From: Chryseobacterium indologenes
GTDB taxonomy: Bacteria; Bacteroidota; Bacteroidia; Flavobacteriales; Weeksellaceae
Direction: 5' to 3'
Assembly (NCBI GenBank): GCA_016025055.1
Contig: CP065590.1
Coordinates: 1,178,001-1,242,000 of the forward strand
DNA: 64,000 nucleotides
Shown: positions 1-64,000 of the stretch, in pieces
Position numbering within the stretch: the first letter of the stretch is position 1
Layout of the letters: every line of letters begins with the position of its first letter
Program-made: the position numbers and the translations under genes
The notes under the pieces: generated by a model
Databases searched by the model: none
Told to the model about the DNA's origin: nothing
What the model saw: only the letters and a program-made list of their open reading frames with translations

Positions 1-1229
1 AAAACTCACAGTATTTTATTGACCTTGAAGACAAACACGGCGCACACAACTACCACCCTCTTCCAGTAGTTCTGGATCGTGGAGAAGGTGTTTTCGTGTG
101 GGATGTAGAGGGCAAAAGGTATTATGATTTTCTTTCAGCATATTCTGCTGTAAACCAGGGGCATTCTCACCCTAAAATTGTTGGTGCATTGGTAGAGCAG
201 GCACAGAAGCTGGCTTTAACGTCAAGAGCTTTCTACAACTCTAAATTAGGGGAATACGAACAAAAAATCACCACTCTTTTCGGGTTTGATAAAGTTTTAC
301 CGATGAACTCCGGGGCTGAGGCTGTGGAAACGGCAGTAAAACTTGCCAGAAAATGGAGCTATGAAGTAAAAGGAATTTCTGAAAACGCAGCGAAAATCAT
401 TGTTTGTGAAAACAACTTCCATGGAAGAACCACGACTATCGTTTCTTTCTCTAATGATCCGGATGCCAACCAGAATTACGGACCTTTCACTCCCGGATTT
501 ATTAAAATTCCTTATAATGACATTGCAGCATTGGAAGAAGTTCTGAACAGAGAAGCAGGAAATATTGCAGCATTCTTGGTAGAGCCTATTCAAGGGGAAG
601 CCGGAGTATATGTTCCGGATGAAAACTTCCTTAAAAATGCTTCCGAACTATGTAAAAAACATAACGTCCTTTTCATTGCTGATGAAGTACAGACAGGTAT
701 TGCAAGAACGGGAAGACTGATCGCTTGTCACCATGAAGATGTACAGCCGGATATTTTGATCTTGGGGAAAGCCCTTTCAGGAGGAATGTATCCTGTATCT
801 GCAGTTTTGGCCAATGATTCTATTATGAATGTAATTAAGCCCGGACAACATGGTTCTACGTTTGGAGGAAACCCTATTGCCTGTGCTGTAGCGGTAGCTG
901 CTCTGGATGTCGTAGCTGATGAAAAATTATCTGAAAGAGCAGAAGAACTGGGGCAGTTATTCAGAAGTGAAGTTGAAAAGCTTATGGCCAAGACAGATCT
1001 TATTACCAAAGTAAGAGGAAAAGGCCTTTTAAATGCCATTCTCATCAATGATACTCCGGAAAGCTCTACGGCATGGAATCTTTGTTTACAACTGAAAGAA
1101 AACGGTCTTCTGGCTAAGCCGACGCATGGTAATATCATCAGACTGGCACCACCATTGGTCATCACAGAGGAGCAACTTCTTGATTGTATAAAAATTATTG
1201 AAAAAACGTTCCTGGAATATAAAAATTAA
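1..1229 (+). CDS. rocD: Ornithine aminotransferase, 5' end cut off by the window
   Basis: A class-III PLP-dependent aminotransferase that converts ornithine and 2-oxoglutarate to glutamate semialdehyde and glutamate, in cytosolic arginine/ornithine catabolism. The frame is open from the window edge (codons in phase with position 3, reading [20 protein letters not shown]), so the GTG at 96 is internal and the true start lies upstream. Visible family motifs are the NSGAEAVE phosphate-binding segment, DEVQTG with the PLP-ring aspartate, and the Schiff-base lysine in LGKALSGG. The TAA at 1227-1229 overlaps the stop codon of the converging glycosyltransferase gene by four bases, and no terminator hairpin lies between them. 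The assignment to ornithine rather than acetylornithine rests on the N-terminal [10 protein letters not shown] segment and overall resemblance. Confidence 0.93.
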
Positions 1230-2308
1230 TTTCTTCCAAGAACTTTTTCGTAAAACCTAAGATAATTATTGGACATCTCGGTATAGCTATACTGTTTTGT
1301 CCAATTTTTTATTTCCAGACTCATTTCTTTTTTATGAGTATTATACAGGGCCATCTTTTCTTTAAATAAATCCGCCATTTCTTTGGGATCAAAACTGTTA
1401 AAATAAAATGCCTTATCACCGCCGATTTCCGGAAGGCTTGTATATTTTGAAAGAAAAACAGGTTTTCCGAAAGCCATTGCTTCAATAGGCGGAATCCCAA
1501 AACCTTCTGCTATGGATGGATGACACATGGCATCAGCATGCTGAATTACGGCATATTTTTCTTCCTCGGAAAGATTCTTCAGAATATGAACTCTTTGTTC
1601 AAGGTTTAATTCTTTAATCCTATCCCGGACCTCATCTGCATAAGGCTGTTTTTCATCCGATGCAATCAGTACAAGATCATCCTCGATATAAGGTAACATT
1701 TCAACAAGAGTCAATTGATTCTTTTTATTGAACAGCACTCCGATGTTGAGTATATATTTTTTATTTTTTAGAAAGCTGTATTTTCCTAAATGATATTCTC
1801 TGTTGTCAGGAAGGTGTATTCCGTTGTGAATCACGACTACATCTTTCAGCTTATTAAGTGTAAAAAGGTCTTTATTCTGAATCAGGTTCTCTTTTGCATA
1901 CTCTGAAATACAGACAATATAATCTGCATTTTTCACATTATTCCTTACTTTCCCGAGCATTCTCCTTTTTTTGGATTCTGTAAGATTTTCATGTAAAAAA
2001 TTCAGATCGTGAAGAGTCACAACTTTTATGGTATTCTTGTAATTTCGATGAAAATATGAAGAAAGCTGATGACTTACATGAATAAGGTCAAACTCTCCAC
2101 TAAAACGTTCGAAGAAACGGTGTGTTTTACTCCAGAAGACACATTTTGCTTCAGATCCAAACTTTTCAAGCTGTTCTTTATCTCCGAAATAAGATATTTC
2201 AAACTTAGAATTATTTTCCTGCAAACCCTTAGCGAGGTTTCGAAAGACATTTGCAATTCCTGAGTTGGGGTATCTGAGACGTTCAAGATCAATTAAGATT
2301 TTTACCAT
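1226..2308 (-). CDS. GT4-family glycosyltransferase
   Basis: A 360-residue GT-B fold glycosyltransferase of the GT4 (retaining) type. The N-terminal half has a glycine-rich acceptor-side segment ([17 protein letters not shown], residues about 13-29). The C-terminal half carries the family signature [17 protein letters not shown] with two glutamates seven residues apart, which binds the nucleotide-sugar donor, followed by [10 protein letters not shown]. No signal peptide is present, so it should act at the cytoplasmic face of the membrane in lipopolysaccharide, capsule or O-antigen building. It lies 20 bp downstream of the next glycosyltransferase gene on the same strand and is probably co-transcribed with it. 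The sugar specificity cannot be read from the sequence. Confidence 0.88.
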
Positions 2309-2328
2309 ATACTAATAACGGAAAATTT

Positions 2329-3486
2329 TTAAGAAAATTTGTTTTTAAAGAAAACGGTTTCTTTTTCTAGACTGTGGTTATTTTTAACGAATTCATGGGC
2401 TTTCTGCCTTAGATCATCATACAGCTCATCATTTTTCAAAAGGATTTCTATATATTCAGCGAATTCTTTTGCATCATCAGTTACCAGACAACCGTTGTCA
2501 TTTTTCTGTGAAAGACCGTCTACACCGCGGGTATTGGTCACAACAGGTAAATTATTACTCAAAGACTCCAGGACTTTAATTTTTACACCTGTTCCACTTA
2601 ACATCGGGCAGATTGTTATTCTTGCATTGTCATAAAACTCCTGCAAGTCGTCAACCATTCCATGTATAATCACGTTAGGATATTCTTTTTTAATTTCCTT
2701 TCCTACCTTGCCGATAACATGAATTTTAATATTATCTTTTAAATAAGGTAAAACTTTTTCTAAAAACCAATTAATGCTATTGACATTATGCGGGTTATTA
2801 CTGGCAACATAGACTACATCGTATTTATAATCCTGCTTCAGCGGATTTAACGCTTTTTGAGGAAAAGATACGGGTATATGAACAACCTTACTATCGGTAA
2901 ACTGCTCAAAAATATATCTTTCTTCTACCGAGAAAGTCCAGATTTCATCAAACTTTCTCATGGCTTTTACTTCTGACTGGAAAAGCTTTCCGATTCTGTT
3001 GATTTTATTCCGGGACTGAGCAGTAATAAAATCGTGAGAATCCAGTATCAGATAACTTTTGTACGCCAATCTGTCAACCAGGCTGCTCCACGATGCATAG
3101 CTGATAATAATTTTATCATACTTTTTGGCATTCAGAATTTTAGTCACTTTCTTATTCAGAAAAGGGTTGGAGATATCAATCGTAATTCCTCTTAATAATT
3201 TGGGTAAGAAGTTGGGAATTTTATAGAAAAAAACAGATTTTACAGGGTGCTTTTTCTTATCAATTTTTCTGTTGGTAAGGATAAGATTAATGTTTGGATA
3301 CAGGTCATGAAAAGCCTTTGTGGAAGTGGGTGTCCATGTTCCCCAATCACTGACAGATAAGAAATCAACTTCATTATATTCAGAAGAATCATTCAAAAAT
3401 TCTAACATTTGTATGCACCTGGTAATATTCCCTGCCTTCCCTTCTGTAGGACAGTCGGGCATAAAGTACAAAATCTTCTTTTTCAA
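2329..3486 (-). CDS. Glycosyltransferase (GT4-like), TTG start
   Basis: A 385-residue GT-B type glycosyltransferase. The C-terminal donor-binding half has SGTGVKIKVLESLSNNLPVV, the degenerate GT4 pattern in which only the second glutamate is kept, and a following TNTRGVDGL loop. The longest frame begins with TTG at 3486, giving MKKKILYFMPD. I favour this start because KKILYFMPD is the expected first beta strand of the Rossmann fold; the next ATG, at 3462, would remove it. It is the first gene of a two-gene unit with the glycosyltransferase at 1226-2308. No signal peptide is present. A role in surface polysaccharide synthesis is inferred from family and neighbours. Confidence 0.83.
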   Translation of the reverse strand: MKKKILYFMPDCPTEGKAGNITRCIQMLEFLNDSSEYNEVDFLSVSDWGTWTPTSTKAFHDLYPNINLILTNRKIDKKKHPVKSVFFYKIPNFLPKLLRGITIDISNPFLNKKVTKILNAKKYDKIIISYASWSSLVDRLAYKSYLILDSHDFITAQSRNKINRIGKLFQSEVKAMRKFDEIWTFSVEERYIFEQFTDSKVVHIPVSFPQKALNPLKQDYKYDVVYVASNNPHNVNSINWFLEKVLPYLKDNIKIHVIGKVGKEIKKEYPNVIIHGMVDDLQEFYDNARITICPMLSGTGVKIKVLESLSNNLPVVTNTRGVDGLSQKNDNGCLVTDDAKEFAEYIEILLKNDELYDDLRQKAHEFVKNNHSLEKETVFFKNKFS

Positions 3487-3949
3487 GTTTTTTATCGTTT
3501 AGTCTAAATTATTTAATCTCTTTCCGGGACGAAATCAGCTTCATCAGAATCCTTCAATTTTTTTACATGATGGTGTGTAAAATCTATTAAAAGTCTTTTC
3601 CATGTAATACCTCCTGCTTTCTTTTAGTCATTCAAAATCCGATCCAATATCCCAAAATTACGACTCAGATTTTGAAAATATACCACTTAAGCCGGCGAAA
3701 ATATGACCTTTATTTACGATTACTTATAGCTCATCATAAGAGATGCAATATTAATAATTTTAAATTAATCCATATCCACCTGATGATCAACGAGATATTT
3801 TTATTGAGATGAACGAGATAAATAAAAAATGCTGAATATTTTTCTAATGAAATAATCAGGTAATCGGATTGATGGTTTCTGATACAGGAGATTTTGATAT
3901 TGCTGCACAATATTAGGTATAATAGCGAAAACCGGATATAGAAAATATT
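3487..3949. other. 463-bp intergenic region with a possible coding remnant
   Basis: AT-rich DNA between two minus-strand genes. On the minus strand, 3513-3620 is open for about 35 codons without a plausible start and reads like real protein (it contains GITWKRLLIDFTHHH and ends DEADFVPERD). This could be the 3' relic of a lost gene in the glycan locus or chance. An ATG preceded by a strong GGAGG lies in another frame there but opens only about 19 codons. I see no RNA gene, hairpin terminator or mobile element ends in the rest. Confidence 0.4.
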
Positions 3950-5197
3950 TTATTTTGCGAGGAAGGCTTCTAATTTTGGTTTGCTCAACTGAAATTCCCT
4001 GTAGGTAAACACTCCGTTTTTAAATCCGACAACAGCCCCGAAATTGATCGCTTCACTTGTTGTAGTCATAGGAAAAACACTGGATCTGTATACATTTTTC
4101 TCTACCATAGCCTTTGGAAATGTTTTAAAATTAATTCCGTCTTTAGATACCGCTAAGAAAAGAGCTTCTGAGGTAAACTTTCTCACATTACCGGCAGCGA
4201 TACATAAGAAATAATATCCGTCAACATAAGCAGCCTGAATATGCCATGGTGCATAAACCGGATCGATGTCCGTCCACGGTTTATTCATAAAATTAACGAC
4301 TTTACTCTTTTTGAAGTTTGAAAAATCCAGTCCGTTATCCGATGTCCTCATAATAATGTAAGAGGCATCATTTCCCGGAAAATTAGGGCTGATGTTATTT
4401 TCCACTTCATAGCTTACATAGTTTTTTCCCGTGTAGACAAAGCTTGGGGAAAGAATATGGTTGTTGTTCGGTGAATGAGGTGCATTACTTGTATAAGCAA
4501 CTTCAAGGGGAGTCCAGGAAATACCATCGGTAGAAGTTTGTCTTACAATAGCTCTTTGCGGCGTTTTTGTAAGTTTTTTAAAATTATTCTGACTTTTCGC
4601 TCCTCTTGCTTTTAAGGCTTTAGCTTTCATAAAACTTCCCCTGTAGTACAATAAGAACTTCCCGTTTTCATACATCCAGTCTACATCAGACCAGAAGCCC
4701 TGTATAGGTTCATTTGCATTTTCTGGAGTACTTTCTGTATTGGTTGGTGTTCGCTGGATAGGGTTTGAAATACCAGCCGGAGGTCTCCAGGTCAGCCCGT
4801 CATTTGATACTACAACGGTAGGATTTTCATATCTTTTGGAATCTACATTAGCCCCAACGGCTCCGTTATAAGGAGTGAAAACCATCCAATATTTATACCC
4901 GTTAAATCCGTTGGGAAAATACTGCACGTCCGGATGACAATATCCGAAGTTCGGCGCACTGATATCTTTTATAAATTTGGGATTATTTTGTCCCGGATAA
5001 TTACCGTTTGCCAGTACAGCGATATTGATCGTCCCGATATCTGTGAGATAATCTGTGGGACCGGTATAGTTTTTATTATTATTGGGAACTGAATTTACAT
5101 TTTCAGCAAATAAACCGTCTTCTTGTCTGGAACAGGAAAATGTAACAAGTGTAAGCATAAGCAATAATAGACCCGGCTTACTGATATAATTTAACAT
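3950..5197 (-). CDS. Secreted lipoprotein, probable five-bladed beta-propeller (glycosidase-like)
   Basis: A 415-residue lipoprotein. The signal peptide ends in a lipobox (VTFSC, cysteine at about residue 22) followed by SRQEDG, an acidic stretch resembling the lipoprotein export signal that sends Bacteroidota lipoproteins to the cell surface. The body has repeated patterns of the type found in GH32/GH43/GH130-like and sialidase-like propellers: VVSNDGLTW, IVRQTSTDGISWTPL, IMRTSDNGLDF and LAVSKDGINF, each an aromatic/Asp-box-like turn between strands. I do not recognise the exact family, and no catalytic residues can be assigned. It sits between glycosyltransferase genes, which suggests binding or trimming of a glycan, but this is inference. 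Confidence 0.75.
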   Translation of the reverse strand: MLNYISKPGLLLLMLTLVTFSCSRQEDGLFAENVNSVPNNNKNYTGPTDYLTDIGTINIAVLANGNYPGQNNPKFIKDISAPNFGYCHPDVQYFPNGFNGYKYWMVFTPYNGAVGANVDSKRYENPTVVVSNDGLTWRPPAGISNPIQRTPTNTESTPENANEPIQGFWSDVDWMYENGKFLLYYRGSFMKAKALKARGAKSQNNFKKLTKTPQRAIVRQTSTDGISWTPLEVAYTSNAPHSPNNNHILSPSFVYTGKNYVSYEVENNISPNFPGNDASYIIMRTSDNGLDFSNFKKSKVVNFMNKPWTDIDPVYAPWHIQAAYVDGYYFLCIAAGNVRKFTSEALFLAVSKDGINFKTFPKAMVEKNVYRSSVFPMTTTSEAINFGAVVGFKNGVFTYREFQLSKPKLEAFLAK

Positions 5198-5554
5198 CCT
5201 TAGTGTAAAATATTATTGGTGATTATTTTTTTGTATCGTCTTAATTTCATCATATTATTAAAAAGACAATAGTTTTAAAAAGATCTTTCACCATTCGTTA
5301 CCATATACGTGAAAAATTTTTGCGAATGTACTTAAAATACCATTTCAAAACCATAATTAATATTAAAATTTTATTAATTTCGGGAATAAATCATTTTTCT
5401 TTGCAACTCATTTATAGTAATTTATGAGTATCATGAACTATTTAACTCTACTTTTACGCTTTGCTCCTGCCAGGAGTTTAAAAATAAAACCGTCCCACCA
5501 TTGACGATGAGACGGAGATTTATTTTGGATTAAAACGTACACTTTATTAAAGGT
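5198..5554. other. 357-bp intergenic region
   Basis: This holds the upstream region of the lipoprotein gene (minus strand), very AT-rich, and a hairpin at 5481-5526 listed separately as the likely terminator of the glycosyltransferase gene at 5555. A perfect CTCCTG/CAGGAG palindrome lies at 5464-5476. No ORF of interest is seen. Confidence 0.5.
5481..5526 (-). terminator. Probable terminator downstream of the 5555-6778 glycosyltransferase gene
   Basis: A hairpin with a CCGTC/GACGG core, extended by A/T pairs (AAAATAAA against TTTATTTT), begins about 30 bases past the stop codon on the minus strand. The A-rich left arm gives a U-rich tail in the transcript. Confidence 0.55.
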
Positions 5555-6778
5555 TTATCCGCTGATAATTTTATTATAAATTTCTGTATGCTCTTTTGCA
5601 CATTTTTCCCATGAAAACTGCTGAGACCGTTCTAATCCTTTGCGCGCATAATGCTGTCGCAAATCTTCATCATAATACAAGTCTTTCATGGTTTGCACCA
5701 ACCCCTTTTCATCCCGCGGATCAAGGGTAATTCCGGCATCCCCTACAACTTCAGGTAAAGAAGACGTATTAGACGTTACGGTAGCCAACCCACATTGCAT
5801 TGCTTCCAACGGAGGCAATCCGAATCCTTCATACAAAGACATATAGTAGAATGAGTGAGCGTTGCTGTACAAGCTTGCCAATTCATCGTCTGCTACTCGT
5901 CCTGTTATAATAATTTTATCTTTCAGCTCTTCTGCATTTTCGTACTCCTGGAATATTTTATTATAATCCCATCCTGCAGAACCAACCAGGACAAGGCTCA
6001 GATCATTTACATGATTTTCTTTGATCATCTTTAAGAATGAACGGATAATGTGATCTACATTCTTGCGCGGCTCCAGAGTCCCCAGGCAAAGAAAATATTT
6101 CTCAGGAATCTTATATTTTGCCTGAATCGTTTTAAATTTCTCCACATCTCTGCAAGGATAGAATATTTCCGGTGACGCAGCCAATAAACAGACGAAAACA
6201 CGGTCCGGACTTATTTGCGGAGCATAGGCAAGCAAATCCTTTTTCGTGTTTTCAGATACACAGATCACATATCCTGTGTCTCCCACACTTTGAATAATAC
6301 GTTCTATGAACTCTGAAGTAAAATGCAATTCCGGAAACAAAACAGGGATAAGGTCGTGGATGGTCACGATTGTTTTCAGGTTGGGATATTTTTTTACCCT
6401 GTCATCAATGGGATAATAAAAAGAATGAAAAACCTGAGAAGATCTGATCACCTTTTCATCATACTTATTTTTAAAATTAAAAATCCCAAATTTATTGTAA
6501 AGTTTTTTAAAAAGCTTCTCTTTTCTCAGGGGCAAAAATTTTCTTCTTGCCCTGGTATTAGCGCCTTTGATCTGAATTGAATTATCCTGAAAGAAACGGT
6601 CTACCTCCTCCGTGGTGGTTTCGAGATTGAGCAAACTAAAATGGGCATAATGAAGTTCTATCTCCTTACTTTTTCCCAGTTTCTTAAACAGCTCAAAGAC
6701 TACCCGGAAAATTCCCGTTCTGTTGTCCTTGTAAAAATCTGCGATAATATCAGCGTCTAAAATTACTTTCGCTTTCAT
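5555..6778 (-). CDS. GT4-family glycosyltransferase (mannosyltransferase-like)
   Basis: A 407-residue GT-B glycosyltransferase of family GT4. The N-terminal half includes TGIFRVVFELFKKLG, and the interdomain region has the conserved FLCLGTLEPRKNVDHII that marks GT4 mannosyltransferase-like proteins. The C-terminal half has YEGFGLPPLEAMQCGLATV, with the two donor-binding glutamates, followed by SSLPEVVGDAG. The open frame extends to a TTG at 6790, but the ATG at 6778 (MKAKVILDAD) is the better start because it opens directly into the first Rossmann strand. It follows the GT-A-like gene at 6815 by about 36 bp and is probably in the same operon. A surface glycan role is inferred. Confidence 0.87.
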   Translation of the reverse strand: MKAKVILDADIIADFYKDNRTGIFRVVFELFKKLGKSKEIELHYAHFSLLNLETTTEEVDRFFQDNSIQIKGANTRARRKFLPLRKEKLFKKLYNKFGIFNFKNKYDEKVIRSSQVFHSFYYPIDDRVKKYPNLKTIVTIHDLIPVLFPELHFTSEFIERIIQSVGDTGYVICVSENTKKDLLAYAPQISPDRVFVCLLAASPEIFYPCRDVEKFKTIQAKYKIPEKYFLCLGTLEPRKNVDHIIRSFLKMIKENHVNDLSLVLVGSAGWDYNKIFQEYENAEELKDKIIITGRVADDELASLYSNAHSFYYMSLYEGFGLPPLEAMQCGLATVTSNTSSLPEVVGDAGITLDPRDEKGLVQTMKDLYYDEDLRQHYARKGLERSQQFSWEKCAKEHTEIYNKIISG

Positions 6779-6814
6779 ATAATAATTCAAAATGTTAATT
6801 CCGGGAATCAGGTT

Positions 6815-7639
6815 CTAAAGTTCTACTCTTTTCTGATACCACTTTAAATCCCTGTTCCAGTTGGACTGTAATACAATCCCCATATAATTCTCTTTGATTG
6901 ATTCTCTTGTATGGCCTTCTTTTACAAAATCGTGAAACTGTTTTTTGTAATGAAACACTTTAAACAGAGGCTCCTTCGGCAAAACCGGAATGACGTTTGA
7001 TTTCAGCAACCACTCTCCGTACCATGTAAATTCGCTCGGATATTCTTTTATCAAGTCGATATAATCGATCTGGTTGGCATCCAGATAATTTTCCTGAAAT
7101 GATTTCCATACTTTATTAGACCAGATCGTGGGTGAAGGACCATAATCATAGCATATCCCCGACCGCCCCAGCTGTGACATCACTCTTCTGCTGATATTTT
7201 CAAAATATTCTTTAGGATCATCCTTAAAATGCCTGCGGTTGATACTCAGCCACGAAAAAAGCTCTTTCTGCTGATGAATAATGGTAAACGGAATATCTCC
7301 CTGCATAAAATCAGAAATATAAAAGTCCTTAATGAAATAAGAATCCGAGTCCAGACACACATAATTTTCTGTGATTTCAATTCTATGGAGCTGCGATTTT
7401 ATGATTTGCTGATACTGCCACGGATTTGATTGTACCATATCACACTGGATAATATCACTATCTTTAATAACCTGAAAGTCTGTGGGAATGTTATTTTTAA
7501 AATAATCATAATCACCGTCATTTACAGAGATCAGGACTTTAATTCCGTCTTTATTATGCTTCGTGATAGAGTCCAGCAATCTTTTGCATTGGTTAAAATC
7601 AGGCTTATATGTTTTAATGAAAAGAAGAATTTTTTCCAT
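6815..7639 (-). CDS. GT-A-like protein, DUF6492-type putative glycosyltransferase
   Basis: A 274-residue cytosolic protein with no signal peptide. It begins with a short strand (EKILLFIKTY), followed by LLDSITKHNKDGIKVLISVNDGD, as in GT-A nucleotide-sugar transferases. At about residues 96-102 it has CLDSDSYF, a DxD-like acidic motif flanked by a hydrophobic strand, the usual metal and nucleotide-sugar site of GT-A enzymes. It resembles proteins grouped as DUF6492; I cannot confirm that without a profile search. It is the first gene of a minus-strand unit with the GT4 gene downstream. Together they look like part of a capsule or lipopolysaccharide locus. Acceptor and donor are unknown. Confidence 0.7.
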   Translation of the reverse strand: MEKILLFIKTYKPDFNQCKRLLDSITKHNKDGIKVLISVNDGDYDYFKNNIPTDFQVIKDSDIIQCDMVQSNPWQYQQIIKSQLHRIEITENYVCLDSDSYFIKDFYISDFMQGDIPFTIIHQQKELFSWLSINRRHFKDDPKEYFENISRRVMSQLGRSGICYDYGPSPTIWSNKVWKSFQENYLDANQIDYIDLIKEYPSEFTWYGEWLLKSNVIPVLPKEPLFKVFHYKKQFHDFVKEGHTRESIKENYMGIVLQSNWNRDLKWYQKRVEL

Positions 7640-7826
7640 AGTTTCTTTTTATAGCTTCAATAAGATACAGGTTTACAAGAATATTATTATGTATTTTCTC
7701 TCTTCCTGATACAATCTTTGCACAAAAGTATAGATTAAGTTCAAACAAGCCAACTTCTGTTTACAAATCATTATTAAGTTCATCATTCACAAAGAAAAAA
7801 CAGAGATTTTTTAGCATAATTTTAAG

Positions 7827-7834
7827 TAAATTTG
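7827..7834 (+). promoter_or_regulatory. -7 promoter box of gltX
   Basis: TAAATTTG, an exact match to the Bacteroidota -7 consensus TAnnTTTG, 19 bases before the gltX ATG. Confidence 0.7.
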
Positions 7835-7853
7835 CACCAAAATTTAAATTGAA

Positions 7854-9362
7854 ATGGAGAAAGTAAGAGTACGTTTTGCTCCAAGTCCTACAGGACCTTT
7901 ACACTTGGGAGGCGTAAGAACCGCATTATATGATTATCTTTTTGCTAAAAATCAAGAGGGTGAATTTGTATTGAGAATTGAAGATACAGATACTGCCAGA
8001 TATGTAGAAGGTGCTGAAGAATACATTGAGGAAGCTTTAGAATGGTGTGGAATCATCCCTGATGAAAGTCCTAAGAAAGGAGGAAAATTTGCCCCTTACA
8101 GACAATCTGAAAGAAGAGACATCTACGACAGATATACAGAACAGATTTTAAAAACAGACTATGCTTACCTGGCTTTTGACACTCCGGAAGAATTGGATGC
8201 CATACGTGCCGAATTTGAAGCAAAAGGTGATGTTTTTTCTTATGACAATAAAACCAGAAACCGTTTAAGAAACAGTCTTGCCCTTTCTGAGGAAGAAGTA
8301 CAGCAATTACTGGACGCAAAAACACCTTATGTGGTAAGGTTTAAAATGCCTGTTGACAGAATATTAAATCTGGAAGACATAATCCGAGGAAAATTTTCTG
8401 TCAATACCAATACTTTGGATGATAAAGTTCTGGTAAAAAACGATGGAATGCCAACCTATCATTTCGCCAACATCGTTGATGACCACGAAATGGAAATTTC
8501 TCACGTGATCCGTGGTGAAGAATGGTTGCCTTCTCTGGGACTACACACTTTATTATATGAAGCCATGGGCTGGGAAGCTCCGCAGTTTGCTCACCTTTCT
8601 TTGATTTTAAAACCTGAAGGAAAAGGTAAATTAAGTAAAAGAGACGGAGATAAATTCGGGTTCCCGGTATTCCCGCTTGATTTCAAAGATCCTGAGACAG
8701 GAATTGTTTCAAAAGGATACAGAGAAAACGGATATCTTCCTGATGCATTCATTAATATGGTTGCGTTATTGGGATGGTCTCCGGCTGATGATAAAGAAAT
8801 CCTTTCTTTAGAAGAGATGATTAAAGAATTTGATCTTCATAAGGTACACAAGGCAGGTGCAAGATTCAGCAAAGAAAAATCCGAATGGTTTAATCACCAG
8901 TATATCCAAATGAAGTCTGATGAAGAGCTTCTTCAGATTCTTAAAAATACAGATTTAGACCTTTCTGCAGCTTCTGATGAAAAGCTTTTAAAAGTAATTC
9001 ATCTGATGAAAGAAAGAGCTACTTTCCCGAAAGATATTTACGAAAACGGAAAATTTTTCTTCGAAGCTCCCACATCTTATGATGAAAAAGCATCGAAAAA
9101 AGCGTGGAATGATGAAACTTCTGCCATTTTAGGAGAACTGGCTTCAGTATTCGGTTCTACAGATTTTGTTGCGGAGACGCTAAAACAAACAATGCATGAT
9201 TTTGCCGAAAATAAAGGGCTGGGAATGGGTAAAGTAATGATGCCGCTTCGTTTATCTTTGGTAGGAGAACTGAAAGGACCTGACGTTCCTGATATCCTGG
9301 AAATCATTGGAAAAGAGGAAAGTATCGCCAGAATAAGCAATGCTATAAATAATTTTAAATAG
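7854..9362 (+). CDS. gltX: Glutamyl-tRNA synthetase
   Basis: A 502-residue class-I aminoacyl-tRNA synthetase that attaches glutamate to tRNA-Glu in the cytosol. The HIGH-type ATP motif appears as [10 protein letters not shown] (residues about 10-19) and the KMSKS-type loop as KLSKRDG (about 259-265). The specificity region around [11 protein letters not shown] is typical of GluRS. The length matches the bacterial family, and the C-terminal anticodon-binding helical region is complete. The ATG follows a short leader from a clear -7 box. accA starts 49 bases downstream and has its own promoter box. Confidence 0.97.
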
Positions 9363-9380
9363 AATTACCATAATTTTTCA

Positions 9381-9388
9381 TACATTTG
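9381..9388 (+). promoter_or_regulatory. -7 promoter box of accA
   Basis: TACATTTG matches TAnnTTTG and lies 23 bases before the accA ATG, within the gltX-accA gap. Confidence 0.55.
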
Positions 9389-9411
9389 AAAGATTTAATT
9401 TACTTCAAGAA

Positions 9412-10368
9412 ATGGAATATTTAAGTTTCGAACTTCCTATCAAAGAATTGATGGATCAATACCAGACCTGTTCTTTAGTAGGAGAAGAAAGTGGTGTTGA
9501 TGTAAAATTAGCATGCAGCCAGATTGAGGATAAGATTTTAGAGAAGAAAAAAGAAATCTACGGAAATCTTACACCTTGGCAAAGAGTACAACTGTCTCGT
9601 CACCCGGATCGTCCCTATACATTGGACTATATCAACGGAATGGCAGACAAAGGCAGTTTCTTAGAACTTCATGGAGACAGAAATTTCGCTGATGACCCGG
9701 CAATGATTGGAGGATTGATTACCCTGGATGGCCAACGAGTAATGATCATAGGGACTCAAAAAGGAAGAACAACCAAAGAAAGACAGTACAGAAGATTTGG
9801 AATGCCAAATCCTGAAGGATACAGAAAAGCTTTAAGATTGATGAAGCTTGCTGAGAAATTCAATATTCCTGTAGTAACTTTAGTAGATACACCGGGGGCT
9901 TATCCTGGATTGGAAGCTGAAGAAAGAGGGCAAGGAGAAGCTATTGCAAGAAACATTTTTGAAATGGTTCAGCTTAAAACTCCGATCTTCACTTATATTA
10001 TTGGTGAAGGAGCCAGTGGTGGAGCATTAGGAATCGGTGTCGGAAACAAAGTATATATGTTGGAAAACACCTGGTATACTGTAATTGCACCGGAAAGCTG
10101 CTCTTCTATCTTATGGAGAAACTGGGATCATAAAGAAGATGCAGCCAATGCATTAAACCTTACTCCACAGGACGCTTTAAGAGAAAAGTTTATCGACGGA
10201 ATCATTGAAGAACCGCTTGGTGGTGCTCAATATGACCAGGAGACTACTTATTTGAATTTAAAAAACTCTATTCTACAGAATATCAAAGCTTTTTCCAAAT
10301 TCTCAGGACAGGAGCTTGAAACCCAAAGACAAGACAAGTTCATTGCAATGGGTCAGTTTAAAGGATAA
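9412..10368 (+). CDS. accA: Acetyl-CoA carboxylase carboxyltransferase subunit alpha
   Basis: A 318-residue crotonase-fold subunit. With AccD it forms the alpha2-beta2 carboxyltransferase that moves carboxyl from carboxybiotin to acetyl-CoA, the first step of fatty acid synthesis. The N-terminal helical region ([20 protein letters not shown]) and the core [19 protein letters not shown] are diagnostic. The oxyanion-hole glycines lie in VDTPGAYPG and [12 protein letters not shown]. The length is normal for AccA. accD is not in this window, as is usual for this phylum. A strong hairpin terminator follows immediately. Confidence 0.97.
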
Positions 10369-10374
10369 AAAAAT

Positions 10375-10408
10375 AAAAGGTTAAGAATTTTTTCTTAACC
10401 TTTTTCTT
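10375..10408. terminator. Bidirectional terminator between accA and the converging secreted-protein gene
   Basis: A 13-bp perfect stem, AAAAGGTTAAGAA at 10375-10387 against TTCTTAACCTTTT at 10392-10404, with a T-rich tail to the right and an A-rich flank to the left. It could serve both converging genes. Confidence 0.8.
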
Positions 10409-10423
10409 TAGTTTTCTTCTGTT

Positions 10424-11179
10424 TTAATCAGCAACATTAAGAGCAATCTCAATATCCTGACTGATTTTCTTTAATGAAGAATATTTCGCGTCGCATACCA
10501 TTGTGGTCAGCACATATTCTCCCTTATCTATTAAAATAAAATTCTCCCCTTTTGCAGGGACACTTAAATTATAATATTTCTTACCGCTTATCTTTACGAT
10601 CAGGTTACAACCGGACCTGTTTTTAATATTGACATAAGCTTCATTCTTATTAATATCGTTGCTGAAAATATGGGTCAGCATTGCAGCGGTCTTTTTATTT
10701 GTTTCACTGGGTTCTGCTTTTGAAACGCCGGCAGTTTTAGCAGATCCTGCCGAGGCATAATCCGATCTTACCTCCTCTTTTAATGCATTAATAGCATCAT
10801 TTACTTTATCTGTATTCTTATTAGCAGCTGCTGTTTTATTCACAGCAACTACTTTACCGCTGTTCAGCTCATTATTTTTAACAATATTCTCTATTTTCTC
10901 TTTACTGATAGGCTTTATGGTAGGTTTAGCTTCCGGAGAATTATCTGCCATGATCATAGCGATCAGCTTTCTTTTAAAGTAATCTGTTTTTTCGTGTCCC
11001 GGGTTTTGCTTCAGAAATCCTGCAATCACCCTTGCTTCTTTTGAAGACTCCGCATCCTGCTCTGTATATATGATGATCGTTTCTTTCTCTACAACAGCTT
11101 TAGATTTTGATTTTTTCTTTTTTTGAGAAAAACCAATCGAAAAAATGCATATAAATAGAAGGAGGAAGATTTTTTTCAT
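10424..11179 (-). CDS. Secreted small-paralogue family protein, copy 1 (possibly DUF6759)
   Basis: A 251-residue protein with a Sec signal peptide (MKKIFLLLFICIFSIGFSQ) followed by a lysine-rich stretch. The N-terminal part has a short helical unit, IAGFLKQNPGHEKTDYFKRKL, related to the HPDDP-LKPK units of the copies at 23.1 and 24.7 kb. The C-terminal 85 residues form the shared domain: NRSGCNLIV, then VPAKGENFILIDKGEY, then VCDAKYSS. Both cysteines are conserved in all four copies of the window, so a disulfide or paired role is possible. The middle is low-complexity and probably disordered. Function is unknown. I believe this is the family called DUF6759 in Chryseobacterium, but I could not check. 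Confidence 0.75.
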   Translation of the reverse strand: MKKIFLLLFICIFSIGFSQKKKKSKSKAVVEKETIIIYTEQDAESSKEARVIAGFLKQNPGHEKTDYFKRKLIAMIMADNSPEAKPTIKPISKEKIENIVKNNELNSGKVVAVNKTAAANKNTDKVNDAINALKEEVRSDYASAGSAKTAGVSKAEPSETNKKTAAMLTHIFSNDINKNEAYVNIKNRSGCNLIVKISGKKYYNLSVPAKGENFILIDKGEYVLTTMVCDAKYSSLKKISQDIEIALNVAD

Positions 11180-11254
11180 TAATCAAATCTTTAAAATAGT
11201 ATTAAATATATTAATAACGTGAAAAGTCATTTTTTAGTTTATCATTAAAATCAT

Positions 11255-11262
11255 TATCTTTG
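11255..11262 (+). promoter_or_regulatory. -7 promoter box of tsf
   Basis: TATCTTTG matches TAnnTTTG. tsf therefore has a private promoter, as expected now that it is separated from rpsB. The leader of about 57 nt is longer than most in this window. Confidence 0.7.
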
Positions 11263-11323
11263 CACTGCTCTAAAAATAAGCTTATAATTAATACTAATTT
11301 TAAATAAAAAAATAATACATATT

Positions 11324-12151
11324 ATGTCTTATACACCAGTTGCTGCAGACGTAGCTAAATTAAGAAACCAAACAGGTGCAGGTATGATGGACTGCAAGAA
11401 AGCTCTAGTTGAAGCTGAAGGAGACTTCGAAAAAGCGGTAGATATCCTTAGAAAAAAAGGACAAAAAGTTGCTGCTAACAGAGCTGACAGAGAATCTGCT
11501 GAAGGTGCAGTGATCGCTAGAGTAAACGAAGACAACACTTTAGGTGTAGTAATCTCTCTAAACTGTGAAACTGACTTCGTTGCTAAAAATGAAGCTTTCA
11601 TTGAACTAGCTTACGAAATCGCTGAAATGGCAATTTTTGCTGCAACTAAGGAAGAACTTTTAGCTACAGATTTCCACGGAGTTACTGTTGCTGAAAAATT
11701 AGTTGAGCAAACAGGTGTTATTGGTGAGAAAATTGAAATCGGATCTTTCGAAAGAATCCAGGGAGATTACCTAGGAGCTTACATCCACGCTGGAAACAAA
11801 ATCGCTGCTATCTCTTCTCTTTCTGCGAAAGTAGACGGAGCTGACGAAGCTGCTAAAGCTGTTTCTATGCAGGTTGCTGCTATGAATCCTATCGCTTTGG
11901 ATGAAACAAGAGTTTCTCAGGAGACTATCGATAAAGAATTAGAGATCGAAAGACACAAACTTACTGAAGAAGGTAAGCCTGCAAACATTATCGATAACAT
12001 TCTTAAAGGTAAAATGCAGAGATTCTACAAAGACAACACATTGGTACACCAGGACTTCATTAAGGACGGAAGTATCTCAGTTGCTGATTACGTAAAATCT
12101 GTAAATCCAGATTTAAAAGTAACAGGATTTGTAAGAGTAAGCCTAGCTTAA
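11324..12151 (+). CDS. tsf: Translation elongation factor Ts
   Basis: A 275-residue guanine-nucleotide exchange factor for EF-Tu. The N-terminal UBA-like helical domain begins with AADVAKLRNQTGAGMMDCKKAL, the standard EF-Ts opening, and the TDFVAKNE motif that contacts EF-Tu lies at about residues 83-90. The C-terminal segment MQRFYKDNTLVHQDFIKDG is also conserved. In most bacteria tsf follows rpsB directly. Here rpsB sits 14 kb away on the opposite strand, so tsf stands alone with its own promoter and terminator. The codon use is strongly biased, as in highly expressed genes. Confidence 0.97.
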   Translation: MSYTPVAADVAKLRNQTGAGMMDCKKALVEAEGDFEKAVDILRKKGQKVAANRADRESAEGAVIARVNEDNTLGVVISLNCETDFVAKNEAFIELAYEIAEMAIFAATKEELLATDFHGVTVAEKLVEQTGVIGEKIEIGSFERIQGDYLGAYIHAGNKIAAISSLSAKVDGADEAAKAVSMQVAAMNPIALDETRVSQETIDKELEIERHKLTEEGKPANIIDNILKGKMQRFYKDNTLVHQDFIKDGSISVADYVKSVNPDLKVTGFVRVSLA

Positions 12152-12173
12152 TTCATCTTTCAAAAAAATATAT

Positions 12174-12205
12174 AATCCCGGTGAAATTCATCGGGATTTT
12201 TTTGT
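12174..12205 (+). terminator. tsf terminator
   Basis: AATCCCG at 12174-12180 pairs with CGGGATT at 12192-12198, followed by a run of seven or more T residues. Confidence 0.75.
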
Positions 12206-12434
12206 GCTATACTTTATCAATAATCGTGCTCCACATTTTACGGATACTCTTTAAAAATTATCCAATGCTATTAAAGTAAGAAATCTTGCGACACCAGCTT
12301 CTTCGTACATCATTCGATAAACTGATCCCGGCACTCAATTATAAGTTTCACATTAAGGAAGGTTATTAATTAGAAATTGAGAATAAATTTGCGCTTTTAT
12401 TTTCAATTTACTAAAGGTATTTCATTTTTTATTT

Positions 12435-12442
12435 TAATTTTG
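12435..12442 (+). promoter_or_regulatory. -7 promoter box, surface-protein gene 1
   Basis: TAATTTTG, followed by TAGAAATCCTAATTC. The G lies 23 bases before the ATG. The spacing and the flanking bases are nearly the same as at the second gene (15431-15438), so promoter and leader were duplicated with the gene. Confidence 0.65.
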
Positions 12443-12464
12443 TAGAAATCCTAATTCCATACAC

Positions 12465-15323
12465 ATGAAAAGATTTCTACTCAGTTTAGTATTAGTTTTC
12501 TTGACAATTAATACGCTCTTTGCCCAAAGGGATACTGAACACTGGATTGCCCCCTACTATGACAGCTATGGAGGCTATGTTAATATGCTCTATCTTTCCA
12601 CTGATTCAATCACTCCTTTTGATGTCACTGTATACAACAATAATGCGGTTGTTACCACCGTAACAATCAGCAAGGGCAACCCTCAAACTTATAAACTCAA
12701 CAATAGTCAGATTTCTACAGGAACAGCCAGTGAGGCATTTGTTGTAGGAACAAAAGGACTTTATTTAAAAGCCACTAAACCCTTTTATTGCAGTTTAAGA
12801 CTTGCCCAGGATATTCATGGGGAAATCATTACCAGTAAAGGAAGAGCGGGAATAGGAAAAACATTTTTTGTAGCAGCAAGCCCCAATAAAAATTTAACCA
12901 GTATCCATAATTTTACAGCGGGAGTTCTCGCTACTGAAGACAATACCACCGTCACTGTTTCCTGGAATACTCCTCCCGTTACGAATCCTGTTACACCTCC
13001 GGTATCTTTTATCAATGGTTCGCCTACCGGTAATACCCATACCTTTACATTACAAAAGGGACAGTCTTTTATTCTCGCAGGATCAGGTGCCCAGGAGGGA
13101 AACCGCGAAGGTTTTATTGGTGCAAAAGTAGTTGCTGATAAACCGGTAACACTTACCAACGGAAGCTGTAATGCAAATTTTTCTTTTATTAACTTTGCAA
13201 CCGGAAGTGATCCCGTTCTTGACCAGTCTGTACCTGTAGACAAACTTGGAAATACATTTGCTATGGTAAAAACAAGATCGACCGTTCCTTCGCTGAACAT
13301 GGAAGGCGGACTTATCATAGCCACAGAAGACAATACCGAGGTATATATCAATGGAGCAACAACTCCGATTGCCACGTTAAATGCAGGAAAATTCTACAGA
13401 ATTGACGAAACCAACTATGCTACTCAAACTACGCCTGGCGGTACGCACTCCAATATGTTTATCTCTACCACCAAAAATGTTTATCTGTATCAGTTTATAG
13501 GAGTAGGAGCAAGTGATGCTACTAACGGATTCAATTACATCCCACCGTTAAACTGCTTCCTGCCGAGAAAAATTGATGAGATCGGAAAGATCAATGAAAT
13601 GCCCCTTGGTTCCGGAGGAGCCAGCATAACAAAAAGTGACTTAGTTGTAAAATTAAATATATTAACAGAAGCCGGAGCCACCGTTCTTGTTAACAACAAT
13701 CCACCTCTTCCGTCAGAAGGACCTTTTCCACTGACCGGAAATACCAATTGGGTGACTTATGGTATTCCGAGTGTTACCGGAAATATCACCATCACTTCTA
13801 CAAAGGCAGTAACTGCAGGTATTAACGGAGGATACAGCTCCGCAGGCTATGGGGGCTATTTTGCAGGATTTTCTTCGATCCCTTTCATTTCGAAAAAAAC
13901 AGGTGAATGTGTTCCCGGAATCGTCCTGGAATTGGATGACGGATATGAGACCTACCAATGGTTCCGTAACGGTACTGCTGTAGCAGGGGCTACCGCAAAT
14001 ACATATACTCCTAGCCAATCCGGAAACTATACGGTAAAAATAACTATGGGAACATGTCCTCCGGTGACAACACCGATTTACAAAGTACAGACATGTTTAA
14101 AGCTTACCACACAGGCAATCAATGCATGTTCGGCAAAGGTGATTACACCGGCATTTACTTCCTCAACCCAATCGCCGGTTACCAGCACGTTACAAATCCT
14201 TACACCTCCTACCAAAGGAACGGCAGTAATAAACCCGAACGGTACAATAACATACACTCCTAATCCCGGATATTTAGGACCGGATACTATTGTGTATAAA
14301 TTCTGCGGAGATAATGCGGAATTTACAGACTGCGAACAAATAACGTTAAACCTTACGGTAGTACCGTTTATAGTAAAGGATGCTACAATAACGGCTTGTT
14401 GGTATGATGTAGCCCCTTATGCTTATTTTGATCTGACCAAAGCGAAAGTAAGTGATTATGATCCGGTAACAAAAAAATATTACCGTACATTGGCTGATCT
14501 TAATGCCGGTATAAACGAGATAACAACTCCTGACAACTTTCCGTCTACAGGAGGAACAGTATATGTAAAAATAACTACAGCCGAAGGATGTACAGCGAAT
14601 GCTAAAATCACCCTAGTTCCGATCCCTATCAAAAAATCCCCGGTTCTCATAGATCAGTATATCTGTATGGATGCCAGAACAGATCTTGATGCAGGCCCCG
14701 GATATGACTCGTACCAGTGGAGTACCGGAGCGACTACATCGGGAATCAGAAATGTAGGAGTAGGTGAATATTCTGTAATACTTGGTAAAAACGGATGTTT
14801 CCTGACACAGATTGTAAAAGTGAAAAAAGCAGATGATCCCGTAATTCAAAGTATTGAAATTAATAACAACAACGCAACCGTGACAGCGACCGGCGGCAAG
14901 CCTCCTTATAAATATGCTGTTGACGGAACTGCTAACTGGCAGGACTCCAACACATTTACCGGGTTAACCAGAGGTCAGCATACATTCTATATCAAGGATG
15001 CGTATAACTGTACTCCCGTTGCAGTAGAAATTACTGTTCCTAATCTATTGAATGCCATCACTCCTAACGGGGATAATATAAATGATTTTATTGATTACAG
15101 TGAATTGGCATATAAAGAAAACCTTACATTCTCTATATACGACCGATACGGCAATACCATTTTCACAGGAAATAAATTCAATAACTTCAAATGGGACGGA
15201 AAACATTTTGACAAAAAGATTGTTACAGGAACTTATTGGTACCATATTACCTGGAATGAGTCCAATAAAAATAAAACTCCTATCAAGTATACCGGATGGA
15301 TTCTCGTAAAAAACAGAGAATAA
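12465..15323 (+). CDS. T9SS type B surface protein with IgGFc-binding-like region, tandem copy 1
   Basis: A 952-residue secreted protein. Order of regions: Sec signal peptide ending LFAQ (1-20); a large beta-rich region (about 90-475) like the IgGFc-binding N-terminal domain, with ATEDNTTVTV, VPVDKLGNTFAMV and NYIPPLNCFLPRKIDEIG; an Ig-like segment with YQWFRNG; a cadherin/Ig-like unit ending FCGDN; a DAGPGYDSYQWSTGATT unit near 742; a SprB-like repeat (GGKPPYKYAVDG, about 809); and a gliding-motility-associated C-terminal domain (ITPNGDNINDF to the end), which is the type B T9SS sorting signal. It should be exported by type IX secretion and held on or released from the cell surface. Adhesion is a reasonable guess, and the ligand is unknown. 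Confidence 0.88.
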   Translation: MKRFLLSLVLVFLTINTLFAQRDTEHWIAPYYDSYGGYVNMLYLSTDSITPFDVTVYNNNAVVTTVTISKGNPQTYKLNNSQISTGTASEAFVVGTKGLYLKATKPFYCSLRLAQDIHGEIITSKGRAGIGKTFFVAASPNKNLTSIHNFTAGVLATEDNTTVTVSWNTPPVTNPVTPPVSFINGSPTGNTHTFTLQKGQSFILAGSGAQEGNREGFIGAKVVADKPVTLTNGSCNANFSFINFATGSDPVLDQSVPVDKLGNTFAMVKTRSTVPSLNMEGGLIIATEDNTEVYINGATTPIATLNAGKFYRIDETNYATQTTPGGTHSNMFISTTKNVYLYQFIGVGASDATNGFNYIPPLNCFLPRKIDEIGKINEMPLGSGGASITKSDLVVKLNILTEAGATVLVNNNPPLPSEGPFPLTGNTNWVTYGIPSVTGNITITSTKAVTAGINGGYSSAGYGGYFAGFSSIPFISKKTGECVPGIVLELDDGYETYQWFRNGTAVAGATANTYTPSQSGNYTVKITMGTCPPVTTPIYKVQTCLKLTTQAINACSAKVITPAFTSSTQSPVTSTLQILTPPTKGTAVINPNGTITYTPNPGYLGPDTIVYKFCGDNAEFTDCEQITLNLTVVPFIVKDATITACWYDVAPYAYFDLTKAKVSDYDPVTKKYYRTLADLNAGINEITTPDNFPSTGGTVYVKITTAEGCTANAKITLVPIPIKKSPVLIDQYICMDARTDLDAGPGYDSYQWSTGATTSGIRNVGVGEYSVILGKNGCFLTQIVKVKKADDPVIQSIEINNNNATVTATGGKPPYKYAVDGTANWQDSNTFTGLTRGQHTFYIKDAYNCTPVAVEITVPNLLNAITPNGDNINDFIDYSELAYKENLTFSIYDRYGNTIFTGNKFNNFKWDGKHFDKKIVTGTYWYHITWNESNKNKTPIKYTGWILVKNRE

Positions 15324-15340
15324 CCGATAAAATATAATGA

Positions 15341-15377
15341 AAATAAGCCGCGGTCAGATGATTGCGGCTTATTTTAT
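15341..15377 (+). terminator. Terminator of surface-protein gene 1
   Basis: A perfect 11-bp stem, AAATAAGCCGC at 15341-15351 against GCGGCTTATTT at 15364-15374, just after the stop codon. Confidence 0.75.
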
Positions 15378-15430
15378 TAATGTACTAATGAAAATAAAAA
15401 AATATTTTCAATATCAATCATTTATTCTGT

Positions 15431-15438
15431 TATTTTTG
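15431..15438 (+). promoter_or_regulatory. -7 promoter box, surface-protein gene 2
   Basis: TATTTTTG followed by TAGAAAATCTAATTC; the G lies 23 bases before the ATG, exactly as in gene 1. Confidence 0.65.
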
Positions 15439-15460
15439 TAGAAAATCTAATTCTTTATCT

Positions 15461-18313
15461 ATGAAAAAAATTCTATCAGTTATTCTGTTATTATTTGCGG
15501 CAATCAATATGTTGTTTGCACAAAGGGATACAGAACATTGGTTTGCTCCCATGGCAGCCAGATCGGGGAAGGTGGTCACCCCAAAGCAGGCTCTGTATTT
15601 TTCTACAGACTCTGTCACACCTTTTGATGTGGAGATTTACAGCAATAATGCCCTGCTGGGAACCGTGACCATCAGCAAGGGCTCACCACAAACATTTGAC
15701 ATTCCTATAAACAGAATGGTTGCCAGCACCAATAGTGAACTTTTCACTCCGGGAAATAAAGGATTATATACCAAAGGAACAAAACCCTATTTTGTAACCT
15801 ACAGATTCTCGGTAAGTCAACACGGAGAAATATTAACATCTAAAGGGAAAGCAGGTATTGGTACAAAATTCTATGCAGTTACAGCTCCTATTGAAGAGCT
15901 CAACAGTGAATACAACTTTACGACCGGAATACTGGCCACAGAAGATAACACTACAGTGACGGTATCCGATTACTCTCCCAATATTATCTTTACAAACGGA
16001 TGGACAGGAGCTACAAACCCAACCCTTACCTTTACTTTAAACAAAGGACAATCTTATATTATTGAAGGTATGGGCGATAAAACGCTCAACAAAGAAGCTT
16101 TTATAGGAGCAAAGATAGAAGCTGACAAACCCATATCTGTTACCAATGGAAACTTTAACGGTCAGTTTGCTATGGCTGCCGGAGGATTTTATGATGGTTC
16201 CGATATTATTATGGACCAATCTGTACCTGTAGACCGTTTAGGAAATGAATTTGTTGTAGTGAAAGGGAACGGGAATATTTCCAAATATATGGAAGACGCC
16301 TTAATTGTTGCAACAGAAGGGGGCACCCAGGTATACATCAACAACGGAACTACACCAGTAGCCACACTGGCTGAGGGCGAAAGCTATAGAGTTAATAAAG
16401 TAAACAACACCAACTATATCAACCAGGGAAATAATCACTACAACATGTACATAAGAACCACAAAAAATGTATATGTGTACCAGCTGATGGCAGGAGTTTC
16501 TACCAGTAATGCCACATTAGGATTTAACTACATTCCGCCATTGAACTGTTATTTACCAAGAAAAATTGATGAAATAGGAAAAATTAAAGATCTTCCTTAT
16601 CAGGGAACTCTTTCCGGACATATTGTAAAATTAAACATCCTTACAGAAGCAGGGGCTGCAGTTACCATAAACGGTGTTGCTCCACCGGCAGCACAAGGTC
16701 CGTATCCGGTACTGGGAACAGCTAACTGGGTTTCTTATTCCGTTCCTGATATTACAGGAAATGTTACCATAACCTCCACAAAAGCTGTTACCGCAGGTAT
16801 TTCCGGAGGAAGTGGTGTGGTTGGTTACGGAGGATATTTCGCTGGGTTCTCTTCCATTCCCGTTATTGCAAAACAGAACGGAGAATGTATCCCGGGAATC
16901 ACTCTTGAAGTAGGTGACAGTTTTGACTCGTACCAATGGTATCGGGACAATACCCCGATCCCAGGAGCAACAGCCAACTCATACGTTCCGACACAATCAG
17001 GGAATTATACCGTAAAAATTACGGTGGGAACCTGTCCGCCGGTAGTGACTCCGGTATATAAAGTATACACCTGTCTTAAGAAAACAACCATCAACGATAC
17101 AGTATGTGACGGGGTAAAACAATTTGTGCCTACATTCTCAAATTCTACCCAAACAGTAGTTCCCGGAACAGTTACAATCGTGACCCCTCCAGCCAATGGT
17201 AATGCAGTTATTGATCCTGCAACAGGAGTCATCAGCTATGCTCCGGCTTTTAATTATTTTGGTCCGGACACTTTCGTCTACAGGTTCTGTGGAAACAACC
17301 CCGACTTTACGGATTGCGAAGAGGTTACCATGAAATTAACGATATCCGAAAGCCCTATAGTAAACGATGCTTTAATAAGAACCTGCTTCTTAGAAGCAAA
17401 TCCTGCAACCGGATTATTTAACCTTGCCAATGCAAGTGTGACAACAGCTACCGGTATTACGAAAAAATACTACCCGTCTCTTGCAGATGCCCATGCCGGT
17501 ACTAATGAAATTTTAAATGCTACTAATTATATCTCTCCGAATGGCGTTGTTTACATAAAGGTAATCAATGCTAATGGCTGCTACAGGGTTGCAACAGTTA
17601 CTTTAGCGGTACTTCCTCCGGTAAAATCTGATATTTTGGTTGACAAAATCATCTGTATGGAAGAGAAGACCACTCTGGACGCCGGACCAGGATTTAAAAG
17701 CTATGAATGGAGCACCGGAGCAACCACACAAGTGATTAAAAATGTAGGAGTAGGAACTTATTGGGTAAAGCTTAAAACCGGTGAATGTATTACCACCCAA
17801 ACAGTGAAAGTATATGCTTCGGAACAGCCTGTCATCTCTAATATTGACATATCCACCAACACAATAACCGTTTATGCAATAGGTGGTACTCCACCATATA
17901 AATACTCTATTGACAATATAACCTGGCAGGACTCCAATGTATTTACAAATATGGCCAGGGGTGAAATAAGCGTCTATGTAAAAGATGACTACAACTGTAC
18001 TCCGATAAAGGTAGATGTCACAATTCCAGATCTTATTAATGTAATTACCCCTAATGAAGACGGAGTGAATGATTCGATAGATTATTCTTTACTGGCCGGT
18101 AAAAACAATCTTGTCTTTAATATTTTTGACAGATATGGAGCCAAAATCTTCCAGGCTGATAAGTCTAACGGGTACAAATGGAACGGAACTTCAGGCGGAA
18201 GCAAAAAGGTTCCTACCGGAAATTACTGGTATGAAATAGGATGGAACGAGCCTAACGGCAGACAGACTGCCATTAAATACACAGGTTGGATTCTGGTGAA
18301 AAACAGAGAATAA
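15461..18313 (+). CDS. T9SS type B surface protein with IgGFc-binding-like region, tandem copy 2
   Basis: A 950-residue paralogue of the preceding gene, similar over the full length including the signal peptide (ending LFAQ), RDTEHWFAPM, NYIPPLNCYLPRKIDEIG, the Ig-like YQWYRDN unit, the DAGPGFKSYEWSTGATT unit (about 740), the SprB-like repeat (GGTPPYKYSIDN, about 806) and the type B C-terminal domain starting at about 860. The terminal KYTGWILVKNRE is identical in copies 1 and 2. Differences are concentrated in the N-terminal third and around the Ig-like units. It has its own promoter and terminator, so copies 1-3 may be expressed independently. Function is unknown beyond a probable surface-binding role. 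Confidence 0.88.
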   Translation: MKKILSVILLLFAAINMLFAQRDTEHWFAPMAARSGKVVTPKQALYFSTDSVTPFDVEIYSNNALLGTVTISKGSPQTFDIPINRMVASTNSELFTPGNKGLYTKGTKPYFVTYRFSVSQHGEILTSKGKAGIGTKFYAVTAPIEELNSEYNFTTGILATEDNTTVTVSDYSPNIIFTNGWTGATNPTLTFTLNKGQSYIIEGMGDKTLNKEAFIGAKIEADKPISVTNGNFNGQFAMAAGGFYDGSDIIMDQSVPVDRLGNEFVVVKGNGNISKYMEDALIVATEGGTQVYINNGTTPVATLAEGESYRVNKVNNTNYINQGNNHYNMYIRTTKNVYVYQLMAGVSTSNATLGFNYIPPLNCYLPRKIDEIGKIKDLPYQGTLSGHIVKLNILTEAGAAVTINGVAPPAAQGPYPVLGTANWVSYSVPDITGNVTITSTKAVTAGISGGSGVVGYGGYFAGFSSIPVIAKQNGECIPGITLEVGDSFDSYQWYRDNTPIPGATANSYVPTQSGNYTVKITVGTCPPVVTPVYKVYTCLKKTTINDTVCDGVKQFVPTFSNSTQTVVPGTVTIVTPPANGNAVIDPATGVISYAPAFNYFGPDTFVYRFCGNNPDFTDCEEVTMKLTISESPIVNDALIRTCFLEANPATGLFNLANASVTTATGITKKYYPSLADAHAGTNEILNATNYISPNGVVYIKVINANGCYRVATVTLAVLPPVKSDILVDKIICMEEKTTLDAGPGFKSYEWSTGATTQVIKNVGVGTYWVKLKTGECITTQTVKVYASEQPVISNIDISTNTITVYAIGGTPPYKYSIDNITWQDSNVFTNMARGEISVYVKDDYNCTPIKVDVTIPDLINVITPNEDGVNDSIDYSLLAGKNNLVFNIFDRYGAKIFQADKSNGYKWNGTSGGSKKVPTGNYWYEIGWNEPNGRQTAIKYTGWILVKNRE

Positions 18314-18334
18314 ACCTTGACAAATAAAAATTTT

Positions 18335-18366
18335 AAAACCATGATTTGAAATCATGGTTTTTTTAT
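18335..18366 (+). terminator. Terminator of surface-protein gene 2
   Basis: A perfect 13-bp inverted repeat, AAAACCATGATTT at 18335-18347 against AAATCATGGTTTT at 18349-18361, with a T run. Confidence 0.8.
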
Positions 18367-18398
18367 TATCTTTTCAATCATTCAATACTTTTTATTGT

Positions 18399-18406
18399 TA
18401 AATTTG
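18399..18406 (+). promoter_or_regulatory. -7 promoter box, surface-protein gene 3
   Basis: TAAATTTG, 20 bases before the ATG, with a flanking AAATACTAATACTG that only partly resembles the leaders of genes 1 and 2. Confidence 0.6.
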
Positions 18407-18425
18407 TGATAAATACTAATACTGA

Positions 18426-21400
18426 ATGAAGAAAACTCTATCTTTTTTATTTATACTTTGCATTTTCACCTCTGTTTTTGCTCAGTTGGACAGAGAACAT
18501 TGGTTTGCTCCGATGGTAGACAGATCAGGCGCCCCCAATCCTTATCAGAATCTGTACTTATCTACCAACAGAACAACACCCTTCCCTGTGAACATCTATA
18601 ATAATAATATACTTATCGGGACGGTCACAATAAGCAAAGGCAATCCCCAAAAATTTGATGTTTTAAGAAATTATATCATTACTACCCAGCAGACGGATCT
18701 ATTTACCCCTATTACCAAGGGATTATATGTGAAAGCGGAATTCCCTTTCTATGCCAACTTAAGGTTCTCCGTGTTCAATCATGCGGAAATTATTACTTCC
18801 AAGGGGATACCCTCTACCGGAAAGAGCTTTTTGGCTGCCTCTGCACCTATTACGGTGAGCAATAATATTCTCAACTTCATGACCAGTATTCTGGCAACTG
18901 AAGATAATACCACCGTTACCATCACCGGATACAAACCTACCGTGCAATTTTCAAATGGTACAACGGGTGCCGGTAATCCTACGATGACATTCAGTCTCAA
19001 CAAAGGGCAATCCTACATCATTGACGGGATCGGAAATATCACAGGAAACTTTGACGGATTCATCGGTGCGAAGATTACCTCCAACAAACCGGTCAACGTT
19101 ACCAATGGTAATTTTAACGGCCAGTATGCGGGAAATTTTCCTTCCAGCTCTGATATTTTAATGGATCAGGCAGTACCTGTCAACCGGCTCGGAAATGAAT
19201 TTGCCCTGGTAAAAGGCAATGGAAATATAGGAGCCAATATGGAAGGTGCTGTCGTTATTGCAACAGAAGACAATACCCAGATTTTTGTCAACGATGAACC
19301 CATTGCCATAGCTACGATCAATACAGGAAGTTATTTTGTTATTCCTGATACAAAATACAGCTTACAGGGTGGTGCCCATTATAATTTGTACATCAGAACC
19401 TCAAAAAACGCCTATGTGTATCAGATTCTGGCAGGAGATTCCAATACAGGAAATGAAACAGCTACAGGTAGATTCAACTTTATTCCTGCGTTAAACTGTT
19501 ATCTTCCTAAACAGATCAATGAATTAGGACTCATTAATGAAAATTTCGTTCATTCTAACGCCAATATAGGAGGAATTCTCAATATACCTACCAAGTTGAA
19601 TATTATCACTCAAAGAGGTGCCAATATTTCAGTAAACGGCAGTATACCGCCTGCTTCAACAGGCCCTTATAATATGACCGGAACCAATAACTGGGTTACA
19701 TACGGGATTCCGAATGTGACGGGAACGATTACAGTGGTTTCTGACAAAGCTGTGACTGCCGGAATTACAGCCGGAAGTGATGCCGTAGGATATGGTGGAT
19801 TTTTTGCCGGATTTCCTACCCAACCGGTTATTTTAGTTTCAGGGGGAAGCTGTGCTCCGGGTACCGTTCTTACTGTAGATCCTATCATTTATGATACTTA
19901 TCAATGGTACAGAAATGGAGTACCCATCACCAATGCGACTACTTCTACATTCAATCCCACTCAATCCGGATATTATACCTGCTCGGTGACTATGGGAAGC
20001 TGTGCTCCTTTAGTAACAGAACAATTTAAAGTTTTAAACTGTGTAAAACTAACCACAACGTCTTATGATGTATGCAGCACGAAAACTATTACTCCGGCTT
20101 TCAGCAACTCAACACAGACTCCCGTTCCTTCTACCGTTGCCATCACGACGCCACCGGCATCAGGCACAGCAGTTATTGATCCAGCAACAGGGATTATCAC
20201 TTATACTGTTACGACACCGGGTACCGTAGGCAATGACACATTTACGTATACATTCTGCGGCAATGACCCAGATTTTCCGGATTGCGAAACAGTAACCGTA
20301 AACATCAATATTCAGGCTCTCACCGTTATGAATGTCACAATAAAGGCCTGTGATATCAATGGACAGGGTACCTTTAATCTTACGACAGCTAATGTCACCT
20401 CCAACTCGCCCGTTACGATTACTTATTATCCTACATTAACAGATGCCCAGACTGAGAATGCAGCGGCAATTATAACAAATCCCAACGTTTATCCGGCACC
20501 CAACGGCACAATTGTATATGCTGTAGTAAAGAATAGCGTAGGCTGTAAAAGTATTGCTCAAATCACACTTTCCCTTTACAATAAAGCTATAGTACTGGAT
20601 AACTACAATGGTATTTTCTGTGACGATAATCTGGATGGAACTGTTACGGTTATGCTTTCAAACATTACCGGGATTGTGCTCAATAATCCTGTGTATTTTA
20701 CAAACGTAAGATATTATGCCAATCTTGCAGATGCCAATGCCGGAAACGCCAGCACGCTTCCTGATAACTTCAGCTATACTGCAACCACAACAATTTTTAT
20801 ACGCGTAGATTCTCCGGATGGTTGTGCATCAGTCATCAAGCCCTTACAGTTTAGTATCGGCGCAAGACTGCCACTACTAAAAACAACAGCTACCGAAAGT
20901 GTATGTGATGATGATTTAGATGGTGTGAAGACAGTTGATGCAGCACAATTTATTCCTCAGTTTACTACAGATCCCAATGTAACCTTTACATTCTATGGCA
21001 GCTTGTCTGATGCTCAAAACAATATCAATCAGATTTCCGCTACCCTGAACCTAAGTTTTACCCAGACCATTTATGTCCGGTTTCAAAAAAATGGAGTATG
21101 CCCTGAGGTCGCCTCTATTACCATTACTATAAAGGTTCCCAAGAAATCTGATCTGCTAAAAGATCAGGCTATCTGTCCCAAAACAACGACTACACTGGAT
21201 GCCGGTCCCGGATTTGAAAGATATCTTTGGAGCACCGGAGCCTCCACTCCATCTATTACCAATGTTCCTGTAGGAAGCTATTGGGTGGACCTTACTTCAA
21301 ATGGCTGTGTTTACAGACAACACGTCACTGTGACAGAACTACCGATGCCTATGATTACATCTATTGAGATCGACGGAACGACTGTAAAAATAGGAGTAAG

Positions 21401-21824
21401 CGGGGGAACACCTCCTTATGAATATTCCCTGGACGGGGTTGTTTGGCAGGGTTCCAATGTTTTTTATAATGTACCCAGAGGAGGGCATACCGTTTTTGTA
21501 AGAGATTCAAAATTATGTGCAGAGGTGCAAAAGCCTTTTGCCATTATTGATCTGATCAATACCATTACTCCAAATGGTGACGGCTATAATGAGGAGGTTG
21601 ACTATTCTGCTTTGATGGCTAATGATAATCTGGTTTTCCGGATCTTCGACAGATACGGGGCTGAAGTATTCCGTGGCACCCCTCAAAACAAATATACGTG
21701 GGATGGAAGAATAGGAGGCAGATTCGTGCCAACTGCAACATACTGGTACTTTATCACCTGGACAGAATATGGATCTGGTATATCCATAAAATATTCAAGT
21801 TGGCTGTTAGTAAGGCATCGCTAA
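18426..21824 (+). CDS. T9SS type B surface protein with IgGFc-binding-like region, tandem copy 3 (longer)
   Basis: An 1132-residue paralogue of the two preceding genes and the most diverged. It keeps the signal peptide (ending VFAQ), LDREHWFAPM, VPVNRLGNEFALVKGNGN, FNFIPALNCYLPKQINELG, the Ig-like YQWYRNG, the DAGPGFERYLWSTGAS unit (about 925), the SprB-like repeat (GGTPPYEYSLDG, about 993) and the type B sorting domain (from about 1046). It has about 180 extra residues near 700-880 made of two related modules, each opening with FCDDNLDG or VCDDDLDG, a pattern common in long Bacteroidota surface proteins. The C-terminus reads LLVRHR. It probably uses the same export route as copies 1 and 2. 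Confidence 0.87.
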   Translation: MKKTLSFLFILCIFTSVFAQLDREHWFAPMVDRSGAPNPYQNLYLSTNRTTPFPVNIYNNNILIGTVTISKGNPQKFDVLRNYIITTQQTDLFTPITKGLYVKAEFPFYANLRFSVFNHAEIITSKGIPSTGKSFLAASAPITVSNNILNFMTSILATEDNTTVTITGYKPTVQFSNGTTGAGNPTMTFSLNKGQSYIIDGIGNITGNFDGFIGAKITSNKPVNVTNGNFNGQYAGNFPSSSDILMDQAVPVNRLGNEFALVKGNGNIGANMEGAVVIATEDNTQIFVNDEPIAIATINTGSYFVIPDTKYSLQGGAHYNLYIRTSKNAYVYQILAGDSNTGNETATGRFNFIPALNCYLPKQINELGLINENFVHSNANIGGILNIPTKLNIITQRGANISVNGSIPPASTGPYNMTGTNNWVTYGIPNVTGTITVVSDKAVTAGITAGSDAVGYGGFFAGFPTQPVILVSGGSCAPGTVLTVDPIIYDTYQWYRNGVPITNATTSTFNPTQSGYYTCSVTMGSCAPLVTEQFKVLNCVKLTTTSYDVCSTKTITPAFSNSTQTPVPSTVAITTPPASGTAVIDPATGIITYTVTTPGTVGNDTFTYTFCGNDPDFPDCETVTVNINIQALTVMNVTIKACDINGQGTFNLTTANVTSNSPVTITYYPTLTDAQTENAAAIITNPNVYPAPNGTIVYAVVKNSVGCKSIAQITLSLYNKAIVLDNYNGIFCDDNLDGTVTVMLSNITGIVLNNPVYFTNVRYYANLADANAGNASTLPDNFSYTATTTIFIRVDSPDGCASVIKPLQFSIGARLPLLKTTATESVCDDDLDGVKTVDAAQFIPQFTTDPNVTFTFYGSLSDAQNNINQISATLNLSFTQTIYVRFQKNGVCPEVASITITIKVPKKSDLLKDQAICPKTTTTLDAGPGFERYLWSTGASTPSITNVPVGSYWVDLTSNGCVYRQHVTVTELPMPMITSIEIDGTTVKIGVSGGTPPYEYSLDGVVWQGSNVFYNVPRGGHTVFVRDSKLCAEVQKPFAIIDLINTITPNGDGYNEEVDYSALMANDNLVFRIFDRYGAEVFRGTPQNKYTWDGRIGGRFVPTATYWYFITWTEYGSGISIKYSSWLLVRHR

Positions 21825-22026
21825 AAAAGCATCCACCTGCATCGAAACAACAAATAAAAATATGAGATATGTTCTGCCTGTTTTTTCAGGTTTTTTGAAT
21901 TATAATGTCAATTTTAACAGGTTTAGAACCGCTTTATAACAGTCCTTAACAGTTTAATGCTAAAGTTTAATATAACTTTAACCACTATTAATCATCTAAT
22001 AAAGTACAAATTGCCCTATTTCTATG

Positions 22027-22034
22027 TAATTTTG
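22027..22034 (+). promoter_or_regulatory. -7 promoter box of the 22043 gene
   Basis: TAATTTTG matches TAnnTTTG. It ends only 9 bases before the ATG, so the leader would be very short. Confidence 0.45.
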
Positions 22035-22042
22035 CCAATTAT

Positions 22043-22834
22043 ATGAAGAAACTTTTTACGCTACTACTATTGGTTTTTCTTGCAAAAATCAATGCTCAGA
22101 TATATTCCGGTGAGGTATTTTTACGAGACAATTCTATTTTGTATCTCAACCAGGTCTATGTTACCAATCTGAATACCCAAAAGACTGTTCTTACAGATTA
22201 CAACGGTAATTTTACTATTCCTGCCAATACCGGAGACGTTATCCGCTTCACCTCTATCGTTACTGAGAGAAAAGATATTAAACTTACTCCTCAGCTTATG
22301 GGGCAAAAAAATCTTGTGGAACTTAAGATTGCGTATTATGAAATCCAGGAAATTGTCCTGAGCAGATTCAAGCCTACCGGAAACCTTCGGTATGACGTAA
22401 ACTCTTTACGAAAAGAAGATAAAGCTCTGGCTATTAAAAAAGTAATCGGGCTTCCGGAACCCAAGGGAGACGGTACTCCTCCCGAACTTCCTGTTGCAGG
22501 ACTACGGGATGGTGGACTAACCTTTAGCCTGGAAAGCATCTATGACATTCTTTCCGGAGAAAGAAAGAAAAAACAGCGTTACCAGGCGTTTGAAAGAATG
22601 AATTCTTCTGTTACCCAGATCAAAAACTATTTAGGTAAAGATTATTTCGTCAAATTCAAAATCCCTGAAAACCTGATCGATAACTTCCTTCAGTTCGTGT
22701 ATACTTCCGAAAACATTCAGCCTTATGTATTGGCTGGGAACTTTGAAGCGATCAAGATACCTATTGAAAAATATCTTCCTATCTACCAGAGAAGACTGAG
22801 AAATTCTCACCTTCAGGAAGTTGTTAAGGAATAA
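22043..22834 (+). CDS. Secreted protein with carboxypeptidase-regulatory-like (CarboxypepD_reg) domain
   Basis: A 263-residue protein with a Sec signal peptide (MKKLFTLLLLVFLAKINAQ). Residues about 20-85 form a carboxypeptidase-regulatory-like beta-sandwich: a GEVF strand, LYLNQVYVTNLNTQK and then TDYNGNFTIPANTGDVIRF, the usual DxxGxF turn. The remainder is helical and charged (ERKKKQRYQAFERMNSSVTQIKNYLG) with no family I recognise. Proteins of this design are common in Flavobacteriia and often sit in the periplasm. A strong terminator follows, so the gene is probably monocistronic. Confidence 0.75.
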   Translation: MKKLFTLLLLVFLAKINAQIYSGEVFLRDNSILYLNQVYVTNLNTQKTVLTDYNGNFTIPANTGDVIRFTSIVTERKDIKLTPQLMGQKNLVELKIAYYEIQEIVLSRFKPTGNLRYDVNSLRKEDKALAIKKVIGLPEPKGDGTPPELPVAGLRDGGLTFSLESIYDILSGERKKKQRYQAFERMNSSVTQIKNYLGKDYFVKFKIPENLIDNFLQFVYTSENIQPYVLAGNFEAIKIPIEKYLPIYQRRLRNSHLQEVVKE

Positions 22835-22859
22835 AAAAACAGCAGATTCATACCTATAG

Positions 22860-22890
22860 AAATCCATGTAAAATTACATGGATTTTTTTG
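22860..22890 (+). terminator. Terminator of the 22043 gene
   Basis: AAATCCATGTAA at 22860-22871 pairs perfectly with TTACATGGATTT at 22874-22885, followed by a T run. Confidence 0.85.
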
Positions 22891-23107
22891 CACCCCATTT
22901 TCTAAAATTAAGACGGTGCATTACGTTGTGTTTATGAAGATTAAAAATTATTTTAAATAAGTTTTCTCAAATATTCAAAAATATATTTAATTTTATATCA
23001 CAATCACGTGTTTAAAATAAAAACAATAGTATTTCGTTATTATTCAAAGACTAATACCATCAGACACAAATTAAGGAAAGTACCAAATCATAACTTAATC
23101 TATATTA

Positions 23108-23881
23108 ATGAAAAAAATACTTTTACTTCTTGGAACGTTACTGTTTTTTAGTCTTTCAGCTCAGAAAAGAGGAAAGGATTATAGTGAAATTCTGAAAAGC
23201 AATAATATCTATGAAATCAATGCCTTTCTGAGAGACGCTCATCCCGACGATCCTCGCAGGTCTGTTCTGAAACCACGGGTTATGGAAATGATGAAAGAAT
23301 ATATCAAAGATGCCCACCCGGAAGATCAGAAAGTAAAAGATATGCAGGAAATGCTGGCACTGCTGAGAAGAAGACCTTCCACAAAGATTACCTTCGATGA
23401 AATGAATGCGATCATCAAGCAAAAGCAAATCGCTAAATATAAAGCTGAACTGGCAGCCAAAAAATCAACGACGGTTTATACTCCGAGTACTCCCCAAAAC
23501 ACTTTTGTTATCAATACCAGCACCAATGCTGCTGTTCCCAATGCCGAAGCAGAAGAATTCAATATGCTGATGGCCGTTACACCGGTTGAGCACCAGAACA
23601 GAACAGTAAAGATCCTTAATTCTTTATTTGATAACGACCCCAATACCAAAGAATGCATTGTGATGATCCAAAACAAATCGGATTGTAATATAATTGTAAG
23701 AATGGAGGGAGTTGGTACCACCAAGTACAGACTTGCTGTGCCTGCAAAAGGGGAAGGCTCTATAGTCATAGATAAGGGACAATATCTTTTCACGAGTCTT
23801 GTCTGTGGCGCAGAATATGCTTCCCAGAAAACCGTTCAGAGGCCTATCATCGTCGCCCTTGGAAGTACAGCAGCCCAGTAA
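23108..23881 (+). CDS. Secreted small-paralogue family protein, copy 2 (possibly DUF6759)
   Basis: A 257-residue protein with a signal peptide (MKKILLLLGTLLFFSLSAQ). The N-terminal region has two helical units built on AHPDD and AHPEDQ followed by LKPR or MQEM (residues about 40-85), then a linker. The C-terminal domain (about 155-250) carries the family motifs NKSDCNIIV, VPAKGEGSIVIDKGQY and VCGAEYAS, with the two conserved cysteines. The frame is intact, and it is the best reference for reconstructing the broken copy at 24.7 kb. Function is unknown. The intact signal peptide places it in the periplasm or outside the cell. Confidence 0.75.
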   Translation: MKKILLLLGTLLFFSLSAQKRGKDYSEILKSNNIYEINAFLRDAHPDDPRRSVLKPRVMEMMKEYIKDAHPEDQKVKDMQEMLALLRRRPSTKITFDEMNAIIKQKQIAKYKAELAAKKSTTVYTPSTPQNTFVINTSTNAAVPNAEAEEFNMLMAVTPVEHQNRTVKILNSLFDNDPNTKECIVMIQNKSDCNIIVRMEGVGTTKYRLAVPAKGEGSIVIDKGQYLFTSLVCGAEYASQKTVQRPIIVALGSTAAQ

Positions 23882-23952
23882 TCAGCAGAATAAACTTATT
23901 TTTGAAATACCTTTTAGTCTTAAAAAAGGCAAAAAGTCTATGCAAATTTTAC

Positions 23953-23960
23953 TATTTTTG
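23953..23960 (+). promoter_or_regulatory. -7 promoter box of trmB
   Basis: TATTTTTG, 20 bases before the trmB ATG. A perfect 8-bp inverted repeat (AGTCATTT at 23962-23969, AAATGACT at 23971-23978) fills the short leader between this box and the start codon. Confidence 0.6.
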
Positions 23961-23979
23961 CAGTCATTTTAAATGACTC

Positions 23980-24657
23980 ATGGGCAAGAATAAATTAGCA
24001 AGATTTGCAGAAAATAAGATATTACCAAATGTAATCCAACCTACAAGAGAAGATGCTTTGCAAGGTTTTGATTTAAAGGGAAAATGGAGAGAAAATTTCT
24101 TTAAAAATGACAATCCCATTGTACTGGAATTAGGTTGTGGTAAAGGAGAATATTCTGTGGGACTTGCCAAAACATTTCCTGAAAAAAACTTTATCGGGAT
24201 TGATATTAAAGGAGCAAGATTCTGGTTTGGTGCTAAAGAAGCTGTAGACAACAACATGACTAATGTGGCTTTTTTAAGATCACAAATTGAACTTGTTGAT
24301 CATTTTTTTGCTGAAAACGAAGTAGACGAAATCTGGATTACATTCCCTGATCCACAGATTAAATATAAAAGAACAAAACACAGATTAACCCATCCGGATT
24401 TTTTAAACCGATATAAAAAGTTCCTAAAACCAGGTGGTATCGTTCATCTGAAAACTGATTCAGAGTTTTTACATGGCTATACCCTGGGATATCTACAGGG
24501 AGCCGGCTACGAAATCATTACTGCCCATCATGACATCTATGGGGCACCGGAATATGATCCTAATACGCCGCATCTGAGAGATATCAGGACGTATTATGAA
24601 GAACTATTCTCGGCTAAAGGAAAGACCATAACCTATATCAAATTCCGGATAAGCTGA
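23980..24657 (+). CDS. trmB: tRNA (guanine(46)-N7)-methyltransferase
   Basis: A 225-residue SAM-dependent methyltransferase that makes m7G46 in the variable loop of tRNAs. Motif I for SAM binding is LELGCGKGEYSVGLAK (residues about 49-64), and the TrmB-specific signature is ITFPDPQIKYKRTKHRLTHP (about 119-138). The start at 23980 fits a 16-nt leader behind a consensus promoter box. The gene is embedded among the small secreted paralogues and is functionally unrelated to them. Confidence 0.95.
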   Translation: MGKNKLARFAENKILPNVIQPTREDALQGFDLKGKWRENFFKNDNPIVLELGCGKGEYSVGLAKTFPEKNFIGIDIKGARFWFGAKEAVDNNMTNVAFLRSQIELVDHFFAENEVDEIWITFPDPQIKYKRTKHRLTHPDFLNRYKKFLKPGGIVHLKTDSEFLHGYTLGYLQGAGYEIITAHHDIYGAPEYDPNTPHLRDIRTYYEELFSAKGKTITYIKFRIS

Positions 24658-24674
24658 TGAAATACACTTAATTG

Positions 24675-25361
24675 ATGAAAAAAATTTTTTAACGGTTGTA
24701 TTCTTCACATTCCTGATCCAGGGCTTTACATACGCACAAAAACGTAATAAAGACATTTTAAAAAGCACAAATATTCAGGAAATTGAAGAATACCTAAAGA
24801 ACGCACACCCTGACGATCCCAAAAAAGCGTCCTGAAGCCCAAGCTTATCGCTTTAAAGAATGCAGAATGGACTAAAGGGGCAAAAGATGCCCAACCTATG
24901 GAAGCAAGGCCTGTTATTTCCGATATTCCCAACAGCCTTATGAGAAACCCTACCTCAGAGGAAGCAGAAGAATTTAAACGTCTTATTACAGAATCCTCTG
25001 TTGAGCATAAAAAAAAGGCTGTACAACTCCTTAATGGAATGCTTAATGAAGACCTTAGCAGAAAAGAAGCTATTCTTTTGTTTAAAAACAATTCAGATTG
25101 CAATATTGTACTCAGAATTGAAGGAAAAGACTTCTACAACCTTGCTGTTCCTGCTCATGGAGAGAACTTTATTGTAGTAAATAAGGGTCTGTATGCATTG
25201 AACAGTAACGTTTGCGATGCAAAATACACTTCTCAGAAGAGTATAAAAAAAGTCTATTTGTAACGATTGGTAACCCGGTACAGTCGGGTACAGAACGTTC
25301 TTCTGCTCAGAAAAGTACAGAACCGGAGAAAAAACCTTTAAAAAGAAAAGACAAAAAGTAA
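24675..25361 (+). pseudogene. Secreted small-paralogue family protein, copy 3, frame broken three times
   Basis: This region reads as a close relative of copy 2 if three single bases are restored, each inside a homopolymer. The T run at 24685-24690 must gain one base, so that MKKIFL leads into a normal signal peptide (FFTFLIQGFTYAQ). The A run at 24821-24826 must gain one, so that HPDDPKK leads into VLKPKL. The A run at 25245-25251 must gain one, so that the C-terminus continues to the TAA at 25359. The C-terminal domain motifs NNSDCNIVL, VPAHGENFIVVNKG and VCDAKYTS are all present. Because the rest is well conserved and all breaks are in homopolymers, sequencing error is at least as likely as true decay. 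Confidence 0.75.
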
Positions 25362-25368
25362 AACAGGT

Positions 25369-25803
25369 ATGAAAAGACTGTTAGTTATCATAGGGGCTTC
25401 ATTGGTTCTTACCAGCTGTAATGTCAATTACGGAGGTTACCCGATAAGAAATCCCTATCCTTCCAATAATTCCGGAAATGCCGCTAATACCGCAAGAGAA
25501 TATAATGAACTGATAAAAACGTATAAACCGGAGACAGCGGAGGTACTGAATGACCTTCTAAATAATGATGATCCGGGTAATCCCAGAACATCTCTTTCAG
25601 TAACCAATAACTCCTCCTGTAATATGGTACTTACGGTAAGTGGAAATAATTTCTTTAAAAAAATTCCTATTGCTGCCGGGAAAATCGGATATACGATGGT
25701 CCCTAAAAATCAAAATTACAGTTTATCAGGTTTTGTTTGCAATTCAAGATATCAATCTAATAAATACATCACAAGCTCCTATTCTATAACGCTCAGGAAC
25801 TAA
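25369..25803 (+). CDS. Small-paralogue family lipoprotein, copy 4
   Basis: A 144-residue lipoprotein: the signal peptide ends in LVLTSC, with the cysteine at about residue 16. It lacks the N-terminal helical units of copies 1-3 and is nearly only the shared C-terminal domain: LNDLLNNDDPGNPRTSLSVTNNSSCN, then a diverged IPIAAGK segment, then FVCNSRYQS. It starts 8 bases after the corrected stop of copy 3 and is probably co-transcribed with it. The lipid anchor suggests that family members work together at a membrane surface. Function is unknown. Confidence 0.7.
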   Translation: MKRLLVIIGASLVLTSCNVNYGGYPIRNPYPSNNSGNAANTAREYNELIKTYKPETAEVLNDLLNNDDPGNPRTSLSVTNNSSCNMVLTVSGNNFFKKIPIAAGKIGYTMVPKNQNYSLSGFVCNSRYQSNKYITSSYSITLRN

Positions 25804-25805
25804 AT

Positions 25806-25839
25806 AAAAAACTCCACAGGATGTTGTGGAGTTTTTTTT
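25806..25839 (+). terminator. Terminator after the lipoprotein gene
   Basis: AAAAACTCCACA at 25806-25817 pairs with TGTGGAGTTTTT at 25825-25836, with a long T run. Confidence 0.85.
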
Positions 25840-25902
25840 ATATTTCTTTCTGTTCCCGGAAAAGCTCAGCTACAATCCTTATATTGAAGTAATAAGTATA
25901 TC

Positions 25903-25940
25903 TATCAAAAAAAACGCCGAATATAAAATCCGGCGTTTTT
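25903..25940 (-). terminator. rpsB operon terminator
   Basis: AAAAACGCCG at 25910-25919 pairs with CGGCGTTTTT at 25931-25940. The A run on the left gives a U tail for minus-strand transcripts coming from rpsB. Confidence 0.8.
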
Positions 25941-25964
25941 CCTATATTAAAGTAAAATCTTTAC

Positions 25965-26726
25965 TTATTCTGCATCGAAATCAGCATCTGTATCAGCAGA
26001 TACCTTTTCTCCTTCTTCTTTAGATTTTTCTTTATCAGCTTTTCTTTGAGACTGACCTTCTTTGATAGATTCAGAAACTACGCTAAGGATCATATCAATA
26101 GACTTAGAAGCATCATCGTTTCCTGGGATAACGAAGTCAACTTTTCTAGGGTCAGAGTTTGTATCAACGATACCGAAAACTGGAATACCTAATTTCTTAG
26201 CTTCAGTTACCGCGATGTGTTCTCTTAAGATATCAACTACAAATACAGCAGACGGAAGTCTCACCATGTCAGCGATAGAACCTAAGTTCTTCTCTAAGTT
26301 AGCTCTTTGTCTGTCAACTTGTAATCTTTCTTTTTTAGATAAAGTTTCGAACGTACCGTCTTTTTTCATTTTGTCGATAGAGTTCATCTTCTTTACCGCC
26401 TTTCTGATCGTAACGAAGTTCGTTAACATACCTCCAGGCCATCTTTCTGTAATATAAGGCATATTAAGTTCAGAAGCGTGTTTTGCAACAACTTCTTTCG
26501 CTTGCTTCTTAGTAGCTACGAAAAGAACTTTTTTACCTGCAGAAGTTAATTTTTCTAAAGCGTTGCAAGCTTCATCCAATTTAACTGCTGTTTTATGTAA
26601 GTCTACAATGTGAATACCGTTTTTCTCCATAAAAATGTATGGAGCCATATTTGGGTTCCACTTTCTTGTCATGTGACCGAAGTGTACACCAGCCTCTAAA
26701 AGGTCTTTTACATTTGCTTTTGCCAT
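25965..26726 (-). CDS. rpsB: 30S ribosomal protein S2
   Basis: A 253-residue S2 protein of the small ribosomal subunit. The diagnostic N-terminus is LLEAGVHFGHMTRKWNPNM, and PSAVFVVDILREHIAVTEAKKLGIPVFGIVDTN is the conserved central region (residues about 155-190). The C-terminal tail is acidic and lysine-rich, as in other Flavobacteriia. It is the last gene of a minus-strand rplM-rpsI-rpsB series. A 186-bp gap with a palindromic repeat separates it from rpsI. tsf, the usual next gene, is missing here. Confidence 0.97.
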   Translation of the reverse strand: MAKANVKDLLEAGVHFGHMTRKWNPNMAPYIFMEKNGIHIVDLHKTAVKLDEACNALEKLTSAGKKVLFVATKKQAKEVVAKHASELNMPYITERWPGGMLTNFVTIRKAVKKMNSIDKMKKDGTFETLSKKERLQVDRQRANLEKNLGSIADMVRLPSAVFVVDILREHIAVTEAKKLGIPVFGIVDTNSDPRKVDFVIPGNDDASKSIDMILSVVSESIKEGQSQRKADKEKSKEEGEKVSADTDADFDAE

Positions 26727-26838
26727 GTTTTCTGTTTTTGTTAGTTTACTTTCCGTCTTTTAAACAATCAACAACTTCTTTAGATGGGAGAAGCGTTTGG
26801 ATGCTAAACGTAACGGGCAATTTTAAGTTTAGATTAAT

Positions 26839-26905
26839 AGATTTCAGATATAACATACCAGACAAAAAAAGGTCTGAAATCTGACATCTCCAATCTGATG
26901 TCTGA
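26839..26905. repeat. Palindromic intergenic repeat, rpsI-rpsB gap
   Basis: The stretch is built from AGATTTCAGA-type and TCTGAAATCTGA-type units facing each other around CAGAC-(A-rich loop)-GTCTG, followed by another ATCTGATGTCTGA unit. The same word ATGTCTGAAATCTGA occurs in the gap before aroA (55.88 kb). It looks like a dispersed hairpin-forming element of intergenic DNA. Confidence 0.5.
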
Positions 26906-26912
26906 AAAAAAA

Positions 26913-27299
26913 TTAACGTTTTGAGAATTGGAATCTCTTTCTTGCTTTTTTCTGACCTGGCTTCTTTCTTTCCACCATTCTTGCGTCTCTTGTAAGTAAA
27001 CCAGCTGGCTTTAATGCTAATCTGAACTCAGCGTTGATTTCGCATAAAGCTCTTGAAATACCTAATCTGATAGCCTCTGCCTGACCTGTATTACCACCAC
27101 CGAATACGTTTACGGTAACGTCATACTGACCAACAGTCTCAGAAAGGATGAACGGTTGGTTTAACTTGTAAACCATCACGTCTGTAGAGAAATATTCTTT
27201 AGCATCTTTACCGTTTACTGTAATGTTTCCAGAACCTGGTTTTACATAAACTCTAGCTACAGAAGTTTTTCTTCTTCCGATTTTGTGAACTATAGACAT
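26913..27299 (-). CDS. rpsI: 30S ribosomal protein S9
   Basis: A 128-residue S9 protein. The N-terminus [24 protein letters not shown] and the basic C-terminus [12 protein letters not shown], whose last residues reach the P-site tRNA, are both typical. It starts 6 bases after the rplM stop codon, as in the conserved rplM-rpsI operon. Confidence 0.97.
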
Positions 27300-27305
27300 A
27301 ATTAA

Positions 27306-27761
27306 TTATTTAAATTCGTTAACATTAATTGTTTTAGGCTGTTGAGCTTCATGTTTGTGCTCAGTTCCTTCATATAAATAAAGGTTCTTAAGGATAGCAG
27401 CACCTAATCTGTTTTTTGGTAACATACCTTTTACAGACTTCTCTAATACCTTTAAAGAATCTTTCTTTTGAAGTTCAGCCGCAGTCATAGACTTCTGCCC
27501 TCCAGGATATCCTGTATGCCAGATATAAGTCTTATCAGCCCACTTGTTTCCGGAAAGTGTAATTTTCCCAGCATTCAAAACGATCACGTTATCACCACAA
27601 TCTACGTGAGGTGTAAAGTTCGTCTTGTGCTTACCTCTCAAAATCTTTGCAACCGTAGAAGCTAATCTACCTAACGGCTGTCCTTCAGCGTCTACCACAA
27701 CCCATTCTTTATTCGCAGTAGCTTTGTTCGCTGAAACAGTTTTGTAACTTAATGTATTCAC
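27306..27761 (-). CDS. rplM: 50S ribosomal protein L13
   Basis: A 151-residue L13 protein of the large subunit. The conserved core includes WVVVDAEGQPLGRLAS, ILRGKHKTNFTPHVDCGDNV and GMLPKNRLG. The start codon is GTG (27761, reading MNTLSYKTVSA), since no ATG lies in frame upstream. A -7 promoter box lies 47 bases upstream, making this the head of the ribosomal operon. Confidence 0.96.
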   Translation of the reverse strand: MNTLSYKTVSANKATANKEWVVVDAEGQPLGRLASTVAKILRGKHKTNFTPHVDCGDNVIVLNAGKITLSGNKWADKTYIWHTGYPGGQKSMTAAELQKKDSLKVLEKSVKGMLPKNRLGAAILKNLYLYEGTEHKHEAQQPKTINVNEFK

Positions 27762-27807
27762 ACGTTTTAGTTAAAGATTAAACATAATTTACCCCTAAAA
27801 GGGTGTG

Positions 27808-27815
27808 CAAAGGTA
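27808..27815 (-). promoter_or_regulatory. -7 promoter box of the rplM operon
   Basis: TACCTTTG on the minus strand matches TAnnTTTG. A T-rich TTTTTG-like element lies about 18 bases farther upstream, at the -33 position. Confidence 0.7.
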
Positions 27816-28078
27816 CAAATTATTTTTGTAACGCAAAAACATATTTTATTTAATCTGGATAATATCTGCTACTCAGTCTCCTAACAATAGATTTTAACAT
27901 TTTCTTATGCTTTGGCACAAATCTTGTAAATTGTTCGGCGATGAAAAACCCGTTGAAAAGATTCTGAAAACACGCTTGATAAAGCAAAGAGTTTATTCCC
28001 TCAGCTCTTTCTTTATTAACTTCTCTTAAAGATTTTCGTAAAAAATTAACAATATATTTATTGTATTAACGAAATATT

Positions 28079-28086
28079 TATATTTG
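28079..28086 (+). promoter_or_regulatory. -7 promoter box of the DUF3667 gene
   Basis: TATATTTG, 23 bases before the ATG at 28109, with a TTG about 10-18 bases upstream. Confidence 0.6.
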
Positions 28087-28108
28087 CGGCAATCATATCC
28101 ATGAATCC

Positions 28109-29212
28109 ATGAGCCACGGAAAAATAAGAGAAAATAAAAACTGCCTGAACTGCGGGCAACACGTCGAAGAAAGGTTCTGCCCTCATTGCGGACAGGAAAA
28201 TATTGAAAGCCGGCATCCCTTTTATTACCTCTTCACTCATTTTATAGAAGACTTTACCCATTATGACGGACAGTTTTGGGGAACATTAAAAAACCTGATG
28301 TTTAAACCAGGGGCTCTTACCAATACTTACCTTGAAGGAAAGAGACAAAAATTCGTACCTCCTGTAAAACTCTATATTTTCGTAAGTTTTATCACTTTTT
28401 TTGTATTTGCTCTTTTTCCAATGAATATAAATTCTCACAACACAAAGGAGAAGGAGAAGGAAGCCAAAGCCAGTATTTTTGACAAAATGAAGGCGATCAA
28501 TGCCCGGAAAATAGCAGATAGTATACAAGCCAAACCGGTGCTGACAAAAGAAGACTCTGTAACCATCAAAAGCCTGAACATTGTACCGGATTCTGCTAAA
28601 ATAGATGACCTGGAAGAGGCTTTTGAAATGGATAAGAAAATAGATGATAAAGTACAGTATGGCGGATATAATACGAGAAAATCTTATGATTCGGCCAGGG
28701 CTAAAAATCCGTCAATGCTTGATTTTATCCAAATACCGGTAGCACATAAATTCTTTGAACTTAAAGAAAAAGGAGTTACAAAAGCAGAGATTGCACAAAG
28801 TCTGGCAGAGACCTCTTTTCACAATCTGCCGAAGGCTCTCTTTATATACCTTCCGCTATTTGCTTTCTTTTTATGGATTTTCCATAATAAAAAAAGATGG
28901 TGGTACTTTGATCATGGAATCTTCACCCTGCATTACTTCTCATTCCTTTTACTGAATGTGCTGTTTGTGTTCCTTATCGTAAAACTGGCATCACTTACAG
29001 ATATCGGAATTTTAGATACCATCCTGTATCTGGTATTATCTGTTTTGCTGATATACATTATTGCCTACTTTTTCATTGCCCACAGACGGGTGTATCATAC
29101 CCATGGCATCGTAAGCTTTTTCATAGGCGGTATTTTATTTACCCTGAATTTCTTCGCATTTATGATTTTAGTCGTGGTACTTGCACTGGTAAGTTTCCTG
29201 ATGATCCATTAA
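28109..29212 (+). CDS. DUF3667 membrane protein with N-terminal zinc ribbon
   Basis: A 367-residue protein. Residues about 10-31 form a double CxxC zinc ribbon (CLNCGQHVEERFCPHCGQEN). A conserved segment follows (FIEDFTHYDGQFWGTLKNLMFKPG), then PVKLYIFVSFITFFVFALF, the first membrane helix. After a charged, soluble middle of about 130 residues, four hydrophobic helices fill the C-terminal third. This is the layout of the DUF3667 family, which has no established function. An ATG eight bases earlier opens only three codons, so 28109 is the start. Confidence 0.87.
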   Translation: MSHGKIRENKNCLNCGQHVEERFCPHCGQENIESRHPFYYLFTHFIEDFTHYDGQFWGTLKNLMFKPGALTNTYLEGKRQKFVPPVKLYIFVSFITFFVFALFPMNINSHNTKEKEKEAKASIFDKMKAINARKIADSIQAKPVLTKEDSVTIKSLNIVPDSAKIDDLEEAFEMDKKIDDKVQYGGYNTRKSYDSARAKNPSMLDFIQIPVAHKFFELKEKGVTKAEIAQSLAETSFHNLPKALFIYLPLFAFFLWIFHNKKRWWYFDHGIFTLHYFSFLLLNVLFVFLIVKLASLTDIGILDTILYLVLSVLLIYIIAYFFIAHRRVYHTHGIVSFFIGGILFTLNFFAFMILVVVLALVSFLMIH

Positions 29213-29220
29213 AATATAAC

Positions 29221-29252
29221 GAAGCTGTCTTTAGATAGCTTCATTTCTTTTT
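29221..29252 (+). terminator. Terminator of the DUF3667 gene
   Basis: GAAGCT at 29221-29226 pairs with AGCTTC at 29237-29242, followed by a T-rich stretch. Confidence 0.6.
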
Positions 29253-29583
29253 ATTTTCTCAGTGATTTACTCCCTCTGAAACTGGCAAATAAATAATAGG
29301 CTACAAAGACTGTAGAAAATTTTAAAATAGAAGGTATAGCCAGCTTAAGGTCAAAAATTAAAGTTCCTATCACAACCAAAATTCCCATAGCTACAAAAGA
29401 CAACCCTAATTTTTGAGGTAAAGTAAAATTCGGGGTATCCAGATAATAAGCAATTCCCCAGGCTGAACCAAAAGCAATGGCATAGTAAATATCCAGTCCG
29501 ATATTCTCTGAGCTTAAAAAGAAATAATTGATAAGGAAACTTACTGCTGTTCCTAAGGCGAAATATAGTAAGGCTTTTTGCAT
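29251..29583 (-). CDS. Small four-helix membrane protein of unknown function
   Basis: A 110-residue protein that is almost entirely hydrophobic, with about four membrane helices (around residues 3-22, 28-48, 60-80 and 84-102) and a basic C-terminus (FRGSKSLRK). I do not recognise a family. It is transcribed toward the DUF3667 gene and has its own promoter box (29601-29608). The short start MQKALLYFALG fits an insertion signal rather than a cleaved signal peptide. Confidence 0.65.
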   Translation of the reverse strand: MQKALLYFALGTAVSFLINYFFLSSENIGLDIYYAIAFGSAWGIAYYLDTPNFTLPQKLGLSFVAMGILVVIGTLIFDLKLAIPSILKFSTVFVAYYLFASFRGSKSLRK

Positions 29584-29600
29584 GTCTGTAAAATATGGTG

Positions 29601-29608
29601 CAAAAGTA
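29601..29608 (-). promoter_or_regulatory. -7 promoter box of the small membrane protein gene
   Basis: TACTTTTG on the minus strand, 18 bases before the ATG. Confidence 0.6.
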
Positions 29609-29803
29609 GAGATTTTAATCTGAGAATTCTAAAATGTATGATTTTACATTGAAATCCTGTAACTCATTTTAATTCTGTAACTACCGAACTTTAGCTGTCT
29701 CAAATTTCCTGACCTTAAATTGGGGAGATATAATTAAATAATACTGATTAATCAAATGAAAATCAACGACATAAAATCAAACACAAGGTTCTTTATTTAT
29801 TAT

Positions 29804-29811
29804 TATATTTG
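29804..29811 (+). promoter_or_regulatory. -7 promoter box of the icmF-like gene
   Basis: TATATTTG, 28 bases before the ATG at 29839. Confidence 0.6.
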
Positions 29812-29838
29812 AGAACTTAGAAACTTTCTAGAATTTTT

Positions 29839-32800
29839 ATGGAAACCCAAAAATATACTCCAACCAACAAGGTAAGAATCGTAACAGCGGCCTCATTATT
29901 TGACGGACATGATGCTGCGATCAATATTATGCGTCGTGTCATTCAGGGAACAGGATGCGAAGTCATCCATCTCGGACATGACAAATCAGCAGAGGAAGTT
30001 GTAAATACAGCGATCCAGGAAGATGCCAATGCTATTGCTTTGACTTCCTATCAGGGAGGTCACAATGAATATTTTAAATACATCTACGACCTTTTAAGAG
30101 AAAAAAAATTCACCACAGATCAAAATTTTCGGTGGCGGCGGTGGTGTAATCCTGCCGGAAGAAATCAAAGAGCTCATGTCTTATGGTATCGACAGAATCT
30201 ACTCTCCGGACGATGGCCGCGAGCTAGGGCTACAAGGCATGATTGATGACCTGGTACACCGATCTGATTTTGCAACCGGAAAAGATGTTACCGCAGAAGA
30301 TCTGGATGCAATCAGCTTTGAAAACTCAACAAGTATTGCCAGAATTATCTCTGCCGTAGAGAACTTTTCAGATGAAAAACCTGAGCTCGTACAAGCCATT
30401 GACGAAAAGTCAAAAGGCCTTACAATCCCGATCATCGGTATCACAGGCACAGGAGGAGCGGGAAAATCATCATTAACAGATGAATTGGTAAGACGTTTCC
30501 TTCGTTCTAATACTGATAAGAAAATTGCTATTATCTCTATTGACCCTTCTAAGAAAAAAACGGGGGAGCTTTACTGGGGGACCGAATCCGTATGAACGCC
30601 ATCAATGACCCAAGAGTTTATATGCGTTCTATGGCTACGAGAGAAAACAACGTATCCGTTTCTCCTTTCATCCATTCCGCATTGAATGTATTGAAACTGG
30701 CCCATCCGGACGTCATTATCCTTGAAACCTCAGGTATCGGACAATCCGGTTCGGAAGTTTCTGATTTTGCAGATGTTTCGATGTACGTCATGACTCCTGA
30801 GTACGGAGCCTCTACTCAGCTTGAAAAAATTGATATGTTGGATTACGCTGATTTGGTAGCACTAAATAAATCTGACAAACGCGGAGCTCTTGATGCCCTT
30901 CAGGCGGTAAGAAAACAATTCCAGAGAAACCATCTTTTATGGGAAAGTCAACTGGAAGATATGCCTGTGTACGCAACAAAAGCATCTCAGTTTAATGATC
31001 ACGGGACAACTGAGCTTTACAACAGGCTGGTTTCAAAGGTCAATGAAAAATTCACTGATTTAGATCTTAAAACGTTTGTCGAGCAGGAAATCACAGATGA
31101 AGTGACGATCATCCCGCCTAAGAGAGTTCGTTATTTATCTGAAATCGTTGAAAACAATAAACAATATGATGCCAATGTTGAGAAACAAGCGGAGCTTGCC
31201 AGAACAATGTATCATATTGAAGGGGTTAAAAACATTCTTTCTAACGAGGTTTTAGAGGCTGAATATCAAAAAGCGGAAAAAAATCTTCAACAGGAAAATA
31301 TTGACTTCCTGAAAACATGGGATGATACGAAAAAAGCCTTTCATGCTGAGTTCTATTCATATTATGTGAGAGGAAAAGAAATTAAGGTTGAAACGTCAAC
31401 TGAATCTTTATCTCATTTAAGAATTCCAAAAATTGCCTTACCAAAATACAATGACTGGGGGGATCTTATCAAATGGAAAGGCCAGGAAAACCTTCCGGGA
31501 AGCTTCCCATACACTGCAGGAATCTATCCGTTCAAAAGAACAGGAGAAGATCCGACAAGGATGTTTGCCGGAGAAGGGGGTCCCGAAAGAACGAACAGAA
31601 GATTCCATTATGTTTCTGCAGAAATGCCTGCAAAACGTTTATCCACAGCTTTTGACTCGGTGACATTATATGGCCAGGACCCTGCTTTACCACCGGATAT
31701 TTACGGTAAAATAGGAAATGCAGGAGTTTCTATTGCCACGTTGGATGATGCTAAAAAACTATATTCAGGATTTGACCTGGTGAATGCATTAACCTCCGTT
31801 TCCATGACGATCAACGGTCCGGCTCCTATGTTATTAGCTTTCTTTATGAATGCTGCAATCGACCAGAACGTTGAAAAATACATCAAGGAAAACGGATTGG
31901 AGGCTAAGGTTGAAGCTAAGCTCAGGGAAAAATTCGACGATAAAGGATTAGAAAGACCTCAATATAATGGTGAACTTCCGCCATCCAACAACGGATTGGG
32001 ATTACAGCTTTTAGGACTTACCGGAGATGAAATTGTACCTGCAGAAGTATATGCAGAAATTAAAGCAAAAACCATCGCTACAGTTCGTGGTACCGTTCAG
32101 GCCGATATTTTAAAAGAAGATCAGGCTCAGAACACCTGTATTTTCTCTACAGAATTTGCCCTAAGATTAATGGGTGACGTTCAGGAATACTTCATTAAAG
32201 AAAAAGTAAGAAATTTCTACTCTGTTTCTATTTCCGGATATCATATTGCTGAAGCAGGAGCCAATCCGGTTTCTCAGCTGGCGTTCACCCTTGCCAATGG
32301 TTTCACCTATGTGGAATACTATTTAAGCCGCGGAATGGATATCAATGATTTCGCTCCTAACCTTTCTTTCTTCTTCTCAAACGGTATTGATCCTGAATAT
32401 TCAGTGATCGGACGTGTAGCAAGAAGAATCTGGGCAAAAGCCATGAAGCTGAAATATGGTGCCGATGAAAGAAGCCAGATGCTGAAATACCACATCCAGA
32501 CCTCCGGTCGCTCACTGCACGCTCAGGAAATTGATTTCAACGATATCAGGACTACGCTTCAGGCATTGTACGCTATCTATGACAACTGTAATTCACTTCA
32601 CACAAATGCGTATGACGAGGCTATTACTACCCCTACAGAGCAATCGGTAAGAAGAGCGATGGCGATCCAGCTGATCATCAATAAAGAATTAGGATTAGCC
32701 AAAAACGAAAATCCACTTCAGGGATCATTTATTATTGAAGAATTAACTGACCTTGTGGAAGAAGCCGTATACACGGAATTTGACAGAATCACGGAAAGAG

Positions 32801-33186
32801 GAGGTGTATTGGGTGCAATGGAAACAATGTATCAACGTTCTAAAATCCAGGAAGAGTCCATGCACTATGAATGGCTGAAACACACCGGAGAATACCCGAT
32901 CATTGGAGTGAACACATTCCTTGGTAAAGACGGTTCGCCAACTGTACTTCCGGGAGAAGTGATCCGTTCTACTGAAGAGGAAAAACAGGCCCAGATTGAA
33001 GCTCTTCACAATTTCCAGAAAGCCAACGCAGATCGATCGGAAGAAGCATTGAAAAAATTACAACATGCTGCCATCAATCAGCAAAACTTATTTGAAGTAA
33101 TGATTGATGCCGTGAAATACTGTTCTTTAGGACAGATCACCAATGCTTTATTTGAAGTAGGTGGTAAGTACAGAAGAAATATGTAG
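29839..33186 (+). pseudogene. icmF: Fused acyl-CoA mutase/G-protein chaperone (IcmF type), frame broken twice at homopolymers
   Basis: When corrected, about 1115 residues: an N-terminal B12-binding domain ([41 protein letters not shown]), a MeaB-like GTPase domain with P-loop GTGGAGKSS (about 203) and a C-terminal mutase barrel ([32 protein letters not shown]). This is the order of IcmF, an adenosylcobalamin-dependent isobutyryl/butyryl-CoA-type mutase fused to its own chaperone. The frame breaks at the A run 30101-30108 (one A too many, or two too few; GGGGG should follow IKIF) and at the G run 30562-30566 (one G missing; [14 protein letters not shown] is recovered when it is added). All three pieces are otherwise perfectly conserved, so the gene is probably intact in the organism and the breaks are assembly errors. 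Confidence 0.88.
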
Positions 33187-33213
33187 GAAGCATTTCATCT
33201 TCTGAAAATATAC

Positions 33214-33250
33214 AAACCTAACAGGATTCAGAATCCTGTTAGGTTTTTTA
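33214..33250 (+). terminator. Terminator of the icmF-like gene
   Basis: A perfect 16-bp stem, AAACCTAACAGGATTC at 33214-33229 against its complement at 33231-33246, followed by T residues. Confidence 0.85.
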
Positions 33251-33307
33251 TTTATCTTCACCACAAATTTCAATTAACTTATAGACATCCTTAATCAGAA
33301 AGTATAC

Positions 33308-34018
33308 ATGAAGCCCCAAGCCCTATTCAACTGGAGCAGCGGAAAAGATTCTGCACTCGCCTTGTATAAAATCCTTCAAAAAAACCAATATGAAGTTTCT
33401 ACGTTGCTTACAAGTATTCATGAGGAATTCCAAAGGGTTTCCATGCATGGAGTTCATGTTTCTTTGTTGGAAAAACAGGCAGAAAGTCTAGGAATTCCCT
33501 TGGTTAAAATGGAACTTCCTAAAGAACCGTCCATGGAAGAATACCAGAAAATAATGAGTAATACAATGGCTGAGATACAGGCTCTGGGCGTTACACATTC
33601 AATTTTCGGGGACATTTTCCTTGAGGATCTTAGAAAATACAGAGAGCAACAGCTCAATGCTATCGGTATGCAAGCTGTCTTTCCACTCTGGAAAAAAGAT
33701 ACCTCAATACTTATCCGTGAATTTCTGGATCTGGGTTTTAAAACCATTGTAACCTGTGTGAACGGATCTTATCTGGATAAAGGTTTTGCCGGACGGATCA
33801 TTGATCATGATTTTATCAAAGACTTACCGGAAAATGTAGATCCTTGCGGAGAAAACGGAGAGTTCCATACATTTACCTTTGACGGTCCTATTTTTAAAAC
33901 CCCTGTTGCTTTTGAAATTGGGGAAACTGTAAAGAAAACTTATCCTAAACCCAAAACGGATGCCGACAAAGAAGATGGTGAATATGTTTTTTGGTTCAGT
34001 GACCTGACTTTAAAATAA
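33308..34018 (+). CDS. Dph6-related ATP pyrophosphatase (adenine nucleotide alpha hydrolase type)
   Basis: A 236-residue protein of the PP-loop ATPase superfamily. The P-loop is NWSSGKDSALALYK (residues about 8-21). The later signatures FGDIFLEDLRKYRE, TCVNGSYLDKGFAGR and CGENGEFHTFTFDGP are those of the diphthine-ammonia ligase-like branch. Bacteria do not make diphthamide, so the true substrate is unknown; an amidation that consumes ATP to AMP and pyrophosphate is expected from the family. It has no partner gene beside it that points to a pathway. The stop codon sits inside a hairpin shared with the converging decarboxylase gene. Confidence 0.85.
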   Translation: MKPQALFNWSSGKDSALALYKILQKNQYEVSTLLTSIHEEFQRVSMHGVHVSLLEKQAESLGIPLVKMELPKEPSMEEYQKIMSNTMAEIQALGVTHSIFGDIFLEDLRKYREQQLNAIGMQAVFPLWKKDTSILIREFLDLGFKTIVTCVNGSYLDKGFAGRIIDHDFIKDLPENVDPCGENGEFHTFTFDGPIFKTPVAFEIGETVKKTYPKPKTDADKEDGEYVFWFSDLTLK

Positions 34019-34046
34019 GCCCGGGAATAGCTCCAACGGGCTTATC
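34015..34046. terminator. Hairpin between converging genes at 34.0 kb
   Basis: ATAAGCCCG at 34015-34023 pairs with CGGGCTTAT at 34037-34045. The left arm includes the stop codon of the Dph6-like gene. No long T run follows on either side, so termination is probable but not strong. Confidence 0.5.
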
Positions 34047-34052
34047 AAAGTA

Positions 34053-35462
34053 TTATTTTATCGCTTTAAAGACTTCATTCATGGTATCAAAAATCAATTG
34101 GATATCATTTTCATTGGTCATCCAATTGACAAATGCAGCCCGGATTCCCTTGCTGCCGTTATACGAAGTTGGAGTCATAAAGACTTTACCTGTATTATTA
34201 AGATTCTCCAGGAACCGACCAACCTCATTTTGCATTTCGTCATCCTGTAAGGTAAAACAAACCGTATTCAGACGTACCGGGGCCAATAGTTTAAAATTAT
34301 CGCTATCCTCAAGCCACTGTCCCAGTTGCTTTGCCAGTGATATGTTATTTTCTATGATATACTGATATCCATTTTTACCATATGCCATGATGGAAAACCA
34401 TGCCGGCAGTGCCTTTAATCTTCTTGAATTCTCGGGAAGAAAATTTAAATATCCAAAATCTTCCAAGGGATCCCCAAGATAAGGAGCATTAGAGTTCTGG
34501 AAGGTTTCAACCTGCAGAATATGATATTGCTCTTTAATTAAAAATATTGCACTTTCATAGGGAACATTAAGCCATTTATGACAATCAACGGTGATACTGT
34601 CGGCATATTCCCACCCTTCCAAAAGGTGTTTATATGAATCCGAACAGGCTGCAAAGCCACCGAAAGCGGCATCAATATGCCACCAGAAATTATACGTATC
34701 TTTTAATCTTTTGATTTCTTTAAAATCATCGAAATCTACTGTATTTACTGTTCCCCCGCTGGATATTAAGATAAAGGGCTCCCCTTTAAGGCTCATGATC
34801 TGATGCTCCAGATCTGCCATATCAATAGATTCACGATTTCCTGCTGCTGTTTTAACCTTAACAATAGTATTACTTCCCAATCCCAGAAGCGATAAAGATT
34901 TTACCGAAGAAGAATGTGGAGTAGCACTAAGTATTTTCATTGTTCCAGGCATTCCTTCTTTAGCAATATCCCTTCCGTGCTCTTTGCCTAACCATTGCCT
35001 CGCAACGGCCAGACAGGTGAAATTTGACATGGTCGCCCCGGTTACAAATCCACCCAGAAAACTGTCTGGAAGTCCTAAAAGTTCTACTATCAGATGTATG
35101 GTCTCCAGCTCAATATTTGCGGAGATATCGCCCTGTCCTTTTGTGGTCTGGGTATTCTGATCATAAATAGTCGTCAGCCAGTCACCGGCAATGGAAGCAG
35201 GCGTTGTTCCTCCGGTTACAAATCCAAGATACCGTGGGCCGGAAGATCCCACTATTATGGGTTCAAATCTTTGGTTAAAAATTTTTAAGGTCTCTTCTGT
35301 TCCGTATCCTGATTCGGGTAATCCCTGTTTTTCCCAGACAGGGATGGTAGGTACAGAAGTAGGTTTTTCCGTTATAGAATTCAGATAATCAACTCCTTGT
35401 TGCTTTATACTGTTCAGCAAAGTTTCAATTTGAGACCAGTCACTTTTCAGATGTTCATTCAT
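34053..35462 (-). CDS. Pyridoxal-dependent decarboxylase (group II, aromatic amino acid type)
   Basis: A 469-residue PLP enzyme of the glutamate/aromatic-L-amino-acid decarboxylase superfamily. The PLP lysine is in DCHKWLNVPYE, and HIDAAFGGFA supplies the ring-stacking histidine and the aspartate. FVTGATMSNFTCLAVARQWLG is the cofactor phosphate region, and the N-terminal GFVTGGTTPAS segment is also conserved. The substrate is not certain: aromatic amino acids or 2,4-diaminobutyrate-like substrates are possible. It has no signal peptide and no visible operon partner. Confidence 0.87.
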   Translation of the reverse strand: MNEHLKSDWSQIETLLNSIKQQGVDYLNSITEKPTSVPTIPVWEKQGLPESGYGTEETLKIFNQRFEPIIVGSSGPRYLGFVTGGTTPASIAGDWLTTIYDQNTQTTKGQGDISANIELETIHLIVELLGLPDSFLGGFVTGATMSNFTCLAVARQWLGKEHGRDIAKEGMPGTMKILSATPHSSSVKSLSLLGLGSNTIVKVKTAAGNRESIDMADLEHQIMSLKGEPFILISSGGTVNTVDFDDFKEIKRLKDTYNFWWHIDAAFGGFAACSDSYKHLLEGWEYADSITVDCHKWLNVPYESAIFLIKEQYHILQVETFQNSNAPYLGDPLEDFGYLNFLPENSRRLKALPAWFSIMAYGKNGYQYIIENNISLAKQLGQWLEDSDNFKLLAPVRLNTVCFTLQDDEMQNEVGRFLENLNNTGKVFMTPTSYNGSKGIRAAFVNWMTNENDIQLIFDTMNEVFKAIK

Positions 35463-35630
35463 AATTTTCTGATGGTAAATAATAGAATCAAAATTATTGA
35501 ATACTCTTTAAAAGCCGATAGATTATTTTATATGATAGAAAAAACCTATTCTAGCACGGATTTTGCATCCCTTAACACTTTTTAAGATTTTACGATCTAT
35601 AAAATGATAATCTATTAATAAAACACCCCC

Positions 35631-36746
35631 GTGATTAAAAATTTAACATTCCTTCTATTTTTTTGTGTATTATTTTCATGTAAAACCGGTACAACACAAG
35701 CTCCAGTTGATCAAAAAGCTATTATTGACTCTACCATTACTGCTTTTCAAAAGACCCTCTTGGAACAGCAGATTGATTCTGTGTTTAAAAAGTACCATTT
35801 TAACGGGAGTATTGCAGTCTTCAAGGACTCAGACCAGCTTTACAGAAAAGAAAGCGGATATTCAGATTTTAAAAGAAAAGCAAAAATCGATAGCAACACT
35901 GTTTTTGCCATTGGTTCAATAAGCAAACAATTCACAGCCGTTCTGATTCTTCTTCAGATGGAACAGGGAAAACTGAACGTCAAAGATAAAGTATCCAAAT
36001 ACCTGAAGGAATTTAAGAATAAAGATTATGAAAATATTACTATCCATCAGCTTCTGAATCACACTTCAGGATTGAATTTAATGGGTGGTAAACTAATGTT
36101 TAAAAGCGGTACGGATTTTTTCTATTCCAATGACGGATTTAATGCTTTGGGAAAAATTGTTGAGACAGTATCCGGAAAATCTTATGATCAAAATGCAACG
36201 GAACTCTTTAAGAAAGCCGGAATGACCAGTTCTTCCACAGGAGACACCTTCCACGGAAATAACTTTGCAAGTGCTTACCTTGGTAATTCTGCCAGATTTC
36301 AGGAAGTTCCCAATATGCCTGAAAGATTAAGCGGAAAAGAGATCGGTACCCCCGCCGGAGGAGTGCTTTCCACCATTTCAGATCTTCACAGGTGGAATAA
36401 CGCTCTGTACGGAGGGAAAATTTTAAAACCCGAAACACTCAATCAGTTCATGGCTAAAAGTGCAGAAAGACGTCATGCAATCTTTGGAAAAATGGGATAT
36501 GCCTATGGAATCATGCTGAATATCGGAAAACCTAATTCCTATTTTCACAGTGGATACGTGAAAGGATCTCCTTCATTGAATATTTATTATCCGGATACAA
36601 AAACTTCAGTGATTATTCTGTCTAATATCGCAGATGAGGAAAAAGGTAAAAGCTCCATATTTAGACCGCATATAGAAGTGAAAAAGATGACAGATCATCT
36701 TGAAAGCACATTGCTACAGCTGAAAGCAAAAATTAAGTACCTTTAG
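35631..36746 (+). CDS. Beta-lactamase-fold serine hydrolase lipoprotein (class C / esterase-like)
   Basis: A 371-residue lipoprotein starting with GTG (35631). The signal peptide MIKNLTFLLFFCVLF ends in a lipobox with cysteine at about 17. Catalytic motifs of the penicillin-binding protein/class C beta-lactamase fold are visible: SxxK as SISK (about 96-99), YxN as YSN (about 165-167) and a third motif HSGYVKGSP near 305. Bacteroidota carry many such enzymes acting as peptidases or esterases at the envelope, so real beta-lactam hydrolysis should not be assumed. The next gene follows by 19 bases, so the two may be co-transcribed. Confidence 0.85.
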   Translation: MIKNLTFLLFFCVLFSCKTGTTQAPVDQKAIIDSTITAFQKTLLEQQIDSVFKKYHFNGSIAVFKDSDQLYRKESGYSDFKRKAKIDSNTVFAIGSISKQFTAVLILLQMEQGKLNVKDKVSKYLKEFKNKDYENITIHQLLNHTSGLNLMGGKLMFKSGTDFFYSNDGFNALGKIVETVSGKSYDQNATELFKKAGMTSSSTGDTFHGNNFASAYLGNSARFQEVPNMPERLSGKEIGTPAGGVLSTISDLHRWNNALYGGKILKPETLNQFMAKSAERRHAIFGKMGYAYGIMLNIGKPNSYFHSGYVKGSPSLNIYYPDTKTSVIILSNIADEEKGKSSIFRPHIEVKKMTDHLESTLLQLKAKIKYL

Positions 36747-36765
36747 TCTGGCCGACATCAGGAAT

Positions 36766-37293
36766 ATGAAAAAACTATATTTTATCGCCATCTATCCTCC
36801 AACGGAAATTATTGAAGAAGTAAGGATTTTTAAAAAAGATCTGGCGATTTATTATGACAATTCCAAAGCGTTAAAGAATGAAGCTCATATCACCCTATTC
36901 CCTCCTTTCTCAAGAGAAATTGAGTGGGAAGACGACATCTTCACAGCTTTTCAAAAAATAGACACCCATATGAATCCCTTTAAAATTGAACTGAATGGAT
37001 TCGGAAGCTTTGCCAATCCTAAAAATCCGGTGATCTATATTCATCCTGAAATCAGTTCTGAGCTCCAGGACCTTTACAAGAGAGTAAAGCAACAATTCAG
37101 CTTCGCCCCCTACTCGTTTAACCCTCATATGACAGTAGGGTATCGGGATCTTACGTGGGAAAACTATTTAAGAGCATGGGAAAAGTATCAGCATTTTCCG
37201 TATAAAACTAATTTCTTAGTTGACAAAATATTACTTCTCCGTCATGATGGAAACTGGGTTCCGATTGCCGAGAAAAGACTGGGAACCAATTAA
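36766..37293 (+). CDS. 2'-5' RNA ligase family (2H phosphoesterase) protein
   Basis: A 175-residue protein of the 2H phosphoesterase superfamily. Its two HxT/S-type catalytic motifs are HITLFPPF (about residues 44-51) and HMTVGYRD (about 121-128), with the usual spacing for LigT-like proteins. It should act on RNA or nucleotide 2',3'-cyclic or 2'-5' linkages in the cytosol; the physiological substrate is not known for this branch. It is probably expressed with the serine hydrolase gene upstream. Confidence 0.83.
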   Translation: MKKLYFIAIYPPTEIIEEVRIFKKDLAIYYDNSKALKNEAHITLFPPFSREIEWEDDIFTAFQKIDTHMNPFKIELNGFGSFANPKNPVIYIHPEISSELQDLYKRVKQQFSFAPYSFNPHMTVGYRDLTWENYLRAWEKYQHFPYKTNFLVDKILLLRHDGNWVPIAEKRLGTN

Positions 37294-37320
37294 AAACCGG
37301 CCTGTCAGGCCGGTTTTCAT
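37293..37320. terminator. Bidirectional terminator between the 2H-phosphoesterase and M64 genes
   Basis: AAAACCGGCCTG at 37293-37304 pairs perfectly with CAGGCCGGTTTT at 37306-37317. It lies between converging genes. Confidence 0.8.
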
Positions 37321-37325
37321 AATAT

Positions 37326-38687
37326 TTATTCTTTTATAATTTTCTGGGAAATGATTGGCTGATCATCTTCAACGACATTCAGCAGGTACGAACCGGAAGG
37401 TGCATATTGAATGTCTACCGATAAGGTTGAACTATCTTTCATTTCAGACTTCGCCGAAAGCAGCTTACCGGAAGCATCATAGATTTCAACTTTTATATTT
37501 TTTGAGAAATCCTGTTTTCCTCTGATATAAAATACCCCATCTGTCGGATTCGGATAAATACTGAAGCCTTTCTCTCTGGCTGTAACTTTAGAAACTTTAA
37601 GTCCTGACTTATTAAGCGTCCAGCTGACATTGGTAAAATGAAGAGTTCCGTGATTGTTTACTTTTAAAAGAGGACTGTTGTCTGTCACTGAAAAAAGCAA
37701 AGTATTATTACCGCTGTTAAGTTGAGCAGGAGTGATCGTAATTGTATTAGCCGTTGCACTGAGTGTTGTTCCATTCAGTTTCCAGGTATTCACGAGTGTA
37801 TTAGGGTTAGGAAGAATCTCATTCACTGTAAAGGTGATATTGGTATTGGCATTTAAAGTGGTATTATTTGCCGGGGTAAAAGAATCTACCGGAGATACCA
37901 AAGAGTGAATTTTCTCCACAATAGCTTCTTTACATACAGAACAAAACTGTTGATTCAAATATCTCATCTCACAACTTTGATGGGGTCTGAACCAGCTCGG
38001 ACTCTCCGTGTAAGGATAAACACCGACACTGTTTACGCCTACCCAGTTTTTCCACTTTACCGTCGCAGGATTTGACGTCTGAGTTTTGTTTGGGGATTCG
38101 CCGGAACCTGCAAACCAGTATTCATCTGCCAGTTTTCCGAAAGAATGTCCCAACTCATGTACAACAATTTCACTGGACGAACTATTAAGAGACGCAAAGG
38201 CATATGCCCCACCGCAACCTCCATATTCAGTTGAATTTCCTAAAACATAAGTAATATCATAATCAGGAACATTGGCGGCCAATACCTGCCCGACTTTATT
38301 CGTTGTACTGCTGTAGATACATCTGTGGACTCCGACATCAAAGCTGGACCCAAGATAATTGTTAGGATTGGATACAGGAATAACAGGTTCTGCCACGTCG
38401 GTTGCCGTTCCCGGATGCTTTACTCCGGACTGAGTGGATATCACTTTCACCGCATAGGCATTAAAATAATTTTTATACTCTTTGTAAGGGCTTTTGGTAA
38501 AAAGATAATTAACGGTTGACTGAGCTGAAGAAACAAAAGAGTTTTGTTCCGCACTGGTGAAGCCATCCCCCAAAACGGCAATGATGATTCGTTTATCATT
38601 TGCACCGCTTTGTAAAAGTGATACTTTATCAAATACCTGTCCGAAGCAGTTGCTTCCAATAAGTAGGGATAATAGAATTTTTTTCAT
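37326..38687 (-). CDS. Secreted M64-family metallopeptidase with T9SS type A sorting domain
   Basis: A 453-residue secreted protease. The Sec signal peptide ends near NCFGQ. The M64 (IgA-peptidase-like) catalytic region has the zinc-binding HELGHSFGKLADEY (about residue 176), preceded by IIIAVLGDGFTSAEQ, and a cysteine-containing SCEMRYLNQQFCSVC segment after it. The C-terminal 80 residues are a type A T9SS sorting domain (FSIYPNPTDGVFYIRG through SYLLNV and QKIIKE). It is therefore probably carried across the outer membrane by T9SS. The gene begins two bases after the stop of the frameshifted lipoprotein gene upstream, so the two form a unit. The host or environmental target is unknown. Confidence 0.9.
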   Translation of the reverse strand: MKKILLSLLIGSNCFGQVFDKVSLLQSGANDKRIIIAVLGDGFTSAEQNSFVSSAQSTVNYLFTKSPYKEYKNYFNAYAVKVISTQSGVKHPGTATDVAEPVIPVSNPNNYLGSSFDVGVHRCIYSSTTNKVGQVLAANVPDYDITYVLGNSTEYGGCGGAYAFASLNSSSSEIVVHELGHSFGKLADEYWFAGSGESPNKTQTSNPATVKWKNWVGVNSVGVYPYTESPSWFRPHQSCEMRYLNQQFCSVCKEAIVEKIHSLVSPVDSFTPANNTTLNANTNITFTVNEILPNPNTLVNTWKLNGTTLSATANTITITPAQLNSGNNTLLFSVTDNSPLLKVNNHGTLHFTNVSWTLNKSGLKVSKVTAREKGFSIYPNPTDGVFYIRGKQDFSKNIKVEIYDASGKLLSAKSEMKDSSTLSVDIQYAPSGSYLLNVVEDDQPIISQKIIKE

Positions 38688-38689
38688 GA

Positions 38690-39180
38690 TTATAGTTTTT
38701 GAGTGAATAATAATTGTATCCCATCCTCTGCAACTTTTTCGATTTTTACAGATCGGATATTTTCAGAATAAGCAAATCTCACACTGAATTCAGCATCGGG
38801 AAGCGAGGCTTTCTGTCTGGAGACTCCTTCTTTTTCATACACTTCCAGTTCAGGCTGTAAAGGATTTTTAATGAGTTGTCTGGAGATTTCTTTTCCTCCT
38901 GCTTCCTGAACAGTGATGATAAGATCTCCTTTTTGCATCTCATCTCTATCAAAAGATGGCAGAAGTTTTAACCTTCCCTCCAAAATTTTACTATCCTGAA
39001 GAACAATTTTTTCTCTTCCGGATGGATCTTTATCCGCTTTAAAAAACAAATACATAATCCGATCTCCTTTTTGAACGGCATTTCCTGCCTTCAAGTATCC
39101 TTTTGAGCTAATCCACTCTCTTTCTGAAAACTACAAAACAGAAAAACAGGAACAATTAATACATTAAGTAAATTTTTCAT
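38690..39180 (-). pseudogene. Small lipoprotein of unknown function, one frameshift near the start
   Basis: The ATG at 39180 opens a lipoprotein signal peptide (MKNLLNVLIVPVFLFCS), but that frame stops after about 29 codons. The next frame runs from 39127 to the stop at 38690 and reads FSEREWISSKGYLKAGNAVQKGD and onward for about 145 residues. Adding one base to the A run at 39127-39130 (T run on the minus strand) joins signal peptide and body. The body has short beta-rich segments (MYLFFKADKDPSGREK, GDLIITVQEAG) and no family I recognise. It lies two bases upstream of the M64 protease gene and probably belongs with it, for example as a chaperone or inhibitor, though nothing in the sequence shows that. 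Confidence 0.65.
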
Positions 39181-39269
39181 GATCATTTTTTATTAAAGTT
39201 AATAAAGATTTAAACACAAATCACCATTCTTTGATTTTTTTTCATTATTAAATAAACTTGAGAAAATCA

Positions 39270-39277
39270 TATCTTTG
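39270..39277 (+). promoter_or_regulatory. -7 promoter box of ruvC
   Basis: TATCTTTG ends 5 bases before the ruvC ATG, so the transcript would be nearly leaderless. Confidence 0.6.
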
Positions 39278-39282
39278 CAATA

Positions 39283-39837
39283 ATGATTTCAGAGAAAATA
39301 ATTTTAGGTATTGATCCCGGAACTACGGTCATGGGATTTGGTCTAATTTCCGTCAAAAAAGGTAAAATGGAAATGGTTTCTATCCATGAGCTTATCCTAA
39401 AGAAGTATCCCAACCATGAAACTAAACTGAAGTACATTTTTGAAAGAACTCTGTCACTTATTGATGAGTTTCATCCAGATGAAGTTGCCCTGGAAGCTCC
39501 TTTCTACGGAAAAAATGTACAAAGTATGCTGAAACTGGGACGTGCCCAAGGCGTTGCTATGGCAGCCAGTCTTTACAGAAATATCCCCATTACGGAATAT
39601 TCTCCGAAAAAAATAAAGATGGCTATTACCGGAAATGGTAATGCCAGTAAGGAACAGGTAGCAGGAATGCTCCAAAACCTTCTCAATCTTAAAGAGTTTC
39701 CCACGAAATATCTGGATGCTTCAGACGGCCTTGCTGTTGCGGTATGCCATCATTTTAATTCAGGGACGATTGCAGATACAAAGTCGTATTCCGGCTGGGA
39801 AAGTTTTTTGAAGCAAAATCCGGATCGGTTGAAATAA
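39283..39837 (+). CDS. ruvC: Holliday junction resolvase RuvC
   Basis: A 184-residue endonuclease that cuts four-way junctions moved by RuvAB. The first catalytic aspartate is in LGIDPGTTVMGFG, the glutamate in VALEAPFYGKN, and the later acidic pair in DASDGLAVAVCHH. The GRAQGVAMAA and YSPKKIKMAITGNGNASKEQV segments are typical. Length and motifs are complete. The predicted leader is only a few bases long. Confidence 0.96.
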   Translation: MISEKIILGIDPGTTVMGFGLISVKKGKMEMVSIHELILKKYPNHETKLKYIFERTLSLIDEFHPDEVALEAPFYGKNVQSMLKLGRAQGVAMAASLYRNIPITEYSPKKIKMAITGNGNASKEQVAGMLQNLLNLKEFPTKYLDASDGLAVAVCHHFNSGTIADTKSYSGWESFLKQNPDRLK

Positions 39838-39838
39838 A

Positions 39839-39865
39839 AAAGCCCTTTTTCAAGGGCTTTCAGTT
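39839..39865. terminator. Terminator between ruvC and the M43 protease gene
   Basis: AAAGCCCTT at 39839-39847 pairs with AAGGGCTTT at 39852-39860, between the ends of two converging genes. Confidence 0.7.
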
Positions 39866-41800
39866 CTAATTATTTAAGAATTTTTTCGATTCTTTTCTAT
39901 TTTTGTCTGAATAATTGAGTATAAAGGCTCCTTTAGGAAGTTCTCTCTCAATCTGAATTTCATTTGTTCTGGCGTTGCCTTTCTGGATAAGCTTGCCACT
40001 CAGGTCATAGATCTGGTATTCTCCAAATACATCATTTCCTTTCCCTGCAAGTTTGAGTTTATTTTCTGATTTCACGTATACTACTTTCAATTCTGTAGCA
40101 TTATTTTTGGTATCCGAAGTTCCCAGAGAGCCTACAATTTTCACCGCATAATCTTCCATTTGGCCATATTGTAACTGAGAACAAGGAGTAACATCCGGTA
40201 GATTTGTACCATTATATGTCGCTGCATCTACAGCAACTCTCATTCTTAAGTACGTATCTGTAACCGCTCCAGCCGGAGGAGTAATAGCTGCAGTGACAGC
40301 AGCCCCTGATCCAGATGCCAAAGCAGTGGCTGAAGTATTATTTACGACTAATTCACCATCTTCGAAAGATCCGTTGTTATTATAATCTATCCAAACCTTT
40401 GTTTTGAATTTTTCAGCTTGTGAAAATCCATTTTCAAAATATATTTTTAGACTTGTGCTTGCATTTGATGCGATATCTGTATAGTAAGCTGGTCTAATAC
40501 AAGTCGCAGTTGCATAATCTTCATAAAACTTAGGAGTCGGTTCATCCGAGTCATATCCGTTAGTCATACTGCTGATTCCTCCAAATTCAACTCTTGTAGG
40601 ACCGATAGCGAAGTTATTATTAGTAGGATGAGCGGTACCTGTAGGGTTACATTGAGCAGCCGATATTACAACCGGAGACGGAACCACAACAGAAGGATCC
40701 TTTCCTCCTAAAGAATTAAGCAAATTCTTTCTATATTCCATCATCAACATAAGTGCACGGTCTCTTTGCCCTGCTGTAAACTTTCTGTTGGTATTGGAAT
40801 AATTCATAATATTATATTGTACCCCTTGATAGTTGACACCCGTACAAGGGTTAATAGCTGTATTGGAAGGTGCCGGAAACTGATAATAAGCTGCACCGGA
40901 TACTTCTGTATCACAAACCATATCATTGTCTATTGTACAATCAGTTTGTGCTGGCGGGCAATAGTTTGTGGTACCACTTTGAGCAGCATAATTTCCTCCC
41001 TGAAAAGTATGGTATAATCCAAATGAATGTCCTAACTCATGGGTCAGTGTCGTATCATTTGCATTGGTGATCGTAGCAACTTTCATGAAACTTTCATAAA
41101 AATAATCATATGTCTCCGGGAACCGGGCATATCCCATAAGCCCACCAGAGTTTTGCTGCTGGCCGTTAAACCCAATAACAACATAAATATTAAAATATGA
41201 GGTTTCCGGCCAGTGAGGTGCCAATTCTTTAATTGAATAATCAGGAGCTCCGGTACCAGGATTCGTTGCAGACATCGCTTGTCTTACCCCACTGGCATCG
41301 TATGCAGGAATTGTACTTCCGTTATATCTCACAATTCCATTCGTAGCGGTACATTGTGGTGTTCTTTTTGCCAATACCAGTTTAAACGGAATAACATTCC
41401 CTCCGTCTGCTCCGGGTCCTTCTGCATAAAAGCCATTACCATAAGTGGTGGCATACATTTTATTGGCCCTGTCTATCCAATCTGTAATCTGCTGATCTGT
41501 CAATTTTAAATTGACATTTGATGTTGCATTCGACTCGATAACGTGTACCACAACCGGTATTTCGTATACCTGACCTGTATACAATCCGTTCCAGGAAGTT
41601 CCTCCGCCAACTTTATTAAGATAGGACTGCTTATCAATATTTCTCAATTTAAGTTCTCCTTCTTCCCGTCTTTTTTTGAGTTCAGGAAACTTTGTGTCCA
41701 TCCTTCTCATATCTTCATCAAAGCCACAATAATGTTCCTGCACCTGAGAAAAAGCACTAACAAATAGCAAAACACCTAAAAAGGTAGTAATTTTCTTCAT
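39866..41800 (-). CDS. Secreted M43-family metalloprotease with GEVED and T9SS type A sorting domains
   Basis: A 644-residue secreted protease of the pappalysin-like M43 group. Order: signal peptide (MKKITTFLGVLLFVSAFSQ), short propeptide, catalytic region with the zinc motif HELGHSFGLYHTF (about residue 254) and the Met-turn NIMNYS; then a GEVED-type beta-sandwich (VWIDYNNNGSFEDGE, QYGQMEDYAV, about 470-560); then a type A T9SS sorting domain (GEYQIYDLSGKLIQKG to the C-terminus KKFLNN). A disulfide-rich loop (NYCPPAQTDCTIDNDMVCD) lies near the active site. It should be exported by T9SS as an extracellular protease. The promoter box is at 41830-41837. Confidence 0.92.
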   Translation of the reverse strand: MKKITTFLGVLLFVSAFSQVQEHYCGFDEDMRRMDTKFPELKKRREEGELKLRNIDKQSYLNKVGGGTSWNGLYTGQVYEIPVVVHVIESNATSNVNLKLTDQQITDWIDRANKMYATTYGNGFYAEGPGADGGNVIPFKLVLAKRTPQCTATNGIVRYNGSTIPAYDASGVRQAMSATNPGTGAPDYSIKELAPHWPETSYFNIYVVIGFNGQQQNSGGLMGYARFPETYDYFYESFMKVATITNANDTTLTHELGHSFGLYHTFQGGNYAAQSGTTNYCPPAQTDCTIDNDMVCDTEVSGAAYYQFPAPSNTAINPCTGVNYQGVQYNIMNYSNTNRKFTAGQRDRALMLMMEYRKNLLNSLGGKDPSVVVPSPVVISAAQCNPTGTAHPTNNNFAIGPTRVEFGGISSMTNGYDSDEPTPKFYEDYATATCIRPAYYTDIASNASTSLKIYFENGFSQAEKFKTKVWIDYNNNGSFEDGELVVNNTSATALASGSGAAVTAAITPPAGAVTDTYLRMRVAVDAATYNGTNLPDVTPCSQLQYGQMEDYAVKIVGSLGTSDTKNNATELKVVYVKSENKLKLAGKGNDVFGEYQIYDLSGKLIQKGNARTNEIQIERELPKGAFILNYSDKNRKESKKFLNN

Positions 41801-41829
41801 TTTTAATATTTTTTTTAATTAGAATTAAG

Positions 41830-41837
41830 CAAAAGTA
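41830..41837 (-). promoter_or_regulatory. -7 promoter box of the M43 protease gene
   Basis: TACTTTTG on the minus strand, 30 bases before the ATG. Confidence 0.6.
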
Positions 41838-42001
41838 TAATTTTATAATCAAATCATCAAAAAAAATAAAATATTTTCTTAGCATTTTTTTATTTATCCT
41901 AATTTTTTAAAACAACGTTGTATAACAGTAAATTAGACCCCAAACGACAATTACTTGGTAAAACATAATACTATCTTTTACATTGGTATGATTTTTAATA
42001 C

Positions 42002-42009
42002 TACATTTG
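42002..42009 (+). promoter_or_regulatory. -7 promoter box of the DUF4407/Clp-M41 unit
   Basis: TACATTTG, an exact consensus match, 16 bases before the ATG at 42025. Its last three bases are the TTG that opens the longest frame (42007), so that TTG cannot be the real start if this box is used. Confidence 0.65.
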
Positions 42010-42024
42010 TATAAATTTTCTACA

Positions 42025-43095
42025 ATGAAAACAAACCAACAAACTATAAATCAAACGAATCATAAAATAAACTGGTTCCAGAAGTTTCTTATGGTATGTT
42101 CCGGAGGAAACATCCATATTTTAAGAAAGACTCCGAGTGAATGGAATAAATTTTCAGGGATCGGAGGAATTGTACTTTTCACTGCAGTATTTGCTACTCT
42201 CTCTGCAGGATATGCCATGTATACAGTATTTGATAACCTGTGGGCAGCTACAGGATTTGGAATTCTCTGGGGGTTAATGATTTTTAACCTGGACAGGTAT
42301 ATCGTTTCATCCATCAAAAAAACCGGGACATGGTGGAATCAGATTCTGATGGCTATTCCACGTTTGGTACTGGCCACCTTTTTAGGAATTATAATTTCAA
42401 AACCGCTGGAGCTTAAAATTTTTGAAAAAGAAGTAAATAAACAACTGAATACCATTATTCAAAGAAATAAAAAACAGCTTCAGGGAGAAATGAATGGAAG
42501 GATTCTGCAGCAAAGCGGCCCTTTTGAAACGGAGAAAAAACAAATCTCAGAAAAGATTGCTCAATATCAAGTGGCATATGACTCCGCATCCGTAGAACTT
42601 GAAAAAGAAATTCTCGGAAAACAATCAGGTTTAACCAGTGGTAAAGAAGGTTTCGGACCTAATGCCAAACGTAAACAGGAATTAAAAGAACAGCGACGAC
42701 TTGATCTTGAAAATTATCAGAAACAAGCAGCTCCAAGGCTTAACTATCTTGACAAAGAAATCTCCAAAGTATACACCAATCTGGAAACAGAAAGAAAGTC
42801 TACGGAAACTTTTGAAGATAAATTCAACGGATTTGCAGCAAGACTTCAGGCTTTGGATGAACTTGGAAAAAACTCCGCAATTATAGGCCTGGCTGCGGCA
42901 TTTATCATGGGGTTATTTATCTGTCTGGAAATCTCTCCTGTGTTGGTAAAGCTTATTTCGCATGTAGGGCCTTATGATTATCTTCTTGAAAAGACAGAAA
43001 ACGATTTCAGATTATATTCCAAAGAGAAAATTGAAAAAGGAAATGCTTTGACAGATTTCCGTGTTGATGATTTTAAAGATAATTTAAAAAAATAG
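42025..43095 (+). CDS. DUF4407 membrane protein, partner of the Clp-M41 protease gene
   Basis: A 356-residue protein from the ATG at 42025; the longer TTG frame from 42007 starts inside the promoter box. The N-terminal part has a conserved opening (FQKFLMVCSGGNIHILRKTPSEWNKFSGIG) and two closely spaced membrane helices, then a third (ILMAIPRLVLATFLGIIIS). A soluble region of about 150 residues rich in E, K and Q follows and probably forms coiled coil. A fourth helix (AIIGLAAAFIMGLFICLEISPVLVK) precedes a cytosolic tail. This is the DUF4407 layout; the family has no settled function. The next gene begins 14 bases downstream. My inference is that this protein anchors the AAA-protease at the membrane and may present or sense substrates. 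Confidence 0.83.
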   Translation: MKTNQQTINQTNHKINWFQKFLMVCSGGNIHILRKTPSEWNKFSGIGGIVLFTAVFATLSAGYAMYTVFDNLWAATGFGILWGLMIFNLDRYIVSSIKKTGTWWNQILMAIPRLVLATFLGIIISKPLELKIFEKEVNKQLNTIIQRNKKQLQGEMNGRILQQSGPFETEKKQISEKIAQYQVAYDSASVELEKEILGKQSGLTSGKEGFGPNAKRKQELKEQRRLDLENYQKQAAPRLNYLDKEISKVYTNLETERKSTETFEDKFNGFAARLQALDELGKNSAIIGLAAAFIMGLFICLEISPVLVKLISHVGPYDYLLEKTENDFRLYSKEKIEKGNALTDFRVDDFKDNLKK

Positions 43096-43109
43096 CGTAT
43101 TTTTCATAC

Positions 43110-44972
43110 ATGATTATTGACAAAGAAGAAATCAGGAAGAAAAAGAAAAAACTGGACGACTGTAAAGCCTTCCTGAAAAAAGAATTCATCGGAATCGATA
43201 AGATTATTGATGATGTCATGGAATATATCCAGATATGGTATCTTATGCCTGAAATCCTGACACGCCCAGTGGTCATCAACCTTTGGGGAATGACAGGAGT
43301 AGGGAAAACAGATCTGGTGAGAAAGATGGTCCGGTTTCTCGAATTTCAGAATCGTTTTGTTGAAATAGAACTTAGCAATTCCGATGAGACCTCCTGGAGT
43401 AAAAGTGTCTCTGATATCTTCCAAAGCAACGGTTTGAGTGATGAAAAACCAAGCATTGTTCTTTTTGACGAGATTCAACGTTTTAACACTATTGATCCGG
43501 ATGGCATGCCCGTTCCTCAGACCAAATTCACCGATTTCTGGGAACTTTTGAGTGACGGACGCCTCAGCAAGCGGGAACGGGAAGATCTCGAACATTACCT
43601 GTTTTCTTATCTTTTACGTAAAAAAGAAAATGAAAGACGCAAAGTAAACGGCGAAACAGACCTTGATGAGAATCCATATCTTAATTTATGGGATGCCAAA
43701 GAACTTAAAAAATATCTGAGTATGGATGATGATGTAATGAGCATCATTGATATGAAAGAGGAAGATATGATCAAGCTGATTCGTAAAAAGCAGAAAGAAA
43801 AGAAGATTTACGAACCCGTGAATTACAGTAAAATGCTGATTATTATCAGCGGAAATCTGGACGAAGCTTTTCAAATGTCAAAAGAAACAAGCGAGGCAGA
43901 TATAGATGCTAATATTTACCATGCTTTTACCAAAAAAATAACTGTTGTAGATATTAAAAATGCCCTGTCAAGAAAATTTCGCCCTGAACAGGTGGCGAGA
44001 TTCGGAAATATCCATCTGATCTATTTTTCGTTAAAAACGGAAGATTTTCAAAAATTAATTCAAAGGGAAATCAATAATCTAAAACATAATACTAAAACAA
44101 AATTTGGTGTAGGCTTAAAAATAAATAAAAATATTAACGAGCTCATTTACCGAAACGGGGTGTTCCCTGTACAGGGTGTGCGTCCTGTCTTCAGTAGTGT
44201 CGTTGATATTCTGGATACAAATTTGAGTAAGTTTCTTTTTGAAGCGATTATTCACGATGATCCGTCGATAGAGATCAATTACTCTCATGCTGACAAAATC
44301 ATTACCGGTAAAATCGGTGATCGTCTGATCGAAATTCCTTATCTGGGTAAGATTGATAAAATACGGCAGTCTAACCTTCAGGATGCGGTAGCCAATATTA
44401 GTGTTCATGAATGCGGTCACGCAGTATCATATATGCTGTATACAGGCTTTGTTCCTTTACAGCTTAAAAGTAAAGTGGCGAGCAGTTATGCCGCAGGATT
44501 TACGTTTCCGCATCAGATCCACGATACCAAAGAAAGCATTGTCGACAGGATTAAAATTTATCTTGCTGGCGGAATTGCCGAAGAAATTATTTTTGGTGAA
44601 AAAAATGCAAGTATCGGAAGAAGCCATGACCGTGAGCAGGCTACCACTCTTGCTATAGACTATATCCGAAAATATGGTTTTGAAGAAAATTTCCAGGCTA
44701 CTTACAATCTTGAAGATTACCCTCATCGAATGCAACAGCATATTACGGATGAAAGAATTGAAAATTTAATGCAGGAACTGGCCCGAAAAACCCGGGAAGA
44801 TCTCATCTTACATTTTGATTTATTAAAAAACATGAGCAAAACGCTTAGTGAAAAAGGCAGTTTACAACCTAAGGAAATATATGATATAGCCATCAAACAT
44901 CAATTACAAGTAAGCCTTAAAGAAGAAGGCTATTTGCATATTGCCGGCTATCACCATTTACTGAATACATAA
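43110..44972 (+). CDS. Clp/HSP100-like AAA+ ATPase fused to an FtsH-type M41 metallopeptidase
   Basis: A 620-residue cytosolic protein with no membrane helix. Residues 1-410 form an AAA+ module of the ClpB-D2/ClpX/HslU clade: Walker A GMTGVGKT (60-67), Walker B IVLFDE (116-121), sensor-1 region IIISGN, an arginine-finger region FRPEQVARFGN, and sensor-2 GVRP followed by the small C-terminal AAA subdomain. An insert (about 150-225) is highly charged. Residues 420-600 are an M41 peptidase: zinc motif HECGH (433-437), LAGGIAEEIIFG and the third zinc ligand in SHDREQATTLA (D507), the same order and spacing as FtsH. FtsH has its own AAA type and membrane helices in one chain. Here a different AAA clade is used and the membrane part is probably the DUF4407 partner encoded just upstream. 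Confidence 0.85.
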   Translation: MIIDKEEIRKKKKKLDDCKAFLKKEFIGIDKIIDDVMEYIQIWYLMPEILTRPVVINLWGMTGVGKTDLVRKMVRFLEFQNRFVEIELSNSDETSWSKSVSDIFQSNGLSDEKPSIVLFDEIQRFNTIDPDGMPVPQTKFTDFWELLSDGRLSKREREDLEHYLFSYLLRKKENERRKVNGETDLDENPYLNLWDAKELKKYLSMDDDVMSIIDMKEEDMIKLIRKKQKEKKIYEPVNYSKMLIIISGNLDEAFQMSKETSEADIDANIYHAFTKKITVVDIKNALSRKFRPEQVARFGNIHLIYFSLKTEDFQKLIQREINNLKHNTKTKFGVGLKINKNINELIYRNGVFPVQGVRPVFSSVVDILDTNLSKFLFEAIIHDDPSIEINYSHADKIITGKIGDRLIEIPYLGKIDKIRQSNLQDAVANISVHECGHAVSYMLYTGFVPLQLKSKVASSYAAGFTFPHQIHDTKESIVDRIKIYLAGGIAEEIIFGEKNASIGRSHDREQATTLAIDYIRKYGFEENFQATYNLEDYPHRMQQHITDERIENLMQELARKTREDLILHFDLLKNMSKTLSEKGSLQPKEIYDIAIKHQLQVSLKEEGYLHIAGYHHLLNT

Positions 44973-45128
44973 AGAAAAGCAAGAGCTATTTATATACCTG
45001 ACCTTTTAGTTAATTCTGGAAGGTCTTTCTTTACTCCTTCAATGTATAGAAAAGTTAGCCAAACACAACCTGAAATCACAGAAATCTTATTCAATTAAGA
45101 GCAGGAACATTTTTTGCTTTCATTTTAT

Positions 45129-45326
45129 ATGCCTTCAAGTGTTGTCAATAGTTTTGTATATTTTCCTGAAACTGAAATATTGAGAATTATATATCAGTCG
45201 GGAGCAGTATACGATTATATGAAGGTACCGGCAGGCATCTTTGAAAAATTTAAGGCGGCAAGATCCAAAGGTTTTTTCCTCAATAAGGTAATCAAACCAA
45301 AATTCAAATACATCAGAATATCATAA
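45129..45326 (+). CDS. Small KTSC-domain protein
   Basis: A 65-residue protein that is essentially one KTSC domain: PSSVVNSFVYFPETEILRI, then YDYMKVPAGIFEKF and SKGFFLNKVIKPKFKY, the fold named from the C-terminus of some lysyl-tRNA synthetases. The open frame extends to a TTG at 45114, but the ATG at 45129 gives the normal KTSC start (MPSS). It is on the same strand, 156 bases after the Clp-M41 gene, and could be its third partner or independent. KTSC domains are thought to bind nucleic acid or protein; nothing more specific can be read here. Confidence 0.78.
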   Translation: MPSSVVNSFVYFPETEILRIIYQSGAVYDYMKVPAGIFEKFKAARSKGFFLNKVIKPKFKYIRIS

Positions 45327-45685
45327 AAAAATGCCCCCATATGATGGAGGCAACATGGGTAATATTTAAATTTTCTTTAGTATAAACACATATGAATTAA
45401 ATATTTCATCAGTTAGTCGATAAAATCATTATTTTGTTACAAAAAATTAAATATTAAATTAATATAAAATGATAAAAACAATACAGAAATAATTAACAAA
45501 ATTGCTGTTTTATCTTTAAAATATAAAAATAAAAACTTTTACCGTATTCAAGTTCAATATCATAATAAAATCCTACACTAAGAAAAACAAACAGAAGAAT
45601 ATTTTTAAAACAAAGTAGCAATATCTAAATAAAAACAAAGCCCATACAGATTTGTATGGGCTTTGTTTTTATTGTTTACTATTCC
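45327..45685. other. 359-bp very AT-rich intergenic region
   Basis: Apart from the guaB terminator at its right end, the region is almost pure A/T with no open frame. I see no promoter that matches the consensus and no hairpin in the first 300 bases. Confidence 0.5.
45631..45670 (-). terminator. guaB terminator
   Basis: A perfect 18-bp stem, AAAAACAAAGCCCATACA at 45631-45648 against its complement at 45653-45670, with a 4-base loop. It is the strongest hairpin in the window. Confidence 0.88.
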
Positions 45686-47146
45686 TTATAAAGAATAATT
45701 CGGAGCTTCCTGTGTAATAATCACGTCATGAGGGTGAGATTCTTTCAATCCGCTTCCTGTGATCATAACCAATTTGGAATCTTGTTGTAAAGCTTCAATA
45801 TCTTTGGCCCCACAATATCCCATACCGGCTCTTAATCCTCCTGTCAACTGGAAAATTACATCTTCCAATTTTCCTTTATGAGGTACTCTTCCTTCAATTC
45901 CTTCCGGAACGAATTTTTTAGCTTCACTCTGGAAATATCTTTCTTTACCTCCTCTCTTCATTGCAGAAAGACTTCCCATTCCCTGGTAAGATTTGAACTT
46001 TCTTCCCTGGAAAATAATCTCCTCACCCGGAGCTTCATCCGTTCCGGCCAAAAGAGATCCAAGCATTACTGCTCCTGCACCACTTGCAATTGCTTTTACA
46101 ATATCTCCTGAAAGCTTGATTCCACCATCTGCAATTACCGTTACATTTTGAGACTTGGCATATTCATATACATTATAAATAGCTGATAACTGAGGAACAC
46201 CTACTCCTGCTACAACTCTGGTTGTACAGATAGAACCTGGCCCTACCCCTACTTTAAGAACATTTGCACCTGCAGTAATAAGGTCTTTTGCCGCTTCGGC
46301 AGTTACAATATTTCCTCCTACGATATCTAAGTCCGGATATGCTTTTCTTATTTCAGAAATTTTGTCTAAAACTCCTTTAGAATGTCCGTGAGCAGAATCA
46401 ATGGCTACAATATCCACTCCTGCTTTTACCAAAGCTTCAATTCTGTCTAAAGTATCCTCACCAACACCTACTCCTGCACCTACAATAAGACGTCCGTTCT
46501 GATCTTTATTGGCATTTGGGTACTCCAGCTGATTGTCGATATCTTTGATCGTAATTAATCCTACAAGCTTGTTGTCTTTATCTACGATAGGAAGTTTTTC
46601 AACTCTGTTTCTAAGAAGAATTTCTTTTGCTTTTTCAAGATTGGTATCTTTATCGGAAGTGATCAGATTTTCTTTGGTCATGATCTCCTCTACTTTCATA
46701 TCAAGATTTTCCTGATATTTAACGTCTCTGTTGGTAATGATTCCGATTAAAACATTTTCACTGTCTACAACCGGCAAACCTGAGATTTTGTATTTTGACA
46801 TCATTTCCTTAGCCTGTCCCAAAGTATGATCTTTAGAAAGGGTTACAGGATCAGAGATCATTCCGTTTTCAGAACGTTTTACTCTGTTTACCTGAGCAGC
46901 CTGCTCAGCGATTGTCATGTTTTTGTGAATGAAACCCAAACCTCCAACTCTTGCTAAGGCAATGGCAAGATCTCCTTCAGTAACTGTGTCCATCGCAGCA
47001 GAAACTATCGGAACATTCAGCGTGATTTTGTCGGTAAGTCTTGATTTTAATGATACCTGATTAGGTAAAACTTCTGAATAAGAAGGGACTAGAAGAACGT
47101 CATCGAAAGTGATGGCTGTCTCTACAATTTTGTTATGAATAGACAT
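45686..47146 (-). CDS. guaB: Inosine-5'-monophosphate dehydrogenase
   Basis: A 486-residue enzyme that oxidises IMP to XMP with NAD+, the committed step to guanine nucleotides. The catalytic-loop cysteine is in [17 protein letters not shown] (residues about 299-315). Two CBS domains (about 95-205; [20 protein letters not shown] and [19 protein letters not shown]) are inserted in the barrel. The flap segment [17 protein letters not shown] and the C-terminal [13 protein letters not shown] are also present. It has its own promoter and terminator. Confidence 0.97.
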
Positions 47147-47160
47147 CTTTACTTTCTTTG

Positions 47161-47168
47161 CAAAATTA
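47161..47168 (-). promoter_or_regulatory. -7 promoter box of guaB
   Basis: TAATTTTG on the minus strand, 15 bases before the ATG. Confidence 0.6.
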
Positions 47169-47239
47169 GGCTATTTTTACGACATATGAAAATCCTTTTT
47201 AATAGTTTACATCAAATTTAATAATCAATACGTTAAATT

Positions 47240-47266
47240 AAAAAACCGTTCATTATTCATGAACGG
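47240..47266 (-). terminator. Terminator of the sigma/DUF4252 operon
   Basis: CCGTTCAT at 47246-47253 pairs with ATGAACGG at 47259-47266. The A run on the left gives a U tail on minus-strand transcripts. Confidence 0.7.
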
Positions 47267-47339
47267 CCACTGTACAAAATAAATTTAGTCTTATAAAACT
47301 ACTTATTAGGTTTAACTTTATTCTGGTATCCGTGATCGG

Positions 47340-48044
47340 TTAATTAACCGGATTACCTTTTTCATCCAAGTTCTCAATATGAGTCTGGTTATTCTTATCA
47401 ACGTATAACTTCAGTCGAATATTACCTTTGGCATCACGAATAAAAACTCCGACATCTCCATTTGCTGTTTTTCCGGCAAAAAATCTTTCATTTCCCAGCT
47501 TGCCTTCTTCTCTGAGTTTTGTATAAGCCTTTTTACTTATTGCAGCATTATTGAGCTTTTTAAGTGAATCATCAAACTTAATAAGCGCCTCCATCGGAAA
47601 ATCATCCGGGCGATCCCAAAGTTTTAAACCATAGACTCTGTTTTTTTCTTTTCCAGCTCTTTCAAAGTACTGGAGTTGCATGACCTGGTCTGTTCTTCTC
47701 TGATCTACAGAATATACCATTCCGGATTCCTTTTCATTGGCGTCATAGACCAATCCGCCACATTCGTCACCTAATGAATTAAAGAAAATAAGTCCTGCTT
47801 CCCTTTCTCTGGGGTTCAAATCTTTATGATTGAATTTTCCGGGATGCTGGCGTTCTTTATTGCTGATGACCATTTTCAGTGTTCCGTCTTTTTCAACAAT
47901 ATTGATTCTTTCAACGTCTATTTCTTTAAAACGTTCGTTGGAAGATTGATTTTTGAATGCGAGAATAAAAAACAGGATGCACACGACAGTAAGCGAAGCC
48001 GCGTATATTTTTAGAATTCGTACTTCTCTTACTAGTTTTTCCAT
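47340..48044 (-). CDS. Membrane-anchored protein of unknown function, end of the sigma/head-GIN operon
   Basis: A 234-residue protein with one N-terminal membrane helix (ILKIYAASLTVVCILFFILAF, about residues 9-29) and no cleavage site, so a periplasmic domain of about 200 residues is expected. The body contains repeated short beta motifs (INIVEKDGTLKMVISNK, VGVFIRDAKGNIRLKLYVDKNNQTHIENLDEKGNPV) that look like a beta-roll or beta-solenoid. I do not recognise the family. It lies 28 bases after the DUF4252 gene and ahead of a terminator, so it is the last gene of the operon. Confidence 0.6.
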   Translation of the reverse strand: MEKLVREVRILKIYAASLTVVCILFFILAFKNQSSNERFKEIDVERINIVEKDGTLKMVISNKERQHPGKFNHKDLNPREREAGLIFFNSLGDECGGLVYDANEKESGMVYSVDQRRTDQVMQLQYFERAGKEKNRVYGLKLWDRPDDFPMEALIKFDDSLKKLNNAAISKKAYTKLREEGKLGNERFFAGKTANGDVGVFIRDAKGNIRLKLYVDKNNQTHIENLDEKGNPVN

Positions 48045-48072
48045 GGCAAATATTAGTTTTATGAGTGGGAAA

Positions 48073-48573
48073 TTATTTATCGGAAACAGAATTGATCATT
48101 TTTGAAATATCAGCGGTTGTAAAGTTTCCTTTTACATCTACAAATACCAATTCTTTATTTGAATTGACAGTGATCAGCATATTTTTAATAGCATCACCGT
48201 TTTGCTTTACCCGAACATTGACATTGTCACCGTCATGTTTTATGGTAGCCCAGTCTTCGTAGTGATTATTATTCAGATACTTTGCATAATCATTGAGCAT
48301 TTCCTTGCTCCCGTTTTCAACGGTGAGAACTTTGATTTTTGAAATTTTCTTTACAAGGGCAATGAGTTCCTCGCTTTCCCCATCCTCTTTTAAAGCCTTC
48401 TTAATATAAGGTTTAGCCAGGAACATAGGCACATTAAAACTTGTAAATTTAGCATCCCTGAAATCATATCGTGAATCAGAAAAGAAATTCATATTAGGTT
48501 TTTCTGATACGATGCAGGATTGAAAAATACTGATCATCAGAATAGCAAGGAAAATGTTTTTTAAAGTTTTCAT
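48073..48573 (-). CDS. DUF4252 lipoprotein
   Basis: A 166-residue lipoprotein: signal peptide MKTLKNIFLAILMISIF ending at a lipobox (SC, cysteine about 20). The body matches the DUF4252 pattern: IKVLTVENGSKEMLNDYAKYLNN followed by WATIKHDGDNVNVRVKQNGDAIKNMLI and LVFVDVKGNFTTADISKMI. DUF4252 proteins are common in Flavobacteriia beside ECF sigma factors and have no known function. The stop of the upstream DUF4252-head GIN gene is 10 bases away. Confidence 0.83.
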   Translation of the reverse strand: MKTLKNIFLAILMISIFQSCIVSEKPNMNFFSDSRYDFRDAKFTSFNVPMFLAKPYIKKALKEDGESEELIALVKKISKIKVLTVENGSKEMLNDYAKYLNNNHYEDWATIKHDGDNVNVRVKQNGDAIKNMLITVNSNKELVFVDVKGNFTTADISKMINSVSDK

Positions 48574-48583
48574 GGCTGGTTTT

Positions 48584-49864
48584 TTATTCGATAGGTCTCA
48601 GGCTTCCTCCCGAAGTTTTACTGATATTTGATTCTATCTCGGGTCTTCCTTTATATTTTACCAATCCTCCCGAAGATGCTCTCACCTTTAATTTATCGGA
48701 TACACTGACGGAAAGGTTTCCTCCTGATGTGGCTTCTGTTTCAAGGTAGGTTAATTTGAGGTCTTCGGCTTTACAAACAGCACCACTGCTGATATCTATC
48801 ATTCCTGAATCTGCTTTTCCGTTCAGACTCATATTGGAGCCACTGGAACTTTTAATGGAAATATTCCCTGTTGTGATTCCGGCTCTGACGTTAGCACCTG
48901 AGGATGCAGAGATGTCTGTAGCTCCCGCAATTTTAAAATCACCTGTCACGTTGGCTCCTGAAGATGCATCAATTCTCATGTCTTTTTCCGAAATAGAATT
49001 CACCACCGTAAAGTTTGAACCGGATGAAACATCAATACTGTTCATTTTCGGCGAAGAAACATTTACACTTAAATTTTTAAACCTTAAATTCCTTACTCCT
49101 TTATTATCAATATAAATTCTCAAAATCCCATTTTCTACTTTTGTAATGATATACTGCAATTTGTCAGAATCTGCAATAACTTTTATGCTCGTAGGCTCTT
49201 CCTGCTTGAATACTACATTTACTCCTGTACTTACCTGAATTCCGGAGAATTTACCTACATTTCTTGCTTCGCCGTTCAGGTAGGAAGAATTTCCTTCTGA
49301 GGTCAGGCTGCTGCGTGTGGTGGAAACGATGGTCTTTTTAGTTTCACTGGAACTGATAATCTTACTCACATCATCCATAGAAAGTTTTCCGTCCAGCATC
49401 ACAAAAATACTTTCTCCGCCACCACCGTCAATACTTAACAGAAGGTCATCCAGAATACCATTTTTAGCTTCTGCTGAAAGGAATTTTATTTTACCTCCTG
49501 AACTGTTTACTGACATTATTTCATTGTAATTCAGGTTTTTCAGGTACGATGAAATATCTTTACTTAATTCAGACAGATTAGTCTGGACTCTTCGCCCATC
49601 GGTGGTATTGCTTTTTTCAGGATTCTCTGTAATCAGAATTTTTAATCCATTGATTTTAGACAGCAACGGTTTAATCTGATCCAACTGTGAATCATCAATA
49701 TTTAAACTGCTCAGCATACCGAACATCGGTTTGGCAATTTTAATAGAAGTTACTCCTTCTACTTCCTGATATTTTTCGAAAAGTTGATCAAATTTATCTT
49801 TTTGTCCATATACGTTGAAGAAATGGGAAAAAGCAAGTGCGAATATTATGAATAGTTTTTTCAT
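48584..49864 (-). CDS. DUF4252 domain fused to head-GIN (DUF2807) domain, secreted
   Basis: A 426-residue secreted protein. Signal peptide MKKLFIIFALAFSHFFNVYGQ. Residues about 22-185 are a DUF4252 domain (KFDQLFEKYQEVEGVTSIKIAKP through IFVMLDGKLSMDDVSKII). Residues about 200-425 are the head-GIN/DUF2807 beta-solenoid, with NVGKFSGIQVSTGVNVVFKQ followed by repeated S-S-G-A-N/S turns (DASSGANV, ISASSGANVRAG, IKSSSGSNM). These turn repeats may build a long parallel beta-helix. The protein is likely periplasmic or surface-exposed. The fusion of the two domains matches the separate DUF4252 gene next door. Confidence 0.83.
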   Translation of the reverse strand: MKKLFIIFALAFSHFFNVYGQKDKFDQLFEKYQEVEGVTSIKIAKPMFGMLSSLNIDDSQLDQIKPLLSKINGLKILITENPEKSNTTDGRRVQTNLSELSKDISSYLKNLNYNEIMSVNSSGGKIKFLSAEAKNGILDDLLLSIDGGGGESIFVMLDGKLSMDDVSKIISSSETKKTIVSTTRSSLTSEGNSSYLNGEARNVGKFSGIQVSTGVNVVFKQEEPTSIKVIADSDKLQYIITKVENGILRIYIDNKGVRNLRFKNLSVNVSSPKMNSIDVSSGSNFTVVNSISEKDMRIDASSGANVTGDFKIAGATDISASSGANVRAGITTGNISIKSSSGSNMSLNGKADSGMIDISSGAVCKAEDLKLTYLETEATSGGNLSVSVSDKLKVRASSGGLVKYKGRPEIESNISKTSGGSLRPIE

Positions 49865-49918
49865 GAGTCAATTTTATTTTTTTTTAAGGATGATTATGGA
49901 TGATCAGGCTGATCTTGG

Positions 49919-51085
49919 CTAATAATCATCGTCCACCACTTTAGGTTGTACCAATTTTTCACTAACGTTATTTGCAAATATCTGGAATGAATACTTAGTC
50001 ACATTGATTGCTTCTTCTACATTATCGATTCTCTTGCCATTCACAATGACATAAGAGTTTTCATATCCTGTAGAGTCTTTTGAAATTTTATTTTTAAAAG
50101 AGGCATTGTCCACATACCTTGGTTTTCTCTCCTTTTTAAGCCTTCCTCTTTTAGGAAGAATCTCATCAAGTACATCCTTTTCAGCTACATGATTTTCCTG
50201 AAAGATAGAGTCTTTTTTGGCTCCTGAGATAGAATCGGTATGAGTATTGACAGCTACCTGGGCCTGATGATCGTTATTTTCTTCAATAAAATCAGATTTT
50301 TGTCTTAATACCTCTTCTTTTACCAGCTTTTCTGTATCCGGGGCACCTGTTGCGGCATTATCATTAGTATTGTAAAAGAAAAAACCGATGCCGAAAAGCA
50401 GTATGATGCTGGCCGCCATCCAGAACCATTTAGGAAAAGAAGGTTTTTTACTTTCTCTTAATGGAATAATAGGGGTAGTATCCTTCCCAGATTCTTTATC
50501 TTCTGTCTTCTGAAGAAAGTCTTCGAAGCTCCAGTCCATTTTTTCTTCCCTGATATCCCGGAAGATTTCGTCGTATTTATCTTGTAATTGATCTTTTTCA
50601 TAGCTCATCAGTTGTGAGATTTGTTCTTTTACTTTTTGTCTTGCCCGCATAAGGTTGACCCTTACTGCATTTTCTTCCATTTCCAGCATTTCAGAAATTT
50701 CAGAAACATCGTACTCTTCTACATCTTTCAAATGGATAACCATTTTCTGCTTTTCCGGGAGCTGATTGATAAATCCTACAATATGTTCTTTAAGATTATC
50801 CACTTCCATACTGTAAAGCTCTGACCGGTGAAGCTGCATATCTGCAAAACCTATCTTCACATCGTGATGTTTCAGCCGGTTGAGACATTCGTTCTTGACA
50901 GATTTGAGAGCATAGGATTTAAAATTCCCAAACTGCTCCAGCTCGTCTCTTTTCTGCCAGAACTTCATCATCAGGTCCTGCACTACATCTTCTGCTTCAT
51001 CACTGCTCATGACGAACCTTTTCGCAAAACGATACATCTCGTCTTTGAGAATAAACACCGTATTCTTGAAGGTTTCTTGGGTCAT
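49919..51085 (-). CDS. ECF sigma factor read through into a membrane protein (apparent fusion, possibly a frameshift artefact)
   Basis: As written, one 388-residue frame. Residues 1-165 are an ECF sigma factor: region 2 (EAEDVVQDLMMKFWQKRDEL) and region 4 (LPEKQKMVIHLKDVEEYDVSEISEMLEMEENAVRVNLMRARQKVKEQI). Residues 166-220 are a charged linker, about 222-242 a membrane helix (WFWMAASIILLFGIGFFFY), and the rest a probable periplasmic tail. If the T run at 50594-50598 had one more base, the sigma gene would end at 50577 (169 residues, normal for ECF) and a second gene would start at the ATG at 50601 with MKKDQLQDKYDEIF, overlapping by about 25 bases. That neat geometry makes the split plausible: a sigma factor with a co-encoded membrane regulator. 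The downstream DUF4252/head-GIN genes are its likely targets. Confidence 0.75.
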   Translation of the reverse strand: MTQETFKNTVFILKDEMYRFAKRFVMSSDEAEDVVQDLMMKFWQKRDELEQFGNFKSYALKSVKNECLNRLKHHDVKIGFADMQLHRSELYSMEVDNLKEHIVGFINQLPEKQKMVIHLKDVEEYDVSEISEMLEMEENAVRVNLMRARQKVKEQISQLMSYEKDQLQDKYDEIFRDIREEKMDWSFEDFLQKTEDKESGKDTTPIIPLRESKKPSFPKWFWMAASIILLFGIGFFFYNTNDNAATGAPDTEKLVKEEVLRQKSDFIEENNDHQAQVAVNTHTDSISGAKKDSIFQENHVAEKDVLDEILPKRGRLKKERKPRYVDNASFKNKISKDSTGYENSYVIVNGKRIDNVEEAINVTKYSFQIFANNVSEKLVQPKVVDDDY

Positions 51086-51282
51086 GAGTTTTGTTTCTTA
51101 TAGGTAAGACAACCAGTCTTTACAATCTATTACATCAAAAATAAAAAAACTTCAAAAAAAATCATTTTTTTATTTTCTATTGGGTTTCAGGCTAAGATAA
51201 ACCATTAAAAGATTGTTTTCTCTTATAAAAACTTCTATATTTAAATTGTAAAACAATACAACCGTGAAGATAAAACATAAAT

Positions 51283-52083
51283 ATGAAGAATAGTCTCAAA
51301 ATCCACAATCCCTGCCCTGAAAACTGGGACGATATGCAGGATCTTCCATCAGGAAAATTTTGTGAAAAATGTTCTAGATGCGTCATAGATTTTACCCATA
51401 AAACGGATGAAGAAATCCGGGATATTTTTAATACAGCTGATGGAGAAAAAATTTGTGGCAGAATTACAACAAGATCAGCAGCTTTAGCAGCAGCGGGAAT
51501 TATTTTAATTACAAATCTCAGCTTTGTTCAGGCTCAAACTAAAGATAGTTTCAGAATGGCTACCGAACAAAAGGCAGCAAACATCACTAAAGTGTCCGGA
51601 AGACTGATTTCTAACAGCACAAAAAAGGAAATACCAGGCGCTGAAGTATTCTTTATCTGTAAATCTAAATACATTAAAGCCATTACCCATGAAGATGGAA
51701 CATTTGCCTTGGAAATACCCAATGAACTTATTGAGAAGAAAAATATTTTATACTTTGACTTTGATAAGATGAATGAAGTTGAAAGAAAGGTAAATAACAA
51801 GAAAGATTCAATCACGTCTATGGGGCTTGAAAACGAAACTGTTATTTTTGAAAAAAACGAGAAATTAGAAAATAAGGAATTTCAAATTGAATCTCAATAT
51901 GCCACTATCGGTGGCGTCGTTATAATGTCCGAAAGACCTCCTGATTATTATTACTTTAACGGAAAAAGCATTAGTGAAAGAAAGTTTGAGAAATTACAAA
52001 AAGAAAACCCGAAGTATCAATTCTTTTTTTCAAGGGCAAAGAAGCAGAGGTCATTTCCCGGAAAACCTATCTCAATTCTTTAA
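51283..52083 (+). CDS. Membrane or secreted protein with N-terminal cysteine cluster and CarboxypepD_reg-like domain
   Basis: A 266-residue protein with an odd layout. Residues 1-62 are soluble and carry five cysteines in a pattern like a metal ribbon (NPCPENWDDM, SGKFCEKCSRCVIDFTHK, ICGRI). A hydrophobic segment (AALAAAGIILITNLSFVQAQ, about 67-86) follows; it ends like a signal-peptide cleavage site but sits far from the N-terminus. Residues about 100-155 form a carboxypeptidase-regulatory-like beta unit (VSGRLISNSTKKEIPGAEVFF, THEDGTFALEIP). The last 100 residues are charged and unknown. The likely topology is an N-terminal metal-binding tail in the cytosol, one helix, and a periplasmic domain. 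Similar designs exist in Flavobacteriia, with function unknown. Confidence 0.7.
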   Translation: MKNSLKIHNPCPENWDDMQDLPSGKFCEKCSRCVIDFTHKTDEEIRDIFNTADGEKICGRITTRSAALAAAGIILITNLSFVQAQTKDSFRMATEQKAANITKVSGRLISNSTKKEIPGAEVFFICKSKYIKAITHEDGTFALEIPNELIEKKNILYFDFDKMNEVERKVNNKKDSITSMGLENETVIFEKNEKLENKEFQIESQYATIGGVVIMSERPPDYYYFNGKSISERKFEKLQKENPKYQFFFSRAKKQRSFPGKPISIL

Positions 52084-52104
52084 GGCTCTTATATTCGGAC
52101 TAAA

Positions 52105-52139
52105 AAATAAAAACCTCAGAATCATCTGAGGTTTATTTA
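52105..52139. terminator. Bidirectional terminator between the 51283 gene and the GlmU-like gene
   Basis: AAACCTCAGA at 52111-52120 pairs with TCTGAGGTTT at 52125-52134, with A-rich and T-rich flanks, between two converging genes. Confidence 0.75.
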
Positions 52140-52143
52140 TGTT

Positions 52144-53304
52144 CTAATAGTTATCAAACACATGCTTCAAAATAGCTTTATCTTCTTCCGTTAAAGCCAC
52201 TTTTCTTCTTGCCATTGCTCTTTCTGCCACTTCATAGACCTTATCCAACCTGAACCTTTCATCATCTTTCAATCCACCCCATGAAAAGTTTTCCACAAGA
52301 TTGGGTGGAAAGCCTGGTTTGAAAATATTGGAAGCCACCCCGACCACAGTCCCTGTATTTAACTGCGTATTGATTGCCGTTTTAGAATGGTCTCCCATAA
52401 TCAGCCCTGCAAATTGTAATCCGGTATCTTCAAAAGCTTTGGTTCTGTAATTCCAGAATTTTACATGGCCGTAGTTATTTTTCATATTGGAAGAGTTGCT
52501 GTCTGCTCCGAAGTTACACCACTCTCCGATCACTGAATTTCCTACAAAACCTTCATGCCCTTTACTTGAATAGCCAAAAATAATTATATTATTGACTTCT
52601 CCTCCTACTTTACAGTGAGGTCCCACGGTAGTTGCTCCGTAGATCTTAGCACCTAAATTAAATTTAGATTCATCACACAATGCGATAGGCCCCCGAAGAT
52701 GACAGCCTTCCATAATTTCTGTATTTTTACCGATATAAATTTTACCGGTTTTTGTATTGATCGTTGAAAACTCTACGGAAGCCCCTTCTTCGATGAAAAG
52801 ATCTTTTTTATCTCCCAGGAAACCATTTGTTGAAGATAATTCCTGTGATGTTCTTCCCATGGTCAACAGATCAAAATCAAAACTGATCGCATGATGATTA
52901 TATGTAAAAAGATCTGCCGGTTTTTTAAAGAAAACAAGTTCTTCTTTAATATCAGTCATTTTTTCAATCTGATGTAAAGAAAAATCTTTCATATTAATTC
53001 TTGCTGCTACCAATTCATCTTCGTACACCAGTGCCTCTCCCTGTTTCAGGTCTTTGATCTGCTGAATAACCGTTTCAGAAGGCAGGAAATTCGGAACAAG
53101 AAAAAGACTTTCTTTTTCTTCAGGAGCATTAAATTTATCCTGAAGATACATTTCCGTAAAATAAGAAGCTTCGGTGTTTCCGAGAATTTTTTGCCATCTT
53201 TCAGAAAAAGTCAGGATTCCGCATCGCATGGCTGCAACAGGTCGGGTAAAGGTAAGCGGAAGAAAATCTTCCCAATATTGTGCGTCTGAAAAAACTAATT
53301 GCAT
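52144..53304 (-). CDS. GlmU-like sugar nucleotidyltransferase/hexapeptide-repeat protein
   Basis: A 386-residue protein of the GlmU-related family found in Bacteroidota. The N-terminal half is a reduced nucleotidyltransferase-like domain (LVFSDAQYWEDFLPLTFTRPVAAMRCGILTF). From about residue 165 a left-handed beta-helix of hexapeptide repeats follows (IYIGKNTEIMEGCHLRGPIAL, GAKIYGATTVGPHCKVGGEV, NSVIGEWCNFGADSNSS). The typical pyrophosphorylase loop (LAAGxGTRM) of true GlmU is missing, so this is not the essential GlmU. It probably transfers an acyl or nucleotidyl group to a sugar phosphate in envelope synthesis; the substrate is unknown. Confidence 0.85.
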   Translation of the reverse strand: MQLVFSDAQYWEDFLPLTFTRPVAAMRCGILTFSERWQKILGNTEASYFTEMYLQDKFNAPEEKESLFLVPNFLPSETVIQQIKDLKQGEALVYEDELVAARINMKDFSLHQIEKMTDIKEELVFFKKPADLFTYNHHAISFDFDLLTMGRTSQELSSTNGFLGDKKDLFIEEGASVEFSTINTKTGKIYIGKNTEIMEGCHLRGPIALCDESKFNLGAKIYGATTVGPHCKVGGEVNNIIIFGYSSKGHEGFVGNSVIGEWCNFGADSNSSNMKNNYGHVKFWNYRTKAFEDTGLQFAGLIMGDHSKTAINTQLNTGTVVGVASNIFKPGFPPNLVENFSWGGLKDDERFRLDKVYEVAERAMARRKVALTEEDKAILKHVFDNY

Positions 53305-53520
53305 TTTTTGAAAGTTAGGGTTAAAAGGTAAAAAACAGAGACAAAAAGCTAAAGCTGTTGTTTCTAATTCTATCTAAAACAAAAATACAAAAAGATGGGA
53401 GAAATTGTGATAGAAGACAAGAGATAATAGACGGATGGATGACAGATCAGGAAAGTTTGGAGCGAGGAGTATACGTGGATAGCGGGATAAAGTTCCTAAA
53501 AATCAGATTTCATACAACAA

Positions 53521-53550
53521 AAAAAGCCTTCCAAAAGATTGAAAGGCTTT
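53521..53550 (-). terminator. rpmE2 terminator
   Basis: AAAAAGCCTT at 53521-53530 pairs with AAAGGCTTT at 53542-53550. The A run on the left gives the U tail for the minus strand. Confidence 0.7.
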
Positions 53551-53572
53551 ATTATTTTGAGTAGACAAAAAA

Positions 53573-53824
53573 TTACTTAGCGAATTTTTTGTATTTGTTC
53601 ATGAACTTATCAACTCTACCTGCAGTGTCAACTAATTTCACTTTACCAGTGTAGAAAGGGTGAGAAGTTGAAGAGATCTCCATTTTGATTAGAGGATACT
53701 CTTGTCCTTCGAACTCGATAGTGTCTTTTGTTTCTGCAGTAGACTTGCAAAGAAACACCTCGTCGTTACTCATATCTTTGAAAACAACAAGTCTATAATT
53801 TTCTGGGTGGATTCCGTTTTTCAT
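53573..53824 (-). CDS. rpmE2: 50S ribosomal protein L31, type B
   Basis: An 83-residue L31. The N-terminus [20 protein letters not shown] and the C-terminal [30 protein letters not shown] are typical. The four zinc-binding cysteines of type A L31 are absent (only one cysteine, in FLCKST), so this is the zinc-independent paralogue. In many bacteria that form is induced by zinc shortage, but Bacteroidota often carry it as the only L31. It has its own promoter and terminator. Confidence 0.95.
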
Positions 53825-53895
53825 AATACTATTTTTAAAAAATTAAAGTTTGCTTTCGAAATAGTAATGGATATTTCTCTGCTAATTTTAGGTTG

Positions 53896-53903
53896 CAAAA
53901 GTA
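53896..53903 (-). promoter_or_regulatory. -7 promoter box of rpmE2
   Basis: TACTTTTG on the minus strand. The leader to the ATG at 53824 is about 65-70 bases, longer than usual, as would allow a regulatory leader. Confidence 0.55.
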
Positions 53904-53975
53904 CAACTTTTTTTCTAAATTCCAAATACAGAATCCAATATTTTTTTAATGATAAGAAATTCAAAGTATTTTCGT

Positions 53976-53983
53976 TAAATTTG
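53976..53983 (+). promoter_or_regulatory. -7 promoter box of the 54008 operon
   Basis: TAAATTTG, 25 bases before the ATG. Confidence 0.55.
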
Positions 53984-54007
53984 GAACTTACTTAAACTTT
54001 AATTTCA

Positions 54008-55417
54008 ATGAAATTCAAATTATTACTGGCTTTTTGTTTCTGGATACTTCTTGTAACGGTATCATGCAATAAGGATGATATTACGTTTGATGCTCCTTCA
54101 CAGCAATTAAGATTTTCAAGAGATACGGTATTTTGTGATACAGTCTATCATCAGGTACGTTCAGAAACCTATGTGGTAAAAGTTTATAATAATGAAGACA
54201 AAGATATTCTGATCCCAAGAGTAAACCTTGAGCAGGGAGCAGCCTCATTATATAGAATCAATGTAGACGGAAAGCCTGGATATGATTTTAAAGATGTTCC
54301 TTTAAGAAAAAAGGACAGCCTTTATATTTTTGTTGAAATTTCTCCACAGGCTACGGGGCCTGAAGCTATTGCTGAAGACAAAGTAATTTTTTCCGGTCCT
54401 GCCGGACAGCAGCACGTGACTTTATTTTCGGTAGTTCAGGATGCAGAATTTTATATTCAGACGCCTACCAATCCTAATGTCATTACCAGCTCTACAACCT
54501 GGAGTAATAATAAAGCTAAAATCATCTACGGAAATCTTACCGTCAATCCTAATGTTACATTGGATGTAGATCCCGGAACAAAAATATATTTCCACAAAAA
54601 CAGTGGGATGAAGGTCGCTTCAGGAGGTGTTTTAAATATCAACGGAACCATGGATCAACAGGTTATCATTCGTGGAGACCGGAATGACACTAAATATGAT
54701 ACGGTTCCCAAAAACTGGAATTCTATTAAAATGGAGCCCAACTCTATCCTTAATATGAACCATGCAAGGCTTTTCGGAGGTATAAAAGGGCTGGAAATGA
54801 AGCAGACAACGGCTACCATTACCAATTCGTTCATCCACACCTTCCTGGATTACGGAATCTATGCGGTGGGATCTACAGTGAGAGCTAATAATTTGGTGAT
54901 GAATAACTGTGGGCTTTCATGTATCGGGATATTCAGAGGAGGAAATCACAGCTACACTCATGCAACGATTGCTAATTATTCCAAATCGATGAGCCAGTTT
55001 GACAGAAATGGAATTTTTGCCACCAATGAATGGAAAAATGACGCTGGCCAGATAGAACAGGGAGCTTTACAGCAATTGAGTATCAAAAATAGTATTGTGT
55101 ATTCTGATCGGGATAACTCAGTGCAGGTTGAGCCTACTTCCGGACAGCAATTCGAATTTTTAATCCAGAACTGCCTGATTAAATACTCCGGAAAATCTGA
55201 ATCCGGATATACTTTTGACAACAGTCAGAATGTAGTGCAGAGTATTAAAAATGAAGATCCTCAGTTTGTCAATTATTTCATGGCTAAAATGAATCTAAGA
55301 CTAAAATCAACTTCTCCGGCCAAAGGAAAAGGAAATGTAGCGGTAGCAGGAACAGTGCCTGTTGATATCGTAAATGTATCCAGAACAACCAATCCTACGC
55401 TGGGAGCTTATCAATAA
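54008..55417 (+). CDS. Lipoprotein with parallel beta-helix domain
   Basis: A 469-residue lipoprotein: signal peptide ends at LVTVSC (cysteine about 20) followed by NKDD, which resembles the surface-export signal of Bacteroidota lipoproteins. Residues about 30-150 form an Ig-like beta region (FCDTVYHQVRSETYVVKVYNNEDKDILIPRVNL). From about 165 the sequence falls into short repeats typical of a right-handed beta-helix (IIYGNLTVNPNVTLDVDPGTKIYFHKNSG, ILNMNHARLFGGIKGLEM, TNSFIHTFLDYGIYAV). No catalytic residues of pectate lyase-like enzymes can be recognised. The stop overlaps the ATG of the MazG-like gene by one base, so they are co-translated. Confidence 0.8.
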   Translation: MKFKLLLAFCFWILLVTVSCNKDDITFDAPSQQLRFSRDTVFCDTVYHQVRSETYVVKVYNNEDKDILIPRVNLEQGAASLYRINVDGKPGYDFKDVPLRKKDSLYIFVEISPQATGPEAIAEDKVIFSGPAGQQHVTLFSVVQDAEFYIQTPTNPNVITSSTTWSNNKAKIIYGNLTVNPNVTLDVDPGTKIYFHKNSGMKVASGGVLNINGTMDQQVIIRGDRNDTKYDTVPKNWNSIKMEPNSILNMNHARLFGGIKGLEMKQTTATITNSFIHTFLDYGIYAVGSTVRANNLVMNNCGLSCIGIFRGGNHSYTHATIANYSKSMSQFDRNGIFATNEWKNDAGQIEQGALQQLSIKNSIVYSDRDNSVQVEPTSGQQFEFLIQNCLIKYSGKSESGYTFDNSQNVVQSIKNEDPQFVNYFMAKMNLRLKSTSPAKGKGNVAVAGTVPVDIVNVSRTTNPTLGAYQ

Positions 55418-55743
55418 TGGAAATTACACAATTACAGCAACAGGTCGATGAGTGGATCAAAACCATCGGCGTAAGATATTTTAATGAACTCACCAATATG
55501 GCCATGCTGACTGAAGAAGTAGGTGAAGTCGCAAGAATCATTGCCAGAAGATATGGTGAGCAAAGTGAGAAAGAAAGTGACAAAAACAAGGATCTGGGAG
55601 AAGAACTGGCAGATGTGCTTTTTGTAACATTATGCCTAGCCAATCAAACGGGAGTCAATCTCCAGGAAGCTTTTGACAGGAAAATGAAAATAAAAACTGA
55701 TCGCGATAAAGATCGTCATCAGAATAATGAAAAATTGAAGTAG
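55417..55743 (+). CDS. MazG-like nucleotide pyrophosphohydrolase
   Basis: A 108-residue single-domain protein of the MazG-like all-alpha NTP pyrophosphatase group. The metal-binding motifs are EEVGEVAR (residues about 29-36) and the ExxD pair EELADVLF (about 64-71). It should hydrolyse NTPs or modified nucleotides to monophosphate and pyrophosphate in the cytosol. It starts on the last base of the upstream lipoprotein gene (TAATG), which couples their translation even though the products sit in different compartments. Confidence 0.88.
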   Translation: MEITQLQQQVDEWIKTIGVRYFNELTNMAMLTEEVGEVARIIARRYGEQSEKESDKNKDLGEELADVLFVTLCLANQTGVNLQEAFDRKMKIKTDRDKDRHQNNEKLK

Positions 55744-55912
55744 AGACTTCAGATGTTAGAGATCAGACCTCAGGCTGTGACAGTTTGTAATCTGATATTT
55801 AAAAACACTGGATCTTAAGAGAGTAATAAAATTGAAGGAGAGATTACATTGCTGATTATAGACCATGCCCGTCTGGAATCCGATGTCTGAAATCTGAAAT
55901 CTAAAGAAATAA
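55742..55912. repeat. Intergenic element bounded by imperfect inverted repeats, before aroA
   Basis: The left end (GACTTCAGATGTTAGAGATC, 55746 on) is roughly the reverse complement of the right end (GATGTCTGAAATCTGAAATC, 55885 on). The right-end word ATGTCTGAAATCTGA also occurs, in part, in the palindromic element at 26.87 kb. The interior has no ORF. It resembles a small dispersed palindromic element; its role, if any, is unknown. Confidence 0.45.
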
Positions 55913-57135
55913 TGAAGCTAGAAAAATCAACACTACTAGGAAATAAAACAGTACAGATCAGCGGTTCGAAGAGTATTTCGAATCGTTTATTGATTCTGGA
56001 AAGCCTGTTTAGCAATATAAAAATCGGGAATTTGTCTAATTCTCAGGATACACAGTTACTGAAAAAAGCATTGTCTGAAAATACAGAAACTGTAGACATC
56101 CATCACGCGGGAACTGCTATGCGTTTTCTGACTTCCTATTATTCTATTCAGGAAGGAAAAACAACGATTCTTACCGGTTCCAAGAGAATGAAGGAAAGAC
56201 CGATTAAAAATCTGGTGAATGCCCTGAGAGATCTTGGAGTTGACATCGAGTACCTTGAAAATGATGGATTTCCCCCTTTAAAAATCACCGGAAAAAAGAT
56301 CAGTCAGACTTCAGTGAATGTTCCTGCTAATATATCAAGCCAGTTTATCACATCTCTCCTGCTTATTGCCGGAAAGCTTGAAAACGGACTGGAAATCAAT
56401 CTTGTGGGTGACGTAACTTCAAGGTCTTATATTGAAATGACACTTGATATTTTGACTAAATTCGGAATCAGAAACAGTTTTACAGGCAATACTATCAGAG
56501 TGGAACCTTTCAATCCCGACGATCAGCCTTCAACAGATTCTTACGAAGTGGAAAGTGACTGGAGCTCTGCTTCTTACTTCTACTCGATCTGTGCTCTTGG
56601 AAGGGAAACCCTTCACCTGAAAAGTTTTTATAAAGAATCTACGCAGGGAGATTCTGCGATTGCAAAAATATATGAGGATTTCTTTGGAATTAAGACTATT
56701 TTCTCAGAGGATGAACATAAAATTACATTAGAACCTCAACAGAATTTTTCTTTCCCTGAAAAAATCATCCTGGATATGAACAACTGTCCGGATATTGCCC
56801 AAACGCTATGTGTGACGGCCTCCGCTTTACAAATTCCTTTTGAGATCTCAGGATTGGGAACCTTAAGAGTAAAAGAAACGGACAGGCTTCTTGCTCTATA
56901 CCATGAATTACAAAAACTGGGTACTGAAACAGAAATCACAGACCTTACAATCAAGTCGATCAGTTTCGGGGAACCGCAGGATAATATTTCCATCAGGACC
57001 TATCAGGATCACAGAATGGCTATGAGTTTTGCGCCTTTCTGCCTGATCAAAGAACTGAATATCGAAGAGGAAGATGTTGTGGAAAAATCTTATCCGATGT
57101 TCTGGAGAGATCTTGCCGGCATCTTGACGAATTAA
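55912..57135 (+). CDS. aroA: 3-phosphoshikimate 1-carboxyvinyltransferase (EPSP synthase)
   Basis: A 407-residue enzyme of the shikimate pathway that joins phosphoenolpyruvate to shikimate 3-phosphate. The N-terminal substrate-binding lysine is in GSKSISNRLLILE (residues about 20-32), and the conserved HAGTAMRFLTSYYS segment and the VKETDRLLAL motif with catalytic residues are present. The C-terminal DHRMAMSFAPF is the last conserved block. It is slightly shorter than Escherichia coli AroA but complete in motifs. A compound terminator follows. Confidence 0.95.
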   Translation: MKLEKSTLLGNKTVQISGSKSISNRLLILESLFSNIKIGNLSNSQDTQLLKKALSENTETVDIHHAGTAMRFLTSYYSIQEGKTTILTGSKRMKERPIKNLVNALRDLGVDIEYLENDGFPPLKITGKKISQTSVNVPANISSQFITSLLLIAGKLENGLEINLVGDVTSRSYIEMTLDILTKFGIRNSFTGNTIRVEPFNPDDQPSTDSYEVESDWSSASYFYSICALGRETLHLKSFYKESTQGDSAIAKIYEDFFGIKTIFSEDEHKITLEPQQNFSFPEKIILDMNNCPDIAQTLCVTASALQIPFEISGLGTLRVKETDRLLALYHELQKLGTETEITDLTIKSISFGEPQDNISIRTYQDHRMAMSFAPFCLIKELNIEEEDVVEKSYPMFWRDLAGILTN

Positions 57136-57148
57136 TATTACAACGTAA

Positions 57149-57201
57149 AAACGGGATAATTTGAAATGAACTTATACATCTGATGTAAATTATCCCGTTT
57201 A
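57149..57201 (+). terminator. Compound terminator of aroA
   Basis: AAACGGGATAATTT at 57149-57162 pairs with AAATTATCCCGTTT at 57187-57200. A smaller hairpin (TACATC/GATGTA, 57175-57187) sits inside. Confidence 0.75.
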
Positions 57202-57215
57202 CTACATACTGTTTC

Positions 57216-57896
57216 ATGAAGTCTCTTTTTTCTTTTCTCTGTTTCTTGTCACTGACAGGTTTTTATGCCCAAAGTATCCCAGATTTTTCGGTACCGACAG
57301 GATATATAAAAGTGGCAGAAGCAAAGGGAGATCTCGATAAAGATGGCAGAGACGAAATAATTCTCGCATTTGATACGAATATAAAAGCATCAGAACAGGA
57401 AGGCTCTTCAAACCGGATAGATAAGCTGCGGATGTTTTATATTTTGAAAAATGAAAACAATCATCTTAAGGTCTGGAAAGAAAATTCTACTTTCCTTTTA
57501 TCCGGCGGTACAGGCTTTTCTCCTGAATATAACAGGCTTGAACTTTCCGTAAAAAACAATTGTCTTATTATTGAACAGGAGTATTCCACCAATTCCCGGC
57601 ATACTCAAAGCTATAAGCATACTTTCAGATTCCAGGAGGGCGATTTTTACCTGATTGGTTCTGAGGATACGTTTGAAGATACTTGTGATTTTAAATTTAT
57701 AAATGTCATCAACTTTTCAACCGGAAAAGTAGTGATTGACAAAAAATATTCTTCCTGTGATGAACAAACAAAAGTATTACCCGACGGGTATAAAGAGTTT
57801 AACCACAAGTTTCAGGCACTTATCAAAATGAATGATTTCAAAATCGGTGAACATACATTCAGAATTCCCGGTTCAAAGGAGGATTTTGTTTTTTAA
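57216..57896 (+). CDS. Secreted protein of unknown function
   Basis: A 226-residue protein with a signal peptide (MKSLFSFLCFLSLTGFYAQS). The first part (DKDGRDEIILAFDTN) resembles the calcium-binding DxDGxD loops of FG-GAP or EF-hand-like proteins, a single unit. The rest is beta-rich (FYILKNENNHLKVWKENSTFLLSGG, YKHTFRFQEGDFYLIGSED) and has no recognised family. Proteins of this kind often read as VCBS or FG-GAP relatives, but only one motif is seen here. It stands alone after the aroA terminator. Confidence 0.65.
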   Translation: MKSLFSFLCFLSLTGFYAQSIPDFSVPTGYIKVAEAKGDLDKDGRDEIILAFDTNIKASEQEGSSNRIDKLRMFYILKNENNHLKVWKENSTFLLSGGTGFSPEYNRLELSVKNNCLIIEQEYSTNSRHTQSYKHTFRFQEGDFYLIGSEDTFEDTCDFKFINVINFSTGKVVIDKKYSSCDEQTKVLPDGYKEFNHKFQALIKMNDFKIGEHTFRIPGSKEDFVF

Positions 57897-58115
57897 GAAG
57901 AAAAGCCGGAAGATTGGGGCTGAAAGTGCTTTGCATCCTTATTTTAAATTTTCATTTTTTTTAAGAATACTTCTTAAGAGAGTAAAAGTAATTTTTTTTG
58001 CTGCCGGCTCCCAATCCGTTATTTTCAACAACTTAATTATCTTTTAAAATTAAATTAACTCCTCGTAATTTGATATATTCTTATTTTTAGGTTACAATAA
58101 AAATATGAAAAAACT

Positions 58116-59114
58116 ATGTTCAAATTAAACATGAGACGTTTTACGTCCATTACATTGGGTATTGCTACCGCTACCGTATTCTTTTCCTGTTCAAATGACA
58201 GTATCACTGAAAGAGACTCTCATGAAACTGTTCTGGCATCTTCCGCAAAACTTATAGGCAAAGCGTCTTTACTTCCTCTTGAGATGAACAGCTGGATGGC
58301 CGGTCTCCAGGATAATATTTCTATTTCAAAAATTTCAATTCCCGGAACACATGATTCAGGAGCACGTATTGACGCCCCGGTTGTATCAGGTACAGCGAAA
58401 ACACAAGACCTCAGCATTGCAGAACAGCTGAATGCGGGAGTACGTTTTCTCGATATCCGTTGCAGACATATTGACAATTCTTTTACCATTCATCACGGAG
58501 CTATTTATCAGAAGTTAAATTTTGATGATGTACTTAATGCCTGCTATGCTTTTTTAAACAGCCATCCGTCGGAAACCATCATCATGTCTGTAAAAGAAGA
58601 ACATGAGCCGTCTAATAACACCAGAACTTTTGAAAAGACCTTTGATTCTTATGTTCAGAAAAATGAATCAAAATGGAACCTTGGAACGAATATTCCAACG
58701 CTTGGAGAGGTAAGGGGAAAAATAAGATTGCTAAGAAGGTTCTCTGCTGAAACAGCCAAAGGAATCAGTGCTACGTCGTGGGCAGATAACACAACATTTG
58801 ACATCAACAATCCGGGAGCTGCATTAAGGGTTCAGGATTATTATAAAGTAACAAACAATGACGATAAGTGGAACGGAATCTCCGGATTACTGAATGAGGC
58901 TAAAAACGACAGCAGCAACAAACTTTATATCAATTTCACGAGCGGGTATAAACCGGGGATCTTTGGTATTCCTAGTATTCCTACGGTTTCGAATAATATT
59001 AATCCAAGGCTTAAAACATTCTTTCAGAATAATACAAAAGGATCTTTTGGAGTAATGCCTATTGATTTTGTGAATGCAGAATTATCCGAACTGATTGTAA
59101 AAACCAATTTCTGA
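58116..59114 (+). CDS. Phosphatidylinositol-specific phospholipase C-like lipoprotein
   Basis: A 332-residue lipoprotein: signal region ends at VFFSCSNDS (cysteine about 28 from the first ATG; the ATG at 58131 is an alternative start). The PI-PLC X domain follows. Catalytic histidine 1 is in SIPGTHDSGARI (about residue 77) and histidine 2 in TIHHGAIYQ (about 128). LDIRCRHID carries conserved charged residues, and EHEPS supplies another. This fold cleaves phosphatidylinositol or GPI-type phosphodiesters to a cyclic inositol phosphate without calcium. It should face the periplasm or the outside. It converges on the GDPD-phosphatase gene, which could remove phosphate from the products. Confidence 0.87.
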   Translation: MFKLNMRRFTSITLGIATATVFFSCSNDSITERDSHETVLASSAKLIGKASLLPLEMNSWMAGLQDNISISKISIPGTHDSGARIDAPVVSGTAKTQDLSIAEQLNAGVRFLDIRCRHIDNSFTIHHGAIYQKLNFDDVLNACYAFLNSHPSETIIMSVKEEHEPSNNTRTFEKTFDSYVQKNESKWNLGTNIPTLGEVRGKIRLLRRFSAETAKGISATSWADNTTFDINNPGAALRVQDYYKVTNNDDKWNGISGLLNEAKNDSSNKLYINFTSGYKPGIFGIPSIPTVSNNINPRLKTFFQNNTKGSFGVMPIDFVNAELSELIVKTNF

Positions 59115-59142
59115 GTTATTTAATCGCCAGATATTTTCAAAA

Positions 59143-59175
59143 ACAGGCTGCCTCATTGCTGAGGCAGCCTGTGTT
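59143..59175. terminator. Bidirectional terminator after the PI-PLC-like gene
   Basis: A perfect 13-bp stem, ACAGGCTGCCTCA at 59143-59155 against TGAGGCAGCCTGT at 59160-59172. Confidence 0.75.
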
Positions 59176-59290
59176 ATCAGTGGTTTACAAAACCATTGAA
59201 TGCAAATTTAAAAACGTAATTGATTAAAGTAGAATATAACTCTTAGTAAAGAGCTACCTATTTTTTATCCACTTTAAATTACTTGATAAA

Positions 59291-61117
59291 TTATTTCTCA
59301 ATCCCGTAAGCGGCAAGAATTTTATTAAAGACTTCTGTATTCTCAAATAATCCTGTAAATTCTTTAGAATTTGGCCCATACGCAAAAACACTCGAAGGAA
59401 TTGAAGTATGGTCATTGGTACTGAAATTTCCGAATACCCAACCTTCCTCCAGACTTCCGTCAAGGAGCGTTAGTCCACCTGTTTCATGATCTCCGACAAC
59501 AATGACCAGTGTTTCCTTATTTTCATCGGCAAATTTCATGGCTTTTCCTACGACATGATCGAAGTCTAATAATTCGGTAACCAGTTGCTCTATATTATTG
59601 CTGTGTCCGCCTCCATCAGTTTGGGAAGCTTCAATCATCATAAAAAAACCTTTTTTATTTGATTTAAGATCATTAAGCGTAAGATCAAAAGCGTCGGACA
59701 GCCAGTTCCCTCTCCCATTGCTGATTCTTTGTGATGCTAAAGGATCAATGATCAGGGTACGGTTATTTATTTTTTCCACTGATTTCAGATCACGGTAGAG
59801 ATCTACTTTGGCTTCCTTCAATTTCTGTTCTGCTTCCGGGGTTAATCCGCTGGTAGGTCCTCCGATCAGGATTTTTGTTTTGGAAGTGGCAAAATCTTTC
59901 AGGATAGGTTCTGAACTGTTTCTGTTGTCCGAATGCGCATAAAAATCTGCAGGCGTGGCATCTGTCACATCCCCAGTTGAGATCAGCCCTGAAACCATTC
60001 CTTTAGCCGCAATAATATCGGGGATTTGTGCTAAAGCTTTCCCGGCGTTATCAACTCCTACAAATGTATTTTTGGTTTTCACTCCGGTTGCAAATGCGGT
60101 GGAACCCGGTGCGGAATCTGTAATGTATGCATTCGACGAATTGGTTTTAGACCAACCTGTTGATTTCATATTAAATACATTCAGTTTTCCTTTATTTGCC
60201 GTGAAGGCTGCATAATATTGCGGCAAAGAGGTACCGTCCGGAATCAGCAGAATTACATTCTTCACTTTTTTGCTTACTCCATCGGTCTTATAAGTGGGAG
60301 TATAGGTCGTATATTCCTTCGTATTCTTGTAGAAATTCTTCGGAATTGTATTCATGAATTTTTTGAGATCCGGAATATGGTCTGTATTGATGTAGTCTGC
60401 TCCCATATCCATTAGGTTTACCCACGCATTGGGAAAATCCGGAGCTCCGTAAAACCGCATCGGTTTCTGCTGTGTATGCGCCCGCTCAACAGCTGCTTTT
60501 ATTTTTGCTGTTTCTTCATCTCTCGGAATCCCTTTTCCGTTCCATTTCACTAGTCCGGGTAAATCGGCACTGAACATTCCGATTCTTTTCAACTCGTCAG
60601 TGGTATAGTTTTTATCAAGATCGCCATCAAAATACAGATAGCTGGGATAATTTCTAAAATCACCGGGTTGCGGCCTTCCTCCTGTAATCACCATTTTAAC
60701 TCCTGAATTTCCTGTAATTTCAGGATACTTCTTTAAAGTTGCGACCAAAGCTGTCAACGATGATTTATAATCCTGTTTGATATCAATCAGTAATTGCAGT
60801 TTTTTAGTCTTATCAGCATATATACTTCCTTTGTTCAGTTTAATCTGTTTTGAAATATTGTCAAGATAAAGACTTTCCAGGGTTCTATCTGGTGAAAGTT
60901 CCTTTTCGGTATGGGCTACCCAAAGCTTTCCTTTTACCAGGAAAACATCTGCTTCAACAGATCCAAAATTAGCATAATATGCCTGCCAGAAAGGAATTTC
61001 CTGCATATAGTCGTTGTGGGAGTGAGCATTTCCTACATTGTAATTCAAATAATTCTGAGCCTGACTTTCAGTAAAAACGGCTAAGGCCATTACCACTAGT
61101 ATTTTTGATAATTTCAT
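59291..61117 (-). CDS. GDPD-like domain fused to alkaline phosphatase, secreted
   Basis: A 608-residue secreted enzyme. The open frame extends 20 codons upstream, but the ATG at 61117 opens a normal signal peptide (MKLSKILVVMALAVFTESQAQ). Residues about 25-280 look like a glycerophosphodiester phosphodiesterase-type barrel: HSHNDY in place of the usual first HRG motif, then SVEADVFLVKGKLWVAH with the E-x-D and second histidine. Residues about 300-605 are an alkaline phosphatase: LLIPDGTS, the nucleophile serine in YITDSAPGSTAFATG, and metal ligands in EASQTDGGGHSNN and VVGDHETGG. The pair in one chain could cut a phosphodiester and then release phosphate. It has no shared transcript with the SusD gene, since a strong terminator lies between. 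Confidence 0.88.
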   Translation of the reverse strand: MKLSKILVVMALAVFTESQAQNYLNYNVGNAHSHNDYMQEIPFWQAYYANFGSVEADVFLVKGKLWVAHTEKELSPDRTLESLYLDNISKQIKLNKGSIYADKTKKLQLLIDIKQDYKSSLTALVATLKKYPEITGNSGVKMVITGGRPQPGDFRNYPSYLYFDGDLDKNYTTDELKRIGMFSADLPGLVKWNGKGIPRDEETAKIKAAVERAHTQQKPMRFYGAPDFPNAWVNLMDMGADYINTDHIPDLKKFMNTIPKNFYKNTKEYTTYTPTYKTDGVSKKVKNVILLIPDGTSLPQYYAAFTANKGKLNVFNMKSTGWSKTNSSNAYITDSAPGSTAFATGVKTKNTFVGVDNAGKALAQIPDIIAAKGMVSGLISTGDVTDATPADFYAHSDNRNSSEPILKDFATSKTKILIGGPTSGLTPEAEQKLKEAKVDLYRDLKSVEKINNRTLIIDPLASQRISNGRGNWLSDAFDLTLNDLKSNKKGFFMMIEASQTDGGGHSNNIEQLVTELLDFDHVVGKAMKFADENKETLVIVVGDHETGGLTLLDGSLEEGWVFGNFSTNDHTSIPSSVFAYGPNSKEFTGLFENTEVFNKILAAYGIEK

Positions 61118-61183
61118 TCGTTTATTTTTATGGTCTTGGTCGCGCTGATAAAATGTTTGGCGCAAATGCTTTATCATACGTGT

Positions 61184-61222
61184 AAAAAACTATATCATTG
61201 CAGAGATTCTGCAATGATATAG
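61184..61222 (-). terminator. Terminator after susD
   Basis: A perfect 15-bp stem, CTATATCATTGCAGA at 61190-61204 against its complement at 61208-61222. The A run at 61184-61189 gives the U tail on the minus strand. It separates the SusCD transcript from the phosphatase gene. Confidence 0.85.
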
Positions 61223-61246
61223 AGGGTAATATATTGGGCTGATTTT

Positions 61247-62752
61247 TTACCAACCTTCGTTTTGTTTAATGATTCCGTAGCTGTTTACAATCTCTGCTTG
61301 CGGCACCGCCCAAACATTATGTACGGAAGGATTAAAATTTCTGGCAGCCCATACCACCTGTCCGTTGATCCCATGTAAAGGTTTTGCATAGGTAGCCTGA
61401 GCATCCCCCCAACGTACAAGGTCTCTGTGACGGTCTGCCCACTCTCCTGCCAGTTCACAACGTCTTTCGTGTTTCAGATCTGCCATTGTACAGCCGGTCT
61501 TTGGAGCCAGGCCTGCGCGGGTTCTGATCATATTGATCTCCTGATCCGCATTTCCTCCGGACATCAGCAAGGCTTCAGCTTTGATAAGAATCACCTCTGC
61601 ATAACGCATAATCGGAACAGCAAGATCTGTACAAGGATAATCTCCGTTGGCACTCACGTGGCCGCTGCTCAATGGATATTTGAAGGCATCCATATATTTA
61701 TTGAACTGATATCCTGTGAGCGAGTTGGAAGAAGCATATGTTCTTTCTGTTCCGTTAAATGTAAACTTATCTCCAAGTTTCAGAACGGTTGTATTTCTTC
61801 TGAGGTCTCCGGCTTCATACTCATCATATAGTTCTTTCGTGGGCTGGAAATACCCCCATCCGTTATATTCTCCCCAACCTTTGTTCTCAAGCATAACTCC
61901 AGGAAGGATACTTCCCACAGAGTTAAATTTAGGAGTACTTGGAACTGACCAGATATATTCTGAACTGTAATTATTTTCGGCTTTGAAAACATCTGCATAA
62001 TTGTTCAGCAGATTTCTATTGCCTTTAGTCATGACCTCATTCGCCCAAAAGGCTGCATTCTGCCAGTCTTTCATGAATAAATATACTTTTGCCAAAAGTG
62101 CCCATGCTGCGGCCTTATGAGGTCTCCCGTAATCTTTGGCCGGAAGCTCTGCCTGGCTTGGCAGTAATACTGCTGCTTTTTTAAGGTCTTCAACAATGAA
62201 TTTGTAGTTTTCCATCACATTGGCTGCTCTTGGAGTCGGACCGTCCGGCTCTTTGGTACGGTCTACAATGGGAATACCTGCTTTTTCATTTCCGTAGCTG
62301 TATGCTAATTCAAAGTACATTCTGCTGCTCATAAACAGCGCTTCTCCCAAGTATTTATTTTTAACCGCCTGTGATGCCTGGATATTATTAACATTACGGA
62401 TAACGCGGTTCGCCACCCCAATTACTGTATATCTCTTGTTCCACTGGGTTTCCAGATCTCCGGCAGCGATATAATTGCTGCTGAAATTCTTCACATTATC
62501 CGCTTCACTTTTTGATCTACCCGTTACCATATCATCGCTGGCATTGATGAACCAGAAAAACCCTCTTCCGTAAAACTCACTGTCTGAAAGTGGCTTGTAC
62601 ATTGCATTGGCTCCGGTAATCAGGTCATTTTCAGTTTTCCAGAAACTGGCTTCTGTTGGAGTTCCTTCCGGCTGTATATCCAATTCGTTGGTACAAGATA
62701 ACAATGATGCAGATAGCCCTGTTATTATTAATATTCTATTGAAAATTTTCAT
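61247..62752 (-). CDS. SusD/RagB-family nutrient-binding outer-membrane lipoprotein
   Basis: A 501-residue SusD-type lipoprotein. The signal peptide ends at SLLSC (cysteine about 20) followed by TNELDIQPEG, the usual SusD opening. The N-terminal TPR-like region includes WNKRYTVIGVANRVIRNVNNI, and ALLAKVYLFMKDWQNAAFWANEVM is the family's repeat core. The C-terminus ends with the typical AVPQAEIVNSYGIIKQNEGW. It caps the TonB-dependent SusC channel encoded 26 bases upstream on the minus strand and binds the substrate at the cell surface. Beside phosphodiesterase and phosphatase genes, a phosphorylated substrate is likely, but a glycan cannot be excluded. Confidence 0.93.
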   Translation of the reverse strand: MKIFNRILIITGLSASLLSCTNELDIQPEGTPTEASFWKTENDLITGANAMYKPLSDSEFYGRGFFWFINASDDMVTGRSKSEADNVKNFSSNYIAAGDLETQWNKRYTVIGVANRVIRNVNNIQASQAVKNKYLGEALFMSSRMYFELAYSYGNEKAGIPIVDRTKEPDGPTPRAANVMENYKFIVEDLKKAAVLLPSQAELPAKDYGRPHKAAAWALLAKVYLFMKDWQNAAFWANEVMTKGNRNLLNNYADVFKAENNYSSEYIWSVPSTPKFNSVGSILPGVMLENKGWGEYNGWGYFQPTKELYDEYEAGDLRRNTTVLKLGDKFTFNGTERTYASSNSLTGYQFNKYMDAFKYPLSSGHVSANGDYPCTDLAVPIMRYAEVILIKAEALLMSGGNADQEINMIRTRAGLAPKTGCTMADLKHERRCELAGEWADRHRDLVRWGDAQATYAKPLHGINGQVVWAARNFNPSVHNVWAVPQAEIVNSYGIIKQNEGW

Positions 62753-62778
62753 CTTTTTACTTTTTAAATTGTTTTAGA

Positions 62779-64000
62779 TTAAAACCCGACTTCAAGTCCG
62801 AAAATAAATGAACGGGCCTGCGGATATCTTCCGGTGTCAACGCCATAGGTTTCCATTCCCACCTCAGGATCGAAGCCTGTATATTTGGTAATGGTAAACA
62901 GGTTATTGCTGGTAACGTACACTCTGATTTTATTCACATCCAGTTTTTTGTAAAGTTCTCCCGGGAGCGAGTATCCTACTGTAAGGTTTTTTAATCTTAA
63001 ATAAGAACCGTCTTCCACATAAAAATCCGATACTTTAGAGTAGTTACCACCCGGATCCCCCTGCATTAGTCTTGGAATATTGGTGTTGGTATTCTGAGGC
63101 GTCCATGCGTTCAGGATATCTCTGTCCATATTATAATTCTGCCCTGTTCCACCCGGGTTTAGTGAAATAAATTTCAATCCGTTGAATATTTTATTTCCAT
63201 AGACTCCCTGGAAGAATAGGTTGAGGTCAAAATTCTTCCATGTCATATTGTAGGACAATCCGTAAGAAAATTTAGGATAAGGGTTCCCCAGGTTTACGAA
63301 ATCATTATTATTTAATGTTCCGGTATTTCCGTCTTTTTTCAGGAATTTAATATCTCCCGGCTTCGCATTGGGCTGAATAAGGTTACCATTGGCATCCTTA
63401 TAATTGTCTATTTCTGCCTGGGTCTGGAAAATTCCGCCGGTTCTGTAGCCATAGTATGAGTAAAGAGATTCGCCCACTTTTATACGGGTCGGTTTCAAGA
63501 CTCCTCTCACATTATTACTGCTCACAAAGATCTCGTCTACACCAGCCAATTGTTTCACCGTATTTTTTAGTTGACTAATAGTTGCCCCGATTGAGTAAGT
63601 AAAATCTCCTTTGCTTTTGCCGTTATAATTGATTCCCAATTCATATCCCTTATCCTGAAACAATCCGGCATTGAGATATCGGTCAATATACAGTTCCGTA
63701 CTTGAAAGGTTAACATTGAAGATCTGATGTGTGGATTTTTTAACAAAATAATCGAATTGAAGGGAAAGACTGTTATGGAAGAAAGAAGCATCCACTCCGA
63801 AGTTCGTCTGCTCGGATTTACCCCATTTCAAATCCCGATTAGGTTTTGTGGTCGCATAGTAAGCAATATTCTGCGTCGGATCCTGCCCGAAAATAATATT
63901 GTTATCTCTTATCATCAGTGGATTTACTGCCTGGAAAGAAACACCACCAAGGTTTCCCAAGATCCCATAGCTTCCTCTTAGCTTAAGATTGGAAAGCCAG
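62779..64000 (-). CDS. SusC/RagA-family TonB-linked outer-membrane transporter, 5' part beyond the window
   Basis: The C-terminal 407 or so codons of a SusC-type beta-barrel. The frame remains open to the window edge (reading WLSNLKLRGSYGILGN at the border), so the TTG at 63960 is internal. Typical late-barrel segments are NFGVDASFFHNSLSLQFDYFVKK, YGLSYNMTWKNFDLNLFFQG, YLRLKNLTVGYSLP and the ending TGRYPQARSFIFGLEVGF with a terminal aromatic. The plug, TonB box and carboxypeptidase-like N-terminal domain would lie upstream of the window. It forms an operon with the susD gene. Confidence 0.93.
   Translation of the reverse strand, partial: WLSNLKLRGSYGILGNLGGVSFQAVNPLMIRDNNIIFGQDPTQNIAYYATTKPNRDLKWGKSEQTNFGVDASFFHNSLSLQFDYFVKKSTHQIFNVNLSSTELYIDRYLNAGLFQDKGYELGINYNGKSKGDFTYSIGATISQLKNTVKQLAGVDEIFVSSNNVRGVLKPTRIKVGESLYSYYGYRTGGIFQTQAEIDNYKDANGNLIQPNAKPGDIKFLKKDGNTGTLNNNDFVNLGNPYPKFSYGLSYNMTWKNFDLNLFFQGVYGNKIFNGLKFISLNPGGTGQNYNMDRDILNAWTPQNTNTNIPRLMQGDPGGNYSKVSDFYVEDGSYLRLKNLTVGYSLPGELYKKLDVNKIRVYVTSNNLFTITKYTGFDPEVGMETYGVDTGRYPQARSFIFGLEVGF

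Follow-up and report, generated by a model that had tools for sequence, protein, structure and literature searches.

A Clp/Hsp100-type AAA+ motor and an FtsH-type M41 peptidase on one chain in Chryseobacterium

What kind of protease results when an M41 peptidase follows a motor that does not look like FtsH? In textbook accounts, M41 peptidases pair with FtsH-clade motors, while Clp motors work with separate peptidases; FtsH motors belong to another AAA clade and are anchored in the membrane. A gene within the window that we analyzed (64,000 nucleotides of the Chryseobacterium indologenes genome) departs from this pattern: it is a real fusion, with a Clp/Hsp100 D2-type AAA+ module and an M41 peptidase on one chain. 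Its features, and those of its neighbors, are given in Table 1.

Table 1. Coordinates of the fusion gene, its motifs and its neighbors within the window
Feature	Position	Strand	Evidence
DUF4407 membrane protein gene, genus-wide co-directional neighbor	42025..43095 (from ATG)	+	PF14362, E 2.1e-92
Clp-D2-like AAA+ / M41 fusion protease, 620 aa	43110..44972	+	ORF translation, motifs, Pfam, profile search, structure model
AAA+ module, residues 1-405 (approx.), large and small subdomains	43110..44324	+	Profile matches Hsp104/ClpE/ClpC/ClpB; model fits Clp D2 modules
Walker A GMTGVGKT, residues 60-67	43287..43310	+	Sequence, family alignment
Walker B IVLFDE, residues 116-121	43455..43472	+	Sequence, family alignment
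Extra segment, residues about 153-240, between dGrl stretch and sensor 1	43566..43829	+	Family alignment
Predicted arginine finger R297 in FRPEQVAR	43998..44000	+	R in 23/23 members
ClpB D2-small-like subdomain, residues 308-384, sensor-2 R358 in GVRP	44031..44261	+	Pfam, family alignment
M41 metallopeptidase domain, residues about 421-607	44370..44930	+	
Zinc site HECGH, residues 433-437	44406..44420	+	Sequence, family alignment
Predicted third zinc ligand D507	44628..44630	+	D in 23/23 members
Terminator-like hairpin between protease and KTSC	45000..45025	+	Consensus match only
KTSC gene of local backbone	45129..45326	+	PF13619, E 7.1e-18

We aligned 23 family members, 14 of the window's type (type A) and 9 divergent cellular ones. 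A first-pass annotation, made from the window alone, had located the Walker motifs, HECGH, and D507 where Table 1 places them. Two Pfam families pass their cut-offs: Peptidase_M41 (E 2.3e-14) and AAA (E 9.2e-6). The ClpB/ClpX-like small subdomain with GVRP, also proposed in that annotation, is borne out by the family: ClpB_D2-small was found in 19 of 23 members at E ≤ 1e-3, and it is the window's protein taken alone that falls below the cut-off (18.9 bits versus 21.9). FRPEQVAR presumably corresponds to FRPEFLNR in Clp. Ahead of sensor 1, at what we take to be the position of the Clp pre-sensor-1 hairpin, 22 of 23 members have an extra segment of 89–127 residues (89–94 in the 14 type A members, 118–127 in 8 of the 9 divergent members, and just 22 in the remaining one, L091). 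In the predicted structure of the protease, this segment is largely of low pLDDT. The family alignment has no obvious canonical aromatic pore loop; judging from conservation, W96 may substitute for it, as it is kept in all 14 type A members, though not throughout the divergent ones. Just 59 residues precede Walker A, and a simple hydropathy scan predicts no membrane helix in the protein, as had been claimed.

Could this be an ordinary FtsH paralog whose AAA domain has drifted? Many database names would have it so (for example, “cell division protease FtsH” and “FtsH 3”), and the M41 half does match FtsH, both in Pfam and by model comparison, with HExGH and the third Asp ligand in place. The rest of the chain argues otherwise. 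A profile of the ATPase part, built from 23 sequences, has Hsp104, a Clp ATPase subunit, ClpE, and ClpC as its best matches in the PDB, and FtsH is absent from the 54 matches that it has at E ≤ 0.01. The predicted structure of the AAA+ module fits Clp D2 modules, and the AAA core, D2-small subdomain, arginine finger, and sensor 2 expected of a Clp-type motor are all found. On the other hand, an FtsH-type AAA domain and N-terminal membrane helices are lacking, and the curated FtsH model TIGR01241 gives 47.8 bits (cut-off 600), with residues 428–589 as its best stretch. We consider a drifted FtsH to be highly improbable. The motor had been assigned to the Clp type rather than the FtsH clade from the outset, and the profile search that might have grouped it with ordinary FtsH AAA domains gave no such placement. 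Database entries of this fusion family are labeled “FtsH”, “peptidase M41”, or “AAA family ATPase”; the first of these names is misleading.

We conclude that the gene probably encodes a soluble, self-contained ATP-dependent metalloprotease, with a Clp/Hsp100 D2-type motor and an FtsH-type M41 peptidase on a single chain. If FtsH and Clp are a guide, a ring of six copies would form and use ATP to unfold substrates and thread them into the M41 chamber. Substrates might be chosen by the short N-terminus, by the extra segment ahead of sensor 1, or by adaptors. The most likely role would be regulatory or quality-control proteolysis in the cytosol, alongside ordinary FtsH and Clp. The ordinary ftsH of the window's own genome reads as two frames, so an intact FtsH cannot be assumed there. 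Synonymous sites are close to saturation, with dN/dS computable for just 2 of 32. A whole family with a swapped pairing of motor and peptidase, soluble and encoded by a single gene, would show that both modules are exchangeable.

Does the protease need a membrane partner? The first-pass annotation pointed to a membrane-helix-bearing DUF4407 protein encoded 14 bases upstream, and suggested that it stands in for the transmembrane part of FtsH. The gap is indeed 14 bases, and a hydropathy scan gives DUF4407 three candidate membrane segments, in keeping with a membrane anchor for a soluble AAA-M41 ring. Also, in all 38 Chryseobacterium genomes that have the protease, it lies immediately downstream of DUF4407 on the same strand and starts 113–114 bases past the end of the DUF4407 profile match. 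However, all 118 of 118 Chryseobacterium genomes have a DUF4407 match, and 38 have the protease. The other 80 have no protease at E ≤ 1e-60. At 10 of 10 protease-free loci examined, DUF4407 and parts of the same backbone are kept. Outside the genus, the outcome is the one that the first-pass annotation itself named as refuting its proposal: DUF4407 was found beside the protease at 0 of 12 loci (relatives 53–67% identical, with only 365 bases upstream at L084), and 10 of these 12 genomes have no DUF4407 above the cut-off anywhere. On these counts we reject a general partnership, and they make it quite unlikely that DUF4407 replaces the membrane part of FtsH. It looks like a neighbor of the protease rather than a required partner, although the constant spacing would also fit a functional pair within Chryseobacterium. 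Because of this spacing, the two genes are likely to be co-transcribed. The history that fits best is a single gain in Chryseobacterium, followed by some losses. Mentions of DUF4407 in the available excerpts of the literature are incidental.

The claimed consensus promoter ahead of DUF4407 was not recovered: a sigma-70 scan lists none there, and what we find instead is TAnnTTTG at 42002–42009, a motif like the Bacteroidota promoter consensus. The KTSC-domain gene after the protease is present, as annotated, and starts 156 bases beyond the protease's end. Among the genes sought, KTSC comes next after the protease in 6 of 33 occupied loci; of 10 loci that lack the protease, 5 have KTSC as well. 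Given its presence with and without the protease and the intervening terminator-like hairpin, KTSC is ruled out as a component; it is independent of the protease.

The family extends beyond cellular genomes. On contigs that IMG/VR lists as viral, including some of very large size, we found 44 distinct members, which suggests that large phages may carry their own complete ATP-dependent protease; these members allow a concrete test of whether such phages degrade host proteins. In our trees, the window's type has its nearest relatives among viral proteins. For example, in an 88-row tree, the 21 cellular rows of type A group together, and this clade is joined with 30 viral rows (SH-aLRT 98). Rooted trees of each half were built from 63 family rows, after removal of near-duplicates and certain long rows. 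With the ATPase half, the cellular type falls within a clade of largely viral rows (support 89, or 95 with L121 outside). The tree of the M41 half resolves little and groups type A with L128 and L133 (support 90). In an AU test of 54 rows (9 long-branched rows dropped), a tree in which 21 viral rows are held as a clade was not rejected (p 0.597); therefore, this result gives no proof that the cellular clade is of viral origin. No partner gene recurs beside the viral members in at least five loci (blastp, E ≤ 1e-5).

Might the protease then have to do with conflict between phages and their hosts? The family could circulate between large phages and Bacteroidota, with the cellular type either degrading phage or host-takeover proteins or being a domesticated phage enzyme. 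The viral members and the tree that joins them to type A fit this, and so do the divergent cellular loci: 5 of 9 have WYL regulators close by, and other defence-like genes are among their neighbors. But the window's type has no WYL gene or recurring defence family nearby (12 loci, 64 neighbors), a clade of the 21 viral rows is not rejected, and 31 of 39 viral contigs have no tail-sheath match. Also, three queries against isolated phages gave 2, 0, and 5 records, all in the M41 part, with no full-length relative. We find this explanation unlikely. Of the defence role that had been floated for the window's protease, what survives is the hint from WYL in the divergent branch. A further scenario also seems unlikely to us: a single Clp-to-M41 fusion gave rise to a family that moves between very large phages and Bacteroidota, serving the phages as a one-gene degradation machine, with a divergent cellular branch that is a WYL-controlled defence module and a Chryseobacterium type that is a captured and domesticated phage protease now serving the cell. 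Plasmid records match the M41 part: this holds for all 7 that match the window's protease and for the best 10 of the 126 that match a divergent member, and none of the 7 or of the 126 covers 80% of its query. The plasmid survey included a look at a Bosea record.

We found no published description of a Clp-M41 fusion in the literature searched, which mostly does not reach preprints. Nor is such a fusion described in the available parts of PMC7159879, PMC10924106, PMC7824862, and PMC12363816. Searches joining “peptidase M41” with WYL found nothing, as did a weak search for Peptidase_M41, ClpB, and fusion.

How does the protease compare with known systems? In PADLOC-DB 2.0.0, a library that predates newer systems, no entry matches most of its length. 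The matches are confined to the P-loop region (DolB, residues 9–127, 7.2e-8; PDC-M37B, 8–91; PDC-S01, 54–126; TRIP13, 55–123), and the DUF4407 and KTSC neighbors have none. With DolB of Dodola, which is ClpB-like, it shares AAA sequence in this P-loop region. DolB is not known to have an M41 domain. The available part of the Dodola paper gives dolB the ClpB-type AAA domains PF07724/PF10431 (PMC10924106). With the D2 modules of ClpA, ClpB, ClpC, and ClpE and with Skd3/CLPB, the fusion protease shares large and small AAA+ subdomains, the arginine finger, and the G-x-RP sensor 2; it differs in having one AAA module, the extra segment, and its own fused peptidase. ClpXP, ClpAP, and ClpCP rely on a separate ClpP peptidase, whereas this chain carries its own M41. 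Like FtsH, YME1, and AFG3L2, it has an M41 domain with HExGH and an Asp ligand, and motor then peptidase on a single chain; unlike them, it has a motor of the Clp/Hsp100 D2 kind and no predicted membrane helix.

The window's protein joins a Clp-type ATPase (D2-like) to an M41 peptidase in one chain. Computation bore out this architecture as the first-pass annotation had described it, and the motifs that it named lie where it placed them in the translated ORF and the alignment. In Pfam, Peptidase_M41 and AAA matched above their cut-offs and ClpB_D2-small matched under its own; 19 of 23 family members matched ClpB_D2-small at E ≤ 1e-3. Against the NCBIfam models, the window's protease scored 47.8 bits for FtsH (cut-off 600; best stretch 428-589) and 44.1 bits for ClpB (cut-off 1232.1; best stretch 237-393). 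All 23 members have the Walker B Asp-Glu, the sensor-1 Asn, R297, R358, HExGH, D507, and the Walker A lysine (GK[ST] in 22, GKK in the L041 member). R291 (adjoining arginine finger) is replaced by lysine in three members of the window's type, type A (L082, L085, L086). All 14 type A members have W96, which may be the pore-loop aromatic. From dGrl to sensor 1 there are 89-94 residues in type A members and 118-127 in eight of nine members of the divergent cellular branch; the ninth, at L091, has 22 and lacks most of the extra segment. Near it, on the opposite strand, is a second, shorter P-loop protein, 23% identical to the ATPase half over 420 residues. In a hydropathy scan, 3 of 23 cellular members and 4 of 44 viral ones had a flagged segment, in most cases within the enzyme domains. 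Across 32 comparisons within Chryseobacterium, the median pN/pS was 0.099, with synonymous sites near saturation and dN/dS computable in just two. We infer that the protein forms rings, unfolds its substrates, and degrades them, and that its role is cytosolic.

Features of the window, of its genome, and of divergent loci with a WYL-domain regulator
Feature	Location	Strand	Remark
Secreted metalloprotease-like gene	window 39866-41800		M43-like by eye; precedes DUF4407
TTG-N16-TACATTTG motif	window 41983-42025		before DUF4407
DUF4407 gene			ends 14 bases upstream of protease
Fusion protease ORF	window 43110-44972	+	620 residues
KTSC gene			starts 156 bases downstream of protease, beyond a terminator-like hairpin
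Ordinary ftsH	L205:1462-3482; C1 near 1945390-1947206		two overlapping frames
WYL-linked divergent locus	L041:5992-9987
WYL-linked divergent locus	L042:1720-6506
WYL-linked divergent locus	L043:6642-9848
WYL-linked divergent locus	L087:4882-8054
WYL-linked divergent locus	L091:4599-7357
Second P-loop protein	L091:7982-9331

The first-pass annotation proposed that the DUF4407 membrane protein replaces the transmembrane part of FtsH. Within Chryseobacterium the two genes do stand together: DUF4407 is directly upstream in all 32 named loci and, in an overlapping and hence not independent set, in all 38 of 118 genomes that have the protease (E ≤ 1e-60), which starts on the same strand 113-114 bases past the point where the match to the DUF4407 profile stops (coordinates compared by eye). 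So the protease is presumably co-transcribed with DUF4407. The motif before DUF4407 resembles the Bacteroidota promoter consensus; a sigma-70 scan listed no promoter there. DUF4407 itself passes the cut-off in every one of the 118 genomes (G454 has it in two pieces, with stops). It also persists, together with the backbone (parts of which are absent in some), at ten loci that lack the protease. The backbone runs ruvC, DUF4407, a tail-collar-like gene, a secreted gene, KTSC, M43, and guaB (the names tail-collar, secreted, and M43 were assigned by eye); in some related genomes, genes like the window's M43-like gene flank the locus on its opposite side. KTSC is present in 24 of 33 occupied loci, where it is the next sought gene after the protease in six; of the 10 loci that lack the protease, 5 have it. 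On the DUF4407 gene tree (33 rows with the protease, 28 without), the earliest branches lack the protease and at least four changes in its presence are needed, two of them forced by well-supported branches. Because the site is identical, we favor a single gain, and these sequences would fit one gain and about three losses.

At the 12 loci read outside the genus this link is lacking, so DUF4407 is not a general partner of the protease. Neither blastp nor ORF lists revealed DUF4407 at these loci, whose proteases are 53-67% identical (L028, L031, L036, L077-L082, L084-L086), some on short contigs (365 bases upstream at L084, about 2 kb at L078) and one, L031, with a noisy ORF set. In 10 of the 12 genomes no DUF4407 match reaches the cut-off. 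Three of the ten give weak matches under it, and three are just 81-84% complete. The other two, a Cloacibacterium MAG (G860) and Neolewinella (G861), encode DUF4407, not within 5 kb of the protease on either side. Neighbors differ among the outside-genus loci, and among the 25 of 116 Pfam families listed, none occurs in more than 2 of 64 neighbors.

Clustering with defense genes, also suggested earlier, received a hint from the divergent branch and none from type A. In five of nine divergent loci, whose proteases are about 27-31% identical where they align, a WYL-domain regulator adjoins the protease or is one gene away. The first three loci prompted the pattern, which leaves 2 of 6 as an independent count, and the contigs end close to L088 and L090. 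Some of these WYL-linked loci have GmrSD-, AbiE-, or PD-(D/E)XK-like neighbors. Among the 25 of 63 PADLOC families listed for 60 divergent-locus neighbors were WYL and Cas3c (5 each), Orf5, SspE, and HEC-06 (2 each), and PDC-S26, AbiEi, and AbiEii (1 each); the Orf5 and SspE matches are probably GmrSD-like proteins. Twelve type A loci had no WYL match, and PADLOC found none among 64 type A neighbors, which matched 14 families with one member each, including AriA- and Mad-like matches and metabolic enzymes. Since this control lacks WYL, the hint is confined to the divergent branch, whose WYL-linked loci are candidate defense modules judging from gene content.

The family is patchily distributed. 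It was found in 5 of 395 genomes of the phylum sample at E ≤ 1e-30 (2 type A, 3 divergent), in 16 of 291 genomes of one order, counting the sample's center genome (9 type A, 7 divergent), and in 1 of 128 of another, the center genome itself. It is also present on viral contigs, whose viral status is mostly per IMG/VR: two scans (45 and 24 overlapping loci) gave 44 distinct proteins (L113-L181), of which 38 keep HExGH and 42 the Walker A motif. These contigs reach 548 kb, several exceed 300 kb, and the longest whose member keeps both motifs is 392 kb. Of 39 contigs tried, 8 gave a tail-sheath match, with 3 of these passing the cut-off. PHROG matches among 95 viral neighbors include replication and nucleotide-metabolism genes (clamp loader, dCMP deaminase, thymidylate synthase, SbcC/SbcD-like, NAD-dependent ligase), and no neighbor family recurs in five or more viral loci.

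An 88-row tree, built by quick search, rooted at the midpoint, and excluding L091, L143, and L148, groups the 21 type A rows in a single clade (SH-aLRT 100) that joins 30 viral rows (SH-aLRT 98). Type A falls among viral rows in the ATPase-half tree, and the M41-half tree is mostly unresolved. Constraining 21 viral rows together was not rejected (p-AU 0.597; likelihood 4.13 above that of the unconstrained tree), so sister groups are an equally good fit and transfer may have gone in either direction.

In the window's genome, the ordinary ftsH is split into frames that diverge just before the HEAGH site, reflecting either a genuine frameshift or a mistake in the assembly. Source names for the fusion family include "peptidase M41," "cell division protease FtsH," "AAA family ATPase," and "hypothetical protein," and we found no description of this Clp-M41 fusion in the literature searched. 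In its main text, an overview of jumbo phages does not use "FtsH" or "M41"; the overview names ClpP, ClpS, ClpA, ClpX, and SprT-like peptidases (PMC7824862). Both halves of the fusion separate from ClpB/ClpC and FtsH outgroups, taken from five or six genomes, with support of 100, and relative to these known proteases the trees are consistent with a single fusion event.
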